Assembly (NCBI RefSeq): GCF_024281235.1
Contig: NZ_JAHWXY010000002.1
Coordinates: forward strand, 310,001-374,000
Source: Shinella daejeonensis
Lineage (GTDB): Bacteria > Pseudomonadota > Alphaproteobacteria > Rhizobiales > Rhizobiaceae
DNA length: 64,000 nucleotides
Direction of reading: 5' to 3'
In this document: in pieces, positions 1 to 64,000 of the stretch
Layout: the number at the start of each line of letters is the position of its first letter
Position numbering within the stretch: position 1 is the first letter of the stretch
Notes under the pieces: model-generated
Told to the model about the DNA's origin: nothing
The model's database searches: none
The model's input: only the letters and a program-made list of their open reading frames with translations
Translations under genes and position numbers: made by a program

Positions 1-2
1 GC

Positions 3-434
3 ATCCAGATGACGACCGAACCGCTCGACGTGCAGAATCTGCTCGCCGCCGACGAAGGAACCGTCTGGACCGGCTTTCCGGAGAAGGGCTGCATCGGCCA
101 CGTCCACCTGCAAGTCGGGGATACGGCGGCGGCGGACCGCTTCTATCGCGACGTGCTCGGCTTCGACGTCACCGTCGACTATCCCGGCGCCAGCTTCTAC
201 GGCAGCGGCGGCTATCACCACCAGCTGGCCGGAAACATCTGGAACAGCCGTGGCGCGGCACGCCGGCCGGAAGGCATGGCCGGTCTCGACGACGTCGAAA
301 TCATCCTGCGCGACGCCGCCGAACTTGCGGATATCCTGGCGCGTGCCGAAAGTGCCGGCCTCCAGCCGACCCTCCACGACGACGGCGCAACCCTGCGCGA
401 CCCGTGGGGCATTACCATCACGCTGACAAACTGA
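3..434 (+). CDS. VOC-family dioxygenase-like protein (5' end outside window)
   Basis: This is the C-terminal half of a vicinal-oxygen-chelate protein of the CatE / catechol 2,3-dioxygenase-like type. A GHVHLQVGD strand is followed by FYRDVLGFD and a GGYHHQLAGNIW segment, the usual second VOC module with its metal-ligand His region. An ATG lies at position 9, but the frame is open upstream to the window edge and the text just after it (TEPLDV..LLA) is typical of the mid-protein linker. I therefore treat the gene as truncated by the window rather than starting at 9. Family members are near 280 residues with two modules. It ends 10 bp before the glutathionyl-hydroquinone reductase, so the two are probably co-transcribed, which would fit breakdown of aromatics or quinones. 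The substrate is unknown. Confidence 0.8.
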   Translation: MQMTTEPLDVQNLLAADEGTVWTGFPEKGCIGHVHLQVGDTAAADRFYRDVLGFDVTVDYPGASFYGSGGYHHQLAGNIWNSRGAARRPEGMAGLDDVEIILRDAAELADILARAESAGLQPTLHDDGATLRDPWGITITLTN

Positions 435-444
435 GGAGACGATC

Positions 445-1410
445 ATGCTCGTAAACGGAAAATGGATGGCCGACTGGCAACCGGTTCAGGCCAAGGACGA
501 GAAGGGCGGCTTCGTGCGCCAGACATCGAGCTTTCGCAACTGGATCACGCCGGACGGCAGCGCCGGGCCGACCGGCGAAGACGGCTTCAAGGCAGAAGCG
601 GGCCGCTACCACCTCTATGTCGCCTATATCTGCCCTTGGGCGTCCCGCACGCTGATCGCACGCAAACTGAAAAAGCTCGACAGCCTGATATCGGTTTCGG
701 TGGTCGATCCGACACTCAGCGATCAGGGCTGGCGGTTCGGCGACTATCCCGGCTCGGATCGCGACGAGGTCAATGGCGCGACCTATCTGCATGAACTCTA
801 CACGCGCGCCGATCCGGCGATCAGCGGCCGCGCCACGGTTCCGGTTCTCTGGGACAGGAAACGCGGCACGATCGTCAACAACGAATCGGCGGAAATCGTG
901 CGGATGATGAATTCCGGTTTCGGCGAACTGGCCGATACGACGGTCGATCTCTACCCGGAGGACCTGCGCGAGGAAATCGAGGCGCTGAACGCCCGTATCT
1001 ACCCAAGCCTCAACAACGGCGTCTATCGCGCCGGGTTCGCGACTACGCAGGAAGCCTACGAAGAAGCCTTCGCCGGGGTCTTCGCCATGCTCGACGAACT
1101 GGAGGCGAGGCTTGCAGACGGCCGCAGGTTCCTCAGCGGGGACCGCTTCACCGAGGCGGATATCCGGCTGTTCGTGACGCTGATCCGTTTCGACCCGGCC
1201 TATTACGGCCTGTTCAAGTGCAATCTCAGACGCATTGCCGACTATCCGGGCCTGAACGCCTATGTCGCGCGGGTGCTGGCCATTCCCGGCGTGCGCGAGA
1301 CCGTCAACATCGACCACATCAAGCGGGGTTACTATTCCATCAAGGCGCTCAACCCGACCGGTATCGTGCCCCTCGGGCCGGAAATGCCGGAACTGTCCGA
1401 AGCGGCTTGA
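445..1410 (+). CDS. Glutathionyl-hydroquinone reductase (YqjG/PcpF type)
   Basis: The protein has 321 residues. It is a cytosolic xi-class glutathione transferase that removes glutathione from glutathionyl-hydroquinones. The catalytic Cys sits in YICPWASR near residue 63, in the CPWA motif that separates this family from Ser- or Tyr-type GSTs. The N-terminal thioredoxin fold is followed by an all-helical C-terminal domain containing FTEADIRLFVTLIRFDPAY, typical of the family, and the length is normal. A GAGGAG ribosome site precedes the ATG. The gene follows a VOC dioxygenase-like gene by 10 bp, and together they suggest detoxification or use of quinone-type aromatics. The name is secure at family level; the physiological substrate is inferred. 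Confidence 0.9.
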   Translation: MLVNGKWMADWQPVQAKDEKGGFVRQTSSFRNWITPDGSAGPTGEDGFKAEAGRYHLYVAYICPWASRTLIARKLKKLDSLISVSVVDPTLSDQGWRFGDYPGSDRDEVNGATYLHELYTRADPAISGRATVPVLWDRKRGTIVNNESAEIVRMMNSGFGELADTTVDLYPEDLREEIEALNARIYPSLNNGVYRAGFATTQEAYEEAFAGVFAMLDELEARLADGRRFLSGDRFTEADIRLFVTLIRFDPAYYGLFKCNLRRIADYPGLNAYVARVLAIPGVRETVNIDHIKRGYYSIKALNPTGIVPLGPEMPELSEAA

Positions 1411-1431
1411 GCCGCAACCGGACCTGAACGG

Positions 1432-1920
1432 TCAGCCTGCCGGACGATCGAACGGTCGCCCGGCCCGGCGCGCCTCCAGCATGGCGCTCTTCTTGTATTC
1501 CGGCCGGCCGGTGATCTCTTCGCCCGCCCATTGCGGAAGCTGCACGTCCCGATCGATGCGGTCGAGTTCGACCTCTGCGAGCACGACGCCGGCAAGCTCG
1601 CCTTCATAGACGTCGATCTCCCAGTCCAGACCGCCGAAGGCCACATGATAACGCGTTTTTTCAAGGATGTTGGCGCCGCAATGCGACGCCAGCATTTCCT
1701 CTGCATCCTCGCACGGGATCTCGTATTCGAATTCGGTGCGCCGGCCGTGCTCCTGCCTGGACTTCACGGTCAGGGTGGCACGATCCCCGTAAATCCGGAC
1801 CCGAACCTTCCGGCCGTCGCTTGCCGCCAGTATCCCGTCACGCAAGGGCTCGCTGCGAAGGATACGTCGACGCCATGTATCGTCCTTGACCAGAAACTTG
1901 CGTTCGATTTCCAGCGGCAT
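1432..1920 (-). CDS. CYTH-domain phosphatase
   Basis: The 162-residue protein is a single CYTH (triphosphate tunnel) domain. The start MPLEIERKFLV carries the diagnostic ExExK motif, and alternating basic and acidic strands follow (KVRVRIYGDRATLTVK, EFEYEIP, WEIDVYEGELAGVVLAEVEL). Family members hydrolyse inorganic triphosphate or related triphosphates with Mg or Mn; some larger relatives are adenylate cyclases or thiamine triphosphatases. The frame stays open upstream to 1986, but family N-termini begin at the EIERK strand, and a GGGA lies about 10 bases before the ATG at 1920. The gene is convergent with the upstream operon, with only 21 bp between stops. The exact substrate cannot be told from sequence. 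Confidence 0.85.
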   Translation of the reverse strand: MPLEIERKFLVKDDTWRRRILRSEPLRDGILAASDGRKVRVRIYGDRATLTVKSRQEHGRRTEFEYEIPCEDAEEMLASHCGANILEKTRYHVAFGGLDWEIDVYEGELAGVVLAEVELDRIDRDVQLPQWAGEEITGRPEYKKSAMLEARRAGRPFDRPAG

Positions 1921-2130
1921 CGACATTCCCAAATCAAACAGTTTGTTCCATCCTACCGCGCAAGGGAGATCCATCCCACCCCGCATTTCGGCCCGCTGGC
2001 GAAAGTTTGCCGTTCCTCATCGAGGACCCTGTCGCCCTCGGTCCCGTCAAGGCTCAACGACCGTTAGCAATGTCATAAACAACTGCCTATAAAAGAGCCT
2101 TCGCAATTCGAAGAATTGAGCGCGGCTCGA

Positions 2131-3999
2131 ATGAACCCCACACCATCGTCCCTGCCCTCTCCCCCGACGCCGCCTTCCTTTCGGCTGGCGGCAATGTTCA
2201 GATTGCGCCCGGCCGGCCGGCGCTGGCCCTTCGCCACACGCGCCGCCCTTTGCATGGGCGTGCCGGTGCTGGCCGGCTGGGCCGCAAGCGACGTCACCGC
2301 CGGACTTATGGCGACCATCGGCGCCTTTACCGCCCTCTACGGCAGCGAGCGCCCCTATCTGAACCGCGCCGTCTATCTCGCGGTCATCGCGATCTCCTTT
2401 GCCGTCGCCGTCACGCTCGGCGTCTGGGCGGCCGAACTGCCGTTGATGATCGTGCCCACCGTCGTCCTGATCTCCATGGTGGCGACATTCCTGTGCAACG
2501 CGCTGCGGGTCGGACCGCCCGGCGCCTATATGTTCGCGCTGGCCTGCGCAGCCGGCACGGCTATGCCCGTCGGCCACCTGACGCTTCTCCAGATCGGCCT
2601 TCTGGTGTTCGGCGGAGGGGTGTTCGCCTGGCTGGCCCATATGGCGGGCGCCTTCGTATCTCCCAGAGGGCCGGAAAGAGCGGCGGTGGCGGCCGCGGCC
2701 CGCGCCGTCGCGCGCTTTGTCGAAACCGCCGATACCCCCGGCGCGGACAGCGCCCGCCATAACGCCGCGCTTGCCATGCATGAATCGTGGACAGTGTTGG
2801 TGACGCACCAGCCGGCTCGTCCCCGGCCCGACGGAACGCTCAGCCGCTTGCGCGCGATCAATCGGGAATTGAACCTCATCTTCGTCAGCATCATCAATGC
2901 CGCCGCCGGTCCCTCGCTTTCCATCGTCGCCGAAAGGGCGCGTTCACTTGCGGCACAGGCGATGGACGCCAGCGCTGATATGGAACACACCGATCCCGGA
3001 CACGTCCCGCTCGGCCATTACGGATTTCTGGAGTCGCTGAAGGGAAACCTGCGGCCGTGGTCACCGCCGCTCCTCGTCGCCGCCCGCGTGGGCATAGCCA
3101 CGTTCATCGCCGGGGTGATCGGCGCCGTGCTTGATCTGGAGCGCGCCTATTGGACGATGGCGGCAGCCGTCCTCATGCTGCATCAGGGACTTGACTGGGT
3201 GCGCAGCCTGCAACGCGGCGTCGAGCGGATGAGCGGCACCATGGTCGGCCTGATCCTGGCCGGCGCCATTCTGGCGATCCACCCGGAGGGGCTCTGGCTC
3301 GTCCTCACTCTCATGCTGATCCAGTTCACCATCGAGATGACCGTGATCCGCAACTACGCACTGGCCGTCGTCTTCATCACGACGGCAGCCCTTACGATCG
3401 CCGCCGGCGGGCATCCGGTGCCCGATGTGGGACACATGCTCTGGGTGCGCGGCACAGACACTTTCATCGGTTGCGTGATCGGCCTTGCCGTGCTGGTGAT
3501 GACGACGCCGCGAACCGCCGCCGTGCGGATCCCGCAGGAACTGGTCAACACGCTGGCGGCGGTGAGAACCGTCCTCGACCTCACCGCCGGGGGAGACGTC
3601 ACCCATGGCGCCGCCAGACAGGCACGCCGCGATCTCCAGCACCGCACGATCGTTCTCCTTCAGGCCTATGAGGCCGCCGTCGGCGCCACGCCATGGCATC
3701 GCGACGCCGCCGAGCGCGCATGGCCTGCCGTCGTCGCGGCGCAGCGTCTCGCCTACCGCGTGCTCGCCACCTGCTGGTCGCTGGAGAATGCGCAGGCCGG
3801 TGCAGCACCCGAAATGGCGCGCACCCTGTTCGGTCCCGATGGCCGGGAGAACGCCGGCCATGCGCTGGCGATCCTATCCCGGGCCATTCATGCCGGAGCC
3901 AGACCCGCGCCGCTTTCTCCCGTGCCGGAGTTCCTGAGCACCGAAATGCAGAACCTGCATGGTTCGCTTGTCTATGCCGGGGAGCGCCCCGTGGAATAG
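2131..3999 (+). CDS. FUSC-family inner-membrane transporter
   Basis: The protein has about 622 residues with two hydrophobic blocks (roughly 40-180 and 330-460) separated by soluble segments. This is the layout of the FUSC family (AaeB / YccS / fusaric-acid resistance), which exports aromatic acids or related compounds. The first block includes GWAASDVTAGLMATIGAFTAL; the second repeats the pattern with DLERAYWTMAAAVLMLHQ. No HlyD partner is adjacent, so this is not a canonical AaeAB pair. An in-frame TTG at 2116 could also start it; I chose the ATG at 2131. No strong ribosome site is visible for either. The substrate is unknown. Confidence 0.8.
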   Translation: MNPTPSSLPSPPTPPSFRLAAMFRLRPAGRRWPFATRAALCMGVPVLAGWAASDVTAGLMATIGAFTALYGSERPYLNRAVYLAVIAISFAVAVTLGVWAAELPLMIVPTVVLISMVATFLCNALRVGPPGAYMFALACAAGTAMPVGHLTLLQIGLLVFGGGVFAWLAHMAGAFVSPRGPERAAVAAAARAVARFVETADTPGADSARHNAALAMHESWTVLVTHQPARPRPDGTLSRLRAINRELNLIFVSIINAAAGPSLSIVAERARSLAAQAMDASADMEHTDPGHVPLGHYGFLESLKGNLRPWSPPLLVAARVGIATFIAGVIGAVLDLERAYWTMAAAVLMLHQGLDWVRSLQRGVERMSGTMVGLILAGAILAIHPEGLWLVLTLMLIQFTIEMTVIRNYALAVVFITTAALTIAAGGHPVPDVGHMLWVRGTDTFIGCVIGLAVLVMTTPRTAAVRIPQELVNTLAAVRTVLDLTAGGDVTHGAARQARRDLQHRTIVLLQAYEAAVGATPWHRDAAERAWPAVVAAQRLAYRVLATCWSLENAQAGAAPEMARTLFGPDGRENAGHALAILSRAIHAGARPAPLSPVPEFLSTEMQNLHGSLVYAGERPVE

Positions 4000-4077
4000 T
4001 TCCACGGACATCGTTTCCCGCCGGTCCCGGATCACGCCTCCAAACGTCGCCCTCCATGCCGGGGCGATGAAAGCATG

Positions 4078-4743
4078 TCAGGTGCTCTTAAGGCTTCGCT
4101 GACGCGCATGATCCCGCCCGACCGCCTCGAGCCCGCCGATGGCGAAGCTATAGAGATGATCGATCAGGGCGGCGCGCGACATACGCTGTATCTCATCCGC
4201 GAAGGGAAACGCTTTGGGCCCGATAACCAATAGCATCGCACATGGCGCCATGACACTGATCAGGCATCGGAGCAGGGCGGGATCATCGGGCGGAATCATT
4301 GCGATCTCGCTCAGGATGGAAAGAACGAACGGCAGTTTCGCCGGGATCTCGGTCTTCTGGAGCACTTGCAGGTTGGAGGTCGGAGACAGAAGCTCGCGGC
4401 TGAGCACCGTCGCGTGCCAGCCCCGATCCAGAATTGCACTTTCCACCAGCCCTTCGATCAGCCGTTTCAGCTTTTCGCGCGCCGGCAGATCGGTCGACAC
4501 CAGCCGCTGCAACGTCCCGACGCTGACAAAGCGGCGGTGCGCATCCACCAGCACGGCCTGATAGACGCCGTTGCGGCTGCCGAAATGATAATTGATCGAG
4601 GCGAGATCCACCTCCGCGCGCGCGGCGATCATCTTGTTCGTCGTTTCGGCGAAGCCTGCCGACGCGAACAGTTCTCCTGCCGCCTCCAGTATGCGGTTGT
4701 AGGTCATGTCGCCATCGGCGCGTTTGGCGCGGGTCGTCTTCAC
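4078..4743 (-). CDS. cecR: TetR-family regulator, CecR (YbiH)-like
   Basis: A TetR helix-turn-helix lies at the N-terminus (ILEAAGELFASAGF, then NKMIAARAEVDLASINYHFGS), followed by a C-terminal ligand domain of the CecR/DUF1956 type. It is divergent from a complete ybhGFSR-like efflux operon, the arrangement in which E. coli CecR represses ybhGFSR. GTG at 4743 is taken as the start because AAAGG lies 9 bases upstream; an in-frame TTG at 4764 would add seven residues. The 180-bp divergent region holds a perfect 12-bp palindrome (4868-4879), a plausible operator. The effector is unknown; in E. coli the regulon relates to cefoperazone and chloramphenicol sensitivity. Confidence 0.82.
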   Translation of the reverse strand: MKTTRAKRADGDMTYNRILEAAGELFASAGFAETTNKMIAARAEVDLASINYHFGSRNGVYQAVLVDAHRRFVSVGTLQRLVSTDLPAREKLKRLIEGLVESAILDRGWHATVLSRELLSPTSNLQVLQKTEIPAKLPFVLSILSEIAMIPPDDPALLRCLISVMAPCAMLLVIGPKAFPFADEIQRMSRAALIDHLYSFAIGGLEAVGRDHARQRSLKST

Positions 4744-4847
4744 GATCAGGAGCCTTTTCTGCAAGCTGCCGGAAGAGCGGCTGGGCCTCGGCCCTGAAGA
4801 TCATTCCCCGCGCTGGCACCCCGGCGATTTTGGTCTTTCCTTTATCA

Positions 4848-4879
4848 TTGACATAATCTAACTTCAAATTAAATTTAAT
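4848..4879 (+). promoter_or_regulatory. Promoter with palindromic operator for the ybhGFSR-like operon
   Basis: TTGACA at 4848-4853 is followed by AT-rich DNA containing the perfect palindrome ATTAAATTTAAT (4868-4879), placed where a -10 element would fall. The flanking TAATCTA occurs twice, at about 4855 and 4877. A TetR-type repressor binding here would block the operon and probably its own gene. Assignment to the CecR-like protein is by position only. Confidence 0.5.
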
Positions 4880-4924
4880 CTACCGAATGAAAAGCCGGCC
4901 CCTCCATCTCCGTGAGAAAGCTCC

Positions 4925-5914
4925 ATGAAGAAGATCCTGATGGCCGTCCTCATAGCCGCGCTCGCCGTCGGCGGCTGGTGGTGGTGGACAGGGCTGGAAA
5001 CAGCCGACACCGGTGAAATCGTGCTACAGGGCAATGTGGATATCCGGCAGGTCTCGCTTGCGTTTGACGGCAGCGGCCGCATCGTCGAGCTTCGCGCGGA
5101 GGAAGGCGACCGCGTCACGGCAGGCCAGATCATCGGCATGATCGACACCGGCATACTGGAGCTTCAGGCGCGGCACGCCGAAGCGCTGGTGGCCGCCCAA
5201 CGTCAGACCGTCCTGCGTCTTCAAAACGGCTCGCGGCCGGAAGAAGTCGCGCAGGCCCGCGCGCTGCTGGCTTCCGCCGAGGCATCCGCCGCCCGCGCAG
5301 AGCAGGACCTTGCCAGAACCAGCCGTCTTCGCAGCAGCGGCACGTCCAGCACCCAGGCCGTCGATCAGGCCCGGGCAGAAGCCGAATCCGCCCGCGCCAG
5401 TGTCGAACAGGCGCGCGCCGGGCTCGATCTGATCGAGGCCGGGCCGCGGCCCGAGGAGATCGCCGGCGCCGCGGCGGATCTCAAAGCGGCCGAAGCCAAT
5501 CTGGCGCTGCTGCATCACCAGATCGACCAGGGAACCCTGCGCGCGCCCGTCGACGCGCTCGTGCGCTCCCGGCTTCTGGAACCGGGCGATCAGGCCACGT
5601 CGCAAAGGCCGGTCTTCGCTCTCGCGCTCACCAAACCCAAATGGGTGCGCGTCTACGTGAGCGAACCCGATCTCGGCCGGATCCGGCCCGGCATGGCCGC
5701 GCAGGTCTTCACCGACAGCGATCCGGATCAGCCGATCGGCGGCAGGGTGGGTTATATTTCCGCGGTGGCCGAATTCACGCCGAAGTCCGTCCAGACCGAG
5801 GAACTGCGCACCAGCCTCGTCTACGAAGTCCGCGTCATCGTGGACGACGAAGCCGGTTCCCTCCGTCTCGGCCAACCCGTCACGGTTCGTCTGCCGGCGG
5901 ACACCACGCCATGA
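4925..5914 (+). CDS. ybhG: HlyD-family periplasmic adaptor (YbhG-like)
   Basis: The 329-residue membrane-fusion protein has one N-terminal membrane anchor (MKKILMAVLIAALAVGGWWWW), a biotinyl-lipoyl-like half (QGNVDIRQVSLAFDGSGRI), a long Ala/Arg/Glu-rich coiled-coil hairpin at about 80-190, and a beta-barrel domain (LVRSRLLEPGDQA onward). It links the ABC pump to the outer membrane. Its TGA overlaps the ATG of the ATPase gene (ATGA), so translation is coupled. Together with the next three genes it matches the E. coli ybhGFSR order exactly. Confidence 0.88.
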   Translation: MKKILMAVLIAALAVGGWWWWTGLETADTGEIVLQGNVDIRQVSLAFDGSGRIVELRAEEGDRVTAGQIIGMIDTGILELQARHAEALVAAQRQTVLRLQNGSRPEEVAQARALLASAEASAARAEQDLARTSRLRSSGTSSTQAVDQARAEAESARASVEQARAGLDLIEAGPRPEEIAGAAADLKAAEANLALLHHQIDQGTLRAPVDALVRSRLLEPGDQATSQRPVFALALTKPKWVRVYVSEPDLGRIRPGMAAQVFTDSDPDQPIGGRVGYISAVAEFTPKSVQTEELRTSLVYEVRVIVDDEAGSLRLGQPVTVRLPADTTP

Positions 5915-7680
5915 GCGATGGCGGCGCCACGATCACCGCGACCGGGTTGCGCAAGACTTTTGCAGGGCCGGACGGCCATGCGATCGCCGCCATCGACGAC
6001 ATCTCGCTTACCGTCCACCCGGGAAAGCTGACTGCGCTGGTCGGCCCTGACGGAGCCGGCAAGACGACGCTGATACGCATGATCGCCGGACTGCTGAAAC
6101 CGGATGCGGGGTCGCTTTGCGTGCTCGGCATCGATGTCGCGGCCGACCCGCAAGCGGTGCAGGACCGCATCAGCTACATGCCCCAGCGCTTCGGCCTCTA
6201 CGAGGACCTGTCGGTTCAGGAAAATCTCGACCTTTATGCCGATCTGCACGGCGTTCCGCAAAAGGAGCGCAAGGAACGTTTCGCCCGCATGCTGGAGATG
6301 ACCGACATGGCGCGTTTCACCGAACGCCCGGCCGGCAAGCTGTCGGGAGGCATGAAGCAGAAGCTCGGGCTCGCCTGCACACTCGTCCGGTCGCCCGATC
6401 TTCTGCTGCTCGACGAGCCCAGCGTCGGCGTGGATCCGCTGTCGCGGCGCGATCTTTGGAAGATCGTGCAGCAGCTCGTCGATGACGAAAAGCTCAGCGT
6501 GATCGTCAGCACGGCCTATATGGACGAAGCCGAGCGCTGCGCGCAGGTCTTTGTCATGAACAGGGGCAGGCTGCTGGCGGAAGGCCCTCCGGGCGACCTG
6601 AAGAAGCAGGCCGCCGGCCTGACCTTCACAGCTACGCCGCCAGAGGGCATGCCGGCGCGTGAACTGCAAGCCCGGCTGATCGACGCGCCAGACCTCATCA
6701 TCGATGCGGTGCCGAGAGGGGGAAGCGTCCGCTTCATCCGCCGGCCCGAGGCCGACGAGGCCCGTTTCTTCGAGCTGCTGCACGATGCGCTGGTCGAGGC
6801 GCGCCCCGAGGAGATTGAAGACGCCTTCATGATGATGCTGCGCCGGCAAGAGCGGCAGGACCGAAAGACACCGGCCGAACCCGCCGCCGCCTCCGTTGCG
6901 GCGAAACGCCGGGACAATCCGGACAAGCCCGTCATCGTCGTGCGCGATCTCGTGCGCAAGTTCGGCGACTTCACGGCCGTCGCCAGCACGTCCTTCGACG
7001 TTGCTCCCGGAGAAATCTTCGGGCTGCTCGGGCCGAACGGCGCGGGAAAGACGACCACCTTCCGCATGCTGTGCGGCCTTCTGCCCGCCACCAGCGGCCA
7101 TCTCGAAGTGGCCGGGCTCAACCTGCGCAACGCCCGCGCCGAAGCCCGCGGCCGCATCGGCTATGTTTCGCAGAAATTCGCGCTCTACGGCAATCTCTCC
7201 GTCCGCGAGAATCTGGAATTCTTCGGCGGAGCCTATGGCTTGCGGGGGAAGGCCTTGCGCACGCGCATCGCGGCGTCGCTGGAACGGTTCGACCTCGACC
7301 CCGCCATGCAAAGCGGCCTTCTTCCCGCCGGCTACAAGCAGCGGCTTGCCATGGCGACCGGCCTTTTGCACGAGCCGGACATCCTGTTCCTCGACGAGCC
7401 GACCAGCGGCATCGATCCGCTCGCCCGCCGCGCCTTCTGGCACACCATCACATCGCTCGCCGGGGATGGCGTCACCATCATCATCACCACGCACTTCATG
7501 GAGGAGGCCGAATATTGCGACCGCATCGCCATCCAGGATGCCGGCGAGATGCTTGCCCTCGGCACGCCGAGAGCGGTCAGAAAGGAGGCCGGCGATGAGG
7601 GCATGGACATGAACAACGCCTTCATCGCCATCGTCGAACAGGGCCGCGCCGCCCGCAACCGGAAGCCGTCGGCCGCATGA
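5911..7680 (+). CDS. ybhF: Double ABC ATPase (YbhF-like)
   Basis: The 589-residue protein contains two fused ABC-2-type ATPase domains. Domain 1 has Walker A GPDGAGKTT (about 45-53), signature LSGGMKQK and Walker B LLLLDEPSVGVDP. Domain 2 has Walker A GPNGAGKTTT (about 373), Walker B ILFLDEPTSGIDP and H-loop THFMEEAEYC. In domain 2 the ABC signature is degenerate (LPAGYKQR instead of LSGGQ), suggesting one non-canonical ATP site. The start was placed at the ATG overlapping the ybhG stop, although the frame is open far upstream. The gene overlaps ybhS by ATGA. It powers export of a drug-like compound or small cation in known homologues. Confidence 0.88.
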   Translation: MSDGGATITATGLRKTFAGPDGHAIAAIDDISLTVHPGKLTALVGPDGAGKTTLIRMIAGLLKPDAGSLCVLGIDVAADPQAVQDRISYMPQRFGLYEDLSVQENLDLYADLHGVPQKERKERFARMLEMTDMARFTERPAGKLSGGMKQKLGLACTLVRSPDLLLLDEPSVGVDPLSRRDLWKIVQQLVDDEKLSVIVSTAYMDEAERCAQVFVMNRGRLLAEGPPGDLKKQAAGLTFTATPPEGMPARELQARLIDAPDLIIDAVPRGGSVRFIRRPEADEARFFELLHDALVEARPEEIEDAFMMMLRRQERQDRKTPAEPAAASVAAKRRDNPDKPVIVVRDLVRKFGDFTAVASTSFDVAPGEIFGLLGPNGAGKTTTFRMLCGLLPATSGHLEVAGLNLRNARAEARGRIGYVSQKFALYGNLSVRENLEFFGGAYGLRGKALRTRIAASLERFDLDPAMQSGLLPAGYKQRLAMATGLLHEPDILFLDEPTSGIDPLARRAFWHTITSLAGDGVTIIITTHFMEEAEYCDRIAIQDAGEMLALGTPRAVRKEAGDEGMDMNNAFIAIVEQGRAARNRKPSAA

Positions 7681-8807
7681 GTGCCTCCGGCTTCACGACC
7701 CGCCTCGTCGCGCTGACCCGCAAGGAAACCCGCCAGATGCTGCGCGACCGCAGCAACCTCGTCGTCGGGCTTCTGCTGCCCGTCGTTCTCATCCTGCTGT
7801 TCGGCTACGGCCTTTCCTTCGATGTGAAGGACGCCCGCGTGACCGTGGTGCTGGAAGACAGTTCGCCCACGGCCCGCAATATCGTCGCGGGGCTGCACGG
7901 TTCGCCCTATCTCGCCCCCACATGGGAAACCTCGATGGCCGAGGCCGAGCGGATGATCCGCGCCGGCGAAACCGACGCGATCCTGCGCGTGCCCGGCGAG
8001 TTCTCGGCGCGACTGGCTGCTGGCGAGGGCGGATTGCAGCTTCTTCTCAACGGCGTCGATTCCACGACGGCTTCCGTCATCGAAGGCTATGTCGACGGCG
8101 CGCTTTCCGTACCGATGCAGCAGCAGGCCGACCGGGCCGGCAACAAGCCCGCCGGAGCGGCCAGCGTCACGATCATCCGGCGCATATGGTTCAACGAGAC
8201 CGGCGAAAGCACCTGGTTTCTGGTGCCGGGACTGATCGTGCTGGTCATGACACTGATCGGCGCGTTCCTGACCTCGCTGCTCGTCGCCCGCGAATGGGAG
8301 CGCGGCACGCTGGAATCCCTTTTCGTCACGCCGGTCAGGCCGCTGGAACTCGTGCTGTCGAAGCTCGCCCCTTACATCGTCATCGGCGGCATCGATCTCA
8401 TCTTGTGCCTGCTCGCCGCGAAATATCTGTTCCTGGTGCCGATGCGCGGCTCACTCTGGATCATCGTCGTCTCGTCGCTTCTCTACCTGCTGGTGTCGCT
8501 GGGACTGGGCCTCTTCATCTCGGCCATAACGCGCAACCAGTTCGCCGCCAGCCAGATGGCGCTGCTTGCGAGTTTCCTGCCTGCGATGATGCTGTCCGGC
8601 TTCGTCTTCGACCTGCGCAATACGCCCGTGGTCATCCAGGTGATCAGCCAGCTCCTGCCGGCGACCCACTTCATGGGGCTGATCAAAACCCTGTTCATGG
8701 CGGGCGATTACTGGCCGGACATCCTGCGGAACTGTTCCATTCTCGCATTCTACGCCATCGTGCTGATCGCGCTGACGCGCCGGTCGCTCGCCAAGAGACT
8801 GGATTGA
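7677..8807 (+). CDS. ybhS: ABC-2 type permease (YbhS-like)
   Basis: The 376-residue protein has one N-terminal transmembrane helix (LVVGLLLPVVLILLFGYGLSF), a large periplasmic domain (about 45-175), then five C-terminal helices containing AREWERGTLESLFVTPV, the ABC-2 permease signature. It forms the membrane pore with the following paralogue. The start overlaps the ATPase stop. Length and layout match E. coli YbhS. Confidence 0.87.
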   Translation: MSASGFTTRLVALTRKETRQMLRDRSNLVVGLLLPVVLILLFGYGLSFDVKDARVTVVLEDSSPTARNIVAGLHGSPYLAPTWETSMAEAERMIRAGETDAILRVPGEFSARLAAGEGGLQLLLNGVDSTTASVIEGYVDGALSVPMQQQADRAGNKPAGAASVTIIRRIWFNETGESTWFLVPGLIVLVMTLIGAFLTSLLVAREWERGTLESLFVTPVRPLELVLSKLAPYIVIGGIDLILCLLAAKYLFLVPMRGSLWIIVVSSLLYLLVSLGLGLFISAITRNQFAASQMALLASFLPAMMLSGFVFDLRNTPVVIQVISQLLPATHFMGLIKTLFMAGDYWPDILRNCSILAFYAIVLIALTRRSLAKRLD

Positions 8808-8811
8808 CGCC

Positions 8812-9924
8812 ATGGCGGGACCCGTCACCTATATCGCGCAGGTATTGTCGCTCATCCGCAAGGAGATGCTTGCGCTCGTCAAGGACCCCGCGAACCGGAC
8901 GCTGCTCTTCATGCCGGCGATCATGCAGGCGCTTTTGTTCGGCTACGGCGCAACCTACGATCTCACCCATGCGCCCTATGCCGTTCTCGACCAGAGTCGC
9001 GGAGCGGCCTCGACCGAGCTTCTGGCACGGCTCGACGGAACGGGCGTATTCGAGCGGGTTGCGACGCTCACGTCGTCCGGTCAGATCGCCGCCATGATCG
9101 ACAGCGGCGAGGCGCTTCTGGTGATCGCCCTTCCGGCGGACTTCGAGGCGCGCCTCGCCGCAGGCCGCGAGGCGCCGTTGCAGCTCATCCTCGACGGACG
9201 CAACTCCTCCACGGCCGGGCTGGCCTCGGCCTATGTCGGCGCGGTCGTTGCCGCCTACAACGGGACGCGCGGCGTCTCCACCCCGGTGACGATCGAACGC
9301 CGCGCCTGGTTCAACCCGAACCTCGAATCCCGCTGGAACATGATGCCCGCCCTCATCGCCGCGCTCAGCATGATGCAGACGCTTCTGCTGGCCGCACTCT
9401 CCGTCGCGCGTGAGCGCGAACAAGGCACGTTCGACCAATTGCTGGTGACGCCCCTGACCCCGCTTCAGATACTGATCGGAAAGGCACTGCCGTCGATGCT
9501 GGTCGGCATCTTCCAGTCGACCCTGATCTTCCTGATCATCCTGTTCTGGTTCCAGATCCCTCTGAACGGGTCCGTCTGGCTGCTCTATCTCGGCCTCGCG
9601 ATGTTTACGCTGGCCTCCGTCGGCATCGGCCTGTCGATCTCGGCGGTATCGCTGACCATGCAGCAGGCGATGCTCTACACCTTCATGCTGATCATGCCGC
9701 TAATGCTGCTGTCGGGCCTGCTGACGCCCGTACGAAACATGCCGGAAGCACTACAGGTCGCCACCTTCGTGAATCCACTCCGCTTCGGCGTAGATCTCGT
9801 ACGCCGCGTCTATCTCGAAGGCGCGACGTTTGGCGACGTGGCTTTCAACTTCGTGCCGCTCCTCGCCGTTGCCGCGGTCACCCTTCCGCTCGCCGCATGG
9901 CTGTTTCGCAATCGCCTGGCGTGA
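8812..9924 (+). CDS. ybhR: ABC-2 type permease (YbhR-like)
   Basis: The 370-residue protein is the second half-permease of the efflux pump, with the same plan as YbhS: one N-terminal helix, a periplasmic domain, and five C-terminal helices around AREREQGTFDQLLVTPL. It starts 4 bp after ybhS and closes the four-gene operon. The two permeases are paralogous and probably act as a heterodimer. No transcription terminator with a T-run is visible behind it. Confidence 0.87.
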   Translation: MAGPVTYIAQVLSLIRKEMLALVKDPANRTLLFMPAIMQALLFGYGATYDLTHAPYAVLDQSRGAASTELLARLDGTGVFERVATLTSSGQIAAMIDSGEALLVIALPADFEARLAAGREAPLQLILDGRNSSTAGLASAYVGAVVAAYNGTRGVSTPVTIERRAWFNPNLESRWNMMPALIAALSMMQTLLLAALSVAREREQGTFDQLLVTPLTPLQILIGKALPSMLVGIFQSTLIFLIILFWFQIPLNGSVWLLYLGLAMFTLASVGIGLSISAVSLTMQQAMLYTFMLIMPLMLLSGLLTPVRNMPEALQVATFVNPLRFGVDLVRRVYLEGATFGDVAFNFVPLLAVAAVTLPLAAWLFRNRLA

Positions 9925-9967
9925 CGCGCGCGCCGATCGTCGGAGGAATACGCCGGCCGAACGACCG

Positions 9968-10270
9968 CTATGCTTCGGATGCGGCCCGGGCCGGCGCATT
10001 GGATTTGAGACGCTTCATGAAATCGAGGAAATGGGAATGCAGCGGTTCAAAAAGCGGCTCGCGGCGATGGGCCATGTGAACACCGCTGAACAGCTTCAGG
10101 CCGATGGTGAATTGCGCCACCTCCTCCTCCGGCAGGACGTTCAATGCCCTGATGCGATCGATCAACGGCACGATGTCGTCATGATTGGTGACGTCGAAGG
10201 TGCAGCTGACCGGCTCGCTTCCCTCCGGAAGGTCCAGTTTCTCGGCGGTGATACGGTAGGTATAGGCCAT
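9968..10270 (-). CDS. DUF3861 family protein
   Basis: This is a small soluble protein of 100 residues beginning MAYTYRITAEKLDLPEG, recognisable as the DUF3861 family, whose function is unknown. The start at 10270 is chosen because AAGGAG lies 10 bases upstream; a longer frame begins at 10312 without a ribosome site. It is divergent from a MarR-family gene, with two palindromic sites in the 85-bp gap, so it is probably a target of that regulator. Confidence 0.72.
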   Translation of the reverse strand: MAYTYRITAEKLDLPEGSEPVSCTFDVTNHDDIVPLIDRIRALNVLPEEEVAQFTIGLKLFSGVHMAHRREPLFEPLHSHFLDFMKRLKSNAPARAASEA

Positions 10271-10292
10271 GGGCTCTCGGCTCCTTTGTTGG

Positions 10293-10333
10293 TTGATGCT
10301 ATCAATTGACATTAAACAGTTGATATAGTCAAC
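10293..10333. promoter_or_regulatory. Two palindromic operators between DUF3861 and marR
   Basis: TTGAT-GCT-ATCAA (10293-10305) and GTTGA-TATAG-TCAAC (10319-10333) are two inverted repeats in the divergent gap, of the size MarR dimers bind. Placement next to a marR gene suggests auto-repression and control of the DUF3861 gene. The first site recurs upstream of the HxlR gene at 39.7 kb. Confidence 0.55.
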
Positions 10334-10355
10334 CCATCGCTGCTACCTTCAAGCC

Positions 10356-10787
10356 ATGGATAATGAGTTGATTGATTTGTTACGCACCGTGGCGAACGGA
10401 TTCCGGGCGCGGATGCAGGCGAAAGTGGTGGCGGCCGACCCGGGTCTGACGGCGTTTCAGGCGCGCCTTGTCAACGTCATCGGGCGCAACGAAGGCGTTT
10501 CCCAGCTGGAGCTTGGTGCGTTGGTGGAGCGCGACAAGGCGCAGATCGCACGCGCAATCAAGGACCTGGAGGCGCAGGGACTGGTGACGCGCAGCGCGGA
10601 TATCGCCGACTGGCGGACGAAATGCGTCGCGCTGACCCCGGAAGGTCGACAGGCGCACACGCGCCTGAACAGCATGCGCGAGCAACTCGCAGCCGACGTG
10701 CTGGCGCGTTTTTCCAACGAGGAGAAACATGCCCTGCGATCGGGCCTTGAGAAAATGGACGCGGCACTTCGAGAGCAGGCTTCGTGA
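10356..10787 (+). CDS. MarR-family transcriptional regulator
   Basis: The 143-residue winged-helix regulator contains VSQLELGALVERDKAQIARAIKDLEAQGLVTRSADIADWRTKCVALTPEGRQ, i.e. recognition helix plus wing. It probably represses itself and the divergent DUF3861 gene through the palindromes in between. The ligand is unknown. No gene follows on the same strand within 300 bp. Confidence 0.88.
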   Translation: MDNELIDLLRTVANGFRARMQAKVVAADPGLTAFQARLVNVIGRNEGVSQLELGALVERDKAQIARAIKDLEAQGLVTRSADIADWRTKCVALTPEGRQAHTRLNSMREQLAADVLARFSNEEKHALRSGLEKMDAALREQAS

Positions 10788-11085
10788 ATGCGGATGGTTG
10801 CTTCCGGATACGCGCATCCCCGTCTCCTCAGCTCCGAAGCTCAAGCAATCCTGTCGAAACATAGTATCGAAGAACGCATGCGATCAGGCGGATCCTGCTA
10901 AAGCGGGCGGACGTCGCGGTCGCTGCTTTAGAACGCGATCGGGGCATCCGGCGATCTGGCGCGCTCGAGCCGGGTCACTGTATCTGCCATATTCATCGAG
11001 CCATGACGTAAATTTCATATTCCGTCGCCACCGTGAGGCCGGCTTCCGTAACCGCGTCTCAATGTTTGGCGCATAGCGTCGGCGC
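10788..11085. other. Intergenic region without a recognisable gene
   Basis: This is about 300 bp between the marR gene and the diguanylate cyclase. I see no credible coding frame. A loose inverted repeat (CTAAAGC near 10899 and GCTTTAG near 10924) is present but too short to call. The promoter for the downstream cyclase presumably lies in the AT-richer part around 10990-11030. Confidence 0.4.
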
Positions 11086-12843
11086 ATGATCTGGAATTAT
11101 GCTCGAAAAGTGCTGATGGCTGTTGTGCTGGGTTTCGGGATGCTTGCATCCTCGAATGCGGCACCGCTTGGTGCGACTGAAACCACGACGATTCGCAGCA
11201 CTTGCTGGATGTCCGGCAGCCTGTCGGATGACATCGCGACCGCAATCCGTTCTTCCGGGCGATGGACCTGCGGCGACCCGATCTATTCGCTCGAAGGCGA
11301 GCGCGCATTGCTTCGCTTCGACATCAGTGCGGACGATCCCCTCCCCCGCTATCTCTTCTCGAGGCGGAGCCCGCTTGCAACGGTGCATCTGCTGGCGGTT
11401 GACCGGGACGGCGCCATCCGCCAGACCTCGTTGCCGGCAGGCGAGCTTTCCAGCGCTCTGTCCGGCGGATATTTCAAGGCGCCTCTGCCAACGGTCGATC
11501 GCCAAACGCAACAGGTGGTCGTCGCATTCGATTTCCCAAGCCACAGGATGACACTGGAGAGAGCCTATCTGGCTCCGTCCGACCTGTCGTCAGGCCCCGA
11601 TTTTCTCAGGTCGATGCTTCTCCTGGCCACCCTTGCCGGGATGCTTTCCATGCCGCTCATCTTCAATACGGCTTTCTACCGGATCCTGCGTGAGCCATTC
11701 GTGCTGTGGCATTCCCTGCTCACGATCTCTTTGCTGCTGACGATCCTGGTCTCCTCGGGACTGGCGGTCGTTCTTTTCGATCCGCCGGCCATGACGTTGA
11801 GCTGGATGACCACGGTGATCTTCGGTCTTACGGTCGCTTCCGGAGCGATGTTTACCCACAGCTTCATCGAACCGGGCCGGCTGCATCCGTTCCTGCGGCG
11901 GTCGCTTGCGTATTGCGCGGTTTGGGCACTGTTTCTAAGCACGTCACATGCGGCGTTCCCCTTCGTGGGACGCTCGTTTCAGTCCACTGCCTACACGGCG
12001 GCATTCGCTCCGGTGATCGTCATTTTCATACTGTCCCTTTCGGACGCCCTGCGACGCGGCAGCCGGGCCGCCAAGTTCCAGGCGATCGGCTATATGCCGA
12101 TAATATTGGTGGGACTGATACGCTTGATCACCGGTGTGGTTCCCGCCCTGCATAGCAACGACGTCATGATCCTGTTCTATGTCGGTTGCGTTTTTGAAGT
12201 CCTGTTCACCACGCTCGGCGTGGCGGACCGCTTCATGACGATCAAGCGCCAGCGAGACCACGCACGCTTCGAAGCTGACATGCTCGAGCGCCTGTCCGAA
12301 CGGGACGCACTGACGGGATTGCTTAATCGGCGGGCTATGGAACAGAATTTCGAGCGGTTCCGCGCTGAAGGTTATCATGCGCTTGCCGTGCTCGATCTCG
12401 ATCACTTCAAGTCCGTCAATGATCTTCATGGCCACCTGGTCGGCGACGCGGTCCTGAAAGCGGTGGCCCAAGCGCTCCAGGCGGACGCCCACGTTCAGGC
12501 GTTTCGCCTTGGCGGCGAGGAATTCGTCCTGCTTGTGCGCGGCGAAGATGCACAGGCCCGGGCGGAACGTCGGCGCCAGTCGATTTCCGCCATCGTCGCC
12601 AATGCGGCGCCCGGTCTTGGAAGCCCGGTAACGGCGAGCATGGGCCTGGTTCTTGCGTCATCAGGGACGGATCCGGAGTTCACGGAACTCTACGATCAGG
12701 CCGACAAACTGCTTTACAACGCCAAACAGGCCGGCCGCAATCGAACGATAACCGCATCGGCACAAGTCTGCCTGAATAGTCCGGACAGATCCCCCTTGAT
12801 CGGCAGGACACTTCGGCCAGAACAACTCCGGGCGTCAGCATAG
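11086..12843 (+). CDS. Membrane diguanylate cyclase (7TMR-DISM-like + GGDEF)
   Basis: The 585-residue protein has a signal peptide, a periplasmic domain of about 160 residues (two Cys, in TCWMSG and WTCGDP), about seven transmembrane helices (roughly 175-390) and a C-terminal GGDEF domain. The architecture is like 7TMR-DISM signalling proteins. The active-site motif is GGEEF (about 476-480), preceded by the normal DALTGLLNRR and DLDHFKSVND. The product would be cyclic di-GMP. The inhibitory RxxD site that normally lies five residues before GGEEF is absent, so product inhibition is probably lost. The sensed signal is unknown. Confidence 0.85.
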   Translation: MIWNYARKVLMAVVLGFGMLASSNAAPLGATETTTIRSTCWMSGSLSDDIATAIRSSGRWTCGDPIYSLEGERALLRFDISADDPLPRYLFSRRSPLATVHLLAVDRDGAIRQTSLPAGELSSALSGGYFKAPLPTVDRQTQQVVVAFDFPSHRMTLERAYLAPSDLSSGPDFLRSMLLLATLAGMLSMPLIFNTAFYRILREPFVLWHSLLTISLLLTILVSSGLAVVLFDPPAMTLSWMTTVIFGLTVASGAMFTHSFIEPGRLHPFLRRSLAYCAVWALFLSTSHAAFPFVGRSFQSTAYTAAFAPVIVIFILSLSDALRRGSRAAKFQAIGYMPIILVGLIRLITGVVPALHSNDVMILFYVGCVFEVLFTTLGVADRFMTIKRQRDHARFEADMLERLSERDALTGLLNRRAMEQNFERFRAEGYHALAVLDLDHFKSVNDLHGHLVGDAVLKAVAQALQADAHVQAFRLGGEEFVLLVRGEDAQARAERRRQSISAIVANAAPGLGSPVTASMGLVLASSGTDPEFTELYDQADKLLYNAKQAGRNRTITASAQVCLNSPDRSPLIGRTLRPEQLRASA

Positions 12844-13034
12844 ATACAATCGATACCGCGACCGCGATTTTTTTCAGCCCCGGAATGACCCGCCGATGCT
12901 TTCCCGATCCGTTGGCCCTGACGACCCTCGTCAGGGGCCGCGCTCGGCAACCGCGCGCGTGATGGACGCCGGTCGGGCCTTCGGGATCAGGTTTTCGAAC
13001 GTCAGGCAATTGGCCGTCATCGCATTGAGGGGCA
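12844..13034. other. Intergenic region, nothing recognisable
   Basis: This region lies between the cyclase stop and the TTGACA of the next promoter. Frames on the minus strand here have no ribosome site or recognisable domain. I see no feature in it. Confidence 0.4.
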
Positions 13035-13070
13035 TTGACAGCACCTGATTATGTAACGTAATAACATTTC
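13035..13070 (+). promoter_or_regulatory. Promoter overlapped by a Zur-like box
   Basis: TTGACA at 13035-13040 is followed 18 bases later by TAATAA. The 17-bp ATGTAACGTAATAACAT (13051-13067), with flanking GATT and TTC, resembles the Zur consensus ATGTTATANTATAACAT: 12 of 16 defined positions match and the right half is perfect. It covers the -10 region, as a zinc-dependent repressor site should, and lies 75 bp before the ATG of a 56-codon gene. Confidence 0.5.
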
Positions 13071-13142
13071 AAATTCTGCCGGCGATCATCCCGTAGCGCG
13101 CATCGGCGGCCGAGAAGAATTCTCAAGCGAAAGGATCAGGTC

Positions 13143-13313
13143 ATGATCACGAAGATCGCCGCCACCTTCTACTTCCTGTCCGACCGCGGTGAAACCGCCG
13201 GAAAGGATGATGAGCGCCTGCTGACCGACCGGAAGGAAGCCTTCGGAACCGGCCGTTTCGATTTCGCAAAAGCCGAAACGCATCCCGCCCGCGGCGACCG
13301 GCGGTACGCGTGA
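13143..13313 (+). CDS. Small protein of unknown function (56 aa)
   Basis: This short frame starts MITKIAATFYFLSDRG and ends RRYA before TGA. It has an excellent ribosome site (AAAGGA, 7 bases before the ATG) and a promoter with a Zur-like operator upstream. It is hydrophilic after the first 12 residues, rich in charged residues, with no Cys and one His, so it is not an obvious metal chelator. It ends about 45 bp before a cobalamin riboswitch that has its own promoter. I do not recognise the family. The case for a real gene rests on ribosome site, promoter and position. Confidence 0.5.
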   Translation: MITKIAATFYFLSDRGETAGKDDERLLTDRKEAFGTGRFDFAKAETHPARGDRRYA

Positions 13314-13322
13314 GGTCACGGC

Positions 13323-13352
13323 TTGACAGGCACTCCGATTGCCCCCTAACTG
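13323..13352 (+). promoter_or_regulatory. Promoter for the cobalamin riboswitch transcript
   Basis: TTGACA (13323-13328), an 18-base spacer and TAACTG (13347-13352) would place the transcript start at about 13358, just where riboswitch base pairing begins. Confidence 0.5.
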
Positions 13353-13357
13353 GGACG

Positions 13358-13545
13358 GACGGTTCCCAAGGCAAAGCCGGAGGGACTAACAGGGAACACG
13401 GTGAGGACGACCCGAACGGGGCCGAAACCGTGGCTGCCCCCGCAACTGTAAGCGGTGAGGTCTTTTCATCCGTGCCACTGGTCCATCGACCGGGAAGGCC
13501 GACGAGCCCTTCGACCCGCGAGCCAGGAGACCTGCCGTCATCTGA
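13358..13545 (+). ncRNA. Cobalamin riboswitch
   Basis: The leader has the conserved cobalamin aptamer features in order: GGACTAACAGGGAACACGGTG, then CCCCCGCAACTGTAAGCGGTGAG, GCCACTG...GGGAAGGC, and the B12 box AGCCAGGAGACCTGCC (13521-13536). It lies about 100 bp upstream of the DUF1636 gene and a BtuFCD-type operon, so adenosylcobalamin should switch off that operon. This is known family behaviour; the expression platform was not resolved. Confidence 0.93.
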
Positions 13546-13647
13546 AACAGCAACCGGACGGGGTGTGCCGGAAAGCGTTGTGACGCCGTGCGCATCCATC
13601 TGCGACGGCCGATCATCCTTCACCAGCCCCGCCTGCCGAAGGATGAC

Positions 13648-14013
13648 ATGACGACAGCCTCTCCCGCCTATGCCCTCGTGCTTTGCAGCCGCTGCAAGGA
13701 CGCAACCGGCCAACCCGCCGCAGCGGCGCTTGAGGCGCAGCTTGCCCCCTATCTGCCGGCCGGCGGCTTCCGCCTCGAAACCGTTGCCTGTCTTGCCGGC
13801 TGCGCACGCCCGCTCGCCGTCGCCTTCACCGCGCCGTCGAAGGCGACGTTCCTGTTCGGGGATATCGTCCCGAAGGATGCCGACGCCCTGCTGACCTTCG
13901 GTCGCCAGTATCGCGACCTTGCCGACGGCTGGTGCAACGAGGGCCAGCGCCCCGCCGGCCTCCGGGGCAAGACGCTCGCGCGCATTCCCCACGTCGGAGG
14001 GCTTGCCGGATGA
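13648..14013 (+). CDS. DUF1636 metal-binding protein
   Basis: The 121-residue protein has paired cysteines near the N-terminus (CSRC, residues 13 and 16) and in CLAGC, the pattern of DUF1636 proteins, thought to be thioredoxin-fold ferredoxin-like metal or Fe-S binders. The start at 13648 has a GAAGGA ribosome site; the frame extends further upstream but into the riboswitch tail. It is the first gene behind the cobalamin riboswitch and overlaps the ATPase gene by ATGA. Family members are regularly B12-switch controlled, suggesting a role in cobalamin or corrin handling. The biochemical role is unknown. Confidence 0.82.
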   Translation: MTTASPAYALVLCSRCKDATGQPAAAALEAQLAPYLPAGGFRLETVACLAGCARPLAVAFTAPSKATFLFGDIVPKDADALLTFGRQYRDLADGWCNEGQRPAGLRGKTLARIPHVGGLAG

Positions 14014-14807
14014 GCGATCCTGTCCTCGCCGGGCACGCGCTGACCTACGAGACCGCTTCCGGCGACCGGCTTCTGCACGACGTGTCGATTGACGTCGCTC
14101 CCTCGGACCGCCTCGCCATCATCGGCCCGAACGGCGCGGGCAAGACGACGCTCCTGCGCATGCTCGCCGGCACATTGCAGCCGACCGCGGGAGCGGTCCA
14201 TCTCTTCGGCACGCCGCTGGCGGCGATGCGCCCGGTCGAGCGCGCGCGCCGCATCGCCGTGGTGGGGCAGACGGACCAGCCGGACCGCCGCATTTCCGTC
14301 CGCGATTATGTGGCGCTCGGCCGCATCCCGCATACGGCCCGGCACGCGGGCACGCAGGACGTCGTCGCTGTCGAAAGCGCGCTGGAGCAAACGGAACTGC
14401 TCGCCCTTGCCCGGCGCGAGATGGGGTCGCTTTCGGGCGGCGAACGGCAGCGGGCGCAGATCGCCCGTGCGCTGGCCCAAGAGCCCCGTATCCTGTTTCT
14501 CGACGAGCCGACGAACCATCTCGATCCCCGCGCTCGCGGCGCGCTTCTCGCGCTGGTGGCCGACCTCGGCCTCACCATCGTCGCGGTGCTGCACGATCTT
14601 CACCTCGTTTCCGGCTTCGCCACACGGGTCGCCGTGCTGCGGCAGGGTGCGCTCACGGCCTGCGGGCCGGTAGAGGAAACGCTCAGCCGGCAGGTCGTGC
14701 GCGACGTCTTCGGCATCGACGTCCTGCGCCTGCCCCATCCGCACGAAGACCGCCAGCTCACCATCTTCGACATTCCCCTCATCCGCAGCACCGGAGCATT
14801 CCTATGA
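14010..14807 (+). CDS. ABC ATPase of a FecCD/BtuCD-type importer
   Basis: The 265-residue ATPase has Walker A GPNGAGKTTLLRML (about 40), signature LSGGERQRAQIARAL and Walker B ILFLDEPTNHLDPRA, the FepC/BtuD type. It overlaps the DUF1636 stop by ATGA and the binding-protein start by four bases, so the operon is translationally coupled. Riboswitch control suggests a cobalamin, cobinamide or cobalamin-replaceable substrate. Such systems are sometimes labelled as a putative F420-0 transporter, which makes little sense here. Confidence 0.88.
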   Translation: MSDPVLAGHALTYETASGDRLLHDVSIDVAPSDRLAIIGPNGAGKTTLLRMLAGTLQPTAGAVHLFGTPLAAMRPVERARRIAVVGQTDQPDRRISVRDYVALGRIPHTARHAGTQDVVAVESALEQTELLALARREMGSLSGGERQRAQIARALAQEPRILFLDEPTNHLDPRARGALLALVADLGLTIVAVLHDLHLVSGFATRVAVLRQGALTACGPVEETLSRQVVRDVFGIDVLRLPHPHEDRQLTIFDIPLIRSTGAFL

Positions 14808-15751
14808 AACGCCTGATCCTCGCATCCCTCTTCACTCTTTCGGCCTCCGCCGCTTTCGCCTTTCCCGTCACGGTCGACAGCTGCGGCACGCCGGTAACCT
14901 TCGACGCCGCGCCGAAACGGGCGGTGGTCCACGACATCAACATGGCGAAAATGGCCTTCGCGCTCGACCTCCAGCCGTCGATCGTCGGCGTGACGGGCAT
15001 TACCGGCTGGTACAAGACCGACGACACCTTCAAGCAGGAACAGGGTGCAATCCCCGAACTCGCCCCGAAATATCCGACGATGGAGAACCTCGTCGCCGCC
15101 GATCCGGACTTCTTCTTCGCCGGCTGGTATTACGGCATGAAACCCGGCGGCGACGTCACGCCCGACACGCTGGCCGAACACGGCATCAAGACGCTGGTCC
15201 TGACCGAAAGCTGCATCCATCTCGACAAGGATCGCCCGGCCGCCTCGATGGACCTGCTCTATGCCGACATCGAGAAGCTCGGCACGATCTTCGGCAAGGA
15301 GACGGAGGCGAACGCGCTCGTCGCGGACTGGAAAGTGCAGCTCGCCACTATCGAAAAAACGGTCGGCGACAGAAGCGGCACCCGCGTCTTCCTTTACGAT
15401 TCCGGCGACGACAAGCCCTTCACGGCGGGCAAATACGCCATTACCACCGCGATGATCGCGGCCGCCGGCGGCAGGAACATCATGGACGACATGGAGACGA
15501 GCTGGGGCAACACCGACTGGGAGACCGTCGCGGCCCGCGATCCGCAATTCCTCGTCCTGCTCGACTACCAGGACGGCGGCGGCCATGAAAAGCTCCTCGG
15601 CTTCCTGAAGGCACACCCCGCCATGAAGGAGACGGAGGCCGTGAGGAACGATCGCTTCGTGCCGCTGCGCTACGAGGAACTGACGCCCGGCCCCGACAAT
15701 ATCGCCGCCATCGACAAGATCGCCAGGGCGCTCCATCCGGAAGCCTTCTGA
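14804..15751 (+). CDS. Periplasmic binding protein (BtuF/FecB-like)
   Basis: The 315-residue protein has a cleavable signal peptide (MKRLILASLFTLSASAAFA) and a class III (TroA/BtuF-type) fold with PKRAVVHDINMAKMAFAL and a connecting helix. It binds a cofactor or siderophore-type ligand in the periplasm. Genes before and after are coupled (4-bp overlap and 2-bp gap). Unlike the other binding-protein genes in this window, no hairpin separates it from the permease gene. Ligand inferred from the riboswitch: a corrinoid. Confidence 0.87.
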   Translation: MKRLILASLFTLSASAAFAFPVTVDSCGTPVTFDAAPKRAVVHDINMAKMAFALDLQPSIVGVTGITGWYKTDDTFKQEQGAIPELAPKYPTMENLVAADPDFFFAGWYYGMKPGGDVTPDTLAEHGIKTLVLTESCIHLDKDRPAASMDLLYADIEKLGTIFGKETEANALVADWKVQLATIEKTVGDRSGTRVFLYDSGDDKPFTAGKYAITTAMIAAAGGRNIMDDMETSWGNTDWETVAARDPQFLVLLDYQDGGGHEKLLGFLKAHPAMKETEAVRNDRFVPLRYEELTPGPDNIAAIDKIARALHPEAF

Positions 15752-15753
15752 TC

Positions 15754-16758
15754 GTGCCCTATCGTTTCGGCGTCGGCCTCGCGACTGCTCTTGTCGCGAT
15801 GGCCGCGCTGACCGCCGCCTCCGTCATCTACGGATCGACCGTCATCCCGCTTGCGGAGGTAACGACCGCGCTTTCCCGCGCACTCGGCTTCACCGCCGGC
15901 GATCCGGGGCCGATCGACCGCATCATCGTGGACCTGCGCCTGCCGCGCGCGATCCTCGCGATCGCAGTCGGCGCGGGACTCGGCGTCATCGGCCTGCTGC
16001 TCCAGACCGTCACCCGCAACGATCTCGCCGACCCGTTCCTCTTCGGTCTGTCGGCCGGGGCGGCCGCCGGAGCCGTCGCGGTCATCACCCGGATCGGCGA
16101 CCGCATCGGCGTCTTTACGCTGCCGCTCGCCGCCTTCGTCGGCGGCATGTGCGCCACCGCCGTCGTCCTCGTCCTCATTCGCCGCACGCAGGGCTACGGA
16201 CCCGAACGGCTGATCCTCGCGGGACTGGCCGTGTCCTTCCTCTTCACGGCGCTCACCAATTACCTTGTCTTCTCCGGCGACCAGCGCGCCGCCCATTCCG
16301 TGCTCTTCTGGACGATGGGCGGGCTGGGGCTGGCAAGCTGGCGCAACATCGGCATCGGCCTTGCGGGAGCCGCGCTGGCGCTCTGCTACGCGCTGGTCCG
16401 CCACCGCCACCTCGATGCGCTGCTTGGAGGCGAGGAGACGGCGGAAAGCCTGGGCGTCCCGGTCGCACGCCTGCGCACCATGACCTTTCTCGTGGCGAGC
16501 TTCTCGACGGCGCTTCTCGTCTCCATTGCCGGCGTCATCGGCTTCATCGGCCTGATGATCCCGCATGTCGCCCGCCCGCTCGCCGGGCCGCTCCACGGCC
16601 GCCTCGCCCTTGTCTGCGCCCTCTTCGGCGCGGTCCTCCTGCTCGCCAGCGACCTTATCGCCCGTACCCTGCTGCCGCCTCAGGAACTTCCCGTCGGCGT
16701 GGTGACCAGTTCCATCGGCGCCCTGTTCGTCGTGATCGCCCTGCTGCGGCGAAGATAA
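15754..16758 (+). CDS. FecCD/BtuC-family permease
   Basis: The 334-residue protein has about ten hydrophobic helices and the family motifs LRLPRAILAIAVGAGLGVIG and GFIGLMIPHVARP, typical of BtuC/FhuB permeases. The GTG start lies 2 bp after the binding-protein stop. It completes the DUF1636-ATPase-binding protein-permease operon. The GGEETAESLGVPV loop that docks to the ATPase is present. Confidence 0.88.
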   Translation: MPYRFGVGLATALVAMAALTAASVIYGSTVIPLAEVTTALSRALGFTAGDPGPIDRIIVDLRLPRAILAIAVGAGLGVIGLLLQTVTRNDLADPFLFGLSAGAAAGAVAVITRIGDRIGVFTLPLAAFVGGMCATAVVLVLIRRTQGYGPERLILAGLAVSFLFTALTNYLVFSGDQRAAHSVLFWTMGGLGLASWRNIGIGLAGAALALCYALVRHRHLDALLGGEETAESLGVPVARLRTMTFLVASFSTALLVSIAGVIGFIGLMIPHVARPLAGPLHGRLALVCALFGAVLLLASDLIARTLLPPQELPVGVVTSSIGALFVVIALLRRR

Positions 16759-16850
16759 TCCGATCTGGCGGCGACGGATCGCGATGCGCTTGGGGATGGC
16801 CGGCCGAAGCGGATCGAGGGCTCATACCGGGCGGCAGGATCATGGAAAAA

Positions 16851-16880
16851 GGGGCAGGCCGGCGATTTCCGGCCCGCCCC
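16851..16880 (-). terminator. Terminator of the Frc-like operon
   Basis: A 12-bp stem with one mismatch (GGGGCAGGCCGG / CCGGCCCGCCCC) and a 6-base loop is followed on the minus strand by a T-run (TTTTTCC). It lies 24 bp past the stop of the minus-strand ATPase gene and about 90 bp past the plus-strand permease stop, so it may serve both directions. Confidence 0.8.
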
Positions 16881-16903
16881 TTCTCGTTCATTCCGGCCCG
16901 TCC

Positions 16904-17680
16904 TCAGATCGTACCGCCGAGAGAGGATTCCAGCAGCGCCATTTCCTGCCCGCCGGCCATCATGTCCTGGAGCGCGGCGGCGTCGACGGAACCGCGTTCC
17001 GCCGTTCCGAGCGTCTGCCCCCGGTTCAGCACCGTGAACCGGTCGCCCACGGCAAGCGCATGGCGGACGTTGTGGGTAATGAAGACGACACCGATCCCCT
17101 GCTTGCGCACCCGGTCGATGGTGCTCAGCACATTCGCCGTCTGGCGGACGCCGAGCGCCGAGGTCGGCTCATCGAGGATCAGCACCTTGGCGCCGAAATA
17201 GACCGCCCGTGCGATGGCGACGGTCTGGCGCTCGCCGCCCGAAAGCGTGCCCACCGCCTGATCGGGACCGCGCAGGCTGATCCCCATCCTGCGCATCTCG
17301 GCGACGGTGATCTCGTCGGCCTTCGCAAGATCGAATGTCCTGAGCGGCCAGACGCCCTTTTCCGGCTCGCGTCCCATCCAGAAATTGCGGCTGACGCTCA
17401 TCAGGGGAATCATCGCGAGGTCCTGATAGACCGTGGCGATGCCCGCCGCCATGGCGGCGCGCGGGCTATCGAAGACGACGGGCGAACCATCCACCAGCAC
17501 CTCCCCCTCGGTCGGCTGATAGACGCCCGACATGATCTTGATGAAGGTGGACTTTCCGGCGCCGTTGTCGCCCAGCAGGCAATGGCATTCGCCCGCATGC
17601 ACGTCGAAGGATACCCCGGCCAGCGCGATGACATGGCCGAAGTGCTTCTTTATGTTCCTCATCTCCACGAGCGCGGTCAT
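16904..17680 (-). CDS. Sugar ABC transporter ATPase, FrcA-like
   Basis: The 258-residue single-domain ATPase has Walker [10 protein letters not shown], signature [14 protein letters not shown] and Walker [13 protein letters not shown]. Most carbohydrate CUT2 systems use a double ATPase of about 500 residues; the single-domain form is the hallmark of the rhizobial fructose/mannose/ribose importer FrcBCA. It overlaps the permease gene by 1 bp. The ligand could be a different monosaccharide or polyol. Confidence 0.86.
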
Positions 17681-18801
17681 CAGCGTTCTCCCGTGATGAT
17701 ACGGCGAATATAGGTATTCATGATCACGGCGGTCAGCAGGATCACGCCGAGGAACACACGGAAGAGCGAACTTTCGGCATTGGCGAAGAACAGTCCCTGC
17801 TGCACCACGCCGAAGATGATCGCTCCCAACGCCGCCCCGATGACCGAACCGTAGCCACCGGTCAGCAGCGCGCCGCCGATGACCACGCAGATGATCGCCT
17901 CGAACTCCTTCAGGAGACCGCGGTCGGCGGAGGCGGAGCCGAACTCCATCACCTGGCAGGTGGCGAAGACACAGGCACAGAAGGCCGACAGCATGAACAT
18001 CAGGATCTTCACGCGGTTAACCGGCACGCCGACGTAGCGCGCGGCCTGCGCATCGCCGCCCGAGGCGAAAATCCAGTTGCCGAACTTCGTACGGGTCAAC
18101 AGCCAGTGGCCGAAGATCACCAGCACGATCGCCCATACGATCAGCATCGGAACCCCGTCGATCACCGGCTGGCCCGCGCGATTGCCACGGGTGAAGGTGG
18201 CGATCCAGCCCGCCTCTCCCATCCATGTGAAGAGCCCGGTCAGGACCTTGCCGCCGAACAGCGGCGCAAGCCAGTCGCCCGCCGTCTTTTCATTCAGGCC
18301 GCCGATGATGGTCTGCCGGGTGAAATAGACCGCACCCCAGATCGTCAGCCCCCGAAGGATATAGAGAAAGGCCAGCGTCACGATGAAGGACGGCAGGCCG
18401 GTGCGGATCACCAGCCATCCGTTCACCGCCCCGACGAGGACGCAGAAAGCGAATGTGAGGATGATCGCAAGCCAGAGCGGCAGCGAGAAATGAATGGCGA
18501 GTATCGCCATCATCACGCCGGCAAATCCGATCATCGAACCGGTGGACAGGTCGAACTCGCCGGCGATCATCAGGAGACACGCCCCGACGGCGATGACCAT
18601 GAACTGGGCCGATACCACGGTCCAGTTCATCACGCCTTCGGCCGCGAACATGCCGCTGTCGCCGGCGATGGCGGCAAATAGCAGGAAAACGAGGATGGTG
18701 CCGCAAATACCGCCCAGTTCGGGCCGGATCAGCGCGCGCCGGAATGGCGAAACGGGCTTGATACGCTCGTCCCTCCGTACGTCTGGACTAGCGTCCGTCA
18801 T
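17680..18801 (-). CDS. Sugar ABC permease, FrcC/RbsC-like
   Basis: The 373-residue protein has about ten transmembrane helices of the CUT2 family, including [20 protein letters not shown] and [20 protein letters not shown] hydrophilic insert of about 50 residues (ARTWxG-like region, residues 165-215) carries [15 protein letters not shown], also seen in FrcC-type permeases. It is separated from the binding-protein gene by a hairpin-containing gap of 72 bp. Confidence 0.86.
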
Positions 18802-18823
18802 GAATGCAGTCTCCTCCCGTGGA

Positions 18824-18857
18824 GGGGCGCGAGCGCTCGATCCGGCACGCGCGCCCC
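18824..18857 (-). other. Intercistronic hairpin after the binding-protein gene
   Basis: GGGGCGCG and CGCGCCCC pair across the gap between binding-protein and permease genes, with no T-run after it. Such hairpins usually protect the upstream message and give excess binding protein over permease. Three other binding-protein genes here have the same arrangement. Confidence 0.6.
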
Positions 18858-18873
18858 GAAGCCTGACGTCAGA

Positions 18874-19818
18874 TCAGCGGTACTGGCCCGCCAGCGACTC
18901 GACGAGTTCGATATTGTCCTTCGTCACGAAGCCCGGACCGGTGAAGATCGAATTGGCGGGCGCCACGCCGTAGCGGACGTAGTTCGTCAGCACCTGGATC
19001 GGAATCGAGCCTTGCAGGAAGGGCTGCTGGTCGATGGCGAAGTTAACCGTGCCGTCCTTGATCCCTTCCGAGATTTCCGGGGAAAGGTCGAACGTGCCGA
19101 AGTAGATCTCGCCGTCGAGTCCCATATCCTTGACCGCCCGGATCGACGGGCCGGCGGAATTCGGGCCGAGCGTCAGGATTGCCCCGGTGTCGGCATTGGC
19201 GGTGAGATAGGCCTTGACCTTGTTCTCCACTTCGGACGGATCGATGCCGGAATCGATCATCTGGTTGCCGAGGTCCACGCCGATCCCTTCGGCGAAGCCG
19301 CGGCAGCGTTCAACGGACGCGGGGTTGGTGATATAGTGATTGACGCAGACGAAGCTTGTGATGCCGGCTTCCTTCGCGCGTTTTCCGGCCCCCAGGCCCG
19401 CCTCGTATTCCGGCTGGCCGACATGCAGCAGCGCGCCGAGCTGCTGGCTTTGCTCCACCGTGCCCGAATTGACGGTGACGACCGGAATACCCTTGGCCAC
19501 CGCATCCTTGATCGGTCCTTCCAGCACATTGAAGTCGGCGATGGTGACGATGATGCCGTCGACGCCGGCGGCCGAACTCTGCTGCACGATGCGCGCCATG
19601 TCGGCAAGATCGCCGGTCGCCGGATTGCGATATTCGGTTTCGACCCCCATCTGCTCGTTGGTGATCTTGATCGCGTTCTTGATGACGTTGAACCAGCTGT
19701 CGCTATCCGGTCCATGGCTGATCCAGACGAATTTCTCGCCGTCGGCGTGCGCTGCGCCGGCAAAGGCCGTCGTGGCAAGCACAACGCCGACCGCCAGGGA
19801 TTTCAGAAATTTCCTCAT
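18874..19818 (-). CDS. Periplasmic sugar-binding protein, FrcB/RbsB-like
   Basis: The 314-residue protein has a signal peptide (MRKFLKSLAVGVVLATTAFAGAAHA) and a class I periplasmic fold (KFVWISHGPDSDSWFNVIKNA, GVDGIIVTIADF, IPVVTVNSG). It delivers a sugar-like ligand to the FrcA/FrcC-like proteins encoded downstream. It is preceded 63 bp upstream by a phytanoyl-CoA dioxygenase-family gene on the same strand, probably the first gene of the operon. Confidence 0.87.
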   Translation of the reverse strand: MRKFLKSLAVGVVLATTAFAGAAHADGEKFVWISHGPDSDSWFNVIKNAIKITNEQMGVETEYRNPATGDLADMARIVQQSSAAGVDGIIVTIADFNVLEGPIKDAVAKGIPVVTVNSGTVEQSQQLGALLHVGQPEYEAGLGAGKRAKEAGITSFVCVNHYITNPASVERCRGFAEGIGVDLGNQMIDSGIDPSEVENKVKAYLTANADTGAILTLGPNSAGPSIRAVKDMGLDGEIYFGTFDLSPEISEGIKDGTVNFAIDQQPFLQGSIPIQVLTNYVRYGVAPANSIFTGPGFVTKDNIELVESLAGQYR

Positions 19819-19881
19819 CAGTGCGTTCCTCCCGAACTTGGCTTCCTGTTTGTTCCCGCCCGAAGCCGTTGCGGGTGAAAC

Positions 19882-20991
19882 TCAGGCGATGCGTTTTTCC
19901 GCCTGTGCGGACAGGGCGGCATCAAGCCTTGCCTGATCCCATCCTTCCTCCACTGCCCTGGCCAGAATATCCTGCTGGCTTTCAGGAGCAAGTCCGCCGA
20001 TCGGCGGATCGGTGTCGAGATTGGTGGGAAACGGGTAGCCGTCCGCCGTCGCCGCGATGACCGCCCGTCTTCCCTGCGGCGAAAGCGCCGCCAGATGCGG
20101 ATAGACCGCACGCGACATGGCCGTGCGGTCGATGGTTTCCATATGCCGCGCGAAGGCCGAAGCCGTCTGGATCAGGTTCACCATGCGCACGACATCCGCC
20201 GTCCGGTTTTCGCCCGCCGCATGGAACAACGCGGGGCTGAAGAAGATCGCATCGCCCTTCTCCAGCGGAAGCTGCACATGGTGCGCTTCGAAGTAGTCCC
20301 GGAACTCCGGACGCGTGGCGGCGATATAGCCTTGCAGATAGCGCTGGGAATGCGGAAGCAGCTTCGTCGTGCCGCTTTCCACCGGCATGTCGCAGTGCGC
20401 TACCCCGCCTTGCAGGATCAGCGTCGGTCCGGTCGCATGGATATGGGTCGGATATTCCTCCATCTGCCCGGGCGTCATGAAGCCGAGGTGATAATCCCGA
20501 TGCGGCGCCTGCGCCTTGCCGCCGGGGCGGACCTGATTGACCTGGGTGGCAATCTGATAGCCCGGCCCGAGCCAGGCGCGGCAGGCGATGTCGATAACCG
20601 GATTGGCCATGTAACGGGCGTAGACGTCCGGCGCGCGCAGGCAGAGCTTTTGCAGGCTGTTCCATATGCGGTCATTGGCCCCCGCCTTGGCGAAATGGTC
20701 CCCCGCCCCGCCGCCGGTCGCCCTTTCGTCGGCGATGATCGTCCGGAAGACCTCGCTTGCCGCATCGATCGCCCCCGGATCGGCGAAGGCGCGCTTGACC
20801 ACGAAGACGCCCGCCCCCTCGCCGATGATCGAAGCCCATTCGGATGCGATGGCGTCGCTTACCGACGCACCGTCATAGATCGGAATATTCTTTTCGATGG
20901 TGGTGGCCGTCGGGCACATGGCCATGGTCGTCTCGGTCTCGACCTGTCGCCGGAACTGCTCGAGATCGATCGTGTCGGCAAACTTCCTCAT
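19882..20991 (-). CDS. Phytanoyl-CoA dioxygenase (PhyH)-family protein
   Basis: This 369-residue Fe(II)/2-oxoglutarate oxygenase-type protein has the double-stranded beta-helix metal ligands visible as HRD (in PHRDYHLGFM) and the distal His in LFHAAGENRT, with downstream Arg residues for 2-oxoglutarate. It is the first gene of the operon with the Frc-like importer, so it may hydroxylate the imported compound or a product of it. PhyH-family members act on very diverse substrates and the family does not predict this one. A GGAGGACC ribosome site precedes the ATG. Confidence 0.82.
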   Translation of the reverse strand: MRKFADTIDLEQFRRQVETETTMAMCPTATTIEKNIPIYDGASVSDAIASEWASIIGEGAGVFVVKRAFADPGAIDAASEVFRTIIADERATGGGAGDHFAKAGANDRIWNSLQKLCLRAPDVYARYMANPVIDIACRAWLGPGYQIATQVNQVRPGGKAQAPHRDYHLGFMTPGQMEEYPTHIHATGPTLILQGGVAHCDMPVESGTTKLLPHSQRYLQGYIAATRPEFRDYFEAHHVQLPLEKGDAIFFSPALFHAAGENRTADVVRMVNLIQTASAFARHMETIDRTAMSRAVYPHLAALSPQGRRAVIAATADGYPFPTNLDTDPPIGGLAPESQQDILARAVEEGWDQARLDAALSAQAEKRIA

Positions 20992-21060
20992 AGGTCCTCC
21001 TCCGCCTGGAAACGGCCGGCCGGTCGGTCATTTCCGCACGCCATGCCGGCCAATCCAAAA

Positions 21061-21113
21061 ATTGCATTCATGCAATAACAGCAACAATTATTGTGAACGC
21101 TTTTACATGTCAA
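21061..21113 (-). promoter_or_regulatory. Promoter with LacI-type operator for the phyH-frc operon
   Basis: Reading the minus strand, TTGACA (21113-21108) is followed by a 17-base spacer and TAATTG (21090-21085). The spacer contains the 16-bp TGTGAACGCTTTTACA (21092-21107), an imperfect palindrome with a central CG in the style of LacI-family operators. Two more perfect palindromes lie just downstream: ACAATTATTGT (21084-21094) and ATTGCAT-TC-ATGCAAT (21061-21076). No LacI gene is adjacent. Confidence 0.6.
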
Positions 21114-21334
21114 CACGTCCCCGCAATACCCTGCCGTCCGGGTGGCGGACGGAAAAGTCGGCAGGAAAGCGGACGGAGGGCGTCCGTCAAGCCAGCGGAT
21201 CAGGAGGATGGTCGAATTGGGCGGGGCGTGTCAAACCGAGTATTCCCGAAACTGAAAAGCTTCGACGCTTTCAGGGGAAACACGAAGGGGAGAGGCCGGA
21301 AACCGCCAGCGGGAACGCGACGGGATGGAAGATG

Positions 21335-21484
21335 TCAGACGAAGCCGAAGACGATGGCGCTGACGAAAATGAAGGCGGAGCCGATTGCGAGATTGCCGAC
21401 GACCCAGCGTCCGGTCCGCCGGTCCCGACGACGGGGTTCCGCAGAATTCCAGATGATCCGGTCATCGAGATTCGCATCGCTCAT
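21335..21484 (-). CDS. Small single-pass membrane protein (49 aa)
   Basis: The frame reads MSDANLDDRIIW, an Arg-rich stretch (PRRRDRRTGR) and one hydrophobic helix (WVVGNLAIGSAFIFVSAIVF), then TGA. GGGAAG lies 9 bases before the ATG. The charge pattern (positive segment before the helix) predicts N-in topology. It stands alone between the phyH promoter and the AGE epimerase. I do not recognise a family; the coding call rests on ribosome site and a protein-like pattern. Confidence 0.5.
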   Translation of the reverse strand: MSDANLDDRIIWNSAEPRRRDRRTGRWVVGNLAIGSAFIFVSAIVFGFV

Positions 21485-21883
21485 GCATTTCTTCCCTTTT
21501 CACAAGACCGTGATATGGTCGTTTCCGCAGCCGGCAGCCAGGAGCCGCCCTTCGAGCGAGGTAATTCATATATCTTTTCCATAAGATTGGTAGGCTATTT
21601 TTTCTTATTTCCGCCACAAATGTAAATTGCCCTTTTCGCATGGAGGCGGCGTCACCGCCAAAGCCGTCTCAGGACGCGCCTGTTCCACCGCCCGCGCGAT
21701 GGACGCCGCGGCTTGCGGCTCCAGACGTTCTGGGGCATAAATCCCTCCCCATCCGCCGCAGGCCCGCCGCATTCGAATGGCCGTGCGTGATCCCGGCCCA
21801 TGACAGGCAAGCGTCGCGCCCCCGGCTCGACGGCGGAAAGACAACCGAAATGCGGAACAGACAACCGCAGAGGAGAACGCAAC
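21485..21883. other. AT-rich divergent regulatory region
   Basis: About 400 bp separate the 49-residue gene (minus) and the AGE epimerase gene (plus). The part from 21560 to 21625 is unusually AT-rich for this genome and probably holds promoters in both directions. Frames present in 21650-21880 have no ribosome site and look non-coding. Confidence 0.4.
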
Positions 21884-23125
21884 ATGGGCGCAACCCAATC
21901 CCTCGGCGCTGCCTGGCAAAAACGCGATTATCACCGGCAATGGCTGTGGCGGGAAGCCAACCGCCTGTTCGACTTTTTCCAGAACCGCGCCTTTAATCCC
22001 GGCGGCGGTTTTTACGACCTTGATGTGGAAGGCCGTCCGATCAACGCGGGCAATCCCGTGCGCGGCATCCATGCGACCGCGCGCATGGTCCATTGCTTCG
22101 CCATCGGCAGCCTGCTCGGCCGTCCGGGTTCCGACGCCATCGTCGACCACGGCATGACCTATCTGTGGGAGAAGCATCGCGACCACGACCGCGGCGGCTA
22201 CCACTGGTCGCTTGACAATTCCGGCCTGCTCGATTCGACGAAGCAGGGTTACGGCCATGCCTTCGTGCTGCTCGCCGCCTCCAGCGCCAAGGTCGCCGGC
22301 CATCCCGATGCGGATCGCATGATCGCCGATATCAGCAACATTCTCGAAACCCGCTTCTGGGAGAAGGAGCATGGCGCGATCACCGAGGAGTTCGAGGCCG
22401 ACTGGACGCCGATTACGGGTTATCGCGGCCAGAACTCCAACATGCACCTGACGGAAGCCCTGATGGCGGCCTATGAAGCGACGGGGGAGAAAAGCTATCT
22501 CGACAAGGCCGAGAGCATCGCGGACCTGATCATTCGCCGGCGGGCCGGTGAGAACCATTTCCGGGTGCCTGAGCATTTCGACGAAAACTGGGTGCTGGAC
22601 AAGGACTATCGCGGCAACGAGATGTTCCGGCCGGCCGGCACCACCCCCGGCCACTGGCTGGAGTGGACCCGCCTCGTGCTGCAACTCTACGCGCTCGGCG
22701 GCAGAAGGCACGACTGGATGCCGGAAGCTGCAAAAGCCCTCTTCGCCCAGGCGGTGAACCTCGGCTGGGATAAGGAGAAGGGCGGGTTCTTCTATACTCT
22801 CGACTGGAACGACGAACCGGCCCGGCGCAGCAAGCTGTGGTGGCCGATGGCCGAGGGCGCGGGCGCTGCCGCCTTCCTCAACGAGCATTGCCCCGACGAT
22901 TTTCATGAAATCTGGTATCGGAAAATCTGGGACGGGATCGCCCGCCACTTCCTCGATCAGGAAAACGGCGGCTGGCACGAGGAACTGTCCGAGGATCTCA
23001 CACCGAGCTATACGATCTTTTCAGGCAAGTGCGACCTCTATCATGCCCTTCAGGCCTGCCTCGTGCCGCTTTATCCGGCGACCGGCAGCCTCACCAAAGG
23101 CATCGCCGAAGCGGGCGGCCACTGA
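21884..23125 (+). CDS. AGE-family sugar epimerase/isomerase
   Basis: The 413-residue (alpha/alpha)6-barrel protein belongs to the N-acylglucosamine 2-epimerase / mannose isomerase (YihS) family. Typical pieces are RGIHATARMVHCFAIG, HDRGGYHWSLD, AFVLLAASSAKVAGH, YRGQNSNMHLTEALMAAYEATG and PGHWLEWTRLVLQL, which carry the conserved His and Arg of the active site. A GAGGAG ribosome site supports the ATG at 21884 over the longer frame from 21800. It probably interconverts an aldose with its ketose or C2 epimer. The nearby sugar importer is on the opposite strand. Confidence 0.87.
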   Translation: MGATQSLGAAWQKRDYHRQWLWREANRLFDFFQNRAFNPGGGFYDLDVEGRPINAGNPVRGIHATARMVHCFAIGSLLGRPGSDAIVDHGMTYLWEKHRDHDRGGYHWSLDNSGLLDSTKQGYGHAFVLLAASSAKVAGHPDADRMIADISNILETRFWEKEHGAITEEFEADWTPITGYRGQNSNMHLTEALMAAYEATGEKSYLDKAESIADLIIRRRAGENHFRVPEHFDENWVLDKDYRGNEMFRPAGTTPGHWLEWTRLVLQLYALGGRRHDWMPEAAKALFAQAVNLGWDKEKGGFFYTLDWNDEPARRSKLWWPMAEGAGAAAFLNEHCPDDFHEIWYRKIWDGIARHFLDQENGGWHEELSEDLTPSYTIFSGKCDLYHALQACLVPLYPATGSLTKGIAEAGGH

Positions 23126-23152
23126 GCGGCTTCCCGCCCGCATCTCAAGGGG

Positions 23153-23746
23153 TTATCCGGCGGCCTCAGGCGTCAAGGCCTTGTCGATCGCCGGATAAAG
23201 CCCCTCCCTGACGCTCTTTTCGTCGAAGGGGCCGACCTTCTTGTAGAGGATCGTGCCGTCGGGACCGACGAGATAAGATTCAGGAATCCCGTAGACGCCC
23301 CAGTCGATCGCCATCTTGCCGTCCGGGTCAAGGCCGATCGCCGCATAGGGGTTTCCAAGCTCCCCGAGAAAACGCAGCGCGTTTTCACGGCCGTCCTTGT
23401 AGTTGACCCCGACGACGGTCAGGCGCTCATCCTTCGAAAGCGCCAGGATGACCGGATGCTCCTGCCGGCAGGGCACGCACCAGGAGGCCCAGAAATTGAC
23501 GAGCGTCAGCTTCCCCTGCCCCGTCTGCGTGGTCAGGGCCGGCGTCTGCGCGCCCGAGAGCGGATCGAGATCGCGCCACGGGGCCTTTTCACCGATCAGC
23601 GCGGAGGGGATCTCGGAAATATCCCGGCCGCTGCGAAGCTGCGTCCAGAAGACCAGCGCAAGCGCGATGAAGATCGCCAGCGGCAACACCGCCAGCACGA
23701 AACGCGTGCCGGCGCCGCCGGATTTTTCCTTCTCCGGCGTGCTCAT
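23153..23746 (-). CDS. ccmG: Thiol:disulfide interchange protein CcmG/DsbE
   Basis: The 197-residue membrane-anchored periplasmic thioredoxin has one N-terminal helix (FVLAVLPLAIFIALALVFW) and the active site WCVPC in NFWASWCVPCRQEHPVI. It reduces apocytochrome c or CcmH during haem attachment. The start was placed at MSTPEKEK, whose ATG overlaps the ccmD stop; a longer frame upstream is an artefact of the ccmD region. It is the last gene of the ccmBCDG run on the minus strand. Confidence 0.92.
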   Translation of the reverse strand: MSTPEKEKSGGAGTRFVLAVLPLAIFIALALVFWTQLRSGRDISEIPSALIGEKAPWRDLDPLSGAQTPALTTQTGQGKLTLVNFWASWCVPCRQEHPVILALSKDERLTVVGVNYKDGRENALRFLGELGNPYAAIGLDPDGKMAIDWGVYGIPESYLVGPDGTILYKKVGPFDEKSVREGLYPAIDKALTPEAAG

Positions 23747-23922
23747 GGTTGCCCGCCGGATTTGGCGGCGGGCCGGGCCGAACGCCTGCGCACGCCCGCG
23801 GCCTCCAGCTGCTCCAGCTCGCGTCGCCGGGCGCGATGGTCGAGCCAAACCCAGAGCACGAGGCCGGCGACCGTGGCGAAAGTGGCGGCATAGGACACCG
23901 CGACATAGAAGGCATGGCTCAT
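23743..23922 (-). CDS. ccmD: Haem exporter small subunit CcmD
   Basis: This 59-residue protein has one N-terminal membrane helix (FYVAVSYAATFATVAGLVLWVW) followed by an Arg-rich cytoplasmic tail (DHRARRRELEQLEAAG), the classic CcmD plan. Its ATG overlaps the ccmC stop and its TGA overlaps the ccmG ATG. CcmD is needed to release holo-CcmE from the CcmABC complex. Confidence 0.9.
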   Translation of the reverse strand: MSHAFYVAVSYAATFATVAGLVLWVWLDHRARRRELEQLEAAGVRRRSARPAAKSGGQP

Positions 23923-24689
23923 GCCGCGCCTCCCGGCCGGCCGGCGGCGCGTGCGGCGTGGCGGCGCAGAACCGCGATACGGCGGCGCAGGATCTCGTTG
24001 CGCATCGCCAGCGCGTGCAGGGTCAGGAACAGCAGCGTGAAGGCAGCCGCCATCACCAGCAGCGGCCGCAGGAATTCCGCATCGATGGTCGGTCCGTCAA
24101 GCCGTATCACGCTTGCCGGCTGGTGCAACGTATTCCACCATTCCACGGAAAACTTGATGATCGGGATATTGATGAAACCGACGAGGATCAGCACCGCGCC
24201 GACCTTGGCCGCGCGTGTCGGATCGTCCATGGCGCGGTTGAGCGCGATCAACCCGAGGTACATCAGGAACAGCACGAAGACGGAGGTCAGCCGCGCGTCC
24301 CAGACCCACCAGGTACCCCACATCGGCTTGCCCCACAAGGAGCCGGTCACCAGCGCGACGAAGGTGAAACAGGCGCCGATGGGCGCTGCCGCCCGCGCCG
24401 AGACATCGGCAAGCGGATGCCGCCAGACCAGCGTGCCCAGCGCCGAGACGGCCATGACCGAATAGCCCATCATCGACAGCCAGGCGGCAGGCACATGCAC
24501 ATACATGATGCGCACCGTGTCGCCCTGCTGGTAATCGCCGACCGTGGCGAATGCGAGATAGAGGCCAAGGGCGAAAAGACAGATCGTCATGCCGGCCATC
24601 CACGGCCAGACACGCGCCACCAGCGCCAGGAAGCGCGTCGGATTGGCGAGGTCGCTGAATTTGCGGATGACAAGGCTCGGTTCGTTCAT
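23919..24689 (-). CDS. ccmC: Haem exporter protein CcmC
   Basis: The 256-residue protein has six transmembrane helices and the tryptophan-rich haem-handling motif WGTWWVWDARLTS, flanked by conserved His in YVHVPAAW and LHQPAS. It loads haem onto CcmE in the periplasm. It overlaps ccmD at the 3' end and lies 72 bp downstream of ccmB. Confidence 0.93.
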   Translation of the reverse strand: MNEPSLVIRKFSDLANPTRFLALVARVWPWMAGMTICLFALGLYLAFATVGDYQQGDTVRIMYVHVPAAWLSMMGYSVMAVSALGTLVWRHPLADVSARAAAPIGACFTFVALVTGSLWGKPMWGTWWVWDARLTSVFVLFLMYLGLIALNRAMDDPTRAAKVGAVLILVGFINIPIIKFSVEWWNTLHQPASVIRLDGPTIDAEFLRPLLVMAAAFTLLFLTLHALAMRNEILRRRIAVLRRHAARAAGRPGGAA

Positions 24690-24761
24690 GAGCGTTCTTT
24701 ACCGCGCAATGCCCCCGGCTTCAATTGACCTTGCGCAATCACATTCGCGTCAAATCGCCCC

Positions 24762-25421
24762 TCAGTCGCTCGAAAGCCGCAGCGCGCCGGCGGCCGCCAC
24801 CGGCCCCACGACGGCGAAAAAGAGATTGAGCGCCACGAGAATGAGAAAAGGCGGCAGGAAGGGCGCGGGATCCTCGATCGCCGCATGCACCGCGCTCACC
24901 CCGAAGATCAGCACCGGAATGGCCAGCGGCAGCACCAGAATGGAGACCAGCAACCCGCCACGCGGCAAGGCGACAGCGATCGCCGCGCCGGCCGCGCCGA
25001 TAAAGGTGATGGCGGGCGTTCCGGCCAGAAGCGTCAACGTCGTCGCACCGATCGCCATCTCGTCCATATTCATGAACAGGCCGAGAAGCGGCGAGGCCAG
25101 CACCAGCGGCAGGCCGGTCGCGATCCAGTGGGCGAGGCATTTGACGAAGACGATCAGCACCAGCGGCGTCTCCTGCATCAGGAGAAGGTCCAGCGAGCCG
25201 TCCTCACGCTCGGCCTGAAACAACCGGTCGAGGCCGAGAAGCGAGGCGAGAAGCGCGCCGATCCAGAGAATCGCCGGGCCGATTCGCGAAAGCAGGTTGA
25301 GATCCGGCCCCACCCCGAAGGGAATGACGGCGACCACCGTCATGAAGAACAGAACGCCGATCAGCGCGCCGCCGCCGGCACGCACCGAAAGCCTCAGGTC
25401 TCGGACAAGAAGCGCGATCAT
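24762..25421 (-). CDS. ccmB: Haem exporter protein CcmB
   Basis: The 219-residue protein has six transmembrane helices, beginning MIALLVRDLRLSVRAGG and containing REDGSLDLLLMQETPLVLIVFVK, the CcmB signature region. It is the permease of the CcmAB ATPase that drives CcmE release. The start at 25421 was preferred over the frame start at 25448 because it matches family N-termini. Confidence 0.92.
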   Translation of the reverse strand: MIALLVRDLRLSVRAGGGALIGVLFFMTVVAVIPFGVGPDLNLLSRIGPAILWIGALLASLLGLDRLFQAEREDGSLDLLLMQETPLVLIVFVKCLAHWIATGLPLVLASPLLGLFMNMDEMAIGATTLTLLAGTPAITFIGAAGAAIAVALPRGGLLVSILVLPLAIPVLIFGVSAVHAAIEDPAPFLPPFLILVALNLFFAVVGPVAAAGALRLSSD

Positions 25422-25545
25422 GCGGGCGCCTTCCCGCGCAGCGGCCATTGCGGGAGAGGCCGATCCGGTCCTGCACGGTCGGGGCCGGGCGGAGCCCTCC
25501 CCTCCCCTTCATTGCCCGAAATGCAAATGGACATGGCAGGCCCCT

Positions 25546-26187
25546 TCACCACGCATCCTCCGCAAGACCCGCAAAACCGGTCATCCGCAATTCCTTCGCC
25601 CCGCCCAGCCCGAGCGGCTGATGCGTCGCGGCGATGGCGATGCCGCCGGCTGAGAGATGGCGCGTCACAAGGCCGGAGAACATCTCTTCGGCCGCCGCAT
25701 CGAGCGCCGCGGTCGGCTCGTCGAGAAGCCACACGGGCCGCCAGGCGACCAGAAGCTTCGCCATGGCGATGCGGCGCTGCTGGCCGGCCGACAGATAGCC
25801 GAAAGGAAGATGCGTGATTCCCCCAAGGCCGACCATCGCCGCCGCGGCATCGACCGCCAGACCCTGCCCCCCCTGGAGATCGCCGAGGCAGGCCTTCCAG
25901 AAACGGAGGTTTTCCTCCACGCTAAGCTCGCGCTTCATGGCGTTGCGATGGCCGAGATAGTGGCACGCTTCGCAAGGGCGCTCGACCGTGTGCGCCGCAG
26001 CATCGATCCGCACCGAACCGGCCTCCGGCGGCAGGAGACCGGCCAGGACGCGCAGCAGCGTCGACTTGCCGGCGCCGTTCGCGCCCTTCACCACCAGCGC
26101 CTCGCCGGCGGCGACCTCGAAGGAAATATCATGGAAAATCAGGTCTTCGCCCCGTTTTGCGCTGAGACCCTCGGCAACGAGGCGCAT
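25546..26187 (-). CDS. ccmA: Haem exporter ATPase CcmA
   Basis: The 213-residue ABC ATPase has Walker A GANGAGKST, signature YLSAGQQRRIAMAKLL and Walker B VWLLDEPTAALD. It starts at MRLVAEGL, with GGAG a few bases upstream. A gap of about 125 bp to ccmB is longer than usual; I see no gene or strong hairpin in it. CcmA heads the ccmABCDG set and is divergent from aconitase, the arrangement found across Rhizobiaceae. Confidence 0.93.
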   Translation of the reverse strand: MRLVAEGLSAKRGEDLIFHDISFEVAAGEALVVKGANGAGKSTLLRVLAGLLPPEAGSVRIDAAAHTVERPCEACHYLGHRNAMKRELSVEENLRFWKACLGDLQGGQGLAVDAAAAMVGLGGITHLPFGYLSAGQQRRIAMAKLLVAWRPVWLLDEPTAALDAAAEEMFSGLVTRHLSAGGIAIAATHQPLGLGGAKELRMTGFAGLAEDAW

Positions 26188-26453
26188 GATGCTCCATTTC
26201 CCTCTACGACCTTGGCCGCAATGCAAAAATTGTCCGTTTTGGGGTTTCGTATACTGGAACCTTCCTTAGAAGTTATCTATAAGGCCAGCAACACGCCAGC
26301 GGTCGGCGTGAATTTCATCCTAGCGCCGAACACGGGAATGATTTCCGCGTACGGACAGCGGAAATGACCGCACCCGCATCCCAGTTGCGCTGCAACAGCG
26401 CAAGGGCGTTCGTACGTCAGCTTTCTGGCGACCAGACGGAACGGGGTATAAAA
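26188..26453. promoter_or_regulatory. Divergent ccmA / acnA promoter region
   Basis: This 266-bp gap has an AT-richer core. TATACT at 26250-26255 is a good -10 match in the acnA direction, though the nearest -35-like TTGTCC is only 14 bases away. No defined operator could be assigned; iron-responsive control is common for acnA in relatives but no convincing box is visible. Confidence 0.35.
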
Positions 26454-29147
<2,694 letters not shown>

Positions 29148-29163
29148 GCCGCGGTCATCCGAT

Positions 29164-29195
29164 AGCCGGGGCCTCCTGTCAGGCCCCGGCTTTTT
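29164..29195 (+). terminator. Rho-independent terminator after acnA
   Basis: A GC stem (AGCCGGGGCCT / AGGCCCCGGCT) with a short loop is followed by TTTTT, 17 bp after the acnA stop. Confidence 0.93.
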
Positions 29196-29318
29196 CATGG
29201 CCCTCCCCACCGTCCCGGGCGGACCGCCCTCACTCCATTGTGACTTCCGGTTGATGCCGTGAACGCGTATGACCAAGACGACGTCGGCACTTACCGACAC
29301 CTTCTTGGAAGCGATCAC

Positions 29319-30080
29319 ATGCTGCGGCGACGTGCTGTCAAATATCTGGCGACGCTCCTCGCGCTATGGGGCAGCGCGAGCCTGGCCCTGGCCGAGGAAT
29401 CCCGCCCGGTCAAAGGCATCGTCGAACTCTTCACCAGCCAGGGTTGCGCCTCCTGCCCTCCTGCCGACAAGGCGCTGGAGACGCTGGCGCGCGAAGGCGA
29501 CGTCGTGGCGCTCGCCTATCACGTCGACTACTGGAACTATCTCGGCTGGGAAGACACGCTGGCCTCCAAGGGCAATACCGACCGGCAATATGCCTACGCG
29601 CGCATGTTCGGCCGCAGCGGGGTCTACACGCCGCAGGCCGTTCTCAACGGCCGCGAGCATATGAACGGGGCCGATCTCAACGGCATCCGCGCGCGCATCG
29701 ACGCGCTTCGCGGCGAAGGCAAGGGGCTCGCCGTGCCGATGGCGATGGAACTGGAAAACGACGAATTGCGCATCCACGTCGGCGAAGGCGAAGGCAAGGG
29801 CAATATCGTGGTGGCCTATTTCGATCGTGAACGGGCGATCCGCATCGAACAGGGTGAAAACAGCGGTAAGACGGTCAATTACTGGCATGCCGTGACCGGA
29901 ATCGAAACCATCGGCATGTGGGAGGGGAAGGAAACCAACCTCGTCCTTCCCGCCACGGTGCTGCAAAAGCAGAAGCATGGCGGCGGCTGCGCCGTCCTGT
30001 TGCAGCGTATGCGCACAGCCGAAACACCGGGGGCGATCCTCGGCGCGACGGTGCTGGTGCCGGAAAGCGGGAGCTATTGA
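29319..30080 (+). CDS. Secreted DUF1223 thioredoxin-like protein
   Basis: The 253-residue protein has a signal peptide (ending SLALAEE) and an N-terminal thioredoxin-like strand carrying SQGCASCPPADKAL, a C-x2-C motif typical of DUF1223. YHVDYWNYLGWEDTLAS and GVYTPQAVLNGR are further family landmarks. It should act in the periplasm; a redox role is plausible but not shown. ATG at 29319 (GGAAG upstream) gives a proper signal peptide. It follows acnA, as in other Rhizobiaceae, but behind a terminator. Confidence 0.85.
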   Translation: MLRRRAVKYLATLLALWGSASLALAEESRPVKGIVELFTSQGCASCPPADKALETLAREGDVVALAYHVDYWNYLGWEDTLASKGNTDRQYAYARMFGRSGVYTPQAVLNGREHMNGADLNGIRARIDALRGEGKGLAVPMAMELENDELRIHVGEGEGKGNIVVAYFDRERAIRIEQGENSGKTVNYWHAVTGIETIGMWEGKETNLVLPATVLQKQKHGGGCAVLLQRMRTAETPGAILGATVLVPESGSY

Positions 30081-30379
30081 GAACTCCGCGAGGAGGGAAG
30101 GTCCGATCCGGCGTCTTCGAGGGGCTGGGGCTTGAGGGTTCGAGGACGGCCGGACCGGACCGCACGAAGTTGCCGGCAACGGAATACATGGCAACTTCGA
30201 TGTACGCTCCCGGCGCAGAACCGGCTTTCCACACTTACGTCGGACGGCCCGGCACGCGACAGCGACGGGCGGACTTTCCCCTGAAAATGGGGCGGGCGTT
30301 GGGCTGAAATGCGGCGAATTGAAAAAACGCAAGACCCCCTTTCGCCGCCGCCCTTGCATTTCGCCGCCGCTCAGGCAAA
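30081..30379. other. Intergenic region between DUF1223 and DUF2794 genes
   Basis: This region of about 300 bp has no credible gene. It ends in the PHO-box-like site that precedes the DUF2794 gene. Confidence 0.4.
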
Positions 30380-30397
30380 CTGTCACGCAACCGTCAC
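30380..30397 (+). promoter_or_regulatory. PHO box upstream of the DUF2794 gene
   Basis: CTGTCAC-GCAA-CCGTCAC is two near-perfect 7-base PhoB half-sites with the standard 4-base spacing. GAGAAT, 11 bases after it, could be the -10. The ATG of the DUF2794 gene is 20 bp past the box, so the transcript would be nearly leaderless or the true start may be slightly downstream. Confidence 0.6.
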
Positions 30398-30416
30398 AGG
30401 TAAGCGCGGAGAATGA

Positions 30417-30791
30417 ATGACCGAGCAGCCGGATGAACAGTCCCCCGAAAGCGTGGTGGATCTACGGGACTATCGCAACAGCAGGGATCCGCTTCCGGTA
30501 ACCTTCAACCGCCGCGAGCTTGACGCCATCCTCTGGATCTACGGCCGCATGGTCGGAGACGGTGAATGGCGCGATTACGCTATCGACCATCTGCGCGACA
30601 GGGCCGTCTTCTCGGTTTTCAAACGCTCTGGCGAAATGCCGCTTTACCGTATCGAGAAGAACCCGAAACTCGCCGCCAAACAGGGCATGTACAGCGTGGT
30701 GAATACGAACGGCATGATCCTGAAGCGCGGCCACGACTTCCAGCAAGTCCTGAAAATCTTCGACAAGGGGCTCCGCCTCGTCAAGAGCTGA
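30417..30791 (+). CDS. DUF2794 family protein
   Basis: The 124-residue soluble protein begins MTEQPDEQSPESVVDLRDYR and contains VTFNRRELDAILWIYGRMV and the basic, possibly nucleic-acid- or membrane-interacting VFKRSGEMPLYRIEKNPKLA. It is recognisable as DUF2794, conserved in Hyphomicrobiales near acnA, with no known function. A PHO-box-like site lies directly upstream. Confidence 0.82.
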   Translation: MTEQPDEQSPESVVDLRDYRNSRDPLPVTFNRRELDAILWIYGRMVGDGEWRDYAIDHLRDRAVFSVFKRSGEMPLYRIEKNPKLAAKQGMYSVVNTNGMILKRGHDFQQVLKIFDKGLRLVKS

Positions 30792-30878
30792 CCCTCCGGT
30801 ATCGATGCGGGCGGCAGCCGATCCTTGCAATCCCGGCGTGACGCAACAATCGTGCGATACCCCGAACCGTTGTCGGCT

Positions 30879-31712
30879 CTACGCCATGACGGCCGACGCC
30901 GGCATAGACGCTCCCGGCCTCTTCGCATCGAACTCCTGCGTATGAACCACCACGCCTTTTCGACCGGCGAGCACGATGCTGTAAGCGGAGGCCTCGAAGC
31001 TTATGGCGTGCGGGCCGTCAAACCGGAGAGCCGACTGGTGGCTGGTGCCGCGAACGGTCGTAAACGGAATTCCATCCCAGTTGCCGTGGCTCAGCCGGTG
31101 TACATGGCCCGCGAAAAGATGGCGCACGTTTCCGCGCGCCTTGAGAAGCACCAGCAGGGCGTCGGGATCGCTCAGCCGGCATGCGTCGAGCGAGGGGATG
31201 CCGATCGGCATCGGCGGGTGGTGCAGGAACATGAGCACGTCCGCCACGGACGCAAGCTGTTCATCGAGCCATGCCAGACGGCGGTCGCAAAGCTGCCCCG
31301 CGACGTGGCCCGGCCAGAGCGTATCAAGAAAGATGAGCCGCATCCCGCCGATATCGGCGCGGGACTGGAGGAAACCGTCGATCTCGGGCGCATCGGCGAA
31401 GACCTGCCGGAAGGCCGCACGATCGTCGTGATTGCCCAGCATCAGGCGATGCGGCGGCAGCAGGAAGCCGAGACGGTCGGCAAGCGCCGCATAGGCGTCG
31501 GCCCTGCCGTCATCGGTCAGGTCGCCGGCAAAAACCACGAGATCGGCATCGGCATGATTAGCATTGATATCGCCGATACAGGCTTCGAGACGTTCCAATG
31601 GATCGAGGCCGAACAGCGTCTCGCCGGGCGCGACGAGATGAAGATCGGAGACGATAACAAGCTTCATGACGTCGAAGGGCGCCCGCCGCCCAGGGGTCGT
31701 TTCATTCTGCAT
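30879..31712 (-). CDS. Metallophosphoesterase (CpdA/GpdQ-like phosphodiesterase)
   Basis: This 277-residue calcineurin-type hydrolase carries the whole dimetal motif set: SDLHL (D-x-H), FAGDLTDDG (GD), LGNHDD (GNHD), LHHPP and AGHVHR (GHxH). It is likely to cleave a cyclic nucleotide or glycerol-type phosphodiester in the cytosol. The ATG at 31712 lies inside the end of the LacI gene, with GGAAG 8 bases upstream; MKLVIVSDLHL at 31667 is the alternative start without a ribosome site. It is the last gene of the PHO-box ABC operon, suggesting it processes the imported compound. Confidence 0.85.
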   Translation of the reverse strand: MQNETTPGRRAPFDVMKLVIVSDLHLVAPGETLFGLDPLERLEACIGDINANHADADLVVFAGDLTDDGRADAYAALADRLGFLLPPHRLMLGNHDDRAAFRQVFADAPEIDGFLQSRADIGGMRLIFLDTLWPGHVAGQLCDRRLAWLDEQLASVADVLMFLHHPPMPIGIPSLDACRLSDPDALLVLLKARGNVRHLFAGHVHRLSHGNWDGIPFTTVRGTSHQSALRFDGPHAISFEASAYSIVLAGRKGVVVHTQEFDAKRPGASMPASAVMA

Positions 31713-32742
31713 CGTCCGGTCTTCCAAGGTGAGCGCTGTCGCGCGCGATGAATACGGATTCCAGCTGCACCGTGGAGGGAGCCGCCTCCGGATCGCTCAG
31801 CCGGCGCTCGAGTTGGCCGATCGCACGGGCGGCGATTTCCTCCGGGTCCTGCCGGAATGTGGTCAGGCGGTAGGCGTCCCAGGACGCCTCCGGGATATCG
31901 TCGAAACCGATGACCGAGAGGTCCTGCGGGATGCGGCAGCCGAAACGGCTGCGCGCGGCGTCCATGAGGCCGAGCGCCATCAGATCGTTGACGCAGAAGA
32001 TCGCCTCCGGCCGCGGTCGCAAGCCGAGAAGGACAGCCGCCGCCTCCTGCCCGCCGGCATAGTCGGTGTCGCTTCCGCGCGCGATTCGAACCGCCGCGCC
32101 CAGACGTTCCGCCGCTTCGACAAAAGCGTCCTCGCGTTCCACGATGCTCGGTGTGCCGGAGGCCGACCCGGCCACGGCAAGACGATTCATACCGCTTCGC
32201 ACGAAGATGGCGGCAGCCCTTGCGGCGGCGCGGCGATTGTCGGTGCGCACATGATCCCGATCCGCTTCGGCACGACCGATCATCACGAGCGGCTGGCCGT
32301 TTCGCCGCGCCAGTTCGGCGAAGGAAGCCGGCGGAGAGCCCGACAGGATGATCGTCGCCTCGGCGCGGTAGCCGAAGAGGGCGGCCTGTGCCGCCTGCAT
32401 CTCCTGTTCGGAACTGCCGGTGTCGATGAGGAACGGAATATTGCCGCGCCGGATGAGCGCGCGCGAGAGCGAAGCCACGAGATGCGCCCGGAATCCGACT
32501 TCCGGCTTGGTGACGACAAGGCCGACAAGACGGCTGCGATTGGCAAGCAGCCCGCGGGCAAGGTCGTTGACCTGATAGCCGAGCGTAGTCGCCGCCTCCA
32601 GAACCTTTTCACGGGTTTCCAGCGCGACGCTTGCGCCCGGCGTGAACGTGCGGGAGACCGCCGAGCGCGAAACGCCTGCCAGATCCGCCACCTGTTGCGC
32701 ACTGACGAAGCCCGGCGTCCGGGGACAGTTTCCGCGCCTCAA
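31702..32742 (-). CDS. LacI-family transcriptional regulator
   Basis: The 346-residue regulator has an N-terminal helix-turn-helix (SAQQVADLAGVSRSAVSRTFTPGASVALETREKVLEAA) and a periplasmic-binding-protein-like ligand domain (LVGLVVTKPEV, VIGFDDIPEASWDAYRLTTFRQDP). The TTG start overlaps the stop of the upstream permease gene (TTGA), so it is translated with the transporter it probably regulates. A perfect 14-bp palindrome at 36812-36825 in front of the operon is the best operator candidate. The inducer is presumably the transported compound. Confidence 0.88.
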   Translation of the reverse strand: MRRGNCPRTPGFVSAQQVADLAGVSRSAVSRTFTPGASVALETREKVLEAATTLGYQVNDLARGLLANRSRLVGLVVTKPEVGFRAHLVASLSRALIRRGNIPFLIDTGSSEQEMQAAQAALFGYRAEATIILSGSPPASFAELARRNGQPLVMIGRAEADRDHVRTDNRRAAARAAAIFVRSGMNRLAVAGSASGTPSIVEREDAFVEAAERLGAAVRIARGSDTDYAGGQEAAAVLLGLRPRPEAIFCVNDLMALGLMDAARSRFGCRIPQDLSVIGFDDIPEASWDAYRLTTFRQDPEEIAARAIGQLERRLSDPEAAPSTVQLESVFIARDSAHLGRPDDAE

Positions 32743-33581
32743 TGTCCGACCTTCGAAAGCACGTCGGACCTCAGGAAGCGCTCGACGATCAGCATGAAAG
32801 CCACGGAAGGGATGAGGAGCAGGAGCGCGGTGATCGAGGCGACCTGATAGTTTCCCCCGGCGCTGGCCGTGTAGAGCAGCAGCGGCAGCGTGTTCACATC
32901 CGGCGCGCCGATGAAATAGCTGCCCGTGAACTCATCCAGCGATTCGAGGAAGACGAAGATCGCGCTGGCCAGCAGGCCCGGCGCCGCAAGCGGCAGCGTC
33001 ACGTCGCGGAATGTACGCATGGCTCCGGCACCCATGGAGCGGGCGGCCTCCTCCAGTTCGACATCCACGGCGGAGAAGGCGGCCGTGGCGATCCACACCG
33101 CATAGACGAGCCCGTGGGTCACATGCACCAGAACGACGCCCGTCACCGTGCCGTTGAGGCCGATCTGGTAGAAGAGCCGGGCGATGTTCACATAGACGGG
33201 CAGGCTCGGAAAGGCCTGGGGAATCAGGAAAGCGAGCAGGATCAGGGCGCGGAACGGCAGTTTCAGGCGCGCCAGCGCATATCCCGCCGGCACGGCCAGC
33301 GCCATGGCGACGATCACCGTCAGCCCCGCCACGACGATGCTGTTGGCCAGCGATTCCATCGCGACGCCGCGCGGCGAGAAAACGCGCGCCCAATAGCTGA
33401 ACCCGTATTCCAGCGGCAGGGTGTGCGGGAAATACCAGCGCTCGGCAACGGTCCATAGCAGCAGGTTCATCAACGGTCCGAAAATGGCGAAGGCAAGCAG
33501 GCCGAGAATGACGGCGCGGGGGATCCACCAAAGATCCACCGTGAAGTCGGGGCGGGCGGCGGTATGAACGGCGAGGCTCAC
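32739..33581 (-). CDS. ABC permease (PotC/AfuB-like)
   Basis: The 280-residue inner-membrane permease has six helices and the EAA loop VELEEAARSMGAGAMRTFRDVTLPLAAPG that contacts the ATPase. It is of the type used for polyamines, Fe(III), thiamine or 2-aminoethylphosphonate. It overlaps the preceding permease gene by 4 bp and the following LacI gene by a shared TTGA. Confidence 0.87.
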   Translation of the reverse strand: MSLAVHTAARPDFTVDLWWIPRAVILGLLAFAIFGPLMNLLLWTVAERWYFPHTLPLEYGFSYWARVFSPRGVAMESLANSIVVAGLTVIVAMALAVPAGYALARLKLPFRALILLAFLIPQAFPSLPVYVNIARLFYQIGLNGTVTGVVLVHVTHGLVYAVWIATAAFSAVDVELEEAARSMGAGAMRTFRDVTLPLAAPGLLASAIFVFLESLDEFTGSYFIGAPDVNTLPLLLYTASAGGNYQVASITALLLLIPSVAFMLIVERFLRSDVLSKVGH

Positions 33582-34399
33582 GAGCGTTTCCTCATGCTCT
33601 GACGCAGATAGAACCAGCCGACGCAGGCGCTGGCGACAAGGGAAATCAGGCCCAGCGCATTGGCGACCCCATAGTCGCCATAGGCGTTGATGCGGAAGGC
33701 GATATCGGCGGTGATCATGGTGGGGGATTGCGCATTGATCATCAGCGGCACCGACAGCACCGACATCATGGTGACGAAGGACAGCACGAGCCCGACCATC
33801 AGCGTGGTCGCCACCTGCGGCACGACGATGCCGATGAGGATACGCAGGCGCGAGGCGCCGAGGTTACGCGCCGCCTCTATGGTGCTGCGGTCGACGGACG
33901 CCATCGCACCGGCGACGAGCATCGCCACGAAAGGCGTCTGTTTCCAGACGAAGGCGATGACGATGCCGCGCCAGTCGAGAAAACTCATGGCCTGCATGGG
34001 CGTAATCACGCCGACGCCGATCAGCACGTTGTTCATGAGCCCGTTCCGCGCAAGAAACGTGCGCAGGATCTGGCCAACCACGATGAACGGAATGAACAGC
34101 GGCCAGCGATAGAGCCAGCGCAGAAGCGCGACCGCGCGCGGATTTTCGCCAAGAACCAGATAACCGCCGATCGCGATCGACAGAAAGCCGATGATGGTCG
34201 TCGAAAGGGAAACGATGACGACGGTGAAGACGATGTCGGACGTATAAAGCTCGAAAGCCTTGATGAAATTGCCCAGTCCGTATCCGCTGCCGACCGCGAA
34301 GGCGCCGATCACGGAACTGGTCAGCGGCACCACGAACAGCAGCGCGATGACGGCAAGCGCGGGCAGGACGAGAAACAATCCGAAAAGACGTATGGGCAT
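33578..34399 (-). CDS. ABC permease (PotB/AfuB-like)
   Basis: The 273-residue protein has six transmembrane helices and an EAA loop (STIEAARNLGASRLRILIGIVVPQ). The start at MPIRLFGLFLVLP (34399) was chosen because the extra N-terminal 42 residues of the longer frame are not membrane-like and overlap the intercistronic hairpins. It pairs with the next permease. Confidence 0.86.
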   Translation of the reverse strand: MPIRLFGLFLVLPALAVIALLFVVPLTSSVIGAFAVGSGYGLGNFIKAFELYTSDIVFTVVIVSLSTTIIGFLSIAIGGYLVLGENPRAVALLRWLYRWPLFIPFIVVGQILRTFLARNGLMNNVLIGVGVITPMQAMSFLDWRGIVIAFVWKQTPFVAMLVAGAMASVDRSTIEAARNLGASRLRILIGIVVPQVATTLMVGLVLSFVTMMSVLSVPLMINAQSPTMITADIAFRINAYGDYGVANALGLISLVASACVGWFYLRQSMRKRS

Positions 34400-34435
34400 G
34401 GCATGTCCGCAGGCGCGAATGGGGACGAAGGGCGC

Positions 34436-34481
34436 GGAAGCCGCCCGTGACCGGGCGACTTCCTCGGGGCTTGAGCCGAGG
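34436..34481 (-). other. Tandem hairpins between binding-protein and permease genes
   Basis: A 12-bp stem with one mismatch (34436-34447 with 34452-34463, loop TGAC) and a second stem, CCTCGG / CCGAGG (34462-34481), directly follow the binding-protein stop. No T-run follows. This is typical of message-stabilising intercistronic structure in importer operons. Confidence 0.6.
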
Positions 34482-35618
34482 CTAGTTGGTGACGTGGCGC
34501 TCGTAGGCCTCCAGGATCGCGTCATTGTAGGGCGCGATCGGGAACGGCTTGCCGTAGCTGGCGAGATCCTCCGGCGTCACGTCGGTGAACAGCTTCGACC
34601 ATGTGGCCTCGTCAAGCTCGGACTGGACATGCTGGGCATCGATGCCCGGATACCAGTTGAAGCGCTTGACGATGCCTTCGGCCTGCACCTTCGGGCTGGT
34701 CGCCAGTTCGATGAACTTCTCGGCCAGTTCCTTGTTGGCCGCCTTGGCGGGCATCACATAGTGCATCGGCTGGCCGGGCATGCCCGGGGCCGGGAGAACC
34801 AGCTTGAATTCGGGCGGCAACTGGCCGTTGGCCTGCCAGGAATAGAACATGTCCACCCATACCGGGCCCATGGCGATCTCACCGCGCGAAAGCAGGTCGA
34901 GGGTGCCGGCGTTGCCGGGGGTCAGCGTGGCGTTTGTGGTGAAGTCCGCCAGACTGTCGAAGGCGCTGTTCCACTTGCTGGTCTCGCCTTCCTCGAACGG
35001 GCCGTTCATCAGCTTGTCGGCCTCGCCTTCGCCAAAAGCGTAGACCCAGCCCATGACGAAGCTGACGCCGGAAGCGCCGCCCTTGATGCCGTTGTAACCG
35101 AACTGCTTCGGGTTGGCCTTGGCCCATTCGGCCAGTTCCTCGTAGCTCTTCGGCGGATCTTGCAGAAGCGCCGGATTGTAGGCGAGAGCCGTCTGGCTGT
35201 TGAACATCGGCATGACGTAGCCCTTGACCGGCGAACCGAGCGCCATATCGGCGTTTGCGCGGGTCACCAGCTTTCCGGTGCTGATCCGGTCGCGATAGGC
35301 TTCGAGATATTCGCCCGTCACCATGGGGCCGACGAACTTCTCATGCACGACGGCGACATCGGCATCCCAGGCCTCGACGCCCGCCTGCTTCTGGGCCTCG
35401 AAACGCTCGACGATCTTCTGCGAGCCGGAATCGCCCGGGCCGGTGCCCACGACGCGCACCGTATTGCCCGGATTCTGCTCCTCGAAAAGAGGCCCGAGAT
35501 ATTCATTGATATAGTCGACCATGTTCTGGTCGCCCGCCGTCAGGACGGTGAGTTCCGCCGCGAAGGCCGGCTGGGCCGCAAAGCCGAGAACCAGCGTTGC
35601 CTGAAGAACTTTCTTCAT
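34482..35618 (-). CDS. Periplasmic solute-binding protein (class of AfuA/PotD/PhnS)
   Basis: The 378-residue protein has a signal peptide (MKKVLQATLVLGFAAQPAFA) and a two-lobed type II binding fold (ELTVLTAGDQNMVDYINEYL, LAYNPALLQDPPKSYEELAEW, GEIAMGPVWVDMFYSW). Relatives bind Fe(III), polyamines, thiamine, phosphonates or sugar phosphates. The PHO box of the operon and the co-encoded phosphodiesterase favour a phosphorus-containing ligand. The longer frame upstream to 36017 is an artefact overlapping the ATPase gene. Confidence 0.87.
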   Translation of the reverse strand: MKKVLQATLVLGFAAQPAFAAELTVLTAGDQNMVDYINEYLGPLFEEQNPGNTVRVVGTGPGDSGSQKIVERFEAQKQAGVEAWDADVAVVHEKFVGPMVTGEYLEAYRDRISTGKLVTRANADMALGSPVKGYVMPMFNSQTALAYNPALLQDPPKSYEELAEWAKANPKQFGYNGIKGGASGVSFVMGWVYAFGEGEADKLMNGPFEEGETSKWNSAFDSLADFTTNATLTPGNAGTLDLLSRGEIAMGPVWVDMFYSWQANGQLPPEFKLVLPAPGMPGQPMHYVMPAKAANKELAEKFIELATSPKVQAEGIVKRFNWYPGIDAQHVQSELDEATWSKLFTDVTPEDLASYGKPFPIAPYNDAILEAYERHVTN

Positions 35619-35643
35619 GGGATGACGTCTCCGTTGGGTAGGA

Positions 35644-36801
35644 TTACGCTTCTGATGTTTCCAGGACGTCGGCCTTCCGGCCGTCGTGCAGGGAACCTGT
35701 GTGCGGCCGCGTGACGTCGGCCTGCGAATGGAAAAGAAAGAGATTTCGGGCCGGGATGCGGATCCGCACCGGCTGGCCCGGCGCGAAGGGCAGCGCTGCA
35801 TCCACGAGAAGGATGTCGTCGCCGACGCGAACGGCGTGACGCCACGTCCCGCCGGGATAGCTCGCCGCTTCGACATGGCCGAAGAGTTCCAGCGCATCGG
35901 TGGTTTCCGCAGGAGGAAGGTGTCCGTCCAGAAGCTCCGCCCCCTCCGCCCGGAAGCGTATTTCGAACGGACCGTCCTGAAGCAGCCGGCCGTCGAGCGG
36001 CAGCACCGCCCGCGCATTCGTGCTGCCCGCCTCGATCACGATCCTCGCGTTCCGCAGCGCACCGGGAAGCGTCAGCATATTCTCGGCACCCATGAAGGCG
36101 GCGACGAAGGGCGAGGACGGCCGGTTGAAAACCTCTTCCGGTGCGCCCTGCTGGGCGATGCCTCCGGCATTCATGATGACGATGCGATCGGCCATCACCA
36201 TGGCCTCCTCGCGGTCGTGGGTGACGTGTACGGCGGTTATGCCGAGACGCTTCTGAAGGGCGCTGATATCGTGCCGGACCTTGAGGCGGATCCGTGCGTC
36301 CAGATTGGACAGCGGTTCGTCCAGAAGCAGGATCGCCGGATCGACGGCCAATGCACGGCCGAGCGCGACGCGCTGGCGCTGTCCGCCCGAAAGGGCGGCG
36401 GGCTTGCGCTGGCCGAGACCCGCCAGGCCGAGAAGTTCCTGCAATTCATCGACGCGGCGCACGATGTCGGCGCGCGCCATGCCGCGCAGCCTGGGGCCGT
36501 AACCGATATTCTGCGCCACCGTCATATGCGGCCACAGCGCGTAGGACTGGAAGACCAGCGCCATGCCACGCTTGTCGGGCGGCAGCCGGGAAACATCGCG
36601 GCCGTCGACCCGGATGCTGCCGGCCGATGGTTTGACGAAGCCTGCGATCGCCCGCAGCAGAGTGGTCTTACCGCAACCGGACGATCCGAGAAGAGCCACG
36701 AATTCGCCCTGGCGGATGGACAGGTCCAGCGCATTCAGCACCGGCGTCCGGCCATAGCCAACCGTAATGCCCTCGATGCCGAGAAAGCCGTTCTTGCTCA
36801 T
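35644..36801 (-). CDS. ABC ATPase (PotA/FbpC/UgpC-like)
   Basis: The 385-residue ATPase has Walker A GSSGCGKTTLLRAI, signature ALSGGQRQRVALGRALA, Walker B AILLLDEPLSNLDA and H-loop THDREEAM, plus a C-terminal TOBE/regulatory domain of about 140 residues. It is the first gene of a six-gene operon: ATPase, binding protein, two permeases, LacI regulator, metallophosphoesterase. A PHO-box-like site and a palindrome lie upstream. Confidence 0.88.
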   Translation of the reverse strand: MSKNGFLGIEGITVGYGRTPVLNALDLSIRQGEFVALLGSSGCGKTTLLRAIAGFVKPSAGSIRVDGRDVSRLPPDKRGMALVFQSYALWPHMTVAQNIGYGPRLRGMARADIVRRVDELQELLGLAGLGQRKPAALSGGQRQRVALGRALAVDPAILLLDEPLSNLDARIRLKVRHDISALQKRLGITAVHVTHDREEAMVMADRIVIMNAGGIAQQGAPEEVFNRPSSPFVAAFMGAENMLTLPGALRNARIVIEAGSTNARAVLPLDGRLLQDGPFEIRFRAEGAELLDGHLPPAETTDALELFGHVEAASYPGGTWRHAVRVGDDILLVDAALPFAPGQPVRIRIPARNLFLFHSQADVTRPHTGSLHDGRKADVLETSEA

Positions 36802-36811
36802 TTTCTACCCT

Positions 36812-36825
36812 TGCACAGCTGTGCA
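36812..36825 (-). promoter_or_regulatory. Palindromic operator of the phosphodiesterase ABC operon
   Basis: TGCACAGCTGTGCA is a perfect 14-bp palindrome 11 bp before the ATG of the first gene. It is the best candidate site for the LacI-family regulator encoded in the same operon, downstream of the PHO-box promoter, hence a roadblock-type operator. Confidence 0.5.
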
Positions 36826-36874
36826 TCGACGGTTCCAGCACCGTCTTTCCGGCAATGAGCATTAAGCGGCTTTC

Positions 36875-36892
36875 ATAACGGCGGGATGACAG
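36875..36892 (-). promoter_or_regulatory. PHO box upstream of the phosphodiesterase ABC operon
   Basis: On the minus strand: CTGTCAT-CCCG-CCGTTAT. The first half-site is perfect and the second matches 5 of 7, with standard 4-base spacing. CTTAAT (36866-36861), 8 bases on, is a reasonable -10. The ATPase start is 73 bp downstream of the box. Confidence 0.6.
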
Positions 36893-36895
36893 ACT

Positions 36896-37375
36896 TCAGC
36901 CGTCACCGCGCCGCGCCGCCTCAATGGCGGCCACATCGATTTTCTTCATGGTCATCATCGCTTCAAACGCGCGCCTGGCCTCCTCACCGCCGACCGCCAA
37001 CGCCTCGGTGAGCACGCGCGGCGTGATCTGCCAGGAGATGCCCCATCTGTCCTTGCACCAGCCGCACACACTTTCCTGCCCGCCATTGCCGACGATGGCG
37101 TTCCAGTAACGGTCGGTTTCCTCCTGATCGTCGGTGGCGATCTGGAACGAGAAGGCTTCGCTATGCCGGAAGGTCGGCCCGCCATTGAGACCGAGACAAG
37201 GGACGCCTGCCACCGTGAATTCGACCGTCAGCACGTCGCCCTTCTTGCCCGAGGGGAAATCGGCGGGCGCACGGCGGACGGCGGTGACGGTGCTGTCGGG
37301 AAAAATCCCGGCATAAAAGCGGGCGGCGGCTTCGGCCTCCCTGTCGTACCAGATGCAGATCGTGTTTTTCGCCAT
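36896..37375 (-). CDS. VOC-family protein, PhnB-like
   Basis: The 159-residue single-VOC protein starts MAKNTICIWYDREAEAAARFYAGIFPDS and has the PhnB/3-demethylubiquinone-methyltransferase-like features (FRHSEAFSFQI, ETDRYWNAI, CGWCKDRWGISWQITP). It has no methyltransferase domain despite the old family name. A GAGGAG ribosome site marks the start at 37375. It is the last gene of a four-gene minus-strand operon divergent from an HxlR regulator. The function is unknown. Confidence 0.85.
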   Translation of the reverse strand: MAKNTICIWYDREAEAAARFYAGIFPDSTVTAVRRAPADFPSGKKGDVLTVEFTVAGVPCLGLNGGPTFRHSEAFSFQIATDDQEETDRYWNAIVGNGGQESVCGWCKDRWGISWQITPRVLTEALAVGGEEARRAFEAMMTMKKIDVAAIEAARRGDG

Positions 37376-37416
37376 CACGGGCTCCTCTCGCTTCGAGGCT
37401 ATGGTTTGACGCCGGT

Positions 37417-38214
37417 TCACATCTTGCCGCCGACCACCGCGAACCATGCGCCCTGCGGGTCCTGCGCCACCGCGATATAGGCCGGGCCGGGAACCTCCAT
37501 CGGACCATGATGAACCTTGCCTCCCGCCGCGGTGATGGCCTCCACGGTTTTCGTCACCGCGCCGTCGACACCGAAATAGGCAAGCCAGGCCGAGGCCGGT
37601 GCATTACCGAGACCCATCACCGCCCCGATATCGACGTCCTTATGGCGGAACAGCTGGTAGGTTCCCATGTCGCCCATGTCCATGGCCTCGCCCTTCGTCC
37701 AGCCGAACAGCCCGGAATAGAAGGCGAAGCCGGCCTGGGGATCGCTCGACATCAATTCGTTCCAGTTGCCGTGACCGGCTTTTTTCTGGTTGAAAGCACC
37801 CTCCCCCGCTTCAGCCCTGGCGCGATCGGCCTCGCTCATCCGGCTCATATCGGGTTGCAGCAGGCCGAAGACCGCCCCCTGAGGGTCCGCGACGACCGCA
37901 AAGCGACCGGTATCGGGAATGTCGGCCGGCGCCTTGTAGACTCTGCCGCCGGCCGCTTCGACATCGGCAACGGTCCGGTCGCAGTCATCCACGGCGAAAT
38001 AGATCAGCCAGTGGGGCGGCGGGTTTCCCGTCTGGCCGGCGCTGGACATCATTCCGGCCACCATGTCGCCATCGGATTTGGCGAGCCGATAATCGAAACC
38101 CTCCATTCCGCTATCTGCGATCCGCCAGCCGAAAATCCCGGCATAGAAGTCGCTCGCGGCCTCGAGATCGCCGGTTCCCAATTCGTACCAGCACGGATTG
38201 CCATGATACTTCAT
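37417..38214 (-). CDS. Double VOC-domain protein (Cfp30B-like)
   Basis: The 264-residue protein has two glyoxalase-like modules (HGNPCWYELGTGDLEAASDFYAGIFGW and NWNELMSSDPQAGFAFYSGLFGW). It resembles the mycobacterial 27-kDa antigen Cfp30B family, of unknown reaction. The start at 38214 has AGGAGAAGG just upstream; an earlier ATG at 38229 lies inside that ribosome site. Confidence 0.85.
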   Translation of the reverse strand: MKYHGNPCWYELGTGDLEAASDFYAGIFGWRIADSGMEGFDYRLAKSDGDMVAGMMSSAGQTGNPPPHWLIYFAVDDCDRTVADVEAAGGRVYKAPADIPDTGRFAVVADPQGAVFGLLQPDMSRMSEADRARAEAGEGAFNQKKAGHGNWNELMSSDPQAGFAFYSGLFGWTKGEAMDMGDMGTYQLFRHKDVDIGAVMGLGNAPASAWLAYFGVDGAVTKTVEAITAAGGKVHHGPMEVPGPAYIAVAQDPQGAWFAVVGGKM

Positions 38215-38242
38215 CGTCCTTCTCCTCATTGCTGATTGCGGT

Positions 38243-38917
38243 TCAGGCGAACCGGCTCATCTGGCGCGCCTCATCGGCAGCGCGCCAGTGGGCCATGTGA
38301 TCGTCCATCGCCTTCCTGAACGCCGGGCGCGCGGTAGCCCGCGCGACGTAATCCGCCAGCGCCGGATAGCCGCTCAACTGACCCTCGACGTCCGGGATGC
38401 GCAGCACGTCGACCATCATGATATCGGCCACGCTGAACGCGCCGGCGATCCACTCACGGCCGGACATCAGTGTTTCCAATGCGTCGAGCTTTGCCTTCAT
38501 ATTGCGGCGGGCCCGCTCGACCACGTCGGGCGTCGAAGGAGGCCCGAAGAATTCGGGCATCCGTTCGGCCAGAACCAGGCCCATCCATCCGCCGCTTGCG
38601 GCCTCGACGGAGTTGAGCGCGGCGATCAGCCATTGCGTCACTTCGGCGCGACGGTCTTCCGGCAGCAGCGGCGTTCCCTCGGCCAGATAAAGCGCTATGG
38701 CGCCGCTTTCGAAAAGCGTCAGATCCCCATCCCGGATGATCGGCACCTGCGCGAAAGGCTGCATGGCGCGGTGGCCATCGCTTTTCGGGCGCGCCGGAAC
38801 CGTCGCGACCGCATAAGCGCGTCCGGTTTCCTCAAGCGCCCAGCGGACCCGAAGATCGCGCACGAAACCGCGCGGAAAATCGGGCAGCCAGTCGTAGGTG
38901 TATAGAACCACGCTCAT
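38243..38917 (-). CDS. Glutathione S-transferase family protein
   Basis: The 224-residue cytosolic protein has a thioredoxin-like N-terminus (MSVVLYTYDWLPDFPRGFVRDLRVRWALEETG), the cis-Pro and ESGAIALYL motifs of the glutathione site, and an alpha-helical C-domain (FSVADIMMVDVLRI). The ATG overlaps the DUF1428 stop (ATGA), so the two are translated together. The reaction is unknown, probably detoxification. Confidence 0.87.
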   Translation of the reverse strand: MSVVLYTYDWLPDFPRGFVRDLRVRWALEETGRAYAVATVPARPKSDGHRAMQPFAQVPIIRDGDLTLFESGAIALYLAEGTPLLPEDRRAEVTQWLIAALNSVEAASGGWMGLVLAERMPEFFGPPSTPDVVERARRNMKAKLDALETLMSGREWIAGAFSVADIMMVDVLRIPDVEGQLSGYPALADYVARATARPAFRKAMDDHMAHWRAADEARQMSRFA

Positions 38918-39642
38918 CGGGCTGCATCCGAATCGAAGATCGGTTCGAAGCCGCCCCACATCATGCGCATGCCGTCGAAGGGCATTTCCGGGAATTCCTG
39001 CCCCTCCATGCCGGCTTCCATCGCCTTGGCCGCCGCATCGCAGGTCGCCCTGTCGGGCCATGCGGTCCAGCTGAACATCGGGACTTCACCCGCCTCGGAC
39101 CTGGTGGCGCGATAGAAGTCGGTCTGCTTGCCGTGCGGCACATCCACCCCCCAGGCCTCGACCGTTCCGAGGCAGCCATGGGGCTTGAAGGCGTCCTCCC
39201 AGGCGCTGGCGGCCATTCCGGCATAGGCCGCCTTGTTGTTCTGCGGCACCGCCAGCACAAAGCCCTGGATGTAGCCGGCGCCCTTGTCCGTTCCTTCCTC
39301 GAAGATCGGCGCAAAACCGCCGAAGATCATGCGGCTGCCGTCGTAAGGCATTTCCGGCATTTCCTTCATGGCGGGATCGTCCTGCATGTTCTGCCAGGCC
39401 GTATCCGCCGTCGCCCTGTCCGGCCATTCGATCCACGCATAGACGACGGTTTCATCGTCCCTGGCGTTCACTGCGCCGTAGAGATCGTTGACCTTGCCCC
39501 GTTGAACATCGACGCCCCAGCTCTCGATCATGCGGGTGGCGCCATGCTTTCGAAACAGCGGCCAGGCGGCCTGTATATGCTGGATATATTCCTGTTTTTT
39601 CGCCGTCGGAACGGCCGCAAGGGAACCGGTATAGTAAGCCAT
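38914..39642 (-). CDS. Tandem DUF1428 protein
   Basis: The 242-residue protein is made of two DUF1428 (dimeric alpha-beta barrel) units: MAYYTGSLAAVPTAKKQEYIQHI through MIFGGFAPIF, then GYIQGFVLAVPQNNKAAYAGMA through MMWGGFEPIF. Most DUF1428 proteins have a single unit of about 120 residues, so this is an internal fusion or duplication. It is the first gene of the operon divergent from hxlR. The function is unknown. Confidence 0.85.
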   Translation of the reverse strand: MAYYTGSLAAVPTAKKQEYIQHIQAAWPLFRKHGATRMIESWGVDVQRGKVNDLYGAVNARDDETVVYAWIEWPDRATADTAWQNMQDDPAMKEMPEMPYDGSRMIFGGFAPIFEEGTDKGAGYIQGFVLAVPQNNKAAYAGMAASAWEDAFKPHGCLGTVEAWGVDVPHGKQTDFYRATRSEAGEVPMFSWTAWPDRATCDAAAKAMEAGMEGQEFPEMPFDGMRMMWGGFEPIFDSDAAR

Positions 39643-39699
39643 GTCACGTCTCCTCCAGACAGAACTTCAGCACCCCAGCGGAAGCCAGCATGACTCTTG

Positions 39700-39731
39700 T
39701 AGTATGAAAAAGCAACTGATAGCATCAAAAA
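39700..39731. promoter_or_regulatory. Direct-repeat operator between DUF1428 and hxlR
   Basis: TAGTATGAAAA (39700) and TAGCATCAAAA (39720) form a direct repeat 20 bp apart, about two helical turns. The second copy lies in the palindrome TGAT-AGC-ATCA (39717-39727). The site abuts the hxlR ATG, so auto-repression is likely. The motif TGATAGCATCAA also occurs (reverse orientation) at the MarR/DUF3861 locus. Confidence 0.5.
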
Positions 39732-40394
39732 ATGACGAAGCACGATGAATTTCCGCGGATCCGTTACGACGAAGGCTGTCTGGCGGCCCATGCGCTCAAC
39801 CTGATCGGCGACCGCTGGGCGCTGCTGGTGGTTCGCGAACTGATGTTCGCTCCCAAGCGGTTTCAGATGATCCGCGCCGGCCTGCCCGGCATCACCGCGG
39901 GCGTCCTGACCGGCCGGCTGGCGCAATTGCGAGCGGCCGGCGTCGTCGCGCATGACGAGCGGCTGGGCGCCTATTCGCTGACGGACGCGGGACGCGGCCT
40001 GCTGCCGGTGCTGGAGGCACTGTGCCGATGGGCGCTGACCATCCCCGGCCACGATCCCTCCCGCTTCATCAGCCCCTCGGCGCTGATGATCTCGATGGGC
40101 GTCAACCTGATGCCGGACAAGGCCGCAGGCCGCACAGCGCTTGCCGGCTTCGACTTCGGAACGGAAGCCTTCGAGACGCGGCTGGTCGATGGCCGGCTGG
40201 CGACGGAACTGGTCGCAAGGCCCGATACGCCCTTCGTCCTGACGGGAAACGGCAATGCGATGGCCGCCGCAATCTATGGGACAGCGCCGCTATCCCTGCT
40301 GATCGCCAAAGGGATCATCGGCGCACACGGAAATATTCCGGCGGCACAGGATTTCGTCGACCTGTTCCGGCTGGAAGCCCGGCCGCAAGCATAG
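39732..40394 (+). CDS. HxlR-family regulator with SCP2-like domain
   Basis: The 220-residue protein has an HxlR winged helix (CLAAHALNLIGDRWALLVVRELMFAPKRFQMIRAGLPGITAGVLTGRLAQLRAAGVV) followed by a C-terminal sterol-carrier (SCP2)-like ligand domain from about residue 110. No Shine-Dalgarno sequence precedes the ATG (run of A only), so the message may be leaderless. It is divergent from the DUF1428-GST-VOC-VOC operon and probably controls it, perhaps in response to a hydrophobic or electrophilic ligand. Confidence 0.86.
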   Translation: MTKHDEFPRIRYDEGCLAAHALNLIGDRWALLVVRELMFAPKRFQMIRAGLPGITAGVLTGRLAQLRAAGVVAHDERLGAYSLTDAGRGLLPVLEALCRWALTIPGHDPSRFISPSALMISMGVNLMPDKAAGRTALAGFDFGTEAFETRLVDGRLATELVARPDTPFVLTGNGNAMAAAIYGTAPLSLLIAKGIIGAHGNIPAAQDFVDLFRLEARPQA

Positions 40395-40479
40395 AGCCAA
40401 ATCGGCGCACCCGCGACAAAACCGGCATCCCGGCCTCGGCGGCGACATGTCCGCATCCGCATTTCCGTTCGCAAAGGCT

Positions 40480-40497
40480 CTGTCATCAGCCCGTAAC
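40480..40497 (+). promoter_or_regulatory. PHO box upstream of the alkaline phosphatase gene
   Basis: CTGTCAT-CAGC-CCGTAAC: the first PhoB half-site is perfect, the second matches 4 of 7 to CTGTCAT (5 of 7 to CTGTAAC-type sites), with 4-base spacing, 48 bp before the ATG. Confidence 0.6.
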
Positions 40498-40545
40498 CTG
40501 CGGGGGCTAGCTACCGCGTGTCCTATTCAATTCTGGAGAACCGAC

Positions 40546-42297
40546 ATGCGCGGACTGCTCGCCATCCTGACAGCAACCACGGTACTGGCCACCTCGATGA
40601 CCGCCAGCGCCACCACCATCTTTCCGCTCGATCGCGCCACGATCCTCACCTCCTCGCCCTTCGACGTGAAGGTCGAGTTCGATGGCGTCGTTTCGGCCGA
40701 CGACGTGAGTGTCACCGTCAATGGCAAGCCCGCCGCCGAAGCCTTGGGCAAGGACGTACGCTTCATCGAACGCGAGGACGGCGTCGAAGCCTCCGCGGTG
40801 CGCATCGACGGCGTCCTCATCGCCGAGCCCGGCACCTACACCGTGGTCGCCAAGGCCGGCGCGGAAGAAAAGTCCGTGACCTGGGAAGTCTACGGCACGC
40901 CGGAGACGGCACAGGCGAAGAACGTCATCTTCCTGATCGCCGACGGCCTTTCGGTCGCCCATCGCACGGCGGCGCGCATCATGTCGAAGGGCATGACCGA
41001 GGGTAAGGCCAACGGCCGCCTCAATATGGACGACCTCGACCGGATGGCGTTCATCGGCACGTCATCGACGGAAGCCGTCGCCACCGACAGCGCCAACACG
41101 ATGTCGGCCTATATGACCGGCCACAAGACCGCCGTGAACGCGCTCGGCGTCTATGCCGACCGCACGAAGGACTCGCTGGACGATCCGAAATTCGAAACGC
41201 TGGTCGAAGCGCTGCGCCGCCAGACCGGCAAATCCGTCGGCATCGTCACGACTTCGGAGTTGCAGGATGCAACGCCCGCGGCGCTGTTTGCGCACACCCG
41301 CCGCCGCGCCGACAAGGCCGAGATCAACACCATGATCTACGACCTCAAGCCGGAGGTGATCCTCGGCGGCGGTTCGGCCTATTTCCTGCCGCAGGCGACG
41401 CCCGGGTCCAAGCGCAAGGACGATATCGACCACATCAAGCTCTATCAGGACGCCGGCTACACTTTCGCCACCACGGCGGGCGAACTTGCAGCGGCATCCG
41501 GTTCCAACACCGGCAAGCTGCTCGGCCTGTTCCATACGGGCAATCTGGATACGACGCTCGACCGTGAATTCCTGAAGAAAGGCACCGTCGACAAGTTCCC
41601 CGAACAGCCCGGTCTCGTCGCCATGACGGAAGCGGCACTTGGCCAGCTCGCAAAGAACGCCGAGGGCTTCGTGCTTGTCGTCGAGGCGGCCAATGTGGAC
41701 AAGATGTCCCATCCGCTCGACTGGGACCGCGCCGTCGTCGACACGATCGAGTTCGACAAGGCCGTCGGCGTCGCGCGTGAGTTCGCGGAAAAGAACCCCG
41801 ATACGCTGATCGTCGTGACCGGCGACCACACCCATGGCGTCTCGATCATCGGCACCGTCGACGACGAGAAGGAAGGCATGGACATGCGCGAGAAGGTCGG
41901 CACCTACGCCGACGCCGGCTTCCCCAACTATGTCGATGAAAACGGCGACGGCTATCCCGACCGCGTCGATGTTTCGCGCCGCCTGTTCCTGGCCGCCAAC
42001 AACGGCCCGGATCACTATGAGACCTTCCGTCCGAAGCTCGACGGCCCCTTCGTGCCGGCTATCCAGGACGAGAACAAGAAATATATCGCCAACGAAGCCT
42101 ATAAGGACGTGCCGGGCGCCGTCCTGGTCGAGGGCAATATCCCGCGCGACGGCGACACCGGCGTCCACGCCGTGGACGACGTGGTTCTTCAGGCGACCGG
42201 CCCCGGTTCCGAGCGGTTCAAGGGCTATATGGAGCAAAGCGACGTCTATCGCGTGATCGCCGAAACGCTGGCGCTTGGCGTCAAGCAGACCCAGTAA
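40546..42297 (+). CDS. phoA: Periplasmic alkaline phosphatase
   Basis: The 583-residue secreted protein has a signal peptide (ending TASATT), the metal-site Asp in FLIADGLSVAHRTAARIM and the nucleophile Ser in ATDSANTMSAYMTGHKT (DSA as in E. coli PhoA). GDHTHGVSIIG supplies later metal ligands. The N-terminal 110 residues before the catalytic domain form an extra beta-rich domain not present in E. coli PhoA, and the protein is longer than PhoA (about 470). It releases phosphate from monoesters. TGGAGA before the ATG fits a ribosome site. PhoB control is likely through the PHO box upstream. Confidence 0.88.
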   Translation: MRGLLAILTATTVLATSMTASATTIFPLDRATILTSSPFDVKVEFDGVVSADDVSVTVNGKPAAEALGKDVRFIEREDGVEASAVRIDGVLIAEPGTYTVVAKAGAEEKSVTWEVYGTPETAQAKNVIFLIADGLSVAHRTAARIMSKGMTEGKANGRLNMDDLDRMAFIGTSSTEAVATDSANTMSAYMTGHKTAVNALGVYADRTKDSLDDPKFETLVEALRRQTGKSVGIVTTSELQDATPAALFAHTRRRADKAEINTMIYDLKPEVILGGGSAYFLPQATPGSKRKDDIDHIKLYQDAGYTFATTAGELAAASGSNTGKLLGLFHTGNLDTTLDREFLKKGTVDKFPEQPGLVAMTEAALGQLAKNAEGFVLVVEAANVDKMSHPLDWDRAVVDTIEFDKAVGVAREFAEKNPDTLIVVTGDHTHGVSIIGTVDDEKEGMDMREKVGTYADAGFPNYVDENGDGYPDRVDVSRRLFLAANNGPDHYETFRPKLDGPFVPAIQDENKKYIANEAYKDVPGAVLVEGNIPRDGDTGVHAVDDVVLQATGPGSERFKGYMEQSDVYRVIAETLALGVKQTQ

Positions 42298-42311
42298 GCC
42301 TGACGACAAAC

Positions 42312-42350
42312 GGGCAGGCCCGGGATCGTTCCGGGCCTGCCCCTATTTTT
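42312..42350 (+). terminator. Rho-independent terminator after phoA
   Basis: A perfect 12-bp stem (GGGCAGGCCCGG / CCGGGCCTGCCC) with a 7-base loop is followed by CTATTTTT. It ends only 27 bp before the next gene's ATG, so that operon needs its own promoter (possibly inside phoA) or read-through. Confidence 0.93.
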
Positions 42351-42376
42351 CCCATACCTTCGCCAAGGAGGCTCCA

Positions 42377-42835
42377 ATGATCTCGACCGGGTTCAGCCGC
42401 CGACAGGCACTGACCGTCATGGGCGGCGCGGCGCTTTCGCTCACCCTGCATCCGACACGCGCCGCCGCTCAGACCATCGCCTTCGACGAGCTTTACGGAA
42501 AGATCAGCGTCCTCGGGCTCACCTTCTCCGACAAGGTGCTTGCGCTCAAGGGCGAGCGGGTGGCCATGCGCGGTTTCATGGCGCCGCCCCTCAAGGCGGA
42601 AGCCGATTTCTTCGTTCTGACCGAAATCCCGATGGCGCTATGCCCGTTCTGCTCATCCGACGCGGACTGGCCCGACGACATCATCGTGGTCTATCTCGAC
42701 CGCGCCCAGACATTCGAACAGGCGAACGGCATCATCGAGGTCTCCGGGACACTGGAGGTCGGCTCCTGGACAGATCCGGAAACCGGCTTCGTCAGCCTGC
42801 TGCGCATCGTCGGCGCGAACTTCTCGGCGGTATGA
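42377..42835 (+). CDS. Tat-exported protein of a His-rich ABC system (DUF3299-like)
   Basis: The 152-residue protein has a twin-arginine signal (FSRRQALTVMGGAAL, cleavage near RAAAQ). The mature part contains GERVAMRGFMAPPLKAEADFFVLTEIPMALCPFCSS, similar to DUF3299-type periplasmic partners found with the zinc-related ZrgABCDE systems of Vibrio. A strong AAGGAGG precedes the ATG. Its stop overlaps the ATPase ATG (ATGA). The CPFC pair may bind a metal or be redox-active. The DUF3299 link is from memory of the motif and should be verified. Confidence 0.7.
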   Translation: MISTGFSRRQALTVMGGAALSLTLHPTRAAAQTIAFDELYGKISVLGLTFSDKVLALKGERVAMRGFMAPPLKAEADFFVLTEIPMALCPFCSSDADWPDDIIVVYLDRAQTFEQANGIIEVSGTLEVGSWTDPETGFVSLLRIVGANFSAV

Positions 42836-43503
42836 GGATGCTGGCGCTCTCCGTCGAGAAACTGGACGTTCGCTTCCCCGGCCTTCCGGTCGCCGCCCTC
42901 GACATCGCTTCGCTGGCGCTTGCGGCCGGCGACCATATCGCGGTCACCGGGCCATCGGGAAGCGGCAAGACCACCCTGATGAACGTCTTGACCGGCATGG
43001 AGCGCCCCTCCGGCGGGCGCGTCGCCTGGGGCGCAGATGAACTGACGGCCATGACGGAGACACAGCGCGACAGATGGCGCGCGCACAATGTCGGTCTGGT
43101 GATGCAGGAATTCCACCTGTTTCCCGGCCTGTCCGCGCTGGACAATGTGCTTCTGCCGCAAAAGCTGGCGCGATATTCGCTGCCGGCGGGCATGAAGGAA
43201 AGCGCGCGGTCGCTGCTCGCCCGCGTCGGCATCGAACGCCTCGATCAGCCGATCGAAACCATGTCGCGCGGTCAGATGCAGCGGGTCGCCGTCGCACGGG
43301 CCCTTGTCGGCCGGCCCGGGCTGATCGTCGCCGACGAACCGACCGCCAGCCTCGATGCAGAAGCCGGTGAGGCCGTCGCCGACCTGTTGCTCGAACTCAG
43401 CGGCGAGACCGGCGCGACACTCCTCGTCGCCAGCCACGATTCCCGCCTCATAGACCGGCTCGGCCGCACGTTGCGGCTTGAAAACGGCCGGCTCCTTTCC
43501 TGA
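42832..43503 (+). CDS. ABC ATPase (LolD/MacB-type)
   Basis: The 223-residue ATPase has Walker A GPSGSGKTTLMNVL, signature TMSRGQMQRVAVARAL (LSGGQ replaced by MSRGQ) and Walker B LIVADEPTASLDAE. LolD/MacB-type ATPases partner with FtsX-fold permeases, which is exactly the next gene. They usually drive mechanical work across the periplasm rather than ordinary import. The start overlaps the preceding stop. Confidence 0.85.
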   Translation: MRMLALSVEKLDVRFPGLPVAALDIASLALAAGDHIAVTGPSGSGKTTLMNVLTGMERPSGGRVAWGADELTAMTETQRDRWRAHNVGLVMQEFHLFPGLSALDNVLLPQKLARYSLPAGMKESARSLLARVGIERLDQPIETMSRGQMQRVAVARALVGRPGLIVADEPTASLDAEAGEAVADLLLELSGETGATLLVASHDSRLIDRLGRTLRLENGRLLS

Positions 43504-43516
43504 CATCGGAGGCGAT

Positions 43517-44821
43517 ATGTTTTCCTTCATCCTCGCCGATCTGCGGCGCAACTGGATCGGCGTCTCGATCGTCCTGCTTCTGGTGGCCTTGTCGACGGCG
43601 CTCGGCGTTGCGGTCACCTTGCAGGAAAGGGCGCTGCGCCTTGGAAGCGCGCGCGCCGCCGCGGCCTTCGATCTGGTCGTCGGCGCGGCCGGCAGCGAAA
43701 CCCAGCTTGTCCTGTCCTCGGTGTTCCTTCAGGCCGCCCCCCTGCCGCTGTTGAAGCCGGACGTTCTTGCCCGGCTGCGCACCGATCCGCGCGTCGAGAC
43801 CGCGATTCCCGTCGGCTTCGGCGATTTCGTGGGCAACCATCCGATCATCGGAACCACGCGGGAAGCACTGGAAGCGCTGGGCGGTATCGCGGACGGAGAG
43901 ACCTTCGAGCATCTCGGCGACGCGGTGGTCGGCGCGCAGGTCAAATGGAAGATCGGCAGCACGTTCCATCCGGTTCACGGCTCCGCCGGTCAGGCCGGCG
44001 AGGTCCATGCCGATGTCGACTATCTTGTCGTCGGACGCATGGCTGCAAACGGAACGCCCTGGGACCGGGCGATCCTGGTGCCGATACAATCCGTCTGGAA
44101 CGTCCATTCGCATGACGAAGGACATCAGAGCCTCGGGCCGGAAGAACAGATGCCGCAGGCTCACCACGATGCGGACAACGCTCATGGCGGCCATGACCAT
44201 GACCATGACCACGAAACGCATCGCCATGACGAGGCGGGCCATACGGCCACCCCGATCGATGACACCGCATTGCTCGACGGACGCAATCCCGGCGTGCCCG
44301 CCGTCGTCGTCAAGCCGCGCTCGATCGCCGACGCCTATAATCTCCGCCAGGAATACCGGCGGGACGCCACCATAGCGGTGTTTCCAGGCGAGGTTCTGAC
44401 ACGGCTTTACGGCACGCTCGGCGACGCGCGCCATGTGCTCGGCATCATCGCCGTCGCCGTGCAGGCGCTGGTCGCCGCGGCGATCCTGCTGGTGATCGCC
44501 CTGCAGGTCTTGCAGCGTCGCCGCCAGATCGGCGCGCTTCGGGCCTTCGGGGCCTCGCGCCCGGTCGTGCTGGCGATCGTCTGGCTGGAAACCTTCGCCG
44601 TTCTGGCCGGCGGGGTGATAGCCGGATTCGCCATCGGCTACGGCGTCACGAAAGCGCTTGCGCATCGCCTCGGCGCGGCCAGCGGCGTGGCCATGCCGGT
44701 GGAATTCCATAGCGCCGATCTCTGGACACTCGCCGCGATGTTCGGCGCGACCGTGCTCCTGACGCTGCTTCCGGCCCTGATCGCCTACCGCCAGTCGCCG
44801 GCGCAGGCGCTGCGTCCATAG
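43517..44821 (+). CDS. FtsX-family permease with a His-rich loop
   Basis: The 434-residue protein has one N-terminal helix (WIGVSIVLLLVALSTALGVAV), a long periplasmic domain (about 45-325) and three C-terminal helices, the FtsX/MacB plan. The periplasmic domain contains a stretch (about residues 195-245) packed with His and Asp (for example HGGHDHDHDHETHRHDEAGH), which should bind Zn or another divalent metal. A GGAGG ribosome site precedes the ATG at 43517. With the Tat protein and ATPase before it, it makes a three-part system resembling Vibrio ZrgBCD. Function in zinc handling is inferred. Confidence 0.8.
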   Translation: MFSFILADLRRNWIGVSIVLLLVALSTALGVAVTLQERALRLGSARAAAAFDLVVGAAGSETQLVLSSVFLQAAPLPLLKPDVLARLRTDPRVETAIPVGFGDFVGNHPIIGTTREALEALGGIADGETFEHLGDAVVGAQVKWKIGSTFHPVHGSAGQAGEVHADVDYLVVGRMAANGTPWDRAILVPIQSVWNVHSHDEGHQSLGPEEQMPQAHHDADNAHGGHDHDHDHETHRHDEAGHTATPIDDTALLDGRNPGVPAVVVKPRSIADAYNLRQEYRRDATIAVFPGEVLTRLYGTLGDARHVLGIIAVAVQALVAAAILLVIALQVLQRRRQIGALRAFGASRPVVLAIVWLETFAVLAGGVIAGFAIGYGVTKALAHRLGAASGVAMPVEFHSADLWTLAAMFGATVLLTLLPALIAYRQSPAQALRP

Positions 44822-44922
44822 GACAGGCTCTTCACGGATTCCGGCTTTCTGCAACATCCGTGTCATGGACGAAAGCTATCAATCAGGCGCAATCATCGAC
44901 CTCCCTCCCAAAGGAAATCTCC

Positions 44923-46284
44923 ATGCTCAAACATGCCCTGTTGACGACAGTCGTTCTGGTGGGCGCCTGCCTGCCGGCGGCCGCGGAAGAAACGTTCAAG
45001 GCGACACTTGCCGGACATGCTGTCCTGCCCGCACTCACCCTTATCGCACCGCCCGCCGACGCCCCTCGCGATGCCCTGGTATCGGGGAAGTTCACCGGCA
45101 AGGCCCGCAACGACGCCCCGATGAGCGTCATGGGTGACGTCGGCGCCGCCTATGGCAGTCATCCGACCGGCATATCCCTGCCTTTCATCGGCCAGCCGGT
45201 GCAAGGCATGTCGGGCTTCGCCATGAACCGCGGCGAAGACGGCAGCATCTTCACCCTGACCGACAACGGCTTCGGGACGAAGGCCAACAGTGGCGACGCG
45301 CTGCTGTTCTTCCATCGCATGAAACCGGATTTCGAAACCGGCAAGGTCGAGCGCGTGGAATCCGTCTTCCTGCACGATCCCGATCGCAAGGTTCCGTTCC
45401 GTATCGCCTACGAGGGAACCGAGAACCGTTACCTCACGGGCGCCGACTTCGACCCCGAGAGCATCCAGTATCTGAACGATGAAGTCTGGATCGGTGACGA
45501 ATTCGGGCCCTATATCATCCGCGCGACCGTCGATGGCCGCATCGTCGACGTCTATCCGACGATGCTGGACGGCAAGCAGCTCACGGGTCCGGATACGCCC
45601 GGCACCGTGGTTCCCGCCGCTGCCGGCAAGGATTTCCGCGTTCAGCGTTCAGGCGGCTACGAAGGCATGGCCTTGCAGCCGCAAACGAACCTGCTCTGGG
45701 CCATGCTCGAAAAGCCGATCCTCGGCGACGAGGGCGAGCCGGAAGGCAATTTCCTCCGGGTCATCACCTTCGACACCGGCAAGGGCGAATGGACCGGCGA
45801 CAGCTTCAAATTCCGCCTTGCGGAAGGTGCCACGGCCATCGGCGACTTCAACTTCATCGACGATACCCGCGCGCTGGTCATCGAACGCGACAACGGCGAG
45901 GGTGATCCGAGCCTTGCCTGCGCCGAAGGGGCGACCGACGCATCGGCCTGCTATCCGATCCCGGCGAAGGTCAAGCACATCGTCCTGGTCGATACCGCGA
46001 AGATCGACGAGGAGGGTTTCATCCATCGCATCGGTCATGTCGACCTGATGGACATTCAAGACCCGGACGGCAAGGCCATCGTGAAATCCGAGGCCGCGCG
46101 CGATCTGGCCGGCAAGTTCACGTTCCCCTTCTTCACCATCGAGGACGTGATGCGCGTGGATGAAACGCATATCCTCGTCGCCAACGACAACAACCTGCCG
46201 TTCTCCGCCGGACGCGAGATCGGCGTTGCCGCCAATAACGAGTTCATTCTTCTGGAGGTCGGCGACCTGCTCGCCGCCAGGTAA
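44923..46284 (+). CDS. Secreted esterase-like / phytase-like protein
   Basis: The 453-residue protein has a signal peptide (MLKHALLTTVVLVGACLPAAAEE) and a phytase-like beta-propeller domain (pattern GFAMNRGEDGSIFTLTDNGFGTKANS, YLTGADFDPESIQYLNDEVWIGDEFGPYIIR, LVANDNNLPF). The Pfam phytase-like family includes secreted esterases of unclear activity. AAAGGA precedes the ATG; the upstream gene ends 101 bp before. No convincing PHO box is visible, although neighbours are phosphatase-related. Confidence 0.84.
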   Translation: MLKHALLTTVVLVGACLPAAAEETFKATLAGHAVLPALTLIAPPADAPRDALVSGKFTGKARNDAPMSVMGDVGAAYGSHPTGISLPFIGQPVQGMSGFAMNRGEDGSIFTLTDNGFGTKANSGDALLFFHRMKPDFETGKVERVESVFLHDPDRKVPFRIAYEGTENRYLTGADFDPESIQYLNDEVWIGDEFGPYIIRATVDGRIVDVYPTMLDGKQLTGPDTPGTVVPAAAGKDFRVQRSGGYEGMALQPQTNLLWAMLEKPILGDEGEPEGNFLRVITFDTGKGEWTGDSFKFRLAEGATAIGDFNFIDDTRALVIERDNGEGDPSLACAEGATDASACYPIPAKVKHIVLVDTAKIDEEGFIHRIGHVDLMDIQDPDGKAIVKSEAARDLAGKFTFPFFTIEDVMRVDETHILVANDNNLPFSAGREIGVAANNEFILLEVGDLLAAR

Positions 46285-46302
46285 GACCCCGGATAACAAC
46301 CA

Positions 46303-46337
46303 TCGTCGGCGGGCGGTCTTCGACCATCCGCCGACGA
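46303..46337. terminator. Hairpin between convergent genes
   Basis: TCGTCGGCGG / CCGCCGACGA is a perfect 10-bp stem, with an inner GGTC / GACC stem, lying between the phytase-like gene and the convergent cyclic-di-GMP gene. There is no T-run on either side, so termination would be factor-assisted. Confidence 0.5.
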
Positions 46338-46381
46338 CCCTCCGAAACGGACCGGATTGCGGTTCGCAATGGCAGATGTCG

Positions 46382-48469
46382 TCAGTTACCGGCGCCGGCG
46401 ACCTTGAGGGCGGGACCGGCATCGTCTCCGTCCCGACCGGCGTTCAGCGTAAGCTCACCCCTGCCGATAATCTCGACAAGGGGAGCCGGCCGGCCGAGAA
46501 GAAAGCCCTGCGCTTCCTCGCAGCCTTCGGCATTCAACATGGAAAGCTGGTCCTCGGTCTCGATCCCTTCCGCCAGGACCGGAATGCCGAAAGTCTTGCC
46601 GAGCGCGAGCACGGCCCGGACGATCGCGATCGTCTGGGGATGATCGGCAGCCATGGTGAAGAACGAACGGTCGATCTTGATCCGGTCGAAGGGAAACGCG
46701 CGCAACGTCTCAAGGGAGGAGTAACCCGTGCCGAAATCGTCGAGCGCGATGGAAACACCGAGATTCTTGATCTGGCGCAACATGAGCAGCGCGCGTTCCC
46801 GGTCGGCGAAGATCGCCGATTCCGTCAGTTCCAGTTCCAGCCGTTCGGGCGCAAGGCCGGTTTCAATCAGGGTTTCCATGATGACGCGCGGCAGATCGGC
46901 GCGGATGAACTGAACGGCCGAGAGGTTCACGGCGACCTTGTAGGGCTCCGCCCATGTCGCGGCTTCCGCGCAGGCCGTTCGCAGCACCCATTCTCCAATC
47001 GGCAGGATAAGGCCGTTTTCTTCCGCCAGCGGAATGAACTCGTCCGGACCAATCGGACCGAATTGCGGATGTTCCCACCGCAACAGCACCTCATATCCCA
47101 GGATGTCGCCTGTCGAGACGGCCGTTTGCACCTGATAGTGCAGCGAGAATTCATGGCGTTCGAGCGCCTGGCGCAAATCGGCGGCAAGGGTCCGGCGCGC
47201 CCTGATCTTCTCGTCCATGCCCGCTTCGTAAAAGCAGACGTTGCGTAGCGGATCGGCCTTCGCCCGATACATGGCGAGGTCCGCATGGTTGACGAGATTT
47301 TCCGCGTCGGCGGCATCGTCCGGGAAGATCGCGACACCGAAGCTTGCGCCCGGCACGATCTCCGCGCCATCGAAGTGGATCGGCTTGAACAGGGCAGCCT
47401 CCAGCCGGGCGAGGAAATCGGAAAGAGCGTGCACATCGTGCATACGGTAGAGGCCCGAGAACTCGTCTCCGCCGGTTCTCGCGACGAACTCGGACGCTTC
47501 CTCGTGCAGCAATTCGCGGATGCGCCGGCCAAGGATACGCAGCACCTCGTCACCGGCGCTGTGGCCCCGCAGGTCGTTGACCTCCTTGAAGCGGTTGAGA
47601 TCGATGCCGACGAGCACGAGCCTGCCGTTGTTTTCGCGCGCCAGCGCCATTTCGGCATTGAGGCGCTCATTGAAGCTGGCGCGGTTCGGAAGGCCGGTGA
47701 GCGTATCGCTCAATGCCAGCCGACGCAGCTTTTCCATCGACGCCGCCCGGGCGCTGTCGTCTATCATATAGCTGACAGCACCCGCCCCGACGATGACGAA
47801 AGACATGGCGGCGACAGCAAAAGCCAGCGCCTGAAAGGCCGCCGGGTTCGAGAACGAACCATCGACCAGCAGCGGTTCGACACGAAACGCGGTCATGCCG
47901 GTGAAATGCAGCATGACGATCGCCAGGGCGAGAACGCCCGCCATGAAATTGGTGGACCGCGGGCCGGGCCGCATGGCCAAATGCAGCGCCACGGCGGACA
48001 GGCCGACCGAAAGCACGATGGAAACGATGAGATAGGTCGGGTTCCAGGACACGATTCCCTGCACCCTGTAAGCCATCATGCCGGTATAATGCATGGCCGC
48101 GATCGCAAGGCCGACGATCGCGCCGCCGAGAGCCGGCGTGAAGCGTGCGAGACGGCTTGCTGCGACGATGAAGCCGATCGTGCTGCCGATAACCGAGACA
48201 AGCAGCGAAACAACCGTCATGGCCAGGTCGAAGCCGACCGGCACGCCGGCGTCATAACCGAGCATGCCGATGAAATGGGTGCACCAGATCCCGACCCCGG
48301 CCGCAAGTGCGGTCATGAACAGCCAGCCGTAACGTTGTGCGCCGTCCGTGCTGGCCATCCGCTGGAAGAGCCGCGCCGTCACCCATGACCCGGTGACGCA
48401 AAGCAGCGCCGCAAGCAGCACCAGCCATCCGTCATGCTCGTCCAGAACACATTCAACTATTGTCATCAT
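46382..48469 (-). CDS. MHYT-GGDEF-EAL cyclic-di-GMP protein
   Basis: The 695-residue protein has seven N-terminal helices with repeated MHYT-type motifs (THFIGMLGYD, MHYTGMMAY, LHFTGMTAF), thought to sense a gas or metal in the membrane. A GGDEF domain (TGGDEFSGL, near residue 330) and an EAL domain (EVLLRWEHP, with DDFGTGYSSL and the terminal GIETEDQ) follow. The GGDEF signature is intact but the RxxD inhibitory site is missing. Both synthesis and breakdown of cyclic di-GMP are possible. The start at 48469 has GGGAGG 9 bases upstream; the track frame begins earlier at 48514. Confidence 0.88.
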   Translation of the reverse strand: MMTIVECVLDEHDGWLVLLAALLCVTGSWVTARLFQRMASTDGAQRYGWLFMTALAAGVGIWCTHFIGMLGYDAGVPVGFDLAMTVVSLLVSVIGSTIGFIVAASRLARFTPALGGAIVGLAIAAMHYTGMMAYRVQGIVSWNPTYLIVSIVLSVGLSAVALHLAMRPGPRSTNFMAGVLALAIVMLHFTGMTAFRVEPLLVDGSFSNPAAFQALAFAVAAMSFVIVGAGAVSYMIDDSARAASMEKLRRLALSDTLTGLPNRASFNERLNAEMALARENNGRLVLVGIDLNRFKEVNDLRGHSAGDEVLRILGRRIRELLHEEASEFVARTGGDEFSGLYRMHDVHALSDFLARLEAALFKPIHFDGAEIVPGASFGVAIFPDDAADAENLVNHADLAMYRAKADPLRNVCFYEAGMDEKIRARRTLAADLRQALERHEFSLHYQVQTAVSTGDILGYEVLLRWEHPQFGPIGPDEFIPLAEENGLILPIGEWVLRTACAEAATWAEPYKVAVNLSAVQFIRADLPRVIMETLIETGLAPERLELELTESAIFADRERALLMLRQIKNLGVSIALDDFGTGYSSLETLRAFPFDRIKIDRSFFTMAADHPQTIAIVRAVLALGKTFGIPVLAEGIETEDQLSMLNAEGCEEAQGFLLGRPAPLVEIIGRGELTLNAGRDGDDAGPALKVAGAGN

Positions 48470-48622
48470 CGAAAGATGCCTCCCGGGCACCCGCCTGCCA
48501 AAAGTGCGGTTCATCCCGGTCTAGGCGAAATGTGGTTGAAACGATCTTAATCACCAGACGGCGATACGGCGCTTTTCGCAAGTGAGGTCCCGCAGCGTCG
48601 ACATGGCGCGGGAAGCGCCCAC

Positions 48623-49690
48623 CTAATCTGCCGATGGGCCTGGCTCTGCCGCGCCGCGCGTAGCCGTGAATATGTCCCAGACCGCAATGAACATCGCCGC
48701 GATGATCGGGCCGATGACGAAGCCGTTGAGACCGGCCGCCGAAATGCCGCCGAGCGTGGAGATCAGGACAAGATAATCCGGCATCTTGGTGGATTTACCG
48801 ACGAGAACAGGCCGCAGCAGATTATCGACAAGCCCGATGACCAGCATGCCGAAAGCGATCAGGACGATCGCCTTCCAGACCGCCCCGGAAACGAGCAGAT
48901 AGATTGCGACCGGCAACCATACGATACTCGCACCCACGGCGGGCAGCAGCGCGAAGAACGCCATCACCACGGCCCACAGCACCGGCGCATTGATCCCGAG
49001 AAGCCAGAAGATCAGGCCACCGAGCGCACCTTGCAAGGCCGCCACGAAGACCGAGCCCTTCACGGTGGCGCGCACGACGACGGTAAATTTTTCCAAAAGC
49101 GCGTCCCGCTGCGAAGCGCGCAGGGGAATGGCGTCCTTGATCCGCCGGGTCAGACTCGAACCGTCCCGCAACAGGAAGAACGTCAGATACAGCATGACGC
49201 CAAGGGCCACGATGAATTCGAACGTGCTCTGTCCGACGGTGACGGCACGCGAGGCGAGCATCTGGAGGAACTGGGAGAACAGTTGCGACAGGCGGTCGCG
49301 AACCGCATCGAGGTTCATCAGGTCGAGGCGATCCAGCAGGCCCCGGAGCCAGTCCGGCAGCATGTCGCCGACCTCCCGGAAGTAGCGGTTCGCATCCAGT
49401 TTTCCGGACTGGAGACTATTGTAGAGGCTGGTCGCCTCGATCACCAACGAGGATGCGATCAGCATCAGCGGGACGATAACCAGCAGAATGACGAGCAGCA
49501 CCGTGATGCTTGCGGCCAAGCCTGCACGCTGGCCCGTCAGCCGAAACAAATGGCGGTAGAGCGGCGCAAAGACGATCGCCGCCACCACGCCCCAGAGCAC
49601 CGCCCCGAAATAGGGCCATACGATCAGGCCGAAAGCAATCGACGTTCCGACGAGCAGCCACAGGAACGCATGGTCTTCTATCGCGCGCAT
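48623..49690 (-). CDS. AI-2E-family (PerM/TqsA-like) transporter
   Basis: The 355-residue protein has seven to eight helices in the AI-2E transporter arrangement, with the conserved ALLPAVGASIVWLPVAIYLL and LVGKSTKMPDYLVLISTLGGISAAGLNGFVIGPIIAA. Family members export autoinducer-2 or act as Na+/H+ antiporters or unrelated permeases. A GGAG site precedes the start at 49690 (MRAIEDHAF). The gene stands alone. Confidence 0.86.
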   Translation of the reverse strand: MRAIEDHAFLWLLVGTSIAFGLIVWPYFGAVLWGVVAAIVFAPLYRHLFRLTGQRAGLAASITVLLVILLVIVPLMLIASSLVIEATSLYNSLQSGKLDANRYFREVGDMLPDWLRGLLDRLDLMNLDAVRDRLSQLFSQFLQMLASRAVTVGQSTFEFIVALGVMLYLTFFLLRDGSSLTRRIKDAIPLRASQRDALLEKFTVVVRATVKGSVFVAALQGALGGLIFWLLGINAPVLWAVVMAFFALLPAVGASIVWLPVAIYLLVSGAVWKAIVLIAFGMLVIGLVDNLLRPVLVGKSTKMPDYLVLISTLGGISAAGLNGFVIGPIIAAMFIAVWDIFTATRGAAEPGPSAD

Positions 49691-49936
49691 GCCGGTCTCC
49701 ATTGTCCGCGCCGAGACGCAGCCTCCGGACCTTCATACATCATTCCACGGCAAATGGTTAAGCCGCACGGCAGAGACCCGGACATCCCTTCCCTGCCCCC
49801 GGATACATCCCTGCCTGACGAGCGCTGGCCAGTTCGGCGCTCCTGGCGTAGCATTGACGGAACATAACGGCCGGGAGTTTCGCAACGGCGATGTCGCGGC
49901 CATCCGGATCATGCTCGAATTGAAGAGGAAACGGCC

Positions 49937-51268
49937 ATGAACAAGAATGCCCGGATTTCCACCGCGCCGCGTCGCAGCGTCGTCGTTCAGGGGTTCACCA
50001 ACAGCGTGCTGGACCCGCAGGCCCCGATGCTGGGACCCGTCGAGAACGGCGGCACGATCATCGCCAACACCGCTCCCGGCTGCTGGGGACCAATGATTAC
50101 GCCGCGCCTGCGCGGCGGCCACGAGGTCACCCAGCCGGTCCATGTCGACGGAGCGGAACCCGGCGACGGCATCGCGATCCGCATCCGCGACATAACCGTC
50201 ACCGCGCTAGCGACCGCATCCGGCCACGATTCGTCACCGGACGGCTTCTGCCTCGGCGACCCCTATGTCGCGGCCCGCTGCCCGACCTGCGACGAGGTCT
50301 GGCCGAAAACCCATATCGAGGGGATCGGCCAGGATGCGGTTCGTTGCGACAAATGCGGCAACCCGGTCAAGCCCTTCGAGGTCGTCCACGGCTATACCGT
50401 CGTCTTCGACGACACCCGCCAGGTCGGGGTGACCCTTCCGAAGGAGGCCGCCGAGAAGATCGCCCGCGACGCGCATCACTACGCCGCCCTGCCGGACGAA
50501 TCCGTCCAGCATCCGATCCTCACCTACGCACCGGCGGATATGGCGGGCGTGATGGTGCGCATGCGCCCCTTCCTCGGCCAGCTCGGCACGACCCCGTCGC
50601 GGGCCATGCCGGATTCGCACAATGCCGGCGACTTCGGCGCTTTCCTCGTGGGCGCTCCCCATGCCTATGGCATCACCGCCGAAGAACTGGCCGCCCACAA
50701 GACCGACGGCCATATGGATATCGACGCGGTGCGTCCGGGCGCGATCCTGATCGCCCCGGTCAAGGTCAAGGGCGCGGGCGTCTATATGGGCGACATGCAT
50801 GCGGCCCAGGGAGACGGAGAGATCGCCGGGCATACGATGGATGTCGCCGGCAGCGTCACCTTGCAGGTCGAAGTGGTGAAGAACTATCCGATCGACGGCC
50901 CGGTGCTGTTTCCGCTGCTGGAGGATCTTCCGCCGCTTGCCCGGCCCTTTTCTGCGCAGGAGCGCGCCCGGGCGGAGCGCCTTGCTAGAACCTGGGGCAT
51001 GGAGGCGGTCGAGGAACTGGCGCCGGTCTCCGTCATCGGCACGGCGGCCAACATGAACGCCGCCATAGACAACGGATTGGAAAGGGCCGCCCGCCTTCTC
51101 GGCATCAGCGTGCCGGAGGTCCGCAACCGGGCGACCATCAACGGCGCCATCGAGATCGGCCGCGCGCCGGGCGTCATCCAGGTGACCTTCCTCGCGCCGC
51201 TCGATCGTCTCGACGCCGTCGGCCTCGGCGACTATGCGCGGGAGCAATATAACCTTCCGGCCCGCTGA
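49937..51268 (+). CDS. Acetamidase/formamidase-family protein with Cys4 insert
   Basis: The 443-residue hydrolase of the FmdA_AmdA family contains GGHEVTQPVHVDGAEPGDGIAI, GAPHAYGITAEELAAHKTDGHMDIDAVRPGAILIAPVKVKGAGVYMGDMHAAQGDGEIAGHTMDVA, and a terminal GAIEIGRAPGVIQVTF. An insert at about 115-150 carries two CxxC pairs (CPTC and CDKC), likely a zinc ribbon, making it longer than the plain enzymes. It hydrolyses a short-chain amide such as formamide or acetamide to ammonia and the acid. A good ribosome site lies upstream. The following deaminase gene is on the other strand. Confidence 0.88.
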   Translation: MNKNARISTAPRRSVVVQGFTNSVLDPQAPMLGPVENGGTIIANTAPGCWGPMITPRLRGGHEVTQPVHVDGAEPGDGIAIRIRDITVTALATASGHDSSPDGFCLGDPYVAARCPTCDEVWPKTHIEGIGQDAVRCDKCGNPVKPFEVVHGYTVVFDDTRQVGVTLPKEAAEKIARDAHHYAALPDESVQHPILTYAPADMAGVMVRMRPFLGQLGTTPSRAMPDSHNAGDFGAFLVGAPHAYGITAEELAAHKTDGHMDIDAVRPGAILIAPVKVKGAGVYMGDMHAAQGDGEIAGHTMDVAGSVTLQVEVVKNYPIDGPVLFPLLEDLPPLARPFSAQERARAERLARTWGMEAVEELAPVSVIGTAANMNAAIDNGLERAARLLGISVPEVRNRATINGAIEIGRAPGVIQVTFLAPLDRLDAVGLGDYAREQYNLPAR

Positions 51269-51424
51269 ACGGGACAGAAGGCCTGCGCCGGGCCACGCAG
51301 GAACGCTATCTGAACCGGGCGTTCCGGCCCGGCCCGGCCCGGGCATGTGCCGTCACCGGACTGGCAGGACGGCAGGGCTCGGCCGTAAATCCGGCCGACG
51401 GCGTTGCCCGCTGTGGCGTATCGC

Positions 51425-51889
51425 TCAACCCTGCCGCTTCTTCCAGCTGGCGTAAAGATCCGGCCGCGTTGGAAGGCGAACGGGCAGGTGTTCGATGCGC
51501 ATCGACTGTTCGGCGAAAGGTTTCGCCAGATCGGCATAGATGGCGGCGGTGGAAAGGCCGAAGGGCGCACCCTCGTCATTGGAATAAGCATAGGCAACAC
51601 GCCGCACGCCGGAAAGCCGCATGGCCGCCATGCACATAGGACATGGATGTCCGCTGGCATAGACGGCGCAGCCATCCAGATCCGGGGAGTTGAGGGTGGC
51701 GCTCGCCGCGCGGATCGCCATCAGTTCCGCATGGGCGGTCGGATCGTTGGTGGCGGCGATCTCGTTCACGCCCGTTGCGATGATCGCCCCGTCCCTGACG
51801 ACGACCGCGCCGAAGGGCCGGCCACCCTTTTCCATATTGGCATGCGCCAGTTCGATGGCCTCGCGAAGGAAGGCGCTTTCATCATCCAT
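51425..51889 (-). CDS. Nucleoside/guanine deaminase-like protein
   Basis: The 154-residue zinc deaminase (cytidine deaminase superfamily) has HAELMAIRAAS and PCPMCMAAMRLSG, the H-A-E and P-C-x2-C zinc motifs. It resembles bacterial guanine deaminases (GuaD-type) more than tRNA TadA. The start at 51889 has GAGGAG six bases upstream. It would deaminate guanine or a similar base or nucleoside in the cytosol. It is convergent with the acetamidase gene. Confidence 0.85.
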   Translation of the reverse strand: MDDESAFLREAIELAHANMEKGGRPFGAVVVRDGAIIATGVNEIAATNDPTAHAELMAIRAASATLNSPDLDGCAVYASGHPCPMCMAAMRLSGVRRVAYAYSNDEGAPFGLSTAAIYADLAKPFAEQSMRIEHLPVRLPTRPDLYASWKKRQG

Positions 51890-51979
51890 CGTCATCTCCT
51901 CAACCGTCCGGAACGACATATAGCGGTTGGCCGGCTGTTTTCCATGGCCTGTCCCGATCGGCCGTCCCGAGGTGAGCCC

Positions 51980-52570
51980 TCAGCCGCCTACCCAACGGTA
52001 TCCGGCATAAGCGGCGACCAGCCCGACAGCCACGACGCCGAAGATCTGACCCATGCGTTTCTCGACGAACGCCTGGATCGTCTCGCCGTAGCGCCGCAGC
52101 AGGAAAGCGAGCAGATAGAAGCGCGCGCCACGGGCGAGGATGGCCGACAGGACGAAGTGCCAGAGATTGACATGTGCGGCGCCCGCAAGGATCGTCACCA
52201 CCTTGATCGGCGGCAGATGGGCAAGGCCGGAGGTCACCAGCAGCAGGATCAGCTGCTCGTCGCCGACGCGGGATTTCAGCGCCTCGAAGGCGTCCAGCTT
52301 GCCATAAAGGGCAAGGACGGGTTTGGCGACGCTTTCATAGGCGTAATATCCAAGAAACCAGCCGGCGATACCGCCGGCGACGGAAGCCGAGGTAGCGATA
52401 AGCGCGTAGCGGTAAGCGCGCTCGCGCCGCGCCAGCGCCATCGGCAGGAACAGGACATCGGCGGGCACGAGGAAAACGGAGCTTTCGATAAAGGCTATGA
52501 AGGCAAGCCAGACTTCCGCGGACTTTCGCGCCGCAAGCGACAACGTCCAGTCATAAAGTTTGCGCAGCAT
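51980..52570 (-). CDS. YqaA/DedA (VTT-domain) membrane protein
   Basis: The 196-residue protein has about five helices and the VTT/SNARE-associated fold of YqaA and DedA proteins (FIESSVFLVPADVLFLPMALARRERAYRYALIATSASVAGGIAGWFLGYYA). DedA relatives flip lipid carriers such as undecaprenyl phosphate; for YqaA the role is unproven. It lies 62 bp upstream of the deaminase gene on the same strand. Confidence 0.84.
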   Translation of the reverse strand: MLRKLYDWTLSLAARKSAEVWLAFIAFIESSVFLVPADVLFLPMALARRERAYRYALIATSASVAGGIAGWFLGYYAYESVAKPVLALYGKLDAFEALKSRVGDEQLILLLVTSGLAHLPPIKVVTILAGAAHVNLWHFVLSAILARGARFYLLAFLLRRYGETIQAFVEKRMGQIFGVVAVGLVAAYAGYRWVGG

Positions 52571-52723
52571 GCTTCTTCCGCCTTCCCGCGGTCACAGACC
52601 TAGGGGCCTGGGTATCGTCGCGTCACCGATATACGGCAGCCCCAGCGAACTCAAGCCGGCGCCCGTCCGAATGGCGTCCGGTCTGCCTCCTGAGAACGGG
52701 CGGCGCGATCTTCGCCCGCCGGG
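52571..52723. other. Spacer downstream of the sRNA terminator
   Basis: The gap between the YqaA start and the sRNA terminator has a GC hairpin (GGGCGG...CCGCCC near 52697-52720) and no recognisable gene. The YqaA promoter should lie here. Confidence 0.4.
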
Positions 52724-52865
52724 CAAAAAGAAAGGGCCAGCGGCGAAAGCCACGGCCCTTGAAAGGTATGGAGATTTTCATCTCCAGAGGGGAACAGCTC
52801 ATGCGATGGACTGGGAGGAACCATCGCTGCCAGAGCTGTTATCCTTATGCGCCTCTTTTGCGCGG
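52724..52865 (-). ncRNA. Candidate trans-acting sRNA with anti-Shine-Dalgarno loop
   Basis: Read on the minus strand, three structures follow one another. First is a hairpin (outer stem AACAGCTC/GAGCTGTT, inner GCGATGG/CCATCGC) whose loop is TTCCTCCCAGT, a CCUCCC anti-Shine-Dalgarno sequence. Second is a small GGAGAT-GAAA-ATCTCC hairpin. Third is a GC terminator stem (AAGGGCC/GGCCCTT) followed by TCTTTTT. This is the plan of Hfq-dependent rhizobial sRNAs. The terminus is firm; the 5' end is estimated. It could alternatively be a 3' UTR of the ketose epimerase gene upstream. Confidence 0.55.
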
Positions 52866-52956
52866 GGTAGAAGCCCTATTGCTGCAAGGCAGCCATGCGC
52901 CGGCGCATACCGGAACCCTAGGGGCCATGCCCGTCATGGGAAAGGATCGCCGGATG

Positions 52957-53853
52957 TCAGGCCGGCAGGGCCGACCGGCGCGGTTCCGCCTTTCCTTCCC
53001 GCGCCGCCTGAAGATGCGCGAGCATGAAGGTCTTCGCGTGACGCGCCAGATCCTCCCCGTCGTCCCAAAGGTTGCGCCAGATGCCGAGGATGCCGCAAAG
53101 CGGCTGACCGACGACCGTGGATGAGAAGGATTCGAACACGATGGGGCCGCTATAGTCGATCCGCGCGAGGCCATTGAAAATGCGGGGAAAATCGACCGAT
53201 CCGGCACCCAGATAGCCCCGGTTCGACTCCCCGATATGGAAATAGCCCAGATGTTCGCCGGCGTCGACGATCGCCAGTTCCATATCCGCTTCCTCGATAT
53301 TCATATGATAGGAATCGAGGTGGATCCGGACGTTCGGCAAACCGATCATCCGGCACAATTCGACACCTTGCACGGCGGTATTGAGGACATTCGTCTCGTA
53401 ACGGTTCACGACTTCCAGACCGAGCGTGATGCCGTGCCTTGCGGCCTCCTCGCCGACCCGCGAGAGGACTTCGACCGCACCCGCGATACCGGCGGCCGTC
53501 GGCGGCTCGGCATATTTCTGGAAGGCGGAATAGAGGATACCGCAGACATGTGACGCCCCGAGGTCGCCGGCGGCCGCGATGACGTCCCGCAGGCGGGCCT
53601 CTCCCGCCCGCACGCGCGCCGGATCGCCGCTCGAAATATCGCTTTCCGCATCGAGGCCCAGCGACAGGTTGGCCCGAATCCCGGCCTTGTCGAGCTGCCT
53701 GGCGGTGAAGGCGATATCGAGCGCCTTGGGATCGGGAGCAGAGATCTCGATGATGTCGAACCCGAGTTCCGCGGTCTTGTTGACCGCAAGGACACAGTCG
53801 TCCCGTCCCCAGTCACGCACCCATACGTTGGCGTGGAGGCCAAGCTTGTTCAT
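52957..53853 (-). CDS. Ketose 3-epimerase (D-tagatose/allulose 3-epimerase family)
   Basis: The 298-residue TIM-barrel isomerase has the metal ligands visible as GLEVVNRYETNVLNTAV (Glu), HLDSYHMNIEE (Asp and His), FHIGESNRG (His/Glu) and FESFSS (Glu), the DTE/DAE family pattern. It interconverts ketohexoses at C3. The gene sits downstream of a CUT2 sugar importer on the same strand and is likely part of its catabolic route. Substrate preference is unknown. Confidence 0.88.
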   Translation of the reverse strand: MNKLGLHANVWVRDWGRDDCVLAVNKTAELGFDIIEISAPDPKALDIAFTARQLDKAGIRANLSLGLDAESDISSGDPARVRAGEARLRDVIAAAGDLGASHVCGILYSAFQKYAEPPTAAGIAGAVEVLSRVGEEAARHGITLGLEVVNRYETNVLNTAVQGVELCRMIGLPNVRIHLDSYHMNIEEADMELAIVDAGEHLGYFHIGESNRGYLGAGSVDFPRIFNGLARIDYSGPIVFESFSSTVVGQPLCGILGIWRNLWDDGEDLARHAKTFMLAHLQAAREGKAEPRRSALPA

Positions 53854-53869
53854 TCCTTTTTGCCTTTCC

Positions 53870-54901
53870 CTATACGCGCGTCATGCTGCGACGGCGCCAC
53901 TGGTCGAAAATCACCACCACCACGATCACGACGCCCTGCGCGATACGTTGCCAGAACGGACTGACATCGAGGAGGTTGAGGCCGTTGCCGAGCACACCGA
54001 TGATCGCCGCGCCGATGATCGATCCCCACACGCCGCCCTCGCCGCCGAACAGATTGGTGCCGCCGATGACGACCGAGGCGATGGAACGCAATTCCTCGCC
54101 CTCCGCCATCAACGCATTGGCCGAGTTCAGCCGGCCGACCAGAATGATGCCTGCGATCGCCGCCAGCAAACCGGAGATCGCATAGGTCATGATCTTGGTG
54201 CGGGAAATGCTGATCCCGGAGGAATGGGCGGCCGCCCGGTTGCCGCCGACCGCGTAGATGGCGCGGCCGAGCGTCGTGTAGCGCAGCACATACCAGCCGG
54301 CGACGGCGCAGAGCAGCGCGACCAGGGCGCTGACCGGAACGCCGAAAATCTGGCCGCCACCGAACCAGATCAGGGTTTCGGGAAGCTGGCGCCCGGCATT
54401 GAACGAGGGAACCGGCAGACCGTCGGTGGTCAGGAGCGCTGCGCCGCGAAACGCCGTCATCGTACCGAGCGTCGCGATAAAATCGGGGATCTTGAACTTG
54501 GAAATGAGCCAGCCGTTGATCGCGCCGGCCACGACGCCGACGAGAAGCCCGATCAGGATCGCCACCACCGGCGGCACATAGCCGAAATCGATGCCGAACA
54601 GCACCAGCGGCTGCGTCAGCAGCACGGCGGTGATCGACGCGGCGAGCGCAGCGATGGCCGCCACGGAAAGATCGATGCCACCCGTCAGGATGACGAAGGT
54701 CTGGCCCACCGCCAGGATTGCCACGAAGGCCGACTGCCGCGCGACGTTGGATATATTGTCGAACGTCAGGAAGTTGGAGGTGGCGAAGGAGAGGTAGGCC
54801 ATCAGCAGCACCAGGGCGATCAGGGGGCCGGCCTGGAAGACGATCGCCTTGATCTGCGCCCCGCGTGTGCCCGTCGCCTCCGGTTTCGATTTCGCGCTCA
54901 T
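53870..54901 (-). CDS. CUT2 sugar ABC permease (RbsC-like)
   Basis: The 343-residue permease has about ten helices, with the typical GGIDLSVAAIAALAASITAVLL and GGEGGVWGSIIGAAIIGVLGNGLNLL. The start at 54901 (MSAKSKPEATG) has GGGAG upstream; the longer frame begins inside the palindromic repeat. It is 16 bp upstream of the 3-epimerase gene and probably co-transcribed with it. Confidence 0.87.
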   Translation of the reverse strand: MSAKSKPEATGTRGAQIKAIVFQAGPLIALVLLMAYLSFATSNFLTFDNISNVARQSAFVAILAVGQTFVILTGGIDLSVAAIAALAASITAVLLTQPLVLFGIDFGYVPPVVAILIGLLVGVVAGAINGWLISKFKIPDFIATLGTMTAFRGAALLTTDGLPVPSFNAGRQLPETLIWFGGGQIFGVPVSALVALLCAVAGWYVLRYTTLGRAIYAVGGNRAAAHSSGISISRTKIMTYAISGLLAAIAGIILVGRLNSANALMAEGEELRSIASVVIGGTNLFGGEGGVWGSIIGAAIIGVLGNGLNLLDVSPFWQRIAQGVVIVVVVIFDQWRRRSMTRV

Positions 54902-54917
54902 GCTGCTCCCCACTCTC

Positions 54918-55013
54918 CAGAGCAATTCCGGCTGACCGGAGTTGCTATAATATATTGTTTTTACCGCATTATCCGACGCCGAAGCGATCTCGCTTCGGCT
55001 GAAAATGCTCTAG
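54918..55013. repeat. Rhizobial palindromic repeat element (RIME-like)
   Basis: This element of about 95 bp has AGAGCAATTCCGG at one end and AAAATGCTCTAG at the other (inverted AGAGCA / TGCTCT), with an internal perfect hairpin GCCGAAGCGA-TC-TCGCTTCGGC (54978-54999). Its end motifs and AT-rich centre match the palindromic elements scattered in Rhizobium and Agrobacterium genomes. It sits between the ATPase and permease genes and contributes the ATPase stop codon. Confidence 0.7.
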
Positions 55014-56494
55014 CTGGCATAGTGCAGCAGATTCTGCTGCGACACGTCTTCTCTCGGCAGTTCGGCGGAAACGCGCCCGCCCCTCATGACGAGAACACGG
55101 TCGGTCATGCCGATCAGTTCATTGAGTTCCGACGAGATCATCAGGATGGAGGCGCCTTCGGACACCAGCCGGCTCATCACCGCGAACACTTCCGCCTTGG
55201 CGCCGACATCGATGCCGCGCGTGGGCTCGTCAAAGATCAGGATCCGCGCGCCGCTGGACATCCAGCGCGCCAGAATGACCTTCTGCTGGTTGCCGCCGCT
55301 GAAGAAGAACAGCTTCTGGCTGGTCGAGGCCGGGCGGATACGCAGGTCCGAGACATAGCGCTTGCCTTCGTCACGCTCGCGGGCGAGGTCAAGCCGCGAA
55401 AACAGCGACCTGCCGGCCAGCCATGACAGGCTGAGGTTCGGCCCGACCGGCTGCATCGGCACCAGACTTTCGCGGCGATCGCGGGAAATCAACCCGAGGC
55501 CGGCGGCGATCGCGTCGGAGGAGTGCTTGAAATGCGCTGGCCTGCCCTCGACCTCGATTGCTCCGGAACGGACCGGCTGCAAGCCGAACAGGGCGCCGGC
55601 GATCTCGGCCTGTCCCGCGCCCATCAGGCCGTAGATCCCCAGGATCTCGCCCCGCCGGAGGGAAAAGGACAGGTCTTTCAGCGTCTTTCCCGCGGCAAGT
55701 TCCGCCACTTTCAGGACCGGTTCGCCGAGCGGAACCACTTCCTTCGGGAACTGTTCCTCAAGCCTGCGCCCGACCATCAGGCCGATCACCGTATTCTCAT
55801 CCGCCTTTTCGGCAGGCAATGTGTCAACGACGACGCCGTCACGCAGCACGGTGACGCGATCGGCGATCATCGGGATTTCCGACAGATGGTGCGAAATGTA
55901 GATGATGCCGTGGCCGCGCTGTTTCAGCCGGCGGATGACGTCGAAAAGGCGGCTGCGCTCGCTATCGGAGAGCGCCGAGGTCGGCTCGTCGAGTAGCAGG
56001 ATGCGCGGGCCGCGCGCAAGCACCCGGGTGATCTCGATCAGCTGCTGCTCGGCCACCTCCAGGCTGCGCACTTCCACGGCCGGATCGATGGAAACGCCGA
56101 GCGCTTCGAGCGCGTGCCCGGCCTCCTTCCGCGCCTTCTTCCAGTCGATCTTGCCGAAGGCATTGCGCGGCAACCGGCCGAGAAAGATGTTCTCGGCCAC
56201 GCTCAGAGCGGGGATCAGGCTTAGCTCCTGATGAACGAGGCCGATGCCGAGTTCGGTGGCCAGCGTCGGCGTCAGCGCGGAAACCTTCCGGTCGCCGATG
56301 GTAATGTCGCCGCTGGTCGGCGCCTGTTCGCCAGCGAGGATCTTCATCAGCGTCGACTTGCCCGCGCCGTTCTCGCCGAGCAGGACCAGCACCTCGCCCG
56401 CCCGGACGTCGAGCGAGATCGACTTCAGCGCCACGACGCCCGGAAAGCGCTTCTCGACATTTTCGAGTTTCAGTAGAATTTCGTGTTGGTTCAT
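55010..56494 (-). CDS. CUT2 sugar ABC ATPase, double domain (RbsA-like)
   Basis: The 494-residue protein has two ABC domains. The first has Walker A GENGAGKSTLMKIL, signature LEVAEQQLIEITRVL (LSGG replaced) and Walker [14 protein letters not shown]; the second has GLMGAGQAE (atypical Walker A), FSGGNQQKVILARWM and ILIFDEPTRGIDVGAK, the RbsA asymmetry. The stop codon (TAG) lies in the palindromic repeat, so the last one or two residues are set by it. The spacing to the permease gene is 108 bp because of the repeat. Confidence 0.87.
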   Translation of the reverse strand: MNQHEILLKLENVEKRFPGVVALKSISLDVRAGEVLVLLGENGAGKSTLMKILAGEQAPTSGDITIGDRKVSALTPTLATELGIGLVHQELSLIPALSVAENIFLGRLPRNAFGKIDWKKARKEAGHALEALGVSIDPAVEVRSLEVAEQQLIEITRVLARGPRILLLDEPTSALSDSERSRLFDVIRRLKQRGHGIIYISHHLSEIPMIADRVTVLRDGVVVDTLPAEKADENTVIGLMVGRRLEEQFPKEVVPLGEPVLKVAELAAGKTLKDLSFSLRRGEILGIYGLMGAGQAEIAGALFGLQPVRSGAIEVEGRPAHFKHSSDAIAAGLGLISRDRRESLVPMQPVGPNLSLSWLAGRSLFSRLDLARERDEGKRYVSDLRIRPASTSQKLFFFSGGNQQKVILARWMSSGARILIFDEPTRGIDVGAKAEVFAVMSRLVSEGASILMISSELNELIGMTDRVLVMRGGRVSAELPREDVSQQNLLHYAS

Positions 56495-56583
56495 GCCGTC
56501 AAGACCGCCACCGGCAACCGGCCCCGAAAGGGGTGTCCCGGTCTCCGGCGCCGCTCATCCATGATAAAGAGTGGAACGGCGGC

Positions 56584-56627
56584 ACGGGGCGCGCGCTTCC
56601 TTCCAGATGGAAAAGAGCGCGCCCCGT
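56584..56627 (-). other. Intercistronic hairpin after the sugar-binding protein gene
   Basis: A perfect 11-bp stem, ACGGGGCGCGC / GCGCGCCCCGT, lies between the binding-protein stop and the ATPase start. It has no T-run and probably stabilises the binding-protein message. Confidence 0.6.
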
Positions 56628-56641
56628 ACCCTCGGGAGGAC

Positions 56642-57829
56642 CTAGCCGGCCTTCTTGCAATTTTCCCGGATGCTTTTCCAGTCGATCGGCTCGAGCTTGG
56701 GCTCCGGGTAGAAGTTGCGGGCATTCGCCTCATAGACGGTGCGCGGCCGGATATCGAAGGTCGCGGGCACATCAATGCCGCAAGCCAGTTCCACCGCGAA
56801 CTTCGTGCCGAACCAGCCCCAGTCCGCAAAACCATGCGTCGTCTCCGCGATGATCTTGCCCTCGGCGATACGGTCGACCGATTCCGGCGTCACGTCATTG
56901 GTGAAGATCGCGACCTTTGCGTCGCCGATGGTCGCTCCATCCTGCGCGGTTTCGAGACGGTCCTGCGAGCCGGCGACCAGCATCGCGCCCAGCCCCATTT
57001 CGTTGGAGGCCGCCCAGATGAAGTCGAGATTGCCGGAATTGGCCTGAAGGATATCCTCGGCGCAGCGGGTGCCCTTCTCGCGGTTCCAGTCTCCCGCGCA
57101 GGTGCCCCCGACGATCTCGATACCCGGGAACTGCTCCAGCACCTTGCGGAAGCCGTTGAGGCGGGCCGTGGAGAAGAAACCGCCCGCGACACCTTCGATA
57201 ATCGCACCGCGCGCCTTGATCTGCGCCTTTTCCTCAGGCGAAAGCCCGGCGGCCAGATCTTCCCAGAACTTCAGGTCGAGATAGGTGCCGGGCGCGATAT
57301 CGACCTTCTCGCCCTCGCCGAGAACCCCCGGCCCGCCGAAATAGTCGACGACCGAATAGGCGCTCACTTCGCCGCCCTGGGTGTTGTCGAAGCCGATATA
57401 GGACGAGACGTCGACGCCTTCGATCGGCTCCAGCAGATTGACGACCAGAACCGGAATGCCGGCCTCTCTCGCCCGGACGAGCGCCGGCTTGACGGTCGCC
57501 ACCTCGGCCGGCGACACGGCGATCAGGTCGACCTTGCGCTGGATCATGTCCTCGATGATGCTGACCTGTTCGGCGAAGGCCGTGGGGCTGGTGGGCGACT
57601 TCGTCAGGATCTTGACGTCGAAGCCGTTCTTGTTGGCGTCTTCGGCAGCCAGTTCGAAAAAGTCGGTCGCAGTCTTGAAAACACCGGTGATATCCGGCGG
57701 CACCCAGCCGATGGTGATACCGATATTGTCGCCTTCCTGCGCAGCGGCCGGAACGGCATGAACCGCCGGCCAAAGCGCGACGGCAGCAGTCGCAGCGAAC
57801 AGCGACGTCTTCACAAGCTTCCTAAGCAT
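56642..57829 (-). CDS. Periplasmic sugar-binding protein (RbsB/XylF-like)
   Basis: The 395-residue protein has a signal peptide (LRKLVKTSLFAATAAVALWPAVHAVPAAAQ) and a class I binding fold (ITIGWVPPDITGVFKTATDFFELAAEDANKNGFDVKIL, VDLIAVSPAEVATVKPALVRAREAGIPVLVVN). It is longer than RbsB (about 300) by an insert in the C-lobe. A GGAGGGGAG ribosome site precedes the ATG at 57829. It is the first gene of the importer / epimerase operon. Confidence 0.87.
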   Translation of the reverse strand: MLRKLVKTSLFAATAAVALWPAVHAVPAAAQEGDNIGITIGWVPPDITGVFKTATDFFELAAEDANKNGFDVKILTKSPTSPTAFAEQVSIIEDMIQRKVDLIAVSPAEVATVKPALVRAREAGIPVLVVNLLEPIEGVDVSSYIGFDNTQGGEVSAYSVVDYFGGPGVLGEGEKVDIAPGTYLDLKFWEDLAAGLSPEEKAQIKARGAIIEGVAGGFFSTARLNGFRKVLEQFPGIEIVGGTCAGDWNREKGTRCAEDILQANSGNLDFIWAASNEMGLGAMLVAGSQDRLETAQDGATIGDAKVAIFTNDVTPESVDRIAEGKIIAETTHGFADWGWFGTKFAVELACGIDVPATFDIRPRTVYEANARNFYPEPKLEPIDWKSIRENCKKAG

Positions 57830-57908
57830 AGCTCCCCTCCCGGTAAGCAAATCTCCACCCGCGCTCCTCCGGCGTGCCCGACAGCACCTCGATTGGTCGC
57901 GCAGATCG

Positions 57909-57954
57909 ATGCTAGACAATGTGAAAATGTAATTCAACTACATTTTCACATTGT
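57909..57954 (-). promoter_or_regulatory. Promoter covered by a 16-bp inverted repeat
   Basis: Reading the minus strand: TTGAAT (57937-57932), 17 bases, TAGCAT (57914-57909). A perfect inverted repeat with 16-bp arms (57916-57931 and 57939-57954; 7-base loop) covers the -35 and spacer. The centre GTAATTCAACTAC partly recurs at 58066-58078 as GTAGCCAAACTAC (9 of 13 identical), so two operator copies are likely. Confidence 0.65.
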
Positions 57955-58209
57955 TCGACGGCATCCTCCCCGCTTTTTTATGATATTTCACGTCATAAGC
58001 GCCCACTTAATCCCGTGAGCCACGCCATTTCACGCATTCGCTTCCGTCAAAACCCGATGGATAATGTAGCCAAACTACCTGAACGAAACGGCCTTCCCTG
58101 CTGAAAATCGGAACGAACGCTGTATGAACGCCATGATTCCTCCGACACGACACCGCGAGGAAACACCCGCTCCAGGGCAGCTGACTTTTAGAGAGAAACG
58201 GAGTCGATT
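57955..58209. other. Divergent intergenic region between sugar importer and gntR
   Basis: This region holds the second operator-like element GTAG-CCAAA-CTAC at 58066-58078. No coding frame is seen on either strand. The regulator that reads these sites is not evident locally unless it is the adjacent GntR protein. Confidence 0.45.
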
Positions 58210-58229
58210 ATCGATTGTCGACAATCGAT
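58210..58229 (+). promoter_or_regulatory. 20-bp palindromic operator before gntR
   Basis: ATCGATTGTCGACAATCGAT is a perfect 20-bp palindrome ending 32 bp before the gntR ATG. The core TTGTCGACAA fits GntR-family half-sites (GT-AC), so this is the probable auto-repression site. Confidence 0.65.
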
Positions 58230-58261
58230 TATTACGCTAGACATGATGGCCGGAGGATGAA

Positions 58262-58927
58262 ATGAAAATCGACAAGCTCAGTTTTGTGGATCGGGCGGCC
58301 GCGCAGCTTCGAAACGAGATTGTGCACGGAAGGCTCCTGCCTGCCGAGCGCCTGACCGAGATCGTCCTGTCGGAACGGCTGGGCACCGGCCGCGGCACGG
58401 TTCGCGCAGCCCTTTCGATCCTGGAGTCGGAAGACCTGATCGTCAGGCAGCCCTATTCGGGATGGTCGGTGCGGGACGTTTCCGAGAAGGAACTCTGGGA
58501 AACCTATACGCTTCGCGGGGCGCTCGAGGGCCTGGCCGCCCGTCTGGTTGCAGCCGCCGTGGATGAAACGATCGAGGCGGGCATCACCGCTGCGTTCGAG
58601 CGCCTCCAGAGTGCGCAATCCGGCAAGGACGGCGCCGAGCGGGTCGATGCCGATCTCAATTTTCATCGAACGATCGTGAATCTTGCCGGACACGCCAGTC
58701 TGACCCGCCAGTACTTCGGCCTCTCCAACAAGGTGGAGTGGCTCTATCGCTGGTCGGAAACCCATTGGCCAAGCCGAATTGACCTGACGAGCTGGCATCG
58801 CCCGATCGTCGAGGCAATCCTGGCGCGAGACCCGTTTGCAGCCGAAAGGGCCGTTCAGGTTCACGGTGAAGCAAGCCTCGCTGACGACCTGCGTGATTTT
58901 TCCGAACTTCGCCGCCAGTCCGCATAA
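58262..58927 (+). CDS. GntR-family (FCD) transcriptional regulator
   Basis: The 221-residue regulator has an N-terminal winged helix (AAAQLRNEIVHGRLLPAERLTEIVLSERLGTGRGTVRAALSILESEDLIVRQPYSGWSV) and a C-terminal FCD effector domain (LRGALEGLAARLVAAAV, DLNFHRTIVNLAG, WHRPIVEAILARDPFAAERAVQVH with the metal-binding Asp and His). It is the first gene of a cluster of catabolic genes (binding protein, deacylase, aldolase-like), and probably represses them until the substrate, an acid, binds. Confidence 0.88.
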   Translation: MKIDKLSFVDRAAAQLRNEIVHGRLLPAERLTEIVLSERLGTGRGTVRAALSILESEDLIVRQPYSGWSVRDVSEKELWETYTLRGALEGLAARLVAAAVDETIEAGITAAFERLQSAQSGKDGAERVDADLNFHRTIVNLAGHASLTRQYFGLSNKVEWLYRWSETHWPSRIDLTSWHRPIVEAILARDPFAAERAVQVHGEASLADDLRDFSELRRQSA

Positions 58928-58971
58928 CGCCGATCATCAGGGCGAACTGTCCATTCACCAAGGGAGGAACT

Positions 58972-60534
58972 ATGAAATTTCCATCTGATTTGCGTTGGTC
59001 TCCGACGCGCCGCGCGGTTTTGTCCGGCGCGGCCAAACTGGGGCTTGCGGCGACCTTCGCCGGGACCGCATTTGGAGGCGCGCGTGCCGAAACACCCCGG
59101 AAAGGCGGAACGCTACGCCTGGCGCTGGCTGGCGGAAGCTCCAACGATACGCTCGACCCGCGAACCTTCACCGAGCCGGTCGTCCGCAACATTGCCGTTT
59201 CGATCTGCAACAAGCTGGTCGAAATCCTGCCGGATGGAACAATGGCGCCCGAGCTTGCGGAAAGCTGGGAGACCAAAGGCGGCTCGACCTGGATCGTCAC
59301 CTTGCGAAAGGACGTGACCTTCCACAACGGCAAGACGCTGGAGGCCGCCGACGTCATCTATTCGATCAACCTTCACCGCGGCGATGAAAGCAGCTCGGGC
59401 GCGAAAGGCATTTTCAGCGCCATAAAGGACATCCGGTCCGATAGCAAAAACCAGATCACCTTCGAACTGGAGCAGCCAAACGCCGACTTCATGGCGTCCT
59501 TCGCCGATCTGCATGCGTTGATCGTGCCGGAAGGGTTCACGGATTTCAACAATCTGGTGGGAACGGGCGGCTATACTCTGGAGACCTTTCAACCGGGCCT
59601 TCGCGCAACGGTCGGGAAAAACCCGAACTACTGGCGATCGGATCGCGCGCATGTCGATAGCGTCGAATTCACGGTGGTCAACGACGCCACCGCGCGGGTG
59701 ACGGCGCTTCGCAGCGGGGCGGCCGACATCGTGAACCGCATGGACAGGAAGATCGTCAAGCTTCTGGCGAACGACCCCAATATCGAAATCGTCCGCAGCC
59801 CGGGCGGATTGCATTGGACATTCGTCGCGCTCGCCAATGCAAAGCAGACCTCGGACAACAACGTACGGATGGCGTTGAAGCACGCTTTCGACCGCCAGAA
59901 AGTGCTGGATTCCGTTTTTTCGGGCCTCGGAAGCATCGGCAACGACCATCCGATTCTGCCTTCGAACCCCTATTACAATGCGGACTTGCCGCAGCACGAG
60001 CTGGATCCGGACAAGTCGAAGTTCTATCTGGAAAAAGCAGGCCTCGACCAGCTGACGCTCGATCTGTTCACCTCGGATGCCGTCTATCCCGAAGCCCTCG
60101 ACATGGCCGCGCACTTCCAGAGTTCGGCGGCTGGTGGAAACGTCAATCTCAATATCGTCCGCCGGCCCGCCGACGGCTATTGGGCGGATACCTGGATGAA
60201 GGTTCCATTCTGCATGTCCGTCTGGTTCACGCGCCCGATCGATCAGACGTTTTCGCTTATCTACAAATCCGGGGCCGCCTGGAACGAGTCCTTCTGGTCC
60301 AACGAGAGGTTCGACAAACTTCTTGCGGAAGGCCAGGCAACGCTGGATTTCGACAAGCGCAAGGAAATCTACGGCGAGATGCAGGCAATCCTCCATGGCG
60401 AAGGGCCGAGCGTCATTCCTGTTTTCGCGGACTATCTGGATGCGAAAGGAAGCCGCGTGCGCGGTTTCGAGCCGAGTGTTGTTTCAGACCTGTCGGGCGA
60501 CAAGGTCGCCGAACGCGTCTGGCTGGCCGACTGA
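58972..60534 (+). CDS. Family-5 periplasmic binding protein (dipeptide/oligopeptide type)
   Basis: The 520-residue protein has a twin-arginine signal (TRRAVLSGAAKLGLAATF, cleavage after AFGGARA) and the family-5 fold of DppA/OppA (DPRTFTEPVVRNIAVSICNKLVEILPDGTMAPELAESWE, HNGKTLEAADVIYSI, FALANA...VRMALKHAFDRQKV). It captures a peptide or peptide-like or acylated amine ligand. No permease or ATPase gene lies with it in the window; they must be elsewhere or it donates to another system. AAGGGAGGA is the ribosome site. Confidence 0.87.
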   Translation: MKFPSDLRWSPTRRAVLSGAAKLGLAATFAGTAFGGARAETPRKGGTLRLALAGGSSNDTLDPRTFTEPVVRNIAVSICNKLVEILPDGTMAPELAESWETKGGSTWIVTLRKDVTFHNGKTLEAADVIYSINLHRGDESSSGAKGIFSAIKDIRSDSKNQITFELEQPNADFMASFADLHALIVPEGFTDFNNLVGTGGYTLETFQPGLRATVGKNPNYWRSDRAHVDSVEFTVVNDATARVTALRSGAADIVNRMDRKIVKLLANDPNIEIVRSPGGLHWTFVALANAKQTSDNNVRMALKHAFDRQKVLDSVFSGLGSIGNDHPILPSNPYYNADLPQHELDPDKSKFYLEKAGLDQLTLDLFTSDAVYPEALDMAAHFQSSAAGGNVNLNIVRRPADGYWADTWMKVPFCMSVWFTRPIDQTFSLIYKSGAAWNESFWSNERFDKLLAEGQATLDFDKRKEIYGEMQAILHGEGPSVIPVFADYLDAKGSRVRGFEPSVVSDLSGDKVAERVWLAD

Positions 60535-60540
60535 ACCGTC

Positions 60541-60655
60541 GGCGCCCGTTGCGTCCATTTCGACGGACGGGCGCCACAGGATCGATGTTGATAACCTGAA
60601 CCTTGATAAAATTCACGACATTGCGGGTGAAGGGACCGACCCGGCACCCGCAATG
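60541..60655 (+). other. Two hairpins between binding-protein and deacylase genes
   Basis: Hairpin 1: GGCGCCCGT (60541) / ACGGGCGCC (60567), the type seen after other binding-protein genes. Hairpin 2: CATTGCGGGTG / CACCCGCAATG (60619-60629 and 60645-60655), a perfect 11-bp stem ending just before the ribosome site of the TTG-started deacylase gene. The second could modulate translation of that gene. Confidence 0.55.
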
Positions 60656-60675
60656 CGGCTTTTGGGAGACACCTC

Positions 60676-61707
60676 TTGTCACTGTCGCCTCTTTGGACGG
60701 ACATTGAATGGAACCGCGACGGGCGGCAGGGTTCATTCCTGAACCTGGAACACTCCGTCCATCGCTCGGCCTATGGTCTCGTTTCGATCCCTGTTTCCCT
60801 TTTCAAGAACGGGAGCGGGCCGACGCTGCTGTTGATGGCGGGATCGCATGGCGACGAATATGAGGGCCAGGCGATCCTCACGCGGCTCATCCAGACTCTC
60901 GACTACAGAGCGATTTCCGGCCGTATCATCGTGTTGCCTGCCGCAAACCTGCCAGCCGCCATGGAGGGAACGAGAACCTCGCCATTGGACGCCGGCAACC
61001 TCAACCGCTGTTTCGGCGACATGTTCTCCGACAGCCCGACGTCGCGCATCGCGAACTACATCACGAATGTCATCCTTCCGATGTGTGACGTGGTCTTCGA
61101 TTTCCATTCCGGCGGCAGTTCGCTGGACTATCTGCCCTGCACCTATGCAAGCGTTTCCGGTGACAGTCAGACGGTGGCGCAAACGCTGGCGGCGCTCGAA
61201 TTCATGAATGCGCCCATCGCCTGGATCCACAAGGGCATTCCGCAAGGACCGGAGGCCGGACGCGCGGCCTATCGACAGGACGTGATGTATCTCAGCGGCG
61301 AGTTCGGCGGCGGCGGAAGAATTTCACGCCGCGCCACATGGGTCGCGGAACGGGCGATTTATCGCTTGATGGCGCATCTGGACCTTGCTCCCTTGCCGCC
61401 GGAATGGGGCGAGCCACTCGAAGCCCGGCTGATGACCGCATCCCAGTCACATTATTTCTATGCCGACCATGACGGGGTTTTCGAGCCGGCGGCCGATCTC
61501 GGCGACGACGTCCGCAAAGGCGAGCTGGCCGGGACCATTTTCAACCCGGAAACACCGGCACGGCCGGCAACGCAAGTGACCTTTCCCGGCTCTGGCATAT
61601 GGATCTGCGCCAGAGCGATAGGCAGGGTGCGCCGCGGCGACTGCCTTGGCCACCTTCTCACCGATATCTCCCGCGAAGAAATCCTGGTTGCAAACAATGA
61701 ACAATAA
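60676..61707 (+). CDS. Succinylglutamate desuccinylase/aspartoacylase-family deacylase (DoeB-like)
   Basis: The 343-residue zinc carboxypeptidase-like deacylase has the motif GSHGDEYEGQAIL (H-x2-E metal ligands), GNLNRCFGD, and FDFHSGGSSLDYLPC for the third His. It resembles DoeB (N-acetyl-diaminobutyrate deacetylase of ectoine breakdown) and other AstE/AspA relatives. The TTG start has GGGAG 6 bases upstream. It would remove an acyl group from an amino acid imported by the preceding binding protein. Confidence 0.84.
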   Translation: MSLSPLWTDIEWNRDGRQGSFLNLEHSVHRSAYGLVSIPVSLFKNGSGPTLLLMAGSHGDEYEGQAILTRLIQTLDYRAISGRIIVLPAANLPAAMEGTRTSPLDAGNLNRCFGDMFSDSPTSRIANYITNVILPMCDVVFDFHSGGSSLDYLPCTYASVSGDSQTVAQTLAALEFMNAPIAWIHKGIPQGPEAGRAAYRQDVMYLSGEFGGGGRISRRATWVAERAIYRLMAHLDLAPLPPEWGEPLEARLMTASQSHYFYADHDGVFEPAADLGDDVRKGELAGTIFNPETPARPATQVTFPGSGIWICARAIGRVRRGDCLGHLLTDISREEILVANNEQ

Positions 61708-62746
61708 AGACTTCCGGTCCGACAATGTGTCGCCACCGGCTCCTGAAATCCTGGATGCGGCGCTTCGTGACTCCCGCGCCTGGATGGATGCCTATTCCGA
61801 TGACCAGATCACCGGGCGCGTGGAAGAGCGGCTCGCGGCGATATTCGAATGCGACGTTGCGGCATTTCCGATCCTGACGGGAACGGCGGCGAATGCGCTG
61901 GCTCTTGCAACGATATCCGGCCGTTTCGGGCAAATCCTCTGCCATCGGTCGTCTCATATCAATATGGACGAGTGCGGCGCCGTCGAGTTCTACACGCAGG
62001 GCAACAGGCTGAAGCCATTGGAGGGAGAGGGCGCGAAGCTGGATGTCGCGACATGCGTGCGCGGTTTTGGAACCAGCGACGACATCCATCAACTACGCAC
62101 CACGGCGGTTTCCATAAGCCAGGCAACCGAATTCGGAACATATTATGCGGTGGAGCAGGTGGCGCAACTCGGCAGTTGGACCAAAAGCCGTGGCGTTGGG
62201 CTCCATATGGACGGCACACGCTTCGCCAATGTTGTCGCCGCCTCCGGCTCCGACCCTGCCGAGCTTACATGGCGCTCCGGTGTCGATGTCTTGTGTCTCG
62301 GCGCGACAAAAGGGGGAGCCATAGGCGCGGAAGTCGTCGTCTTCTTCGATCGTGAGAAGGCGCGTGATTTCAAACGGCTGATGAAGCGTTCCGGCCACCT
62401 CGCTTCGCGCCTATGGTTTCTGGCAAGCCAGCTCGACGCCTATTTCCGGGATGACCTCTGGACGACCGCGGCGCATCACGCAAATGCGATGGCAAAAAGA
62501 CTGGATGAGGCGCTCCGGCAAAATTCATCGCTGACCCCGCATTTTCCAGTGCAAACCAACATGGTTTTCTTGAAATTGGCCGGTTCCGCATATGAGAAGC
62601 TGCAAGCCTCCGGCGTGAAATTCTATGTGATAGACGATGAGAAGGAAGGCCCGCTGGCAAGGTTCGTCACCTCATATGCAACCGAACCGGACGATGTCGA
62701 TCGGTTGGCCGAGACGATAACCGGCATAGCGCGCGGATCCGCTTAA
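61697..62746 (+). CDS. Low-specificity threonine-aldolase-like PLP enzyme
   Basis: The 349-residue PLP enzyme of the beta-eliminating lyase / threonine aldolase family has DFRSDNVSPPAPEILDAAL, the Schiff-base Lys in LGATKGGAIGAE and MDGTRFANVVAA. It would cleave a beta-hydroxy amino acid to glycine and an aldehyde. The ATG at 61697 overlaps the deacylase end by 11 bp, so it is co-translated. Together with the binding protein and deacylase it suggests import, deacylation and C-C cleavage of one compound. Confidence 0.84.
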   Translation: MNNKDFRSDNVSPPAPEILDAALRDSRAWMDAYSDDQITGRVEERLAAIFECDVAAFPILTGTAANALALATISGRFGQILCHRSSHINMDECGAVEFYTQGNRLKPLEGEGAKLDVATCVRGFGTSDDIHQLRTTAVSISQATEFGTYYAVEQVAQLGSWTKSRGVGLHMDGTRFANVVAASGSDPAELTWRSGVDVLCLGATKGGAIGAEVVVFFDREKARDFKRLMKRSGHLASRLWFLASQLDAYFRDDLWTTAAHHANAMAKRLDEALRQNSSLTPHFPVQTNMVFLKLAGSAYEKLQASGVKFYVIDDEKEGPLARFVTSYATEPDDVDRLAETITGIARGSA

Positions 62747-63127
62747 GAAAATCCGGATGGCCGCCCGCCCGGCCTGAACCGCCTGCAAGCCGGGTCACAC
62801 GGTCCGTCCTGTGAAACCGGCGTGAGATCGATGCAAGAAGCCCTGCCGGTGTTCTTGTGTCGAGGCTCGCCAGATGGGGGCAGCTGACACCTGCCGACTG
62901 ATCCGATCCCCGAAAACTGGACCGTCAGCGACCATCGCCCGGCATAGCGCATCCTGTCCATTGTTTGGAGGCTTCGGGACCGCGTCTTTCTGCACCCGCT
63001 CTATTTATCCAGAGGGGACCGTGCGTGCGGCAACTCCCGGCGCAACGATTTCATCCGTTGACGGCTTGCCCCGCGAGATTCTCCCGATAAGCTCCTGGCC
63101 GTTACCGCAGATCGAAAGGAAAACATC
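62747..63127. other. Sparse intergenic region
   Basis: This region of about 380 bp has no recognisable gene. Several frames are open on both strands, but none has a ribosome site plus a family signature. It may be a decayed sequence; I could not tie it to any insertion sequence. Confidence 0.4.
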
Positions 63128-63253
63128 GTGGCCGCAACCTCGCTTTCCTCGCTCAAGACCGCAACTCCGCAGGAAGGGTTCGAACTTGCGGCCAAAAGAT
63201 GGATTAAAATCGCAGATCATGTCATGCCCGGCAAGAGTCCGGCTCTGGAATGA
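63128..63253 (+). CDS. Possible small protein (41 aa)
   Basis: A GTG with AAAGGA 7 bases upstream opens a frame beginning VAATSLSSLKTATPQEGFEL and ending in a short basic, then acidic tail (KSPALE). A weak terminator-like hairpin (ACCGCAT / ATGCGGT, then TATTTGTT) follows at 63276-63306. I do not recognise a family. It could also be the 5' scrap of a lost gene. Confidence 0.3.
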   Translation: MAATSLSSLKTATPQEGFELAAKRWIKIADHVMPGKSPALE

Positions 63254-63275
63254 GCCGTCTTTACGATATCAAACC

Positions 63276-63306
63276 ACCGCATCGAGGGCTCAATGCGGTA
63301 TTTGTT
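63276..63306 (+). terminator. Weak hairpin before the MFS gene
   Basis: A 7-bp stem ACCGCAT / ATGCGGT with a 10-base loop is followed by a T-rich run (ATTTGTTCCC). It lies 23 bp after the small frame and 45 bp before the MFS gene. Confidence 0.35.
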
Positions 63307-63350
63307 CCCTCTCCCCCTGTTTCGCCAAAGTCATTGGTCTGTAGGAAGAA

Positions 63351-64000
63351 TTGTCGCCAACACACAATCAGGAACCTTCAGGACTGCCCGATACCGATCT
63401 GATCTCGGATGCGGTACGATGGCGCATTCTGGCGGTGCTCCTTACCGTCATTTTCATGTCGCTTGTCGGCGTGAGCATCGTCAACGTGGCTCTCCCGTCC
63501 ATACAGCGCGACCTCAATGCTTCGCTATCCGACATGCAATGGGTGCTGTCCGGCTATGCGCTGACATTCGGTATCGTTCTGGTCGCCGCCGGCCGCGCAG
63601 GCGACATCATGGGCCGCGGCGGCATCTTCCTTTTCGGGGTCGGTATCTTCACGGCCGCCTCGGTGGCCGCCGGTCTCGCCCCCAACGCCATGTGGCTCAA
63701 CATGGCCCGGTTCGCTCAAGGCCTCGGCTCCGGTCTGTTGAACCCGCAAGGGCTTGGCATGATCCAGCAATATTTCCGCGGCGACGCGCGCGGACGCGCC
63801 TTCGGTTACTTTGGAACCGCCGTGGGCGTCTCCGTCGCGATAGGTCCCGTCCTGGGCGGATTCCTGATCGAAATGGGCGGTCCGGACCTGGGATGGCGGC
63901 TGACGTTTCTGGTGAATGTTCCCATCGGCGTCATCGCCCTCACCCTGGGATGGCTATGGTTCCCCAAGCCCCTCATCAGCCTCACGCCGCACTCGGCTCG
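63351..64000 (+). CDS. DHA2-family (EmrB/QacA-like) MFS exporter, 3' end outside window
   Basis: The first 216 codons of a drug-efflux permease are present: FMSLVGVSIVNVALPSIQRDL (helix 1), WVLSGYALTFGIVLVAAGRAGDIMGRGGIFL (motif A), LNMARFAQGLGSGLLNPQGLGMIQQYFRGDARGRAFGYFGTAVGVSVAIGPVLGGFL (motif C region). The TTG at 63351 follows a stop codon 6 bases upstream and has AGGAA close before it; it gives a normal cytoplasmic N-terminus. The gene runs off the window end with no disruption. The substrate is unknown. Confidence 0.82.
   Translation, partial: MSPTHNQEPSGLPDTDLISDAVRWRILAVLLTVIFMSLVGVSIVNVALPSIQRDLNASLSDMQWVLSGYALTFGIVLVAAGRAGDIMGRGGIFLFGVGIFTAASVAAGLAPNAMWLNMARFAQGLGSGLLNPQGLGMIQQYFRGDARGRAFGYFGTAVGVSVAIGPVLGGFLIEMGGPDLGWRLTFLVNVPIGVIALTLGWLWFPKPLISLTPHSA

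Follow-up and report, generated by a model that had tools for sequence, protein, structure and literature searches.

Examination of the window, namely the 64,000-nucleotide stretch of Shinella daejeonensis DNA analysed here, revealed six similarly oriented genes preceded by a PHO-box-like site and a palindrome. An earlier note had described these elements, and a check of the sequence and its ORFs placed all of them, on the minus strand, as follows:

36875..36892, minus strand: PHO box CTGTCAT-CCCG-CCGTTAT, 18 bp, 12 of 14 positions, seen in the sequence and conserved in relatives
36859..36864, minus strand: predicted -10 hexamer TAATGC, 10 nt past the PHO box, spacing kept in relatives
36811..36826, unstranded: predicted LacI operator, 16-mer ATGCACAGCTGTGCAA, conserved with a linked LacI gene
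35644..36801, minus strand: ABC importer ATPase, PhnT2/UgpC/PotA-like, 385 amino acids
34482..35618, minus strand: periplasmic solute-binding protein, SBP_bac_8/1, 378 amino acids
33578..34399, minus strand: permease 1 (BPD_transp_1)
32739..33581, minus strand: permease 2 (BPD_transp_1)
31702..32742, minus strand: LacI-family regulator, 346 amino acids, TTG start
30879..31667, minus strand: class III metallophosphoesterase, SpdA/Rv0805-like, 262 amino acids

In the 5' to 3' direction, the order of the genes is ATPase, binding protein, permease 1, permease 2, LacI and metallophosphoesterase, with the short gaps and overlaps that the note had reported being gaps of 25 and 82 nt, two 4-nt overlaps and a gap of 34 nt. 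No account of such an operon was found in the literature, as represented mostly by search listings, and the words 'phosphodiesterase' and 'phosphonate', sought as a trace of this LacI group, are absent from the main text of the RegPrecise LacI paper.

Related loci, 112 in all, served for comparison. Because the set L039-L118 comprises the best 80 of 527 relatives, close kin dominate the counts given below; 27 further regions were hand-picked, mostly for distance, and L110 is identical in sequence to L149. For promoter counts, L043 and L165 (no ATPase start or too little upstream DNA) were removed; with the window counted in, the total came to 111 upstream regions.

Excerpts of PMC3131613 describe a PHO box as two CTGTCAT-like 7-mers placed 4 bp apart, with an A/T-rich spacer. 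Sites were accordingly scored by their match to the consensus CTGTCAT-N4-CTGTCAT (of 14 positions) and by their conservation in relatives. In the window, two such 7-mers, matching at 12 of the 14 positions, lie 4 bp apart on the gene strand, upstream of the ATPase start at 36801, bearing out the PHO-box-like site of the note. The spacer is CCCG and not A/T-rich; since the boxes of relatives, too, have G/C more often than A/T in the spacer, an A/T-rich spacer seems not to be required here. The exact 18-mer occurs once in the genome, in which 17 sites (two of them overlapping) lie within two mismatches of the consensus, as compared to four for the reversed motif. The note had named absence of the box from orthologous operons as grounds for refutation; a box matching at 11 or more of 14 positions is present in 67 of 111 upstream regions and in 44 of the 80 non-redundant ones, as opposed to 7% for antisense sites, 3% for the reversed motif and 0.7% for dinucleotide shuffles.

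In PhoB promoters, the -10 element follows the box by some 10 bp. A TA exactly 10 nt past the box, which played no part in site selection, was seen in 38 of the 44 non-redundant upstream regions (T in 39 and A in 40, when each base is taken by itself) and, at the looser cut-off of at least 10/14, in 50 of 58, the window being included in both counts. The background value is 2.3%, and none of eight reversed-motif sites carries the TA. Conservation in relatives of the box, the -10 spacing and the palindrome is the decisive evidence that these elements are beyond chance. The genome also encodes PhoB (346 bits; family cut-off 296.2), beside PhoU, which together with the conserved box and spacing supports the predicted control by PhoB. 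Some antisense PHO sites also show TA at 10 nt (5/13 at a score of at least 10/14; 5/6 at a score of at least 11/14). The six higher-scoring ones come from Phyllobacterium (four), Ancylobacter (one) and Aquibium (one), with only the last lacking the TA; because another ABC gene is divergent at the Phyllobacterium and Ancylobacter loci, those five are read here as putative boxes of that neighbour. No good PHO box was seen at the loci of enterobacteria (L007 and L008; Klebsiella) and Stappia or at several of those of Microvirga, such that phosphate control of the operon would not be universal.

The perfect 14-bp palindrome noted earlier was also confirmed, as TGCACAGCTGTGCA at 36812-36825, inside the 16-mer at 36811-36826. 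By itself it proves little, since the genome has no more copies of the 16-mer at up to three mismatches than of its reversed control (7 versus 10 places, per strand), the best genome copy being the one at the operon. In relatives, the form TTGCACAGCTGTGCAA was found at 14 or more of 16 positions in 80 of the 85 loci with a LacI gene in the operon (window included) and in none of the 10 whose LacI is different or distant, while 13 of 16 loci without LacI lack the operator. This tracking of the linked gene, as expected of a local LacI regulon, supports the proposed control by LacI, and dual control of the operon by PhoB and LacI is well supported in silico.

Excerpts of the SpdA paper (PMC4222275) give the class III phosphodiesterase motif as D-(X)n-GD-(X)n-GNH[E/D]-(X)n-H-(X)n-GHXH. 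The last gene product contains SDLH, AGD, GNHDD, HHPP and GHVH, so that the complete dimetal motif set claimed for it is indeed present. The first catalytic motif stands at the very start of the protein, which is therefore assumed to be cytoplasmic. Its nearest matches are SpdA (NF050112) and Rv0805. The SpdA of Sinorhizobium meliloti is, in the same excerpts, a 2',3'-cyclic nucleotide phosphodiesterase shown to be active on 2',3'-cNMP, with the substrate range of class III enzymes being described as unreadable from sequence (PMC4222275). SpdA is the best family of both the window enzyme (249.9 bits) and a Phyllobacterium relative (252.1 bits), which share its class III motifs, although both lie far below the equivalog cut-off of 400 bits; furthermore, the SpdA gene lies at the cyaD1 locus and is not known from an importer operon.

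In relatives, the slot filled by the metallophosphoesterase proved to be exchangeable. Over the 112 loci, a metallophosphoesterase was found in 36, a 2H-type 'cyclic phosphodiesterase' (CPDase) in 33 and an enzyme of the metallo-beta-lactamase (MBL) fold in five. A simple motif test was passed by 32 of the 33 CPDase loci (L175 failed), and the corresponding metallophosphoesterase test had one failing row (L041). One CPDase representative matched PF07823 (39.1 bits; cut-off 21) and the Arabidopsis cyclic phosphodiesterase 1fsi (E 5.7e-8), and two HxT/S motifs 77 residues apart appear in 24 of 24 cluster members. For the MBL type, the closest models are those of RNase Z, cyclic-nucleotide phosphodiesterase and Apyc1, with no score reaching the cut-off. 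The remaining 38 loci have none of these enzymes in reach, meaning no tblastn match to the enzyme queries between -3.6 and +6.2 kb of the binding-protein gene. That these are all enzyme-free was rejected, as seven have a PhoD-like ORF upstream instead (all on one side of a tree branch; L103 confirmed by Pfam), with a HAD ORF seen in four of the seven; 31 of the 112 loci thus show no PhoD and none of the three phosphodiesterases. At L039, another importer lies downstream, accompanied by a metallophosphoesterase of its own. When the enzyme type was placed on a binding-protein tree, quickly built and with long terminal branches, 19 label changes were counted, of which the starred branches force at least three for CPDase and at least six for metallophosphoesterase; on this evidence, the phosphodiesterase type is one that has switched repeatedly.

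The importer itself was compared with known systems. Among the best 25 families each for the ATPase and permease 2, the top scores were 336.9 against PhnT2 (cut-off 457.7) and 76.5 against PhnU2 (cut-off 593.25), and among the matches listed, no NCBIfam cut-off for PhnT/PhnU, PhnT2/PhnU2, UgpC/UgpA/UgpE or PotA-C was reached. The operon differs from those of the PhnSTUV and PhnT2-PhnU2 importers in these scores and in its added LacI and phosphodiesterase genes. It likewise differs from AfuABC, whose substrate is sugar-phosphate, in scoring below the cut-offs shown and in having those two genes. Ugp is a Pho-regulated ABC system for import of organophosphates (glycerol-3-phosphate/glycerophosphodiester); the window ATPase resembles UgpC (320.8 bits) yet falls under the cut-off of 432, the feature in common would be Pho-regulated import of organophosphates, and the cleavage enzyme of the window is not of the GlpQ/UgpQ kind. 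Several sources name the binding protein after the uncharacterised transporter YnjBCD, and it does match PRK11622 (51.2 bits), although below the cut-off of 203 bits. The predicted binding-protein model (pLDDT 85.8) gave as best Foldseek match 4r6y, a putative 2-aminoethylphosphonate-binding protein. Assigning a ligand from the predicted fold was, however, rejected, since binders of phosphonates, sugar-phosphates, polyamines and sugars match it equally well, as was assignment from PDB sequences, which yielded only weak maltodextrin-type matches and one weak match to 4r6y.

Taken together, these findings point, with a probability of roughly 0.6, to a PhoB- and LacI-controlled importer that, with its phosphodiesterase, would serve the use of phosphorus from a small phosphodiester other than a glycerophosphodiester. 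Phosphate shortage would lead PhoB to turn the operon on, along with derepression through LacI by a predicted effector; the importer would bring the phosphodiester into the cell, where the metallophosphoesterase would likely cleave it in the cytoplasm to give usable phosphorus. Considered jointly, the three enzyme folds speak for a cyclic phosphate of the vicinal (five-membered) kind, for example 2',3'-cNMP, inositol 1,2-cyclic phosphate or glycerol 1,2-cyclic phosphate, an assignment with somewhat less than an even chance; that the substrate is some other small phosphodiester, again glycerophosphodiesters excepted, is quite unlikely. In the case of the cyclic substrates, RNA decay (2',3'-cNMP) and lipid decay (inositol 1,2-cyclic phosphate) are perhaps the sources. 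The system would then tentatively be an inner-membrane importer of intact vicinal cyclic phosphates under PhoB and LacI, with a lineage-recruited phosphodiesterase opening the ring inside the cell to a monoester. An inositol-monophosphatase-family enzyme would dephosphorylate the latter; its gene is linked in 19 of the 112 loci and is not found in the operon of the window.

The same partner would suit glycerophosphoinositol, which brings in the reading that the substrate is an acyclic glycerophosphodiester and the enzyme a GpdQ-like glycerophosphodiesterase. Here, one can point to the match of the window enzyme to the phosphohydrolase entries 2dxl/2zo9 (about 1e-26), known as GpdQ, and to an ORF near the distant locus L160 that, on reading without a family search, appears as a glycerophosphodiester phosphodiesterase. 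The CPDase/2H fold that holds the slot in 33 of 112 loci is nevertheless known for action on cyclic or 2'-5' phosphodiesters and is not known for action on glycerophosphodiesters, leaving this reading fairly unlikely. The earlier note had left the substrate as either a phosphodiester or a phosphonate; the former is favoured because three unrelated phosphodiesterase folds occupy the same slot, and the latter is disfavoured. Indeed, a phosphonate importer of the 2-aminoethylphosphonate class, with the phosphodiesterase in a C-P-lyase-like side step, would account for the best matches to PhnT2, PhnU2 and 4r6y, yet those family scores lie under the curated cut-offs and no phosphonate-cleaving enzyme was recognised among the neighbours in the partial view of the loci, making this the least probable reading. 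Scarcely more probable is a LacI-controlled importer whose substrate is a sugar or polyol without phosphorus, and which carries along an unrelated cyclic-nucleotide phosphodiesterase that trims cAMP signals. LacI regulators mostly sense sugars (PMC4052901, in excerpt), VIA-align of the binding-protein model places plain sugar binders level with phosphonate binders, and the Klebsiella and Stappia loci have no good box; against this stand the conserved PHO box with its -10 spacing and the repeated recruitment of phosphorus-ester enzymes.

Should the phosphodiester reading be right, soil bacteria would have an extra route to phosphodiesters and, were the substrate a vicinal cyclic phosphate, a form of phosphorus scavenging beside Pst, Ugp and Phn. 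The exchanged enzymes would be a natural set of non-homologous catalysts of one reaction and, because the enzyme was exchanged repeatedly beside a constant pump, the substrate is directly testable. A function would also be given to an unnamed transporter family spread across Hyphomicrobiales, other Alphaproteobacteria and Klebsiella-type enterobacteria, in which one cluster, named after Klebsiella variicola, comprises 3251 sequences.

The operon under study and its upstream neighbour are arranged in the window as follows:

30879-36892, minus strand, genes encoding an ATPase, a solute-binding protein, two permeases, a LacI regulator and a class III metallophosphoesterase
36896-37447, upstream neighbour gene of the 3-dmu-9_3-mt family (Pfam)

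Two neighbouring pairs of operon genes overlap by 4 nt, and the other spacings are 25, 82 and 34 nt; a convergent DUF2794 gene lies downstream. In the 94-bp space between the operon and the 3-dmu-9_3-mt gene, a PHO-box-like site is followed at ten nt by the -10-like hexamer TAATGC. The same space includes a palindrome, TGCACAGCTGTGCA, that stops 10 nt short of the ATPase start codon. The products were assigned to the Pfam families ABC_tran, SBP_bac_8/1, BPD_transp_1 (twice), LacI/Peripla_BP_3 and Metallophos. In NCBIfam, no family among the matches listed reached its cut-off, the nearest to the transporter parts being PhnT2/PhnU2, UgpC, PotA and ModB, and the nearest to the enzyme being SpdA (249.9 bits; cut-off 400). 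PDB sequence matches of the enzyme included Rv0805 (5.6e-27) and the 2dxl phosphohydrolase (1.2e-26). The predicted structure of the binding protein (pLDDT 85.8) would accommodate a phosphonate, sugar-phosphate, polyamine or sugar ligand alike and settles nothing. The operon represents an unnamed importer family, likely for organophosphates.

Relatives were sought by scanning contigs with six binding proteins, yielding 527 stretches that encode a relative. The best 80 of these 527, together with five plasmid loci and 27 hand-picked regions, made up the 112 loci compared. The binding protein was found in 26 of 297 sampled genomes of the order (E <= 1e-60), and, at E <= 1e-100, in 14 of 289 sampled from the class and 6 of 398 from the phylum, counts that each include the window's own genome and in which other genomes overlap between samples. 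With the Klebsiella gene as megablast query, a match was obtained in 1 of 5426 E. coli genomes, where it is plasmid-borne. There, the importer operon (4071-10950 of locus L007, NZ_CP023144.1) is carried by a conjugative IncK2/Z plasmid, and its LacI gene shows up as two tblastn pieces.

The earlier note proposed that the operon is controlled by both PhoB and LacI, and the sequence evidence, within its reach, upholds both parts. Searched on the gene strand up to 300 bp from the ATPase start, 67 of 111 upstream regions contained a PHO box matching CTGTCAT-N4-CTGTCAT at 11 or more of 14 positions, as did 44 of 80 once redundancy was removed. The same 80 regions gave 7% on the antisense strand, 3% with the reversed motif and 0.7% in dinucleotide shuffles. 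The position 10 nt after the box was T in 39, and the next one A in 40, of the 44 upstream regions, although neither had played a part in site finding. At sites scoring at least 10/14, TA occurred at 10 nt in 50 of 58 cases, as compared to 0 of 8 reversed-motif sites and a background of 2.3%. The antisense control was less clean, with TA at 5 of 13 sites (at least 10/14) and 5 of 6 (at least 11/14). Four of these six lie in Phyllobacterium and one in Ancylobacter, and since another ABC gene sits divergently there, these sites probably belong to that neighbour. In the Phyllobacterium locus L011 (4601-5575 on the minus strand, and the region upstream of it), a further ABC importer with a binding protein and an iron-type permease lies divergently, and its own PHO-box-like site, GTGTCATCGAACCGTTAT, faces it with TA at 10 nt.

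The box is not universal, scoring 9 or less in the Klebsiella and E. coli plasmid loci, Stappia and four Microvirga representatives. The PHO-box consensus in the literature has an A/T-rich spacer (PMC3131613); that of the window's box (12/14) is CCCG. The window's own genome encodes a PhoB scoring over its cut-off beside PhoU, and contains 17 sites within two mismatches of the motif as opposed to four for the reversed motif. At C11:337672-337700 of this genome, three overlapping PHO-box repeats are flanked by NAD-synthetase-like and divergent membrane sulfatase-like ORFs, and a PHO-box-like site at C11:610210 lies 53 nt ahead of another periplasmic-binding-protein-like ORF (all identities read from translations).

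As to LacI, loci whose operon includes a window-type LacI carry the motif TTGCACAGCTGTGCAA upstream, with up to two changes allowed, in 80 of 85 cases (window included). The corresponding counts are 3 of 16 where no LacI was found and 0 of 10 where LacI is distant or divergent. In Klebsiella and on the E. coli plasmid, TGAACACGTGTTCA takes its place. Within the own genome, the window copy was the best (one mismatch; the next has two), and at up to three mismatches the motif was not commoner than its reversed control. That the palindrome is conserved along with a linked LacI gene fits a local regulator and its predicted operator.

After LacI or adjoining permease 2 lies an enzyme slot, filled in 74 of the 112 loci by a metallophosphoesterase (36), a small cyclic phosphodiesterase (CPDase)-like protein (33; cluster median 173 aa) or a metallo-beta-lactamase (MBL)-fold protein (5). 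The slot enzyme is on the operon strand, within 200 nt of the preceding gene, in 66 of 74 loci, and divergent in five. One CPDase representative matched PF07823 and the Arabidopsis cyclic phosphodiesterase, and all 24 cluster members carry two HxT/S motifs spaced 77 residues apart. The MBL type carries a ribonuclease Z annotation in L007, L008 (enterobacterial) and L010 (Azospirillum), and scored weakly against RNase Z, cyclic-nucleotide phosphodiesterase and Apyc1 models, and in L010 also PhnP. In seven loci that a branch with support 87 sets apart from the rest, an upstream PhoD-like ORF replaces the slot enzyme; in L103, this ORF and a HAD-family neighbour were confirmed by Pfam. The enzyme label switches 19 times across the binding-protein tree, with well-supported branches forcing at least three changes for CPDase, six for metallophosphoesterase and three for MBL. 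Recruitment of unrelated enzymes to the same place beside one pump suggests that one reaction lies behind them. An exchangeable phosphodiesterase and the predicted dual PhoB/LacI promoter architecture are what is new in this importer family.

Of the 112 loci, 19 include a linked inositol-monophosphatase-family gene, which may accompany each of the three enzyme types or stand by itself; its product would receive the monoester after the phosphodiesterase step. Because hydrolysis of vicinal cyclic phosphates is what the three folds are known to share, and with a monophosphatase to follow, a cyclic phosphate would be the best single guess for the substrate, an acyclic glycerophosphodiester following close behind. 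Of the phosphodiester or phosphonate previously proposed to be imported and cleaved inside the cell, the sequences favour the former as far as they go, given three phosphodiesterase types in one slot, and not the latter. In one study, SpdA is active on 2',3'-cNMP but shows hardly any activity toward 3',5'-cNMP, Rv0805 prefers 2',3'-cNMP, and the authors warn that sequence does not reveal the specificity of class III enzymes (PMC4222275). Cyclic phosphodiesterase activity is listed for 2H enzymes.

Several loci have further genes nearby. In L046 (12969-17027, minus strand), a 1352-aa autotransporter with a weak, below-cut-off endonuclease/exonuclease/phosphatase domain lies beside the operon and is possibly an exported phosphodiesterase that feeds the pump. 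Convergent class III aminotransferase and phosphotransferase genes adjoining the Azospirillum operon (L010, 10544-12916, minus strand) might handle an amino-alcohol phosphate. In Limoniibacter (L039, 12955-18176), a second importer cluster directly follows LacI and ends in its own metallophosphoesterase (35% identity to that of the window), such that the pairing of pump and phosphodiesterase recurs. In L066 (1893-3798, minus strand), another ATPase gene is directly followed by a different metallophosphoesterase gene (33% identity to the window's). Finally, in L041 (13697-14215), the metallophosphoesterase frame stops after 173 codons, without the GHxH motif, and is followed by large unannotated ORFs.
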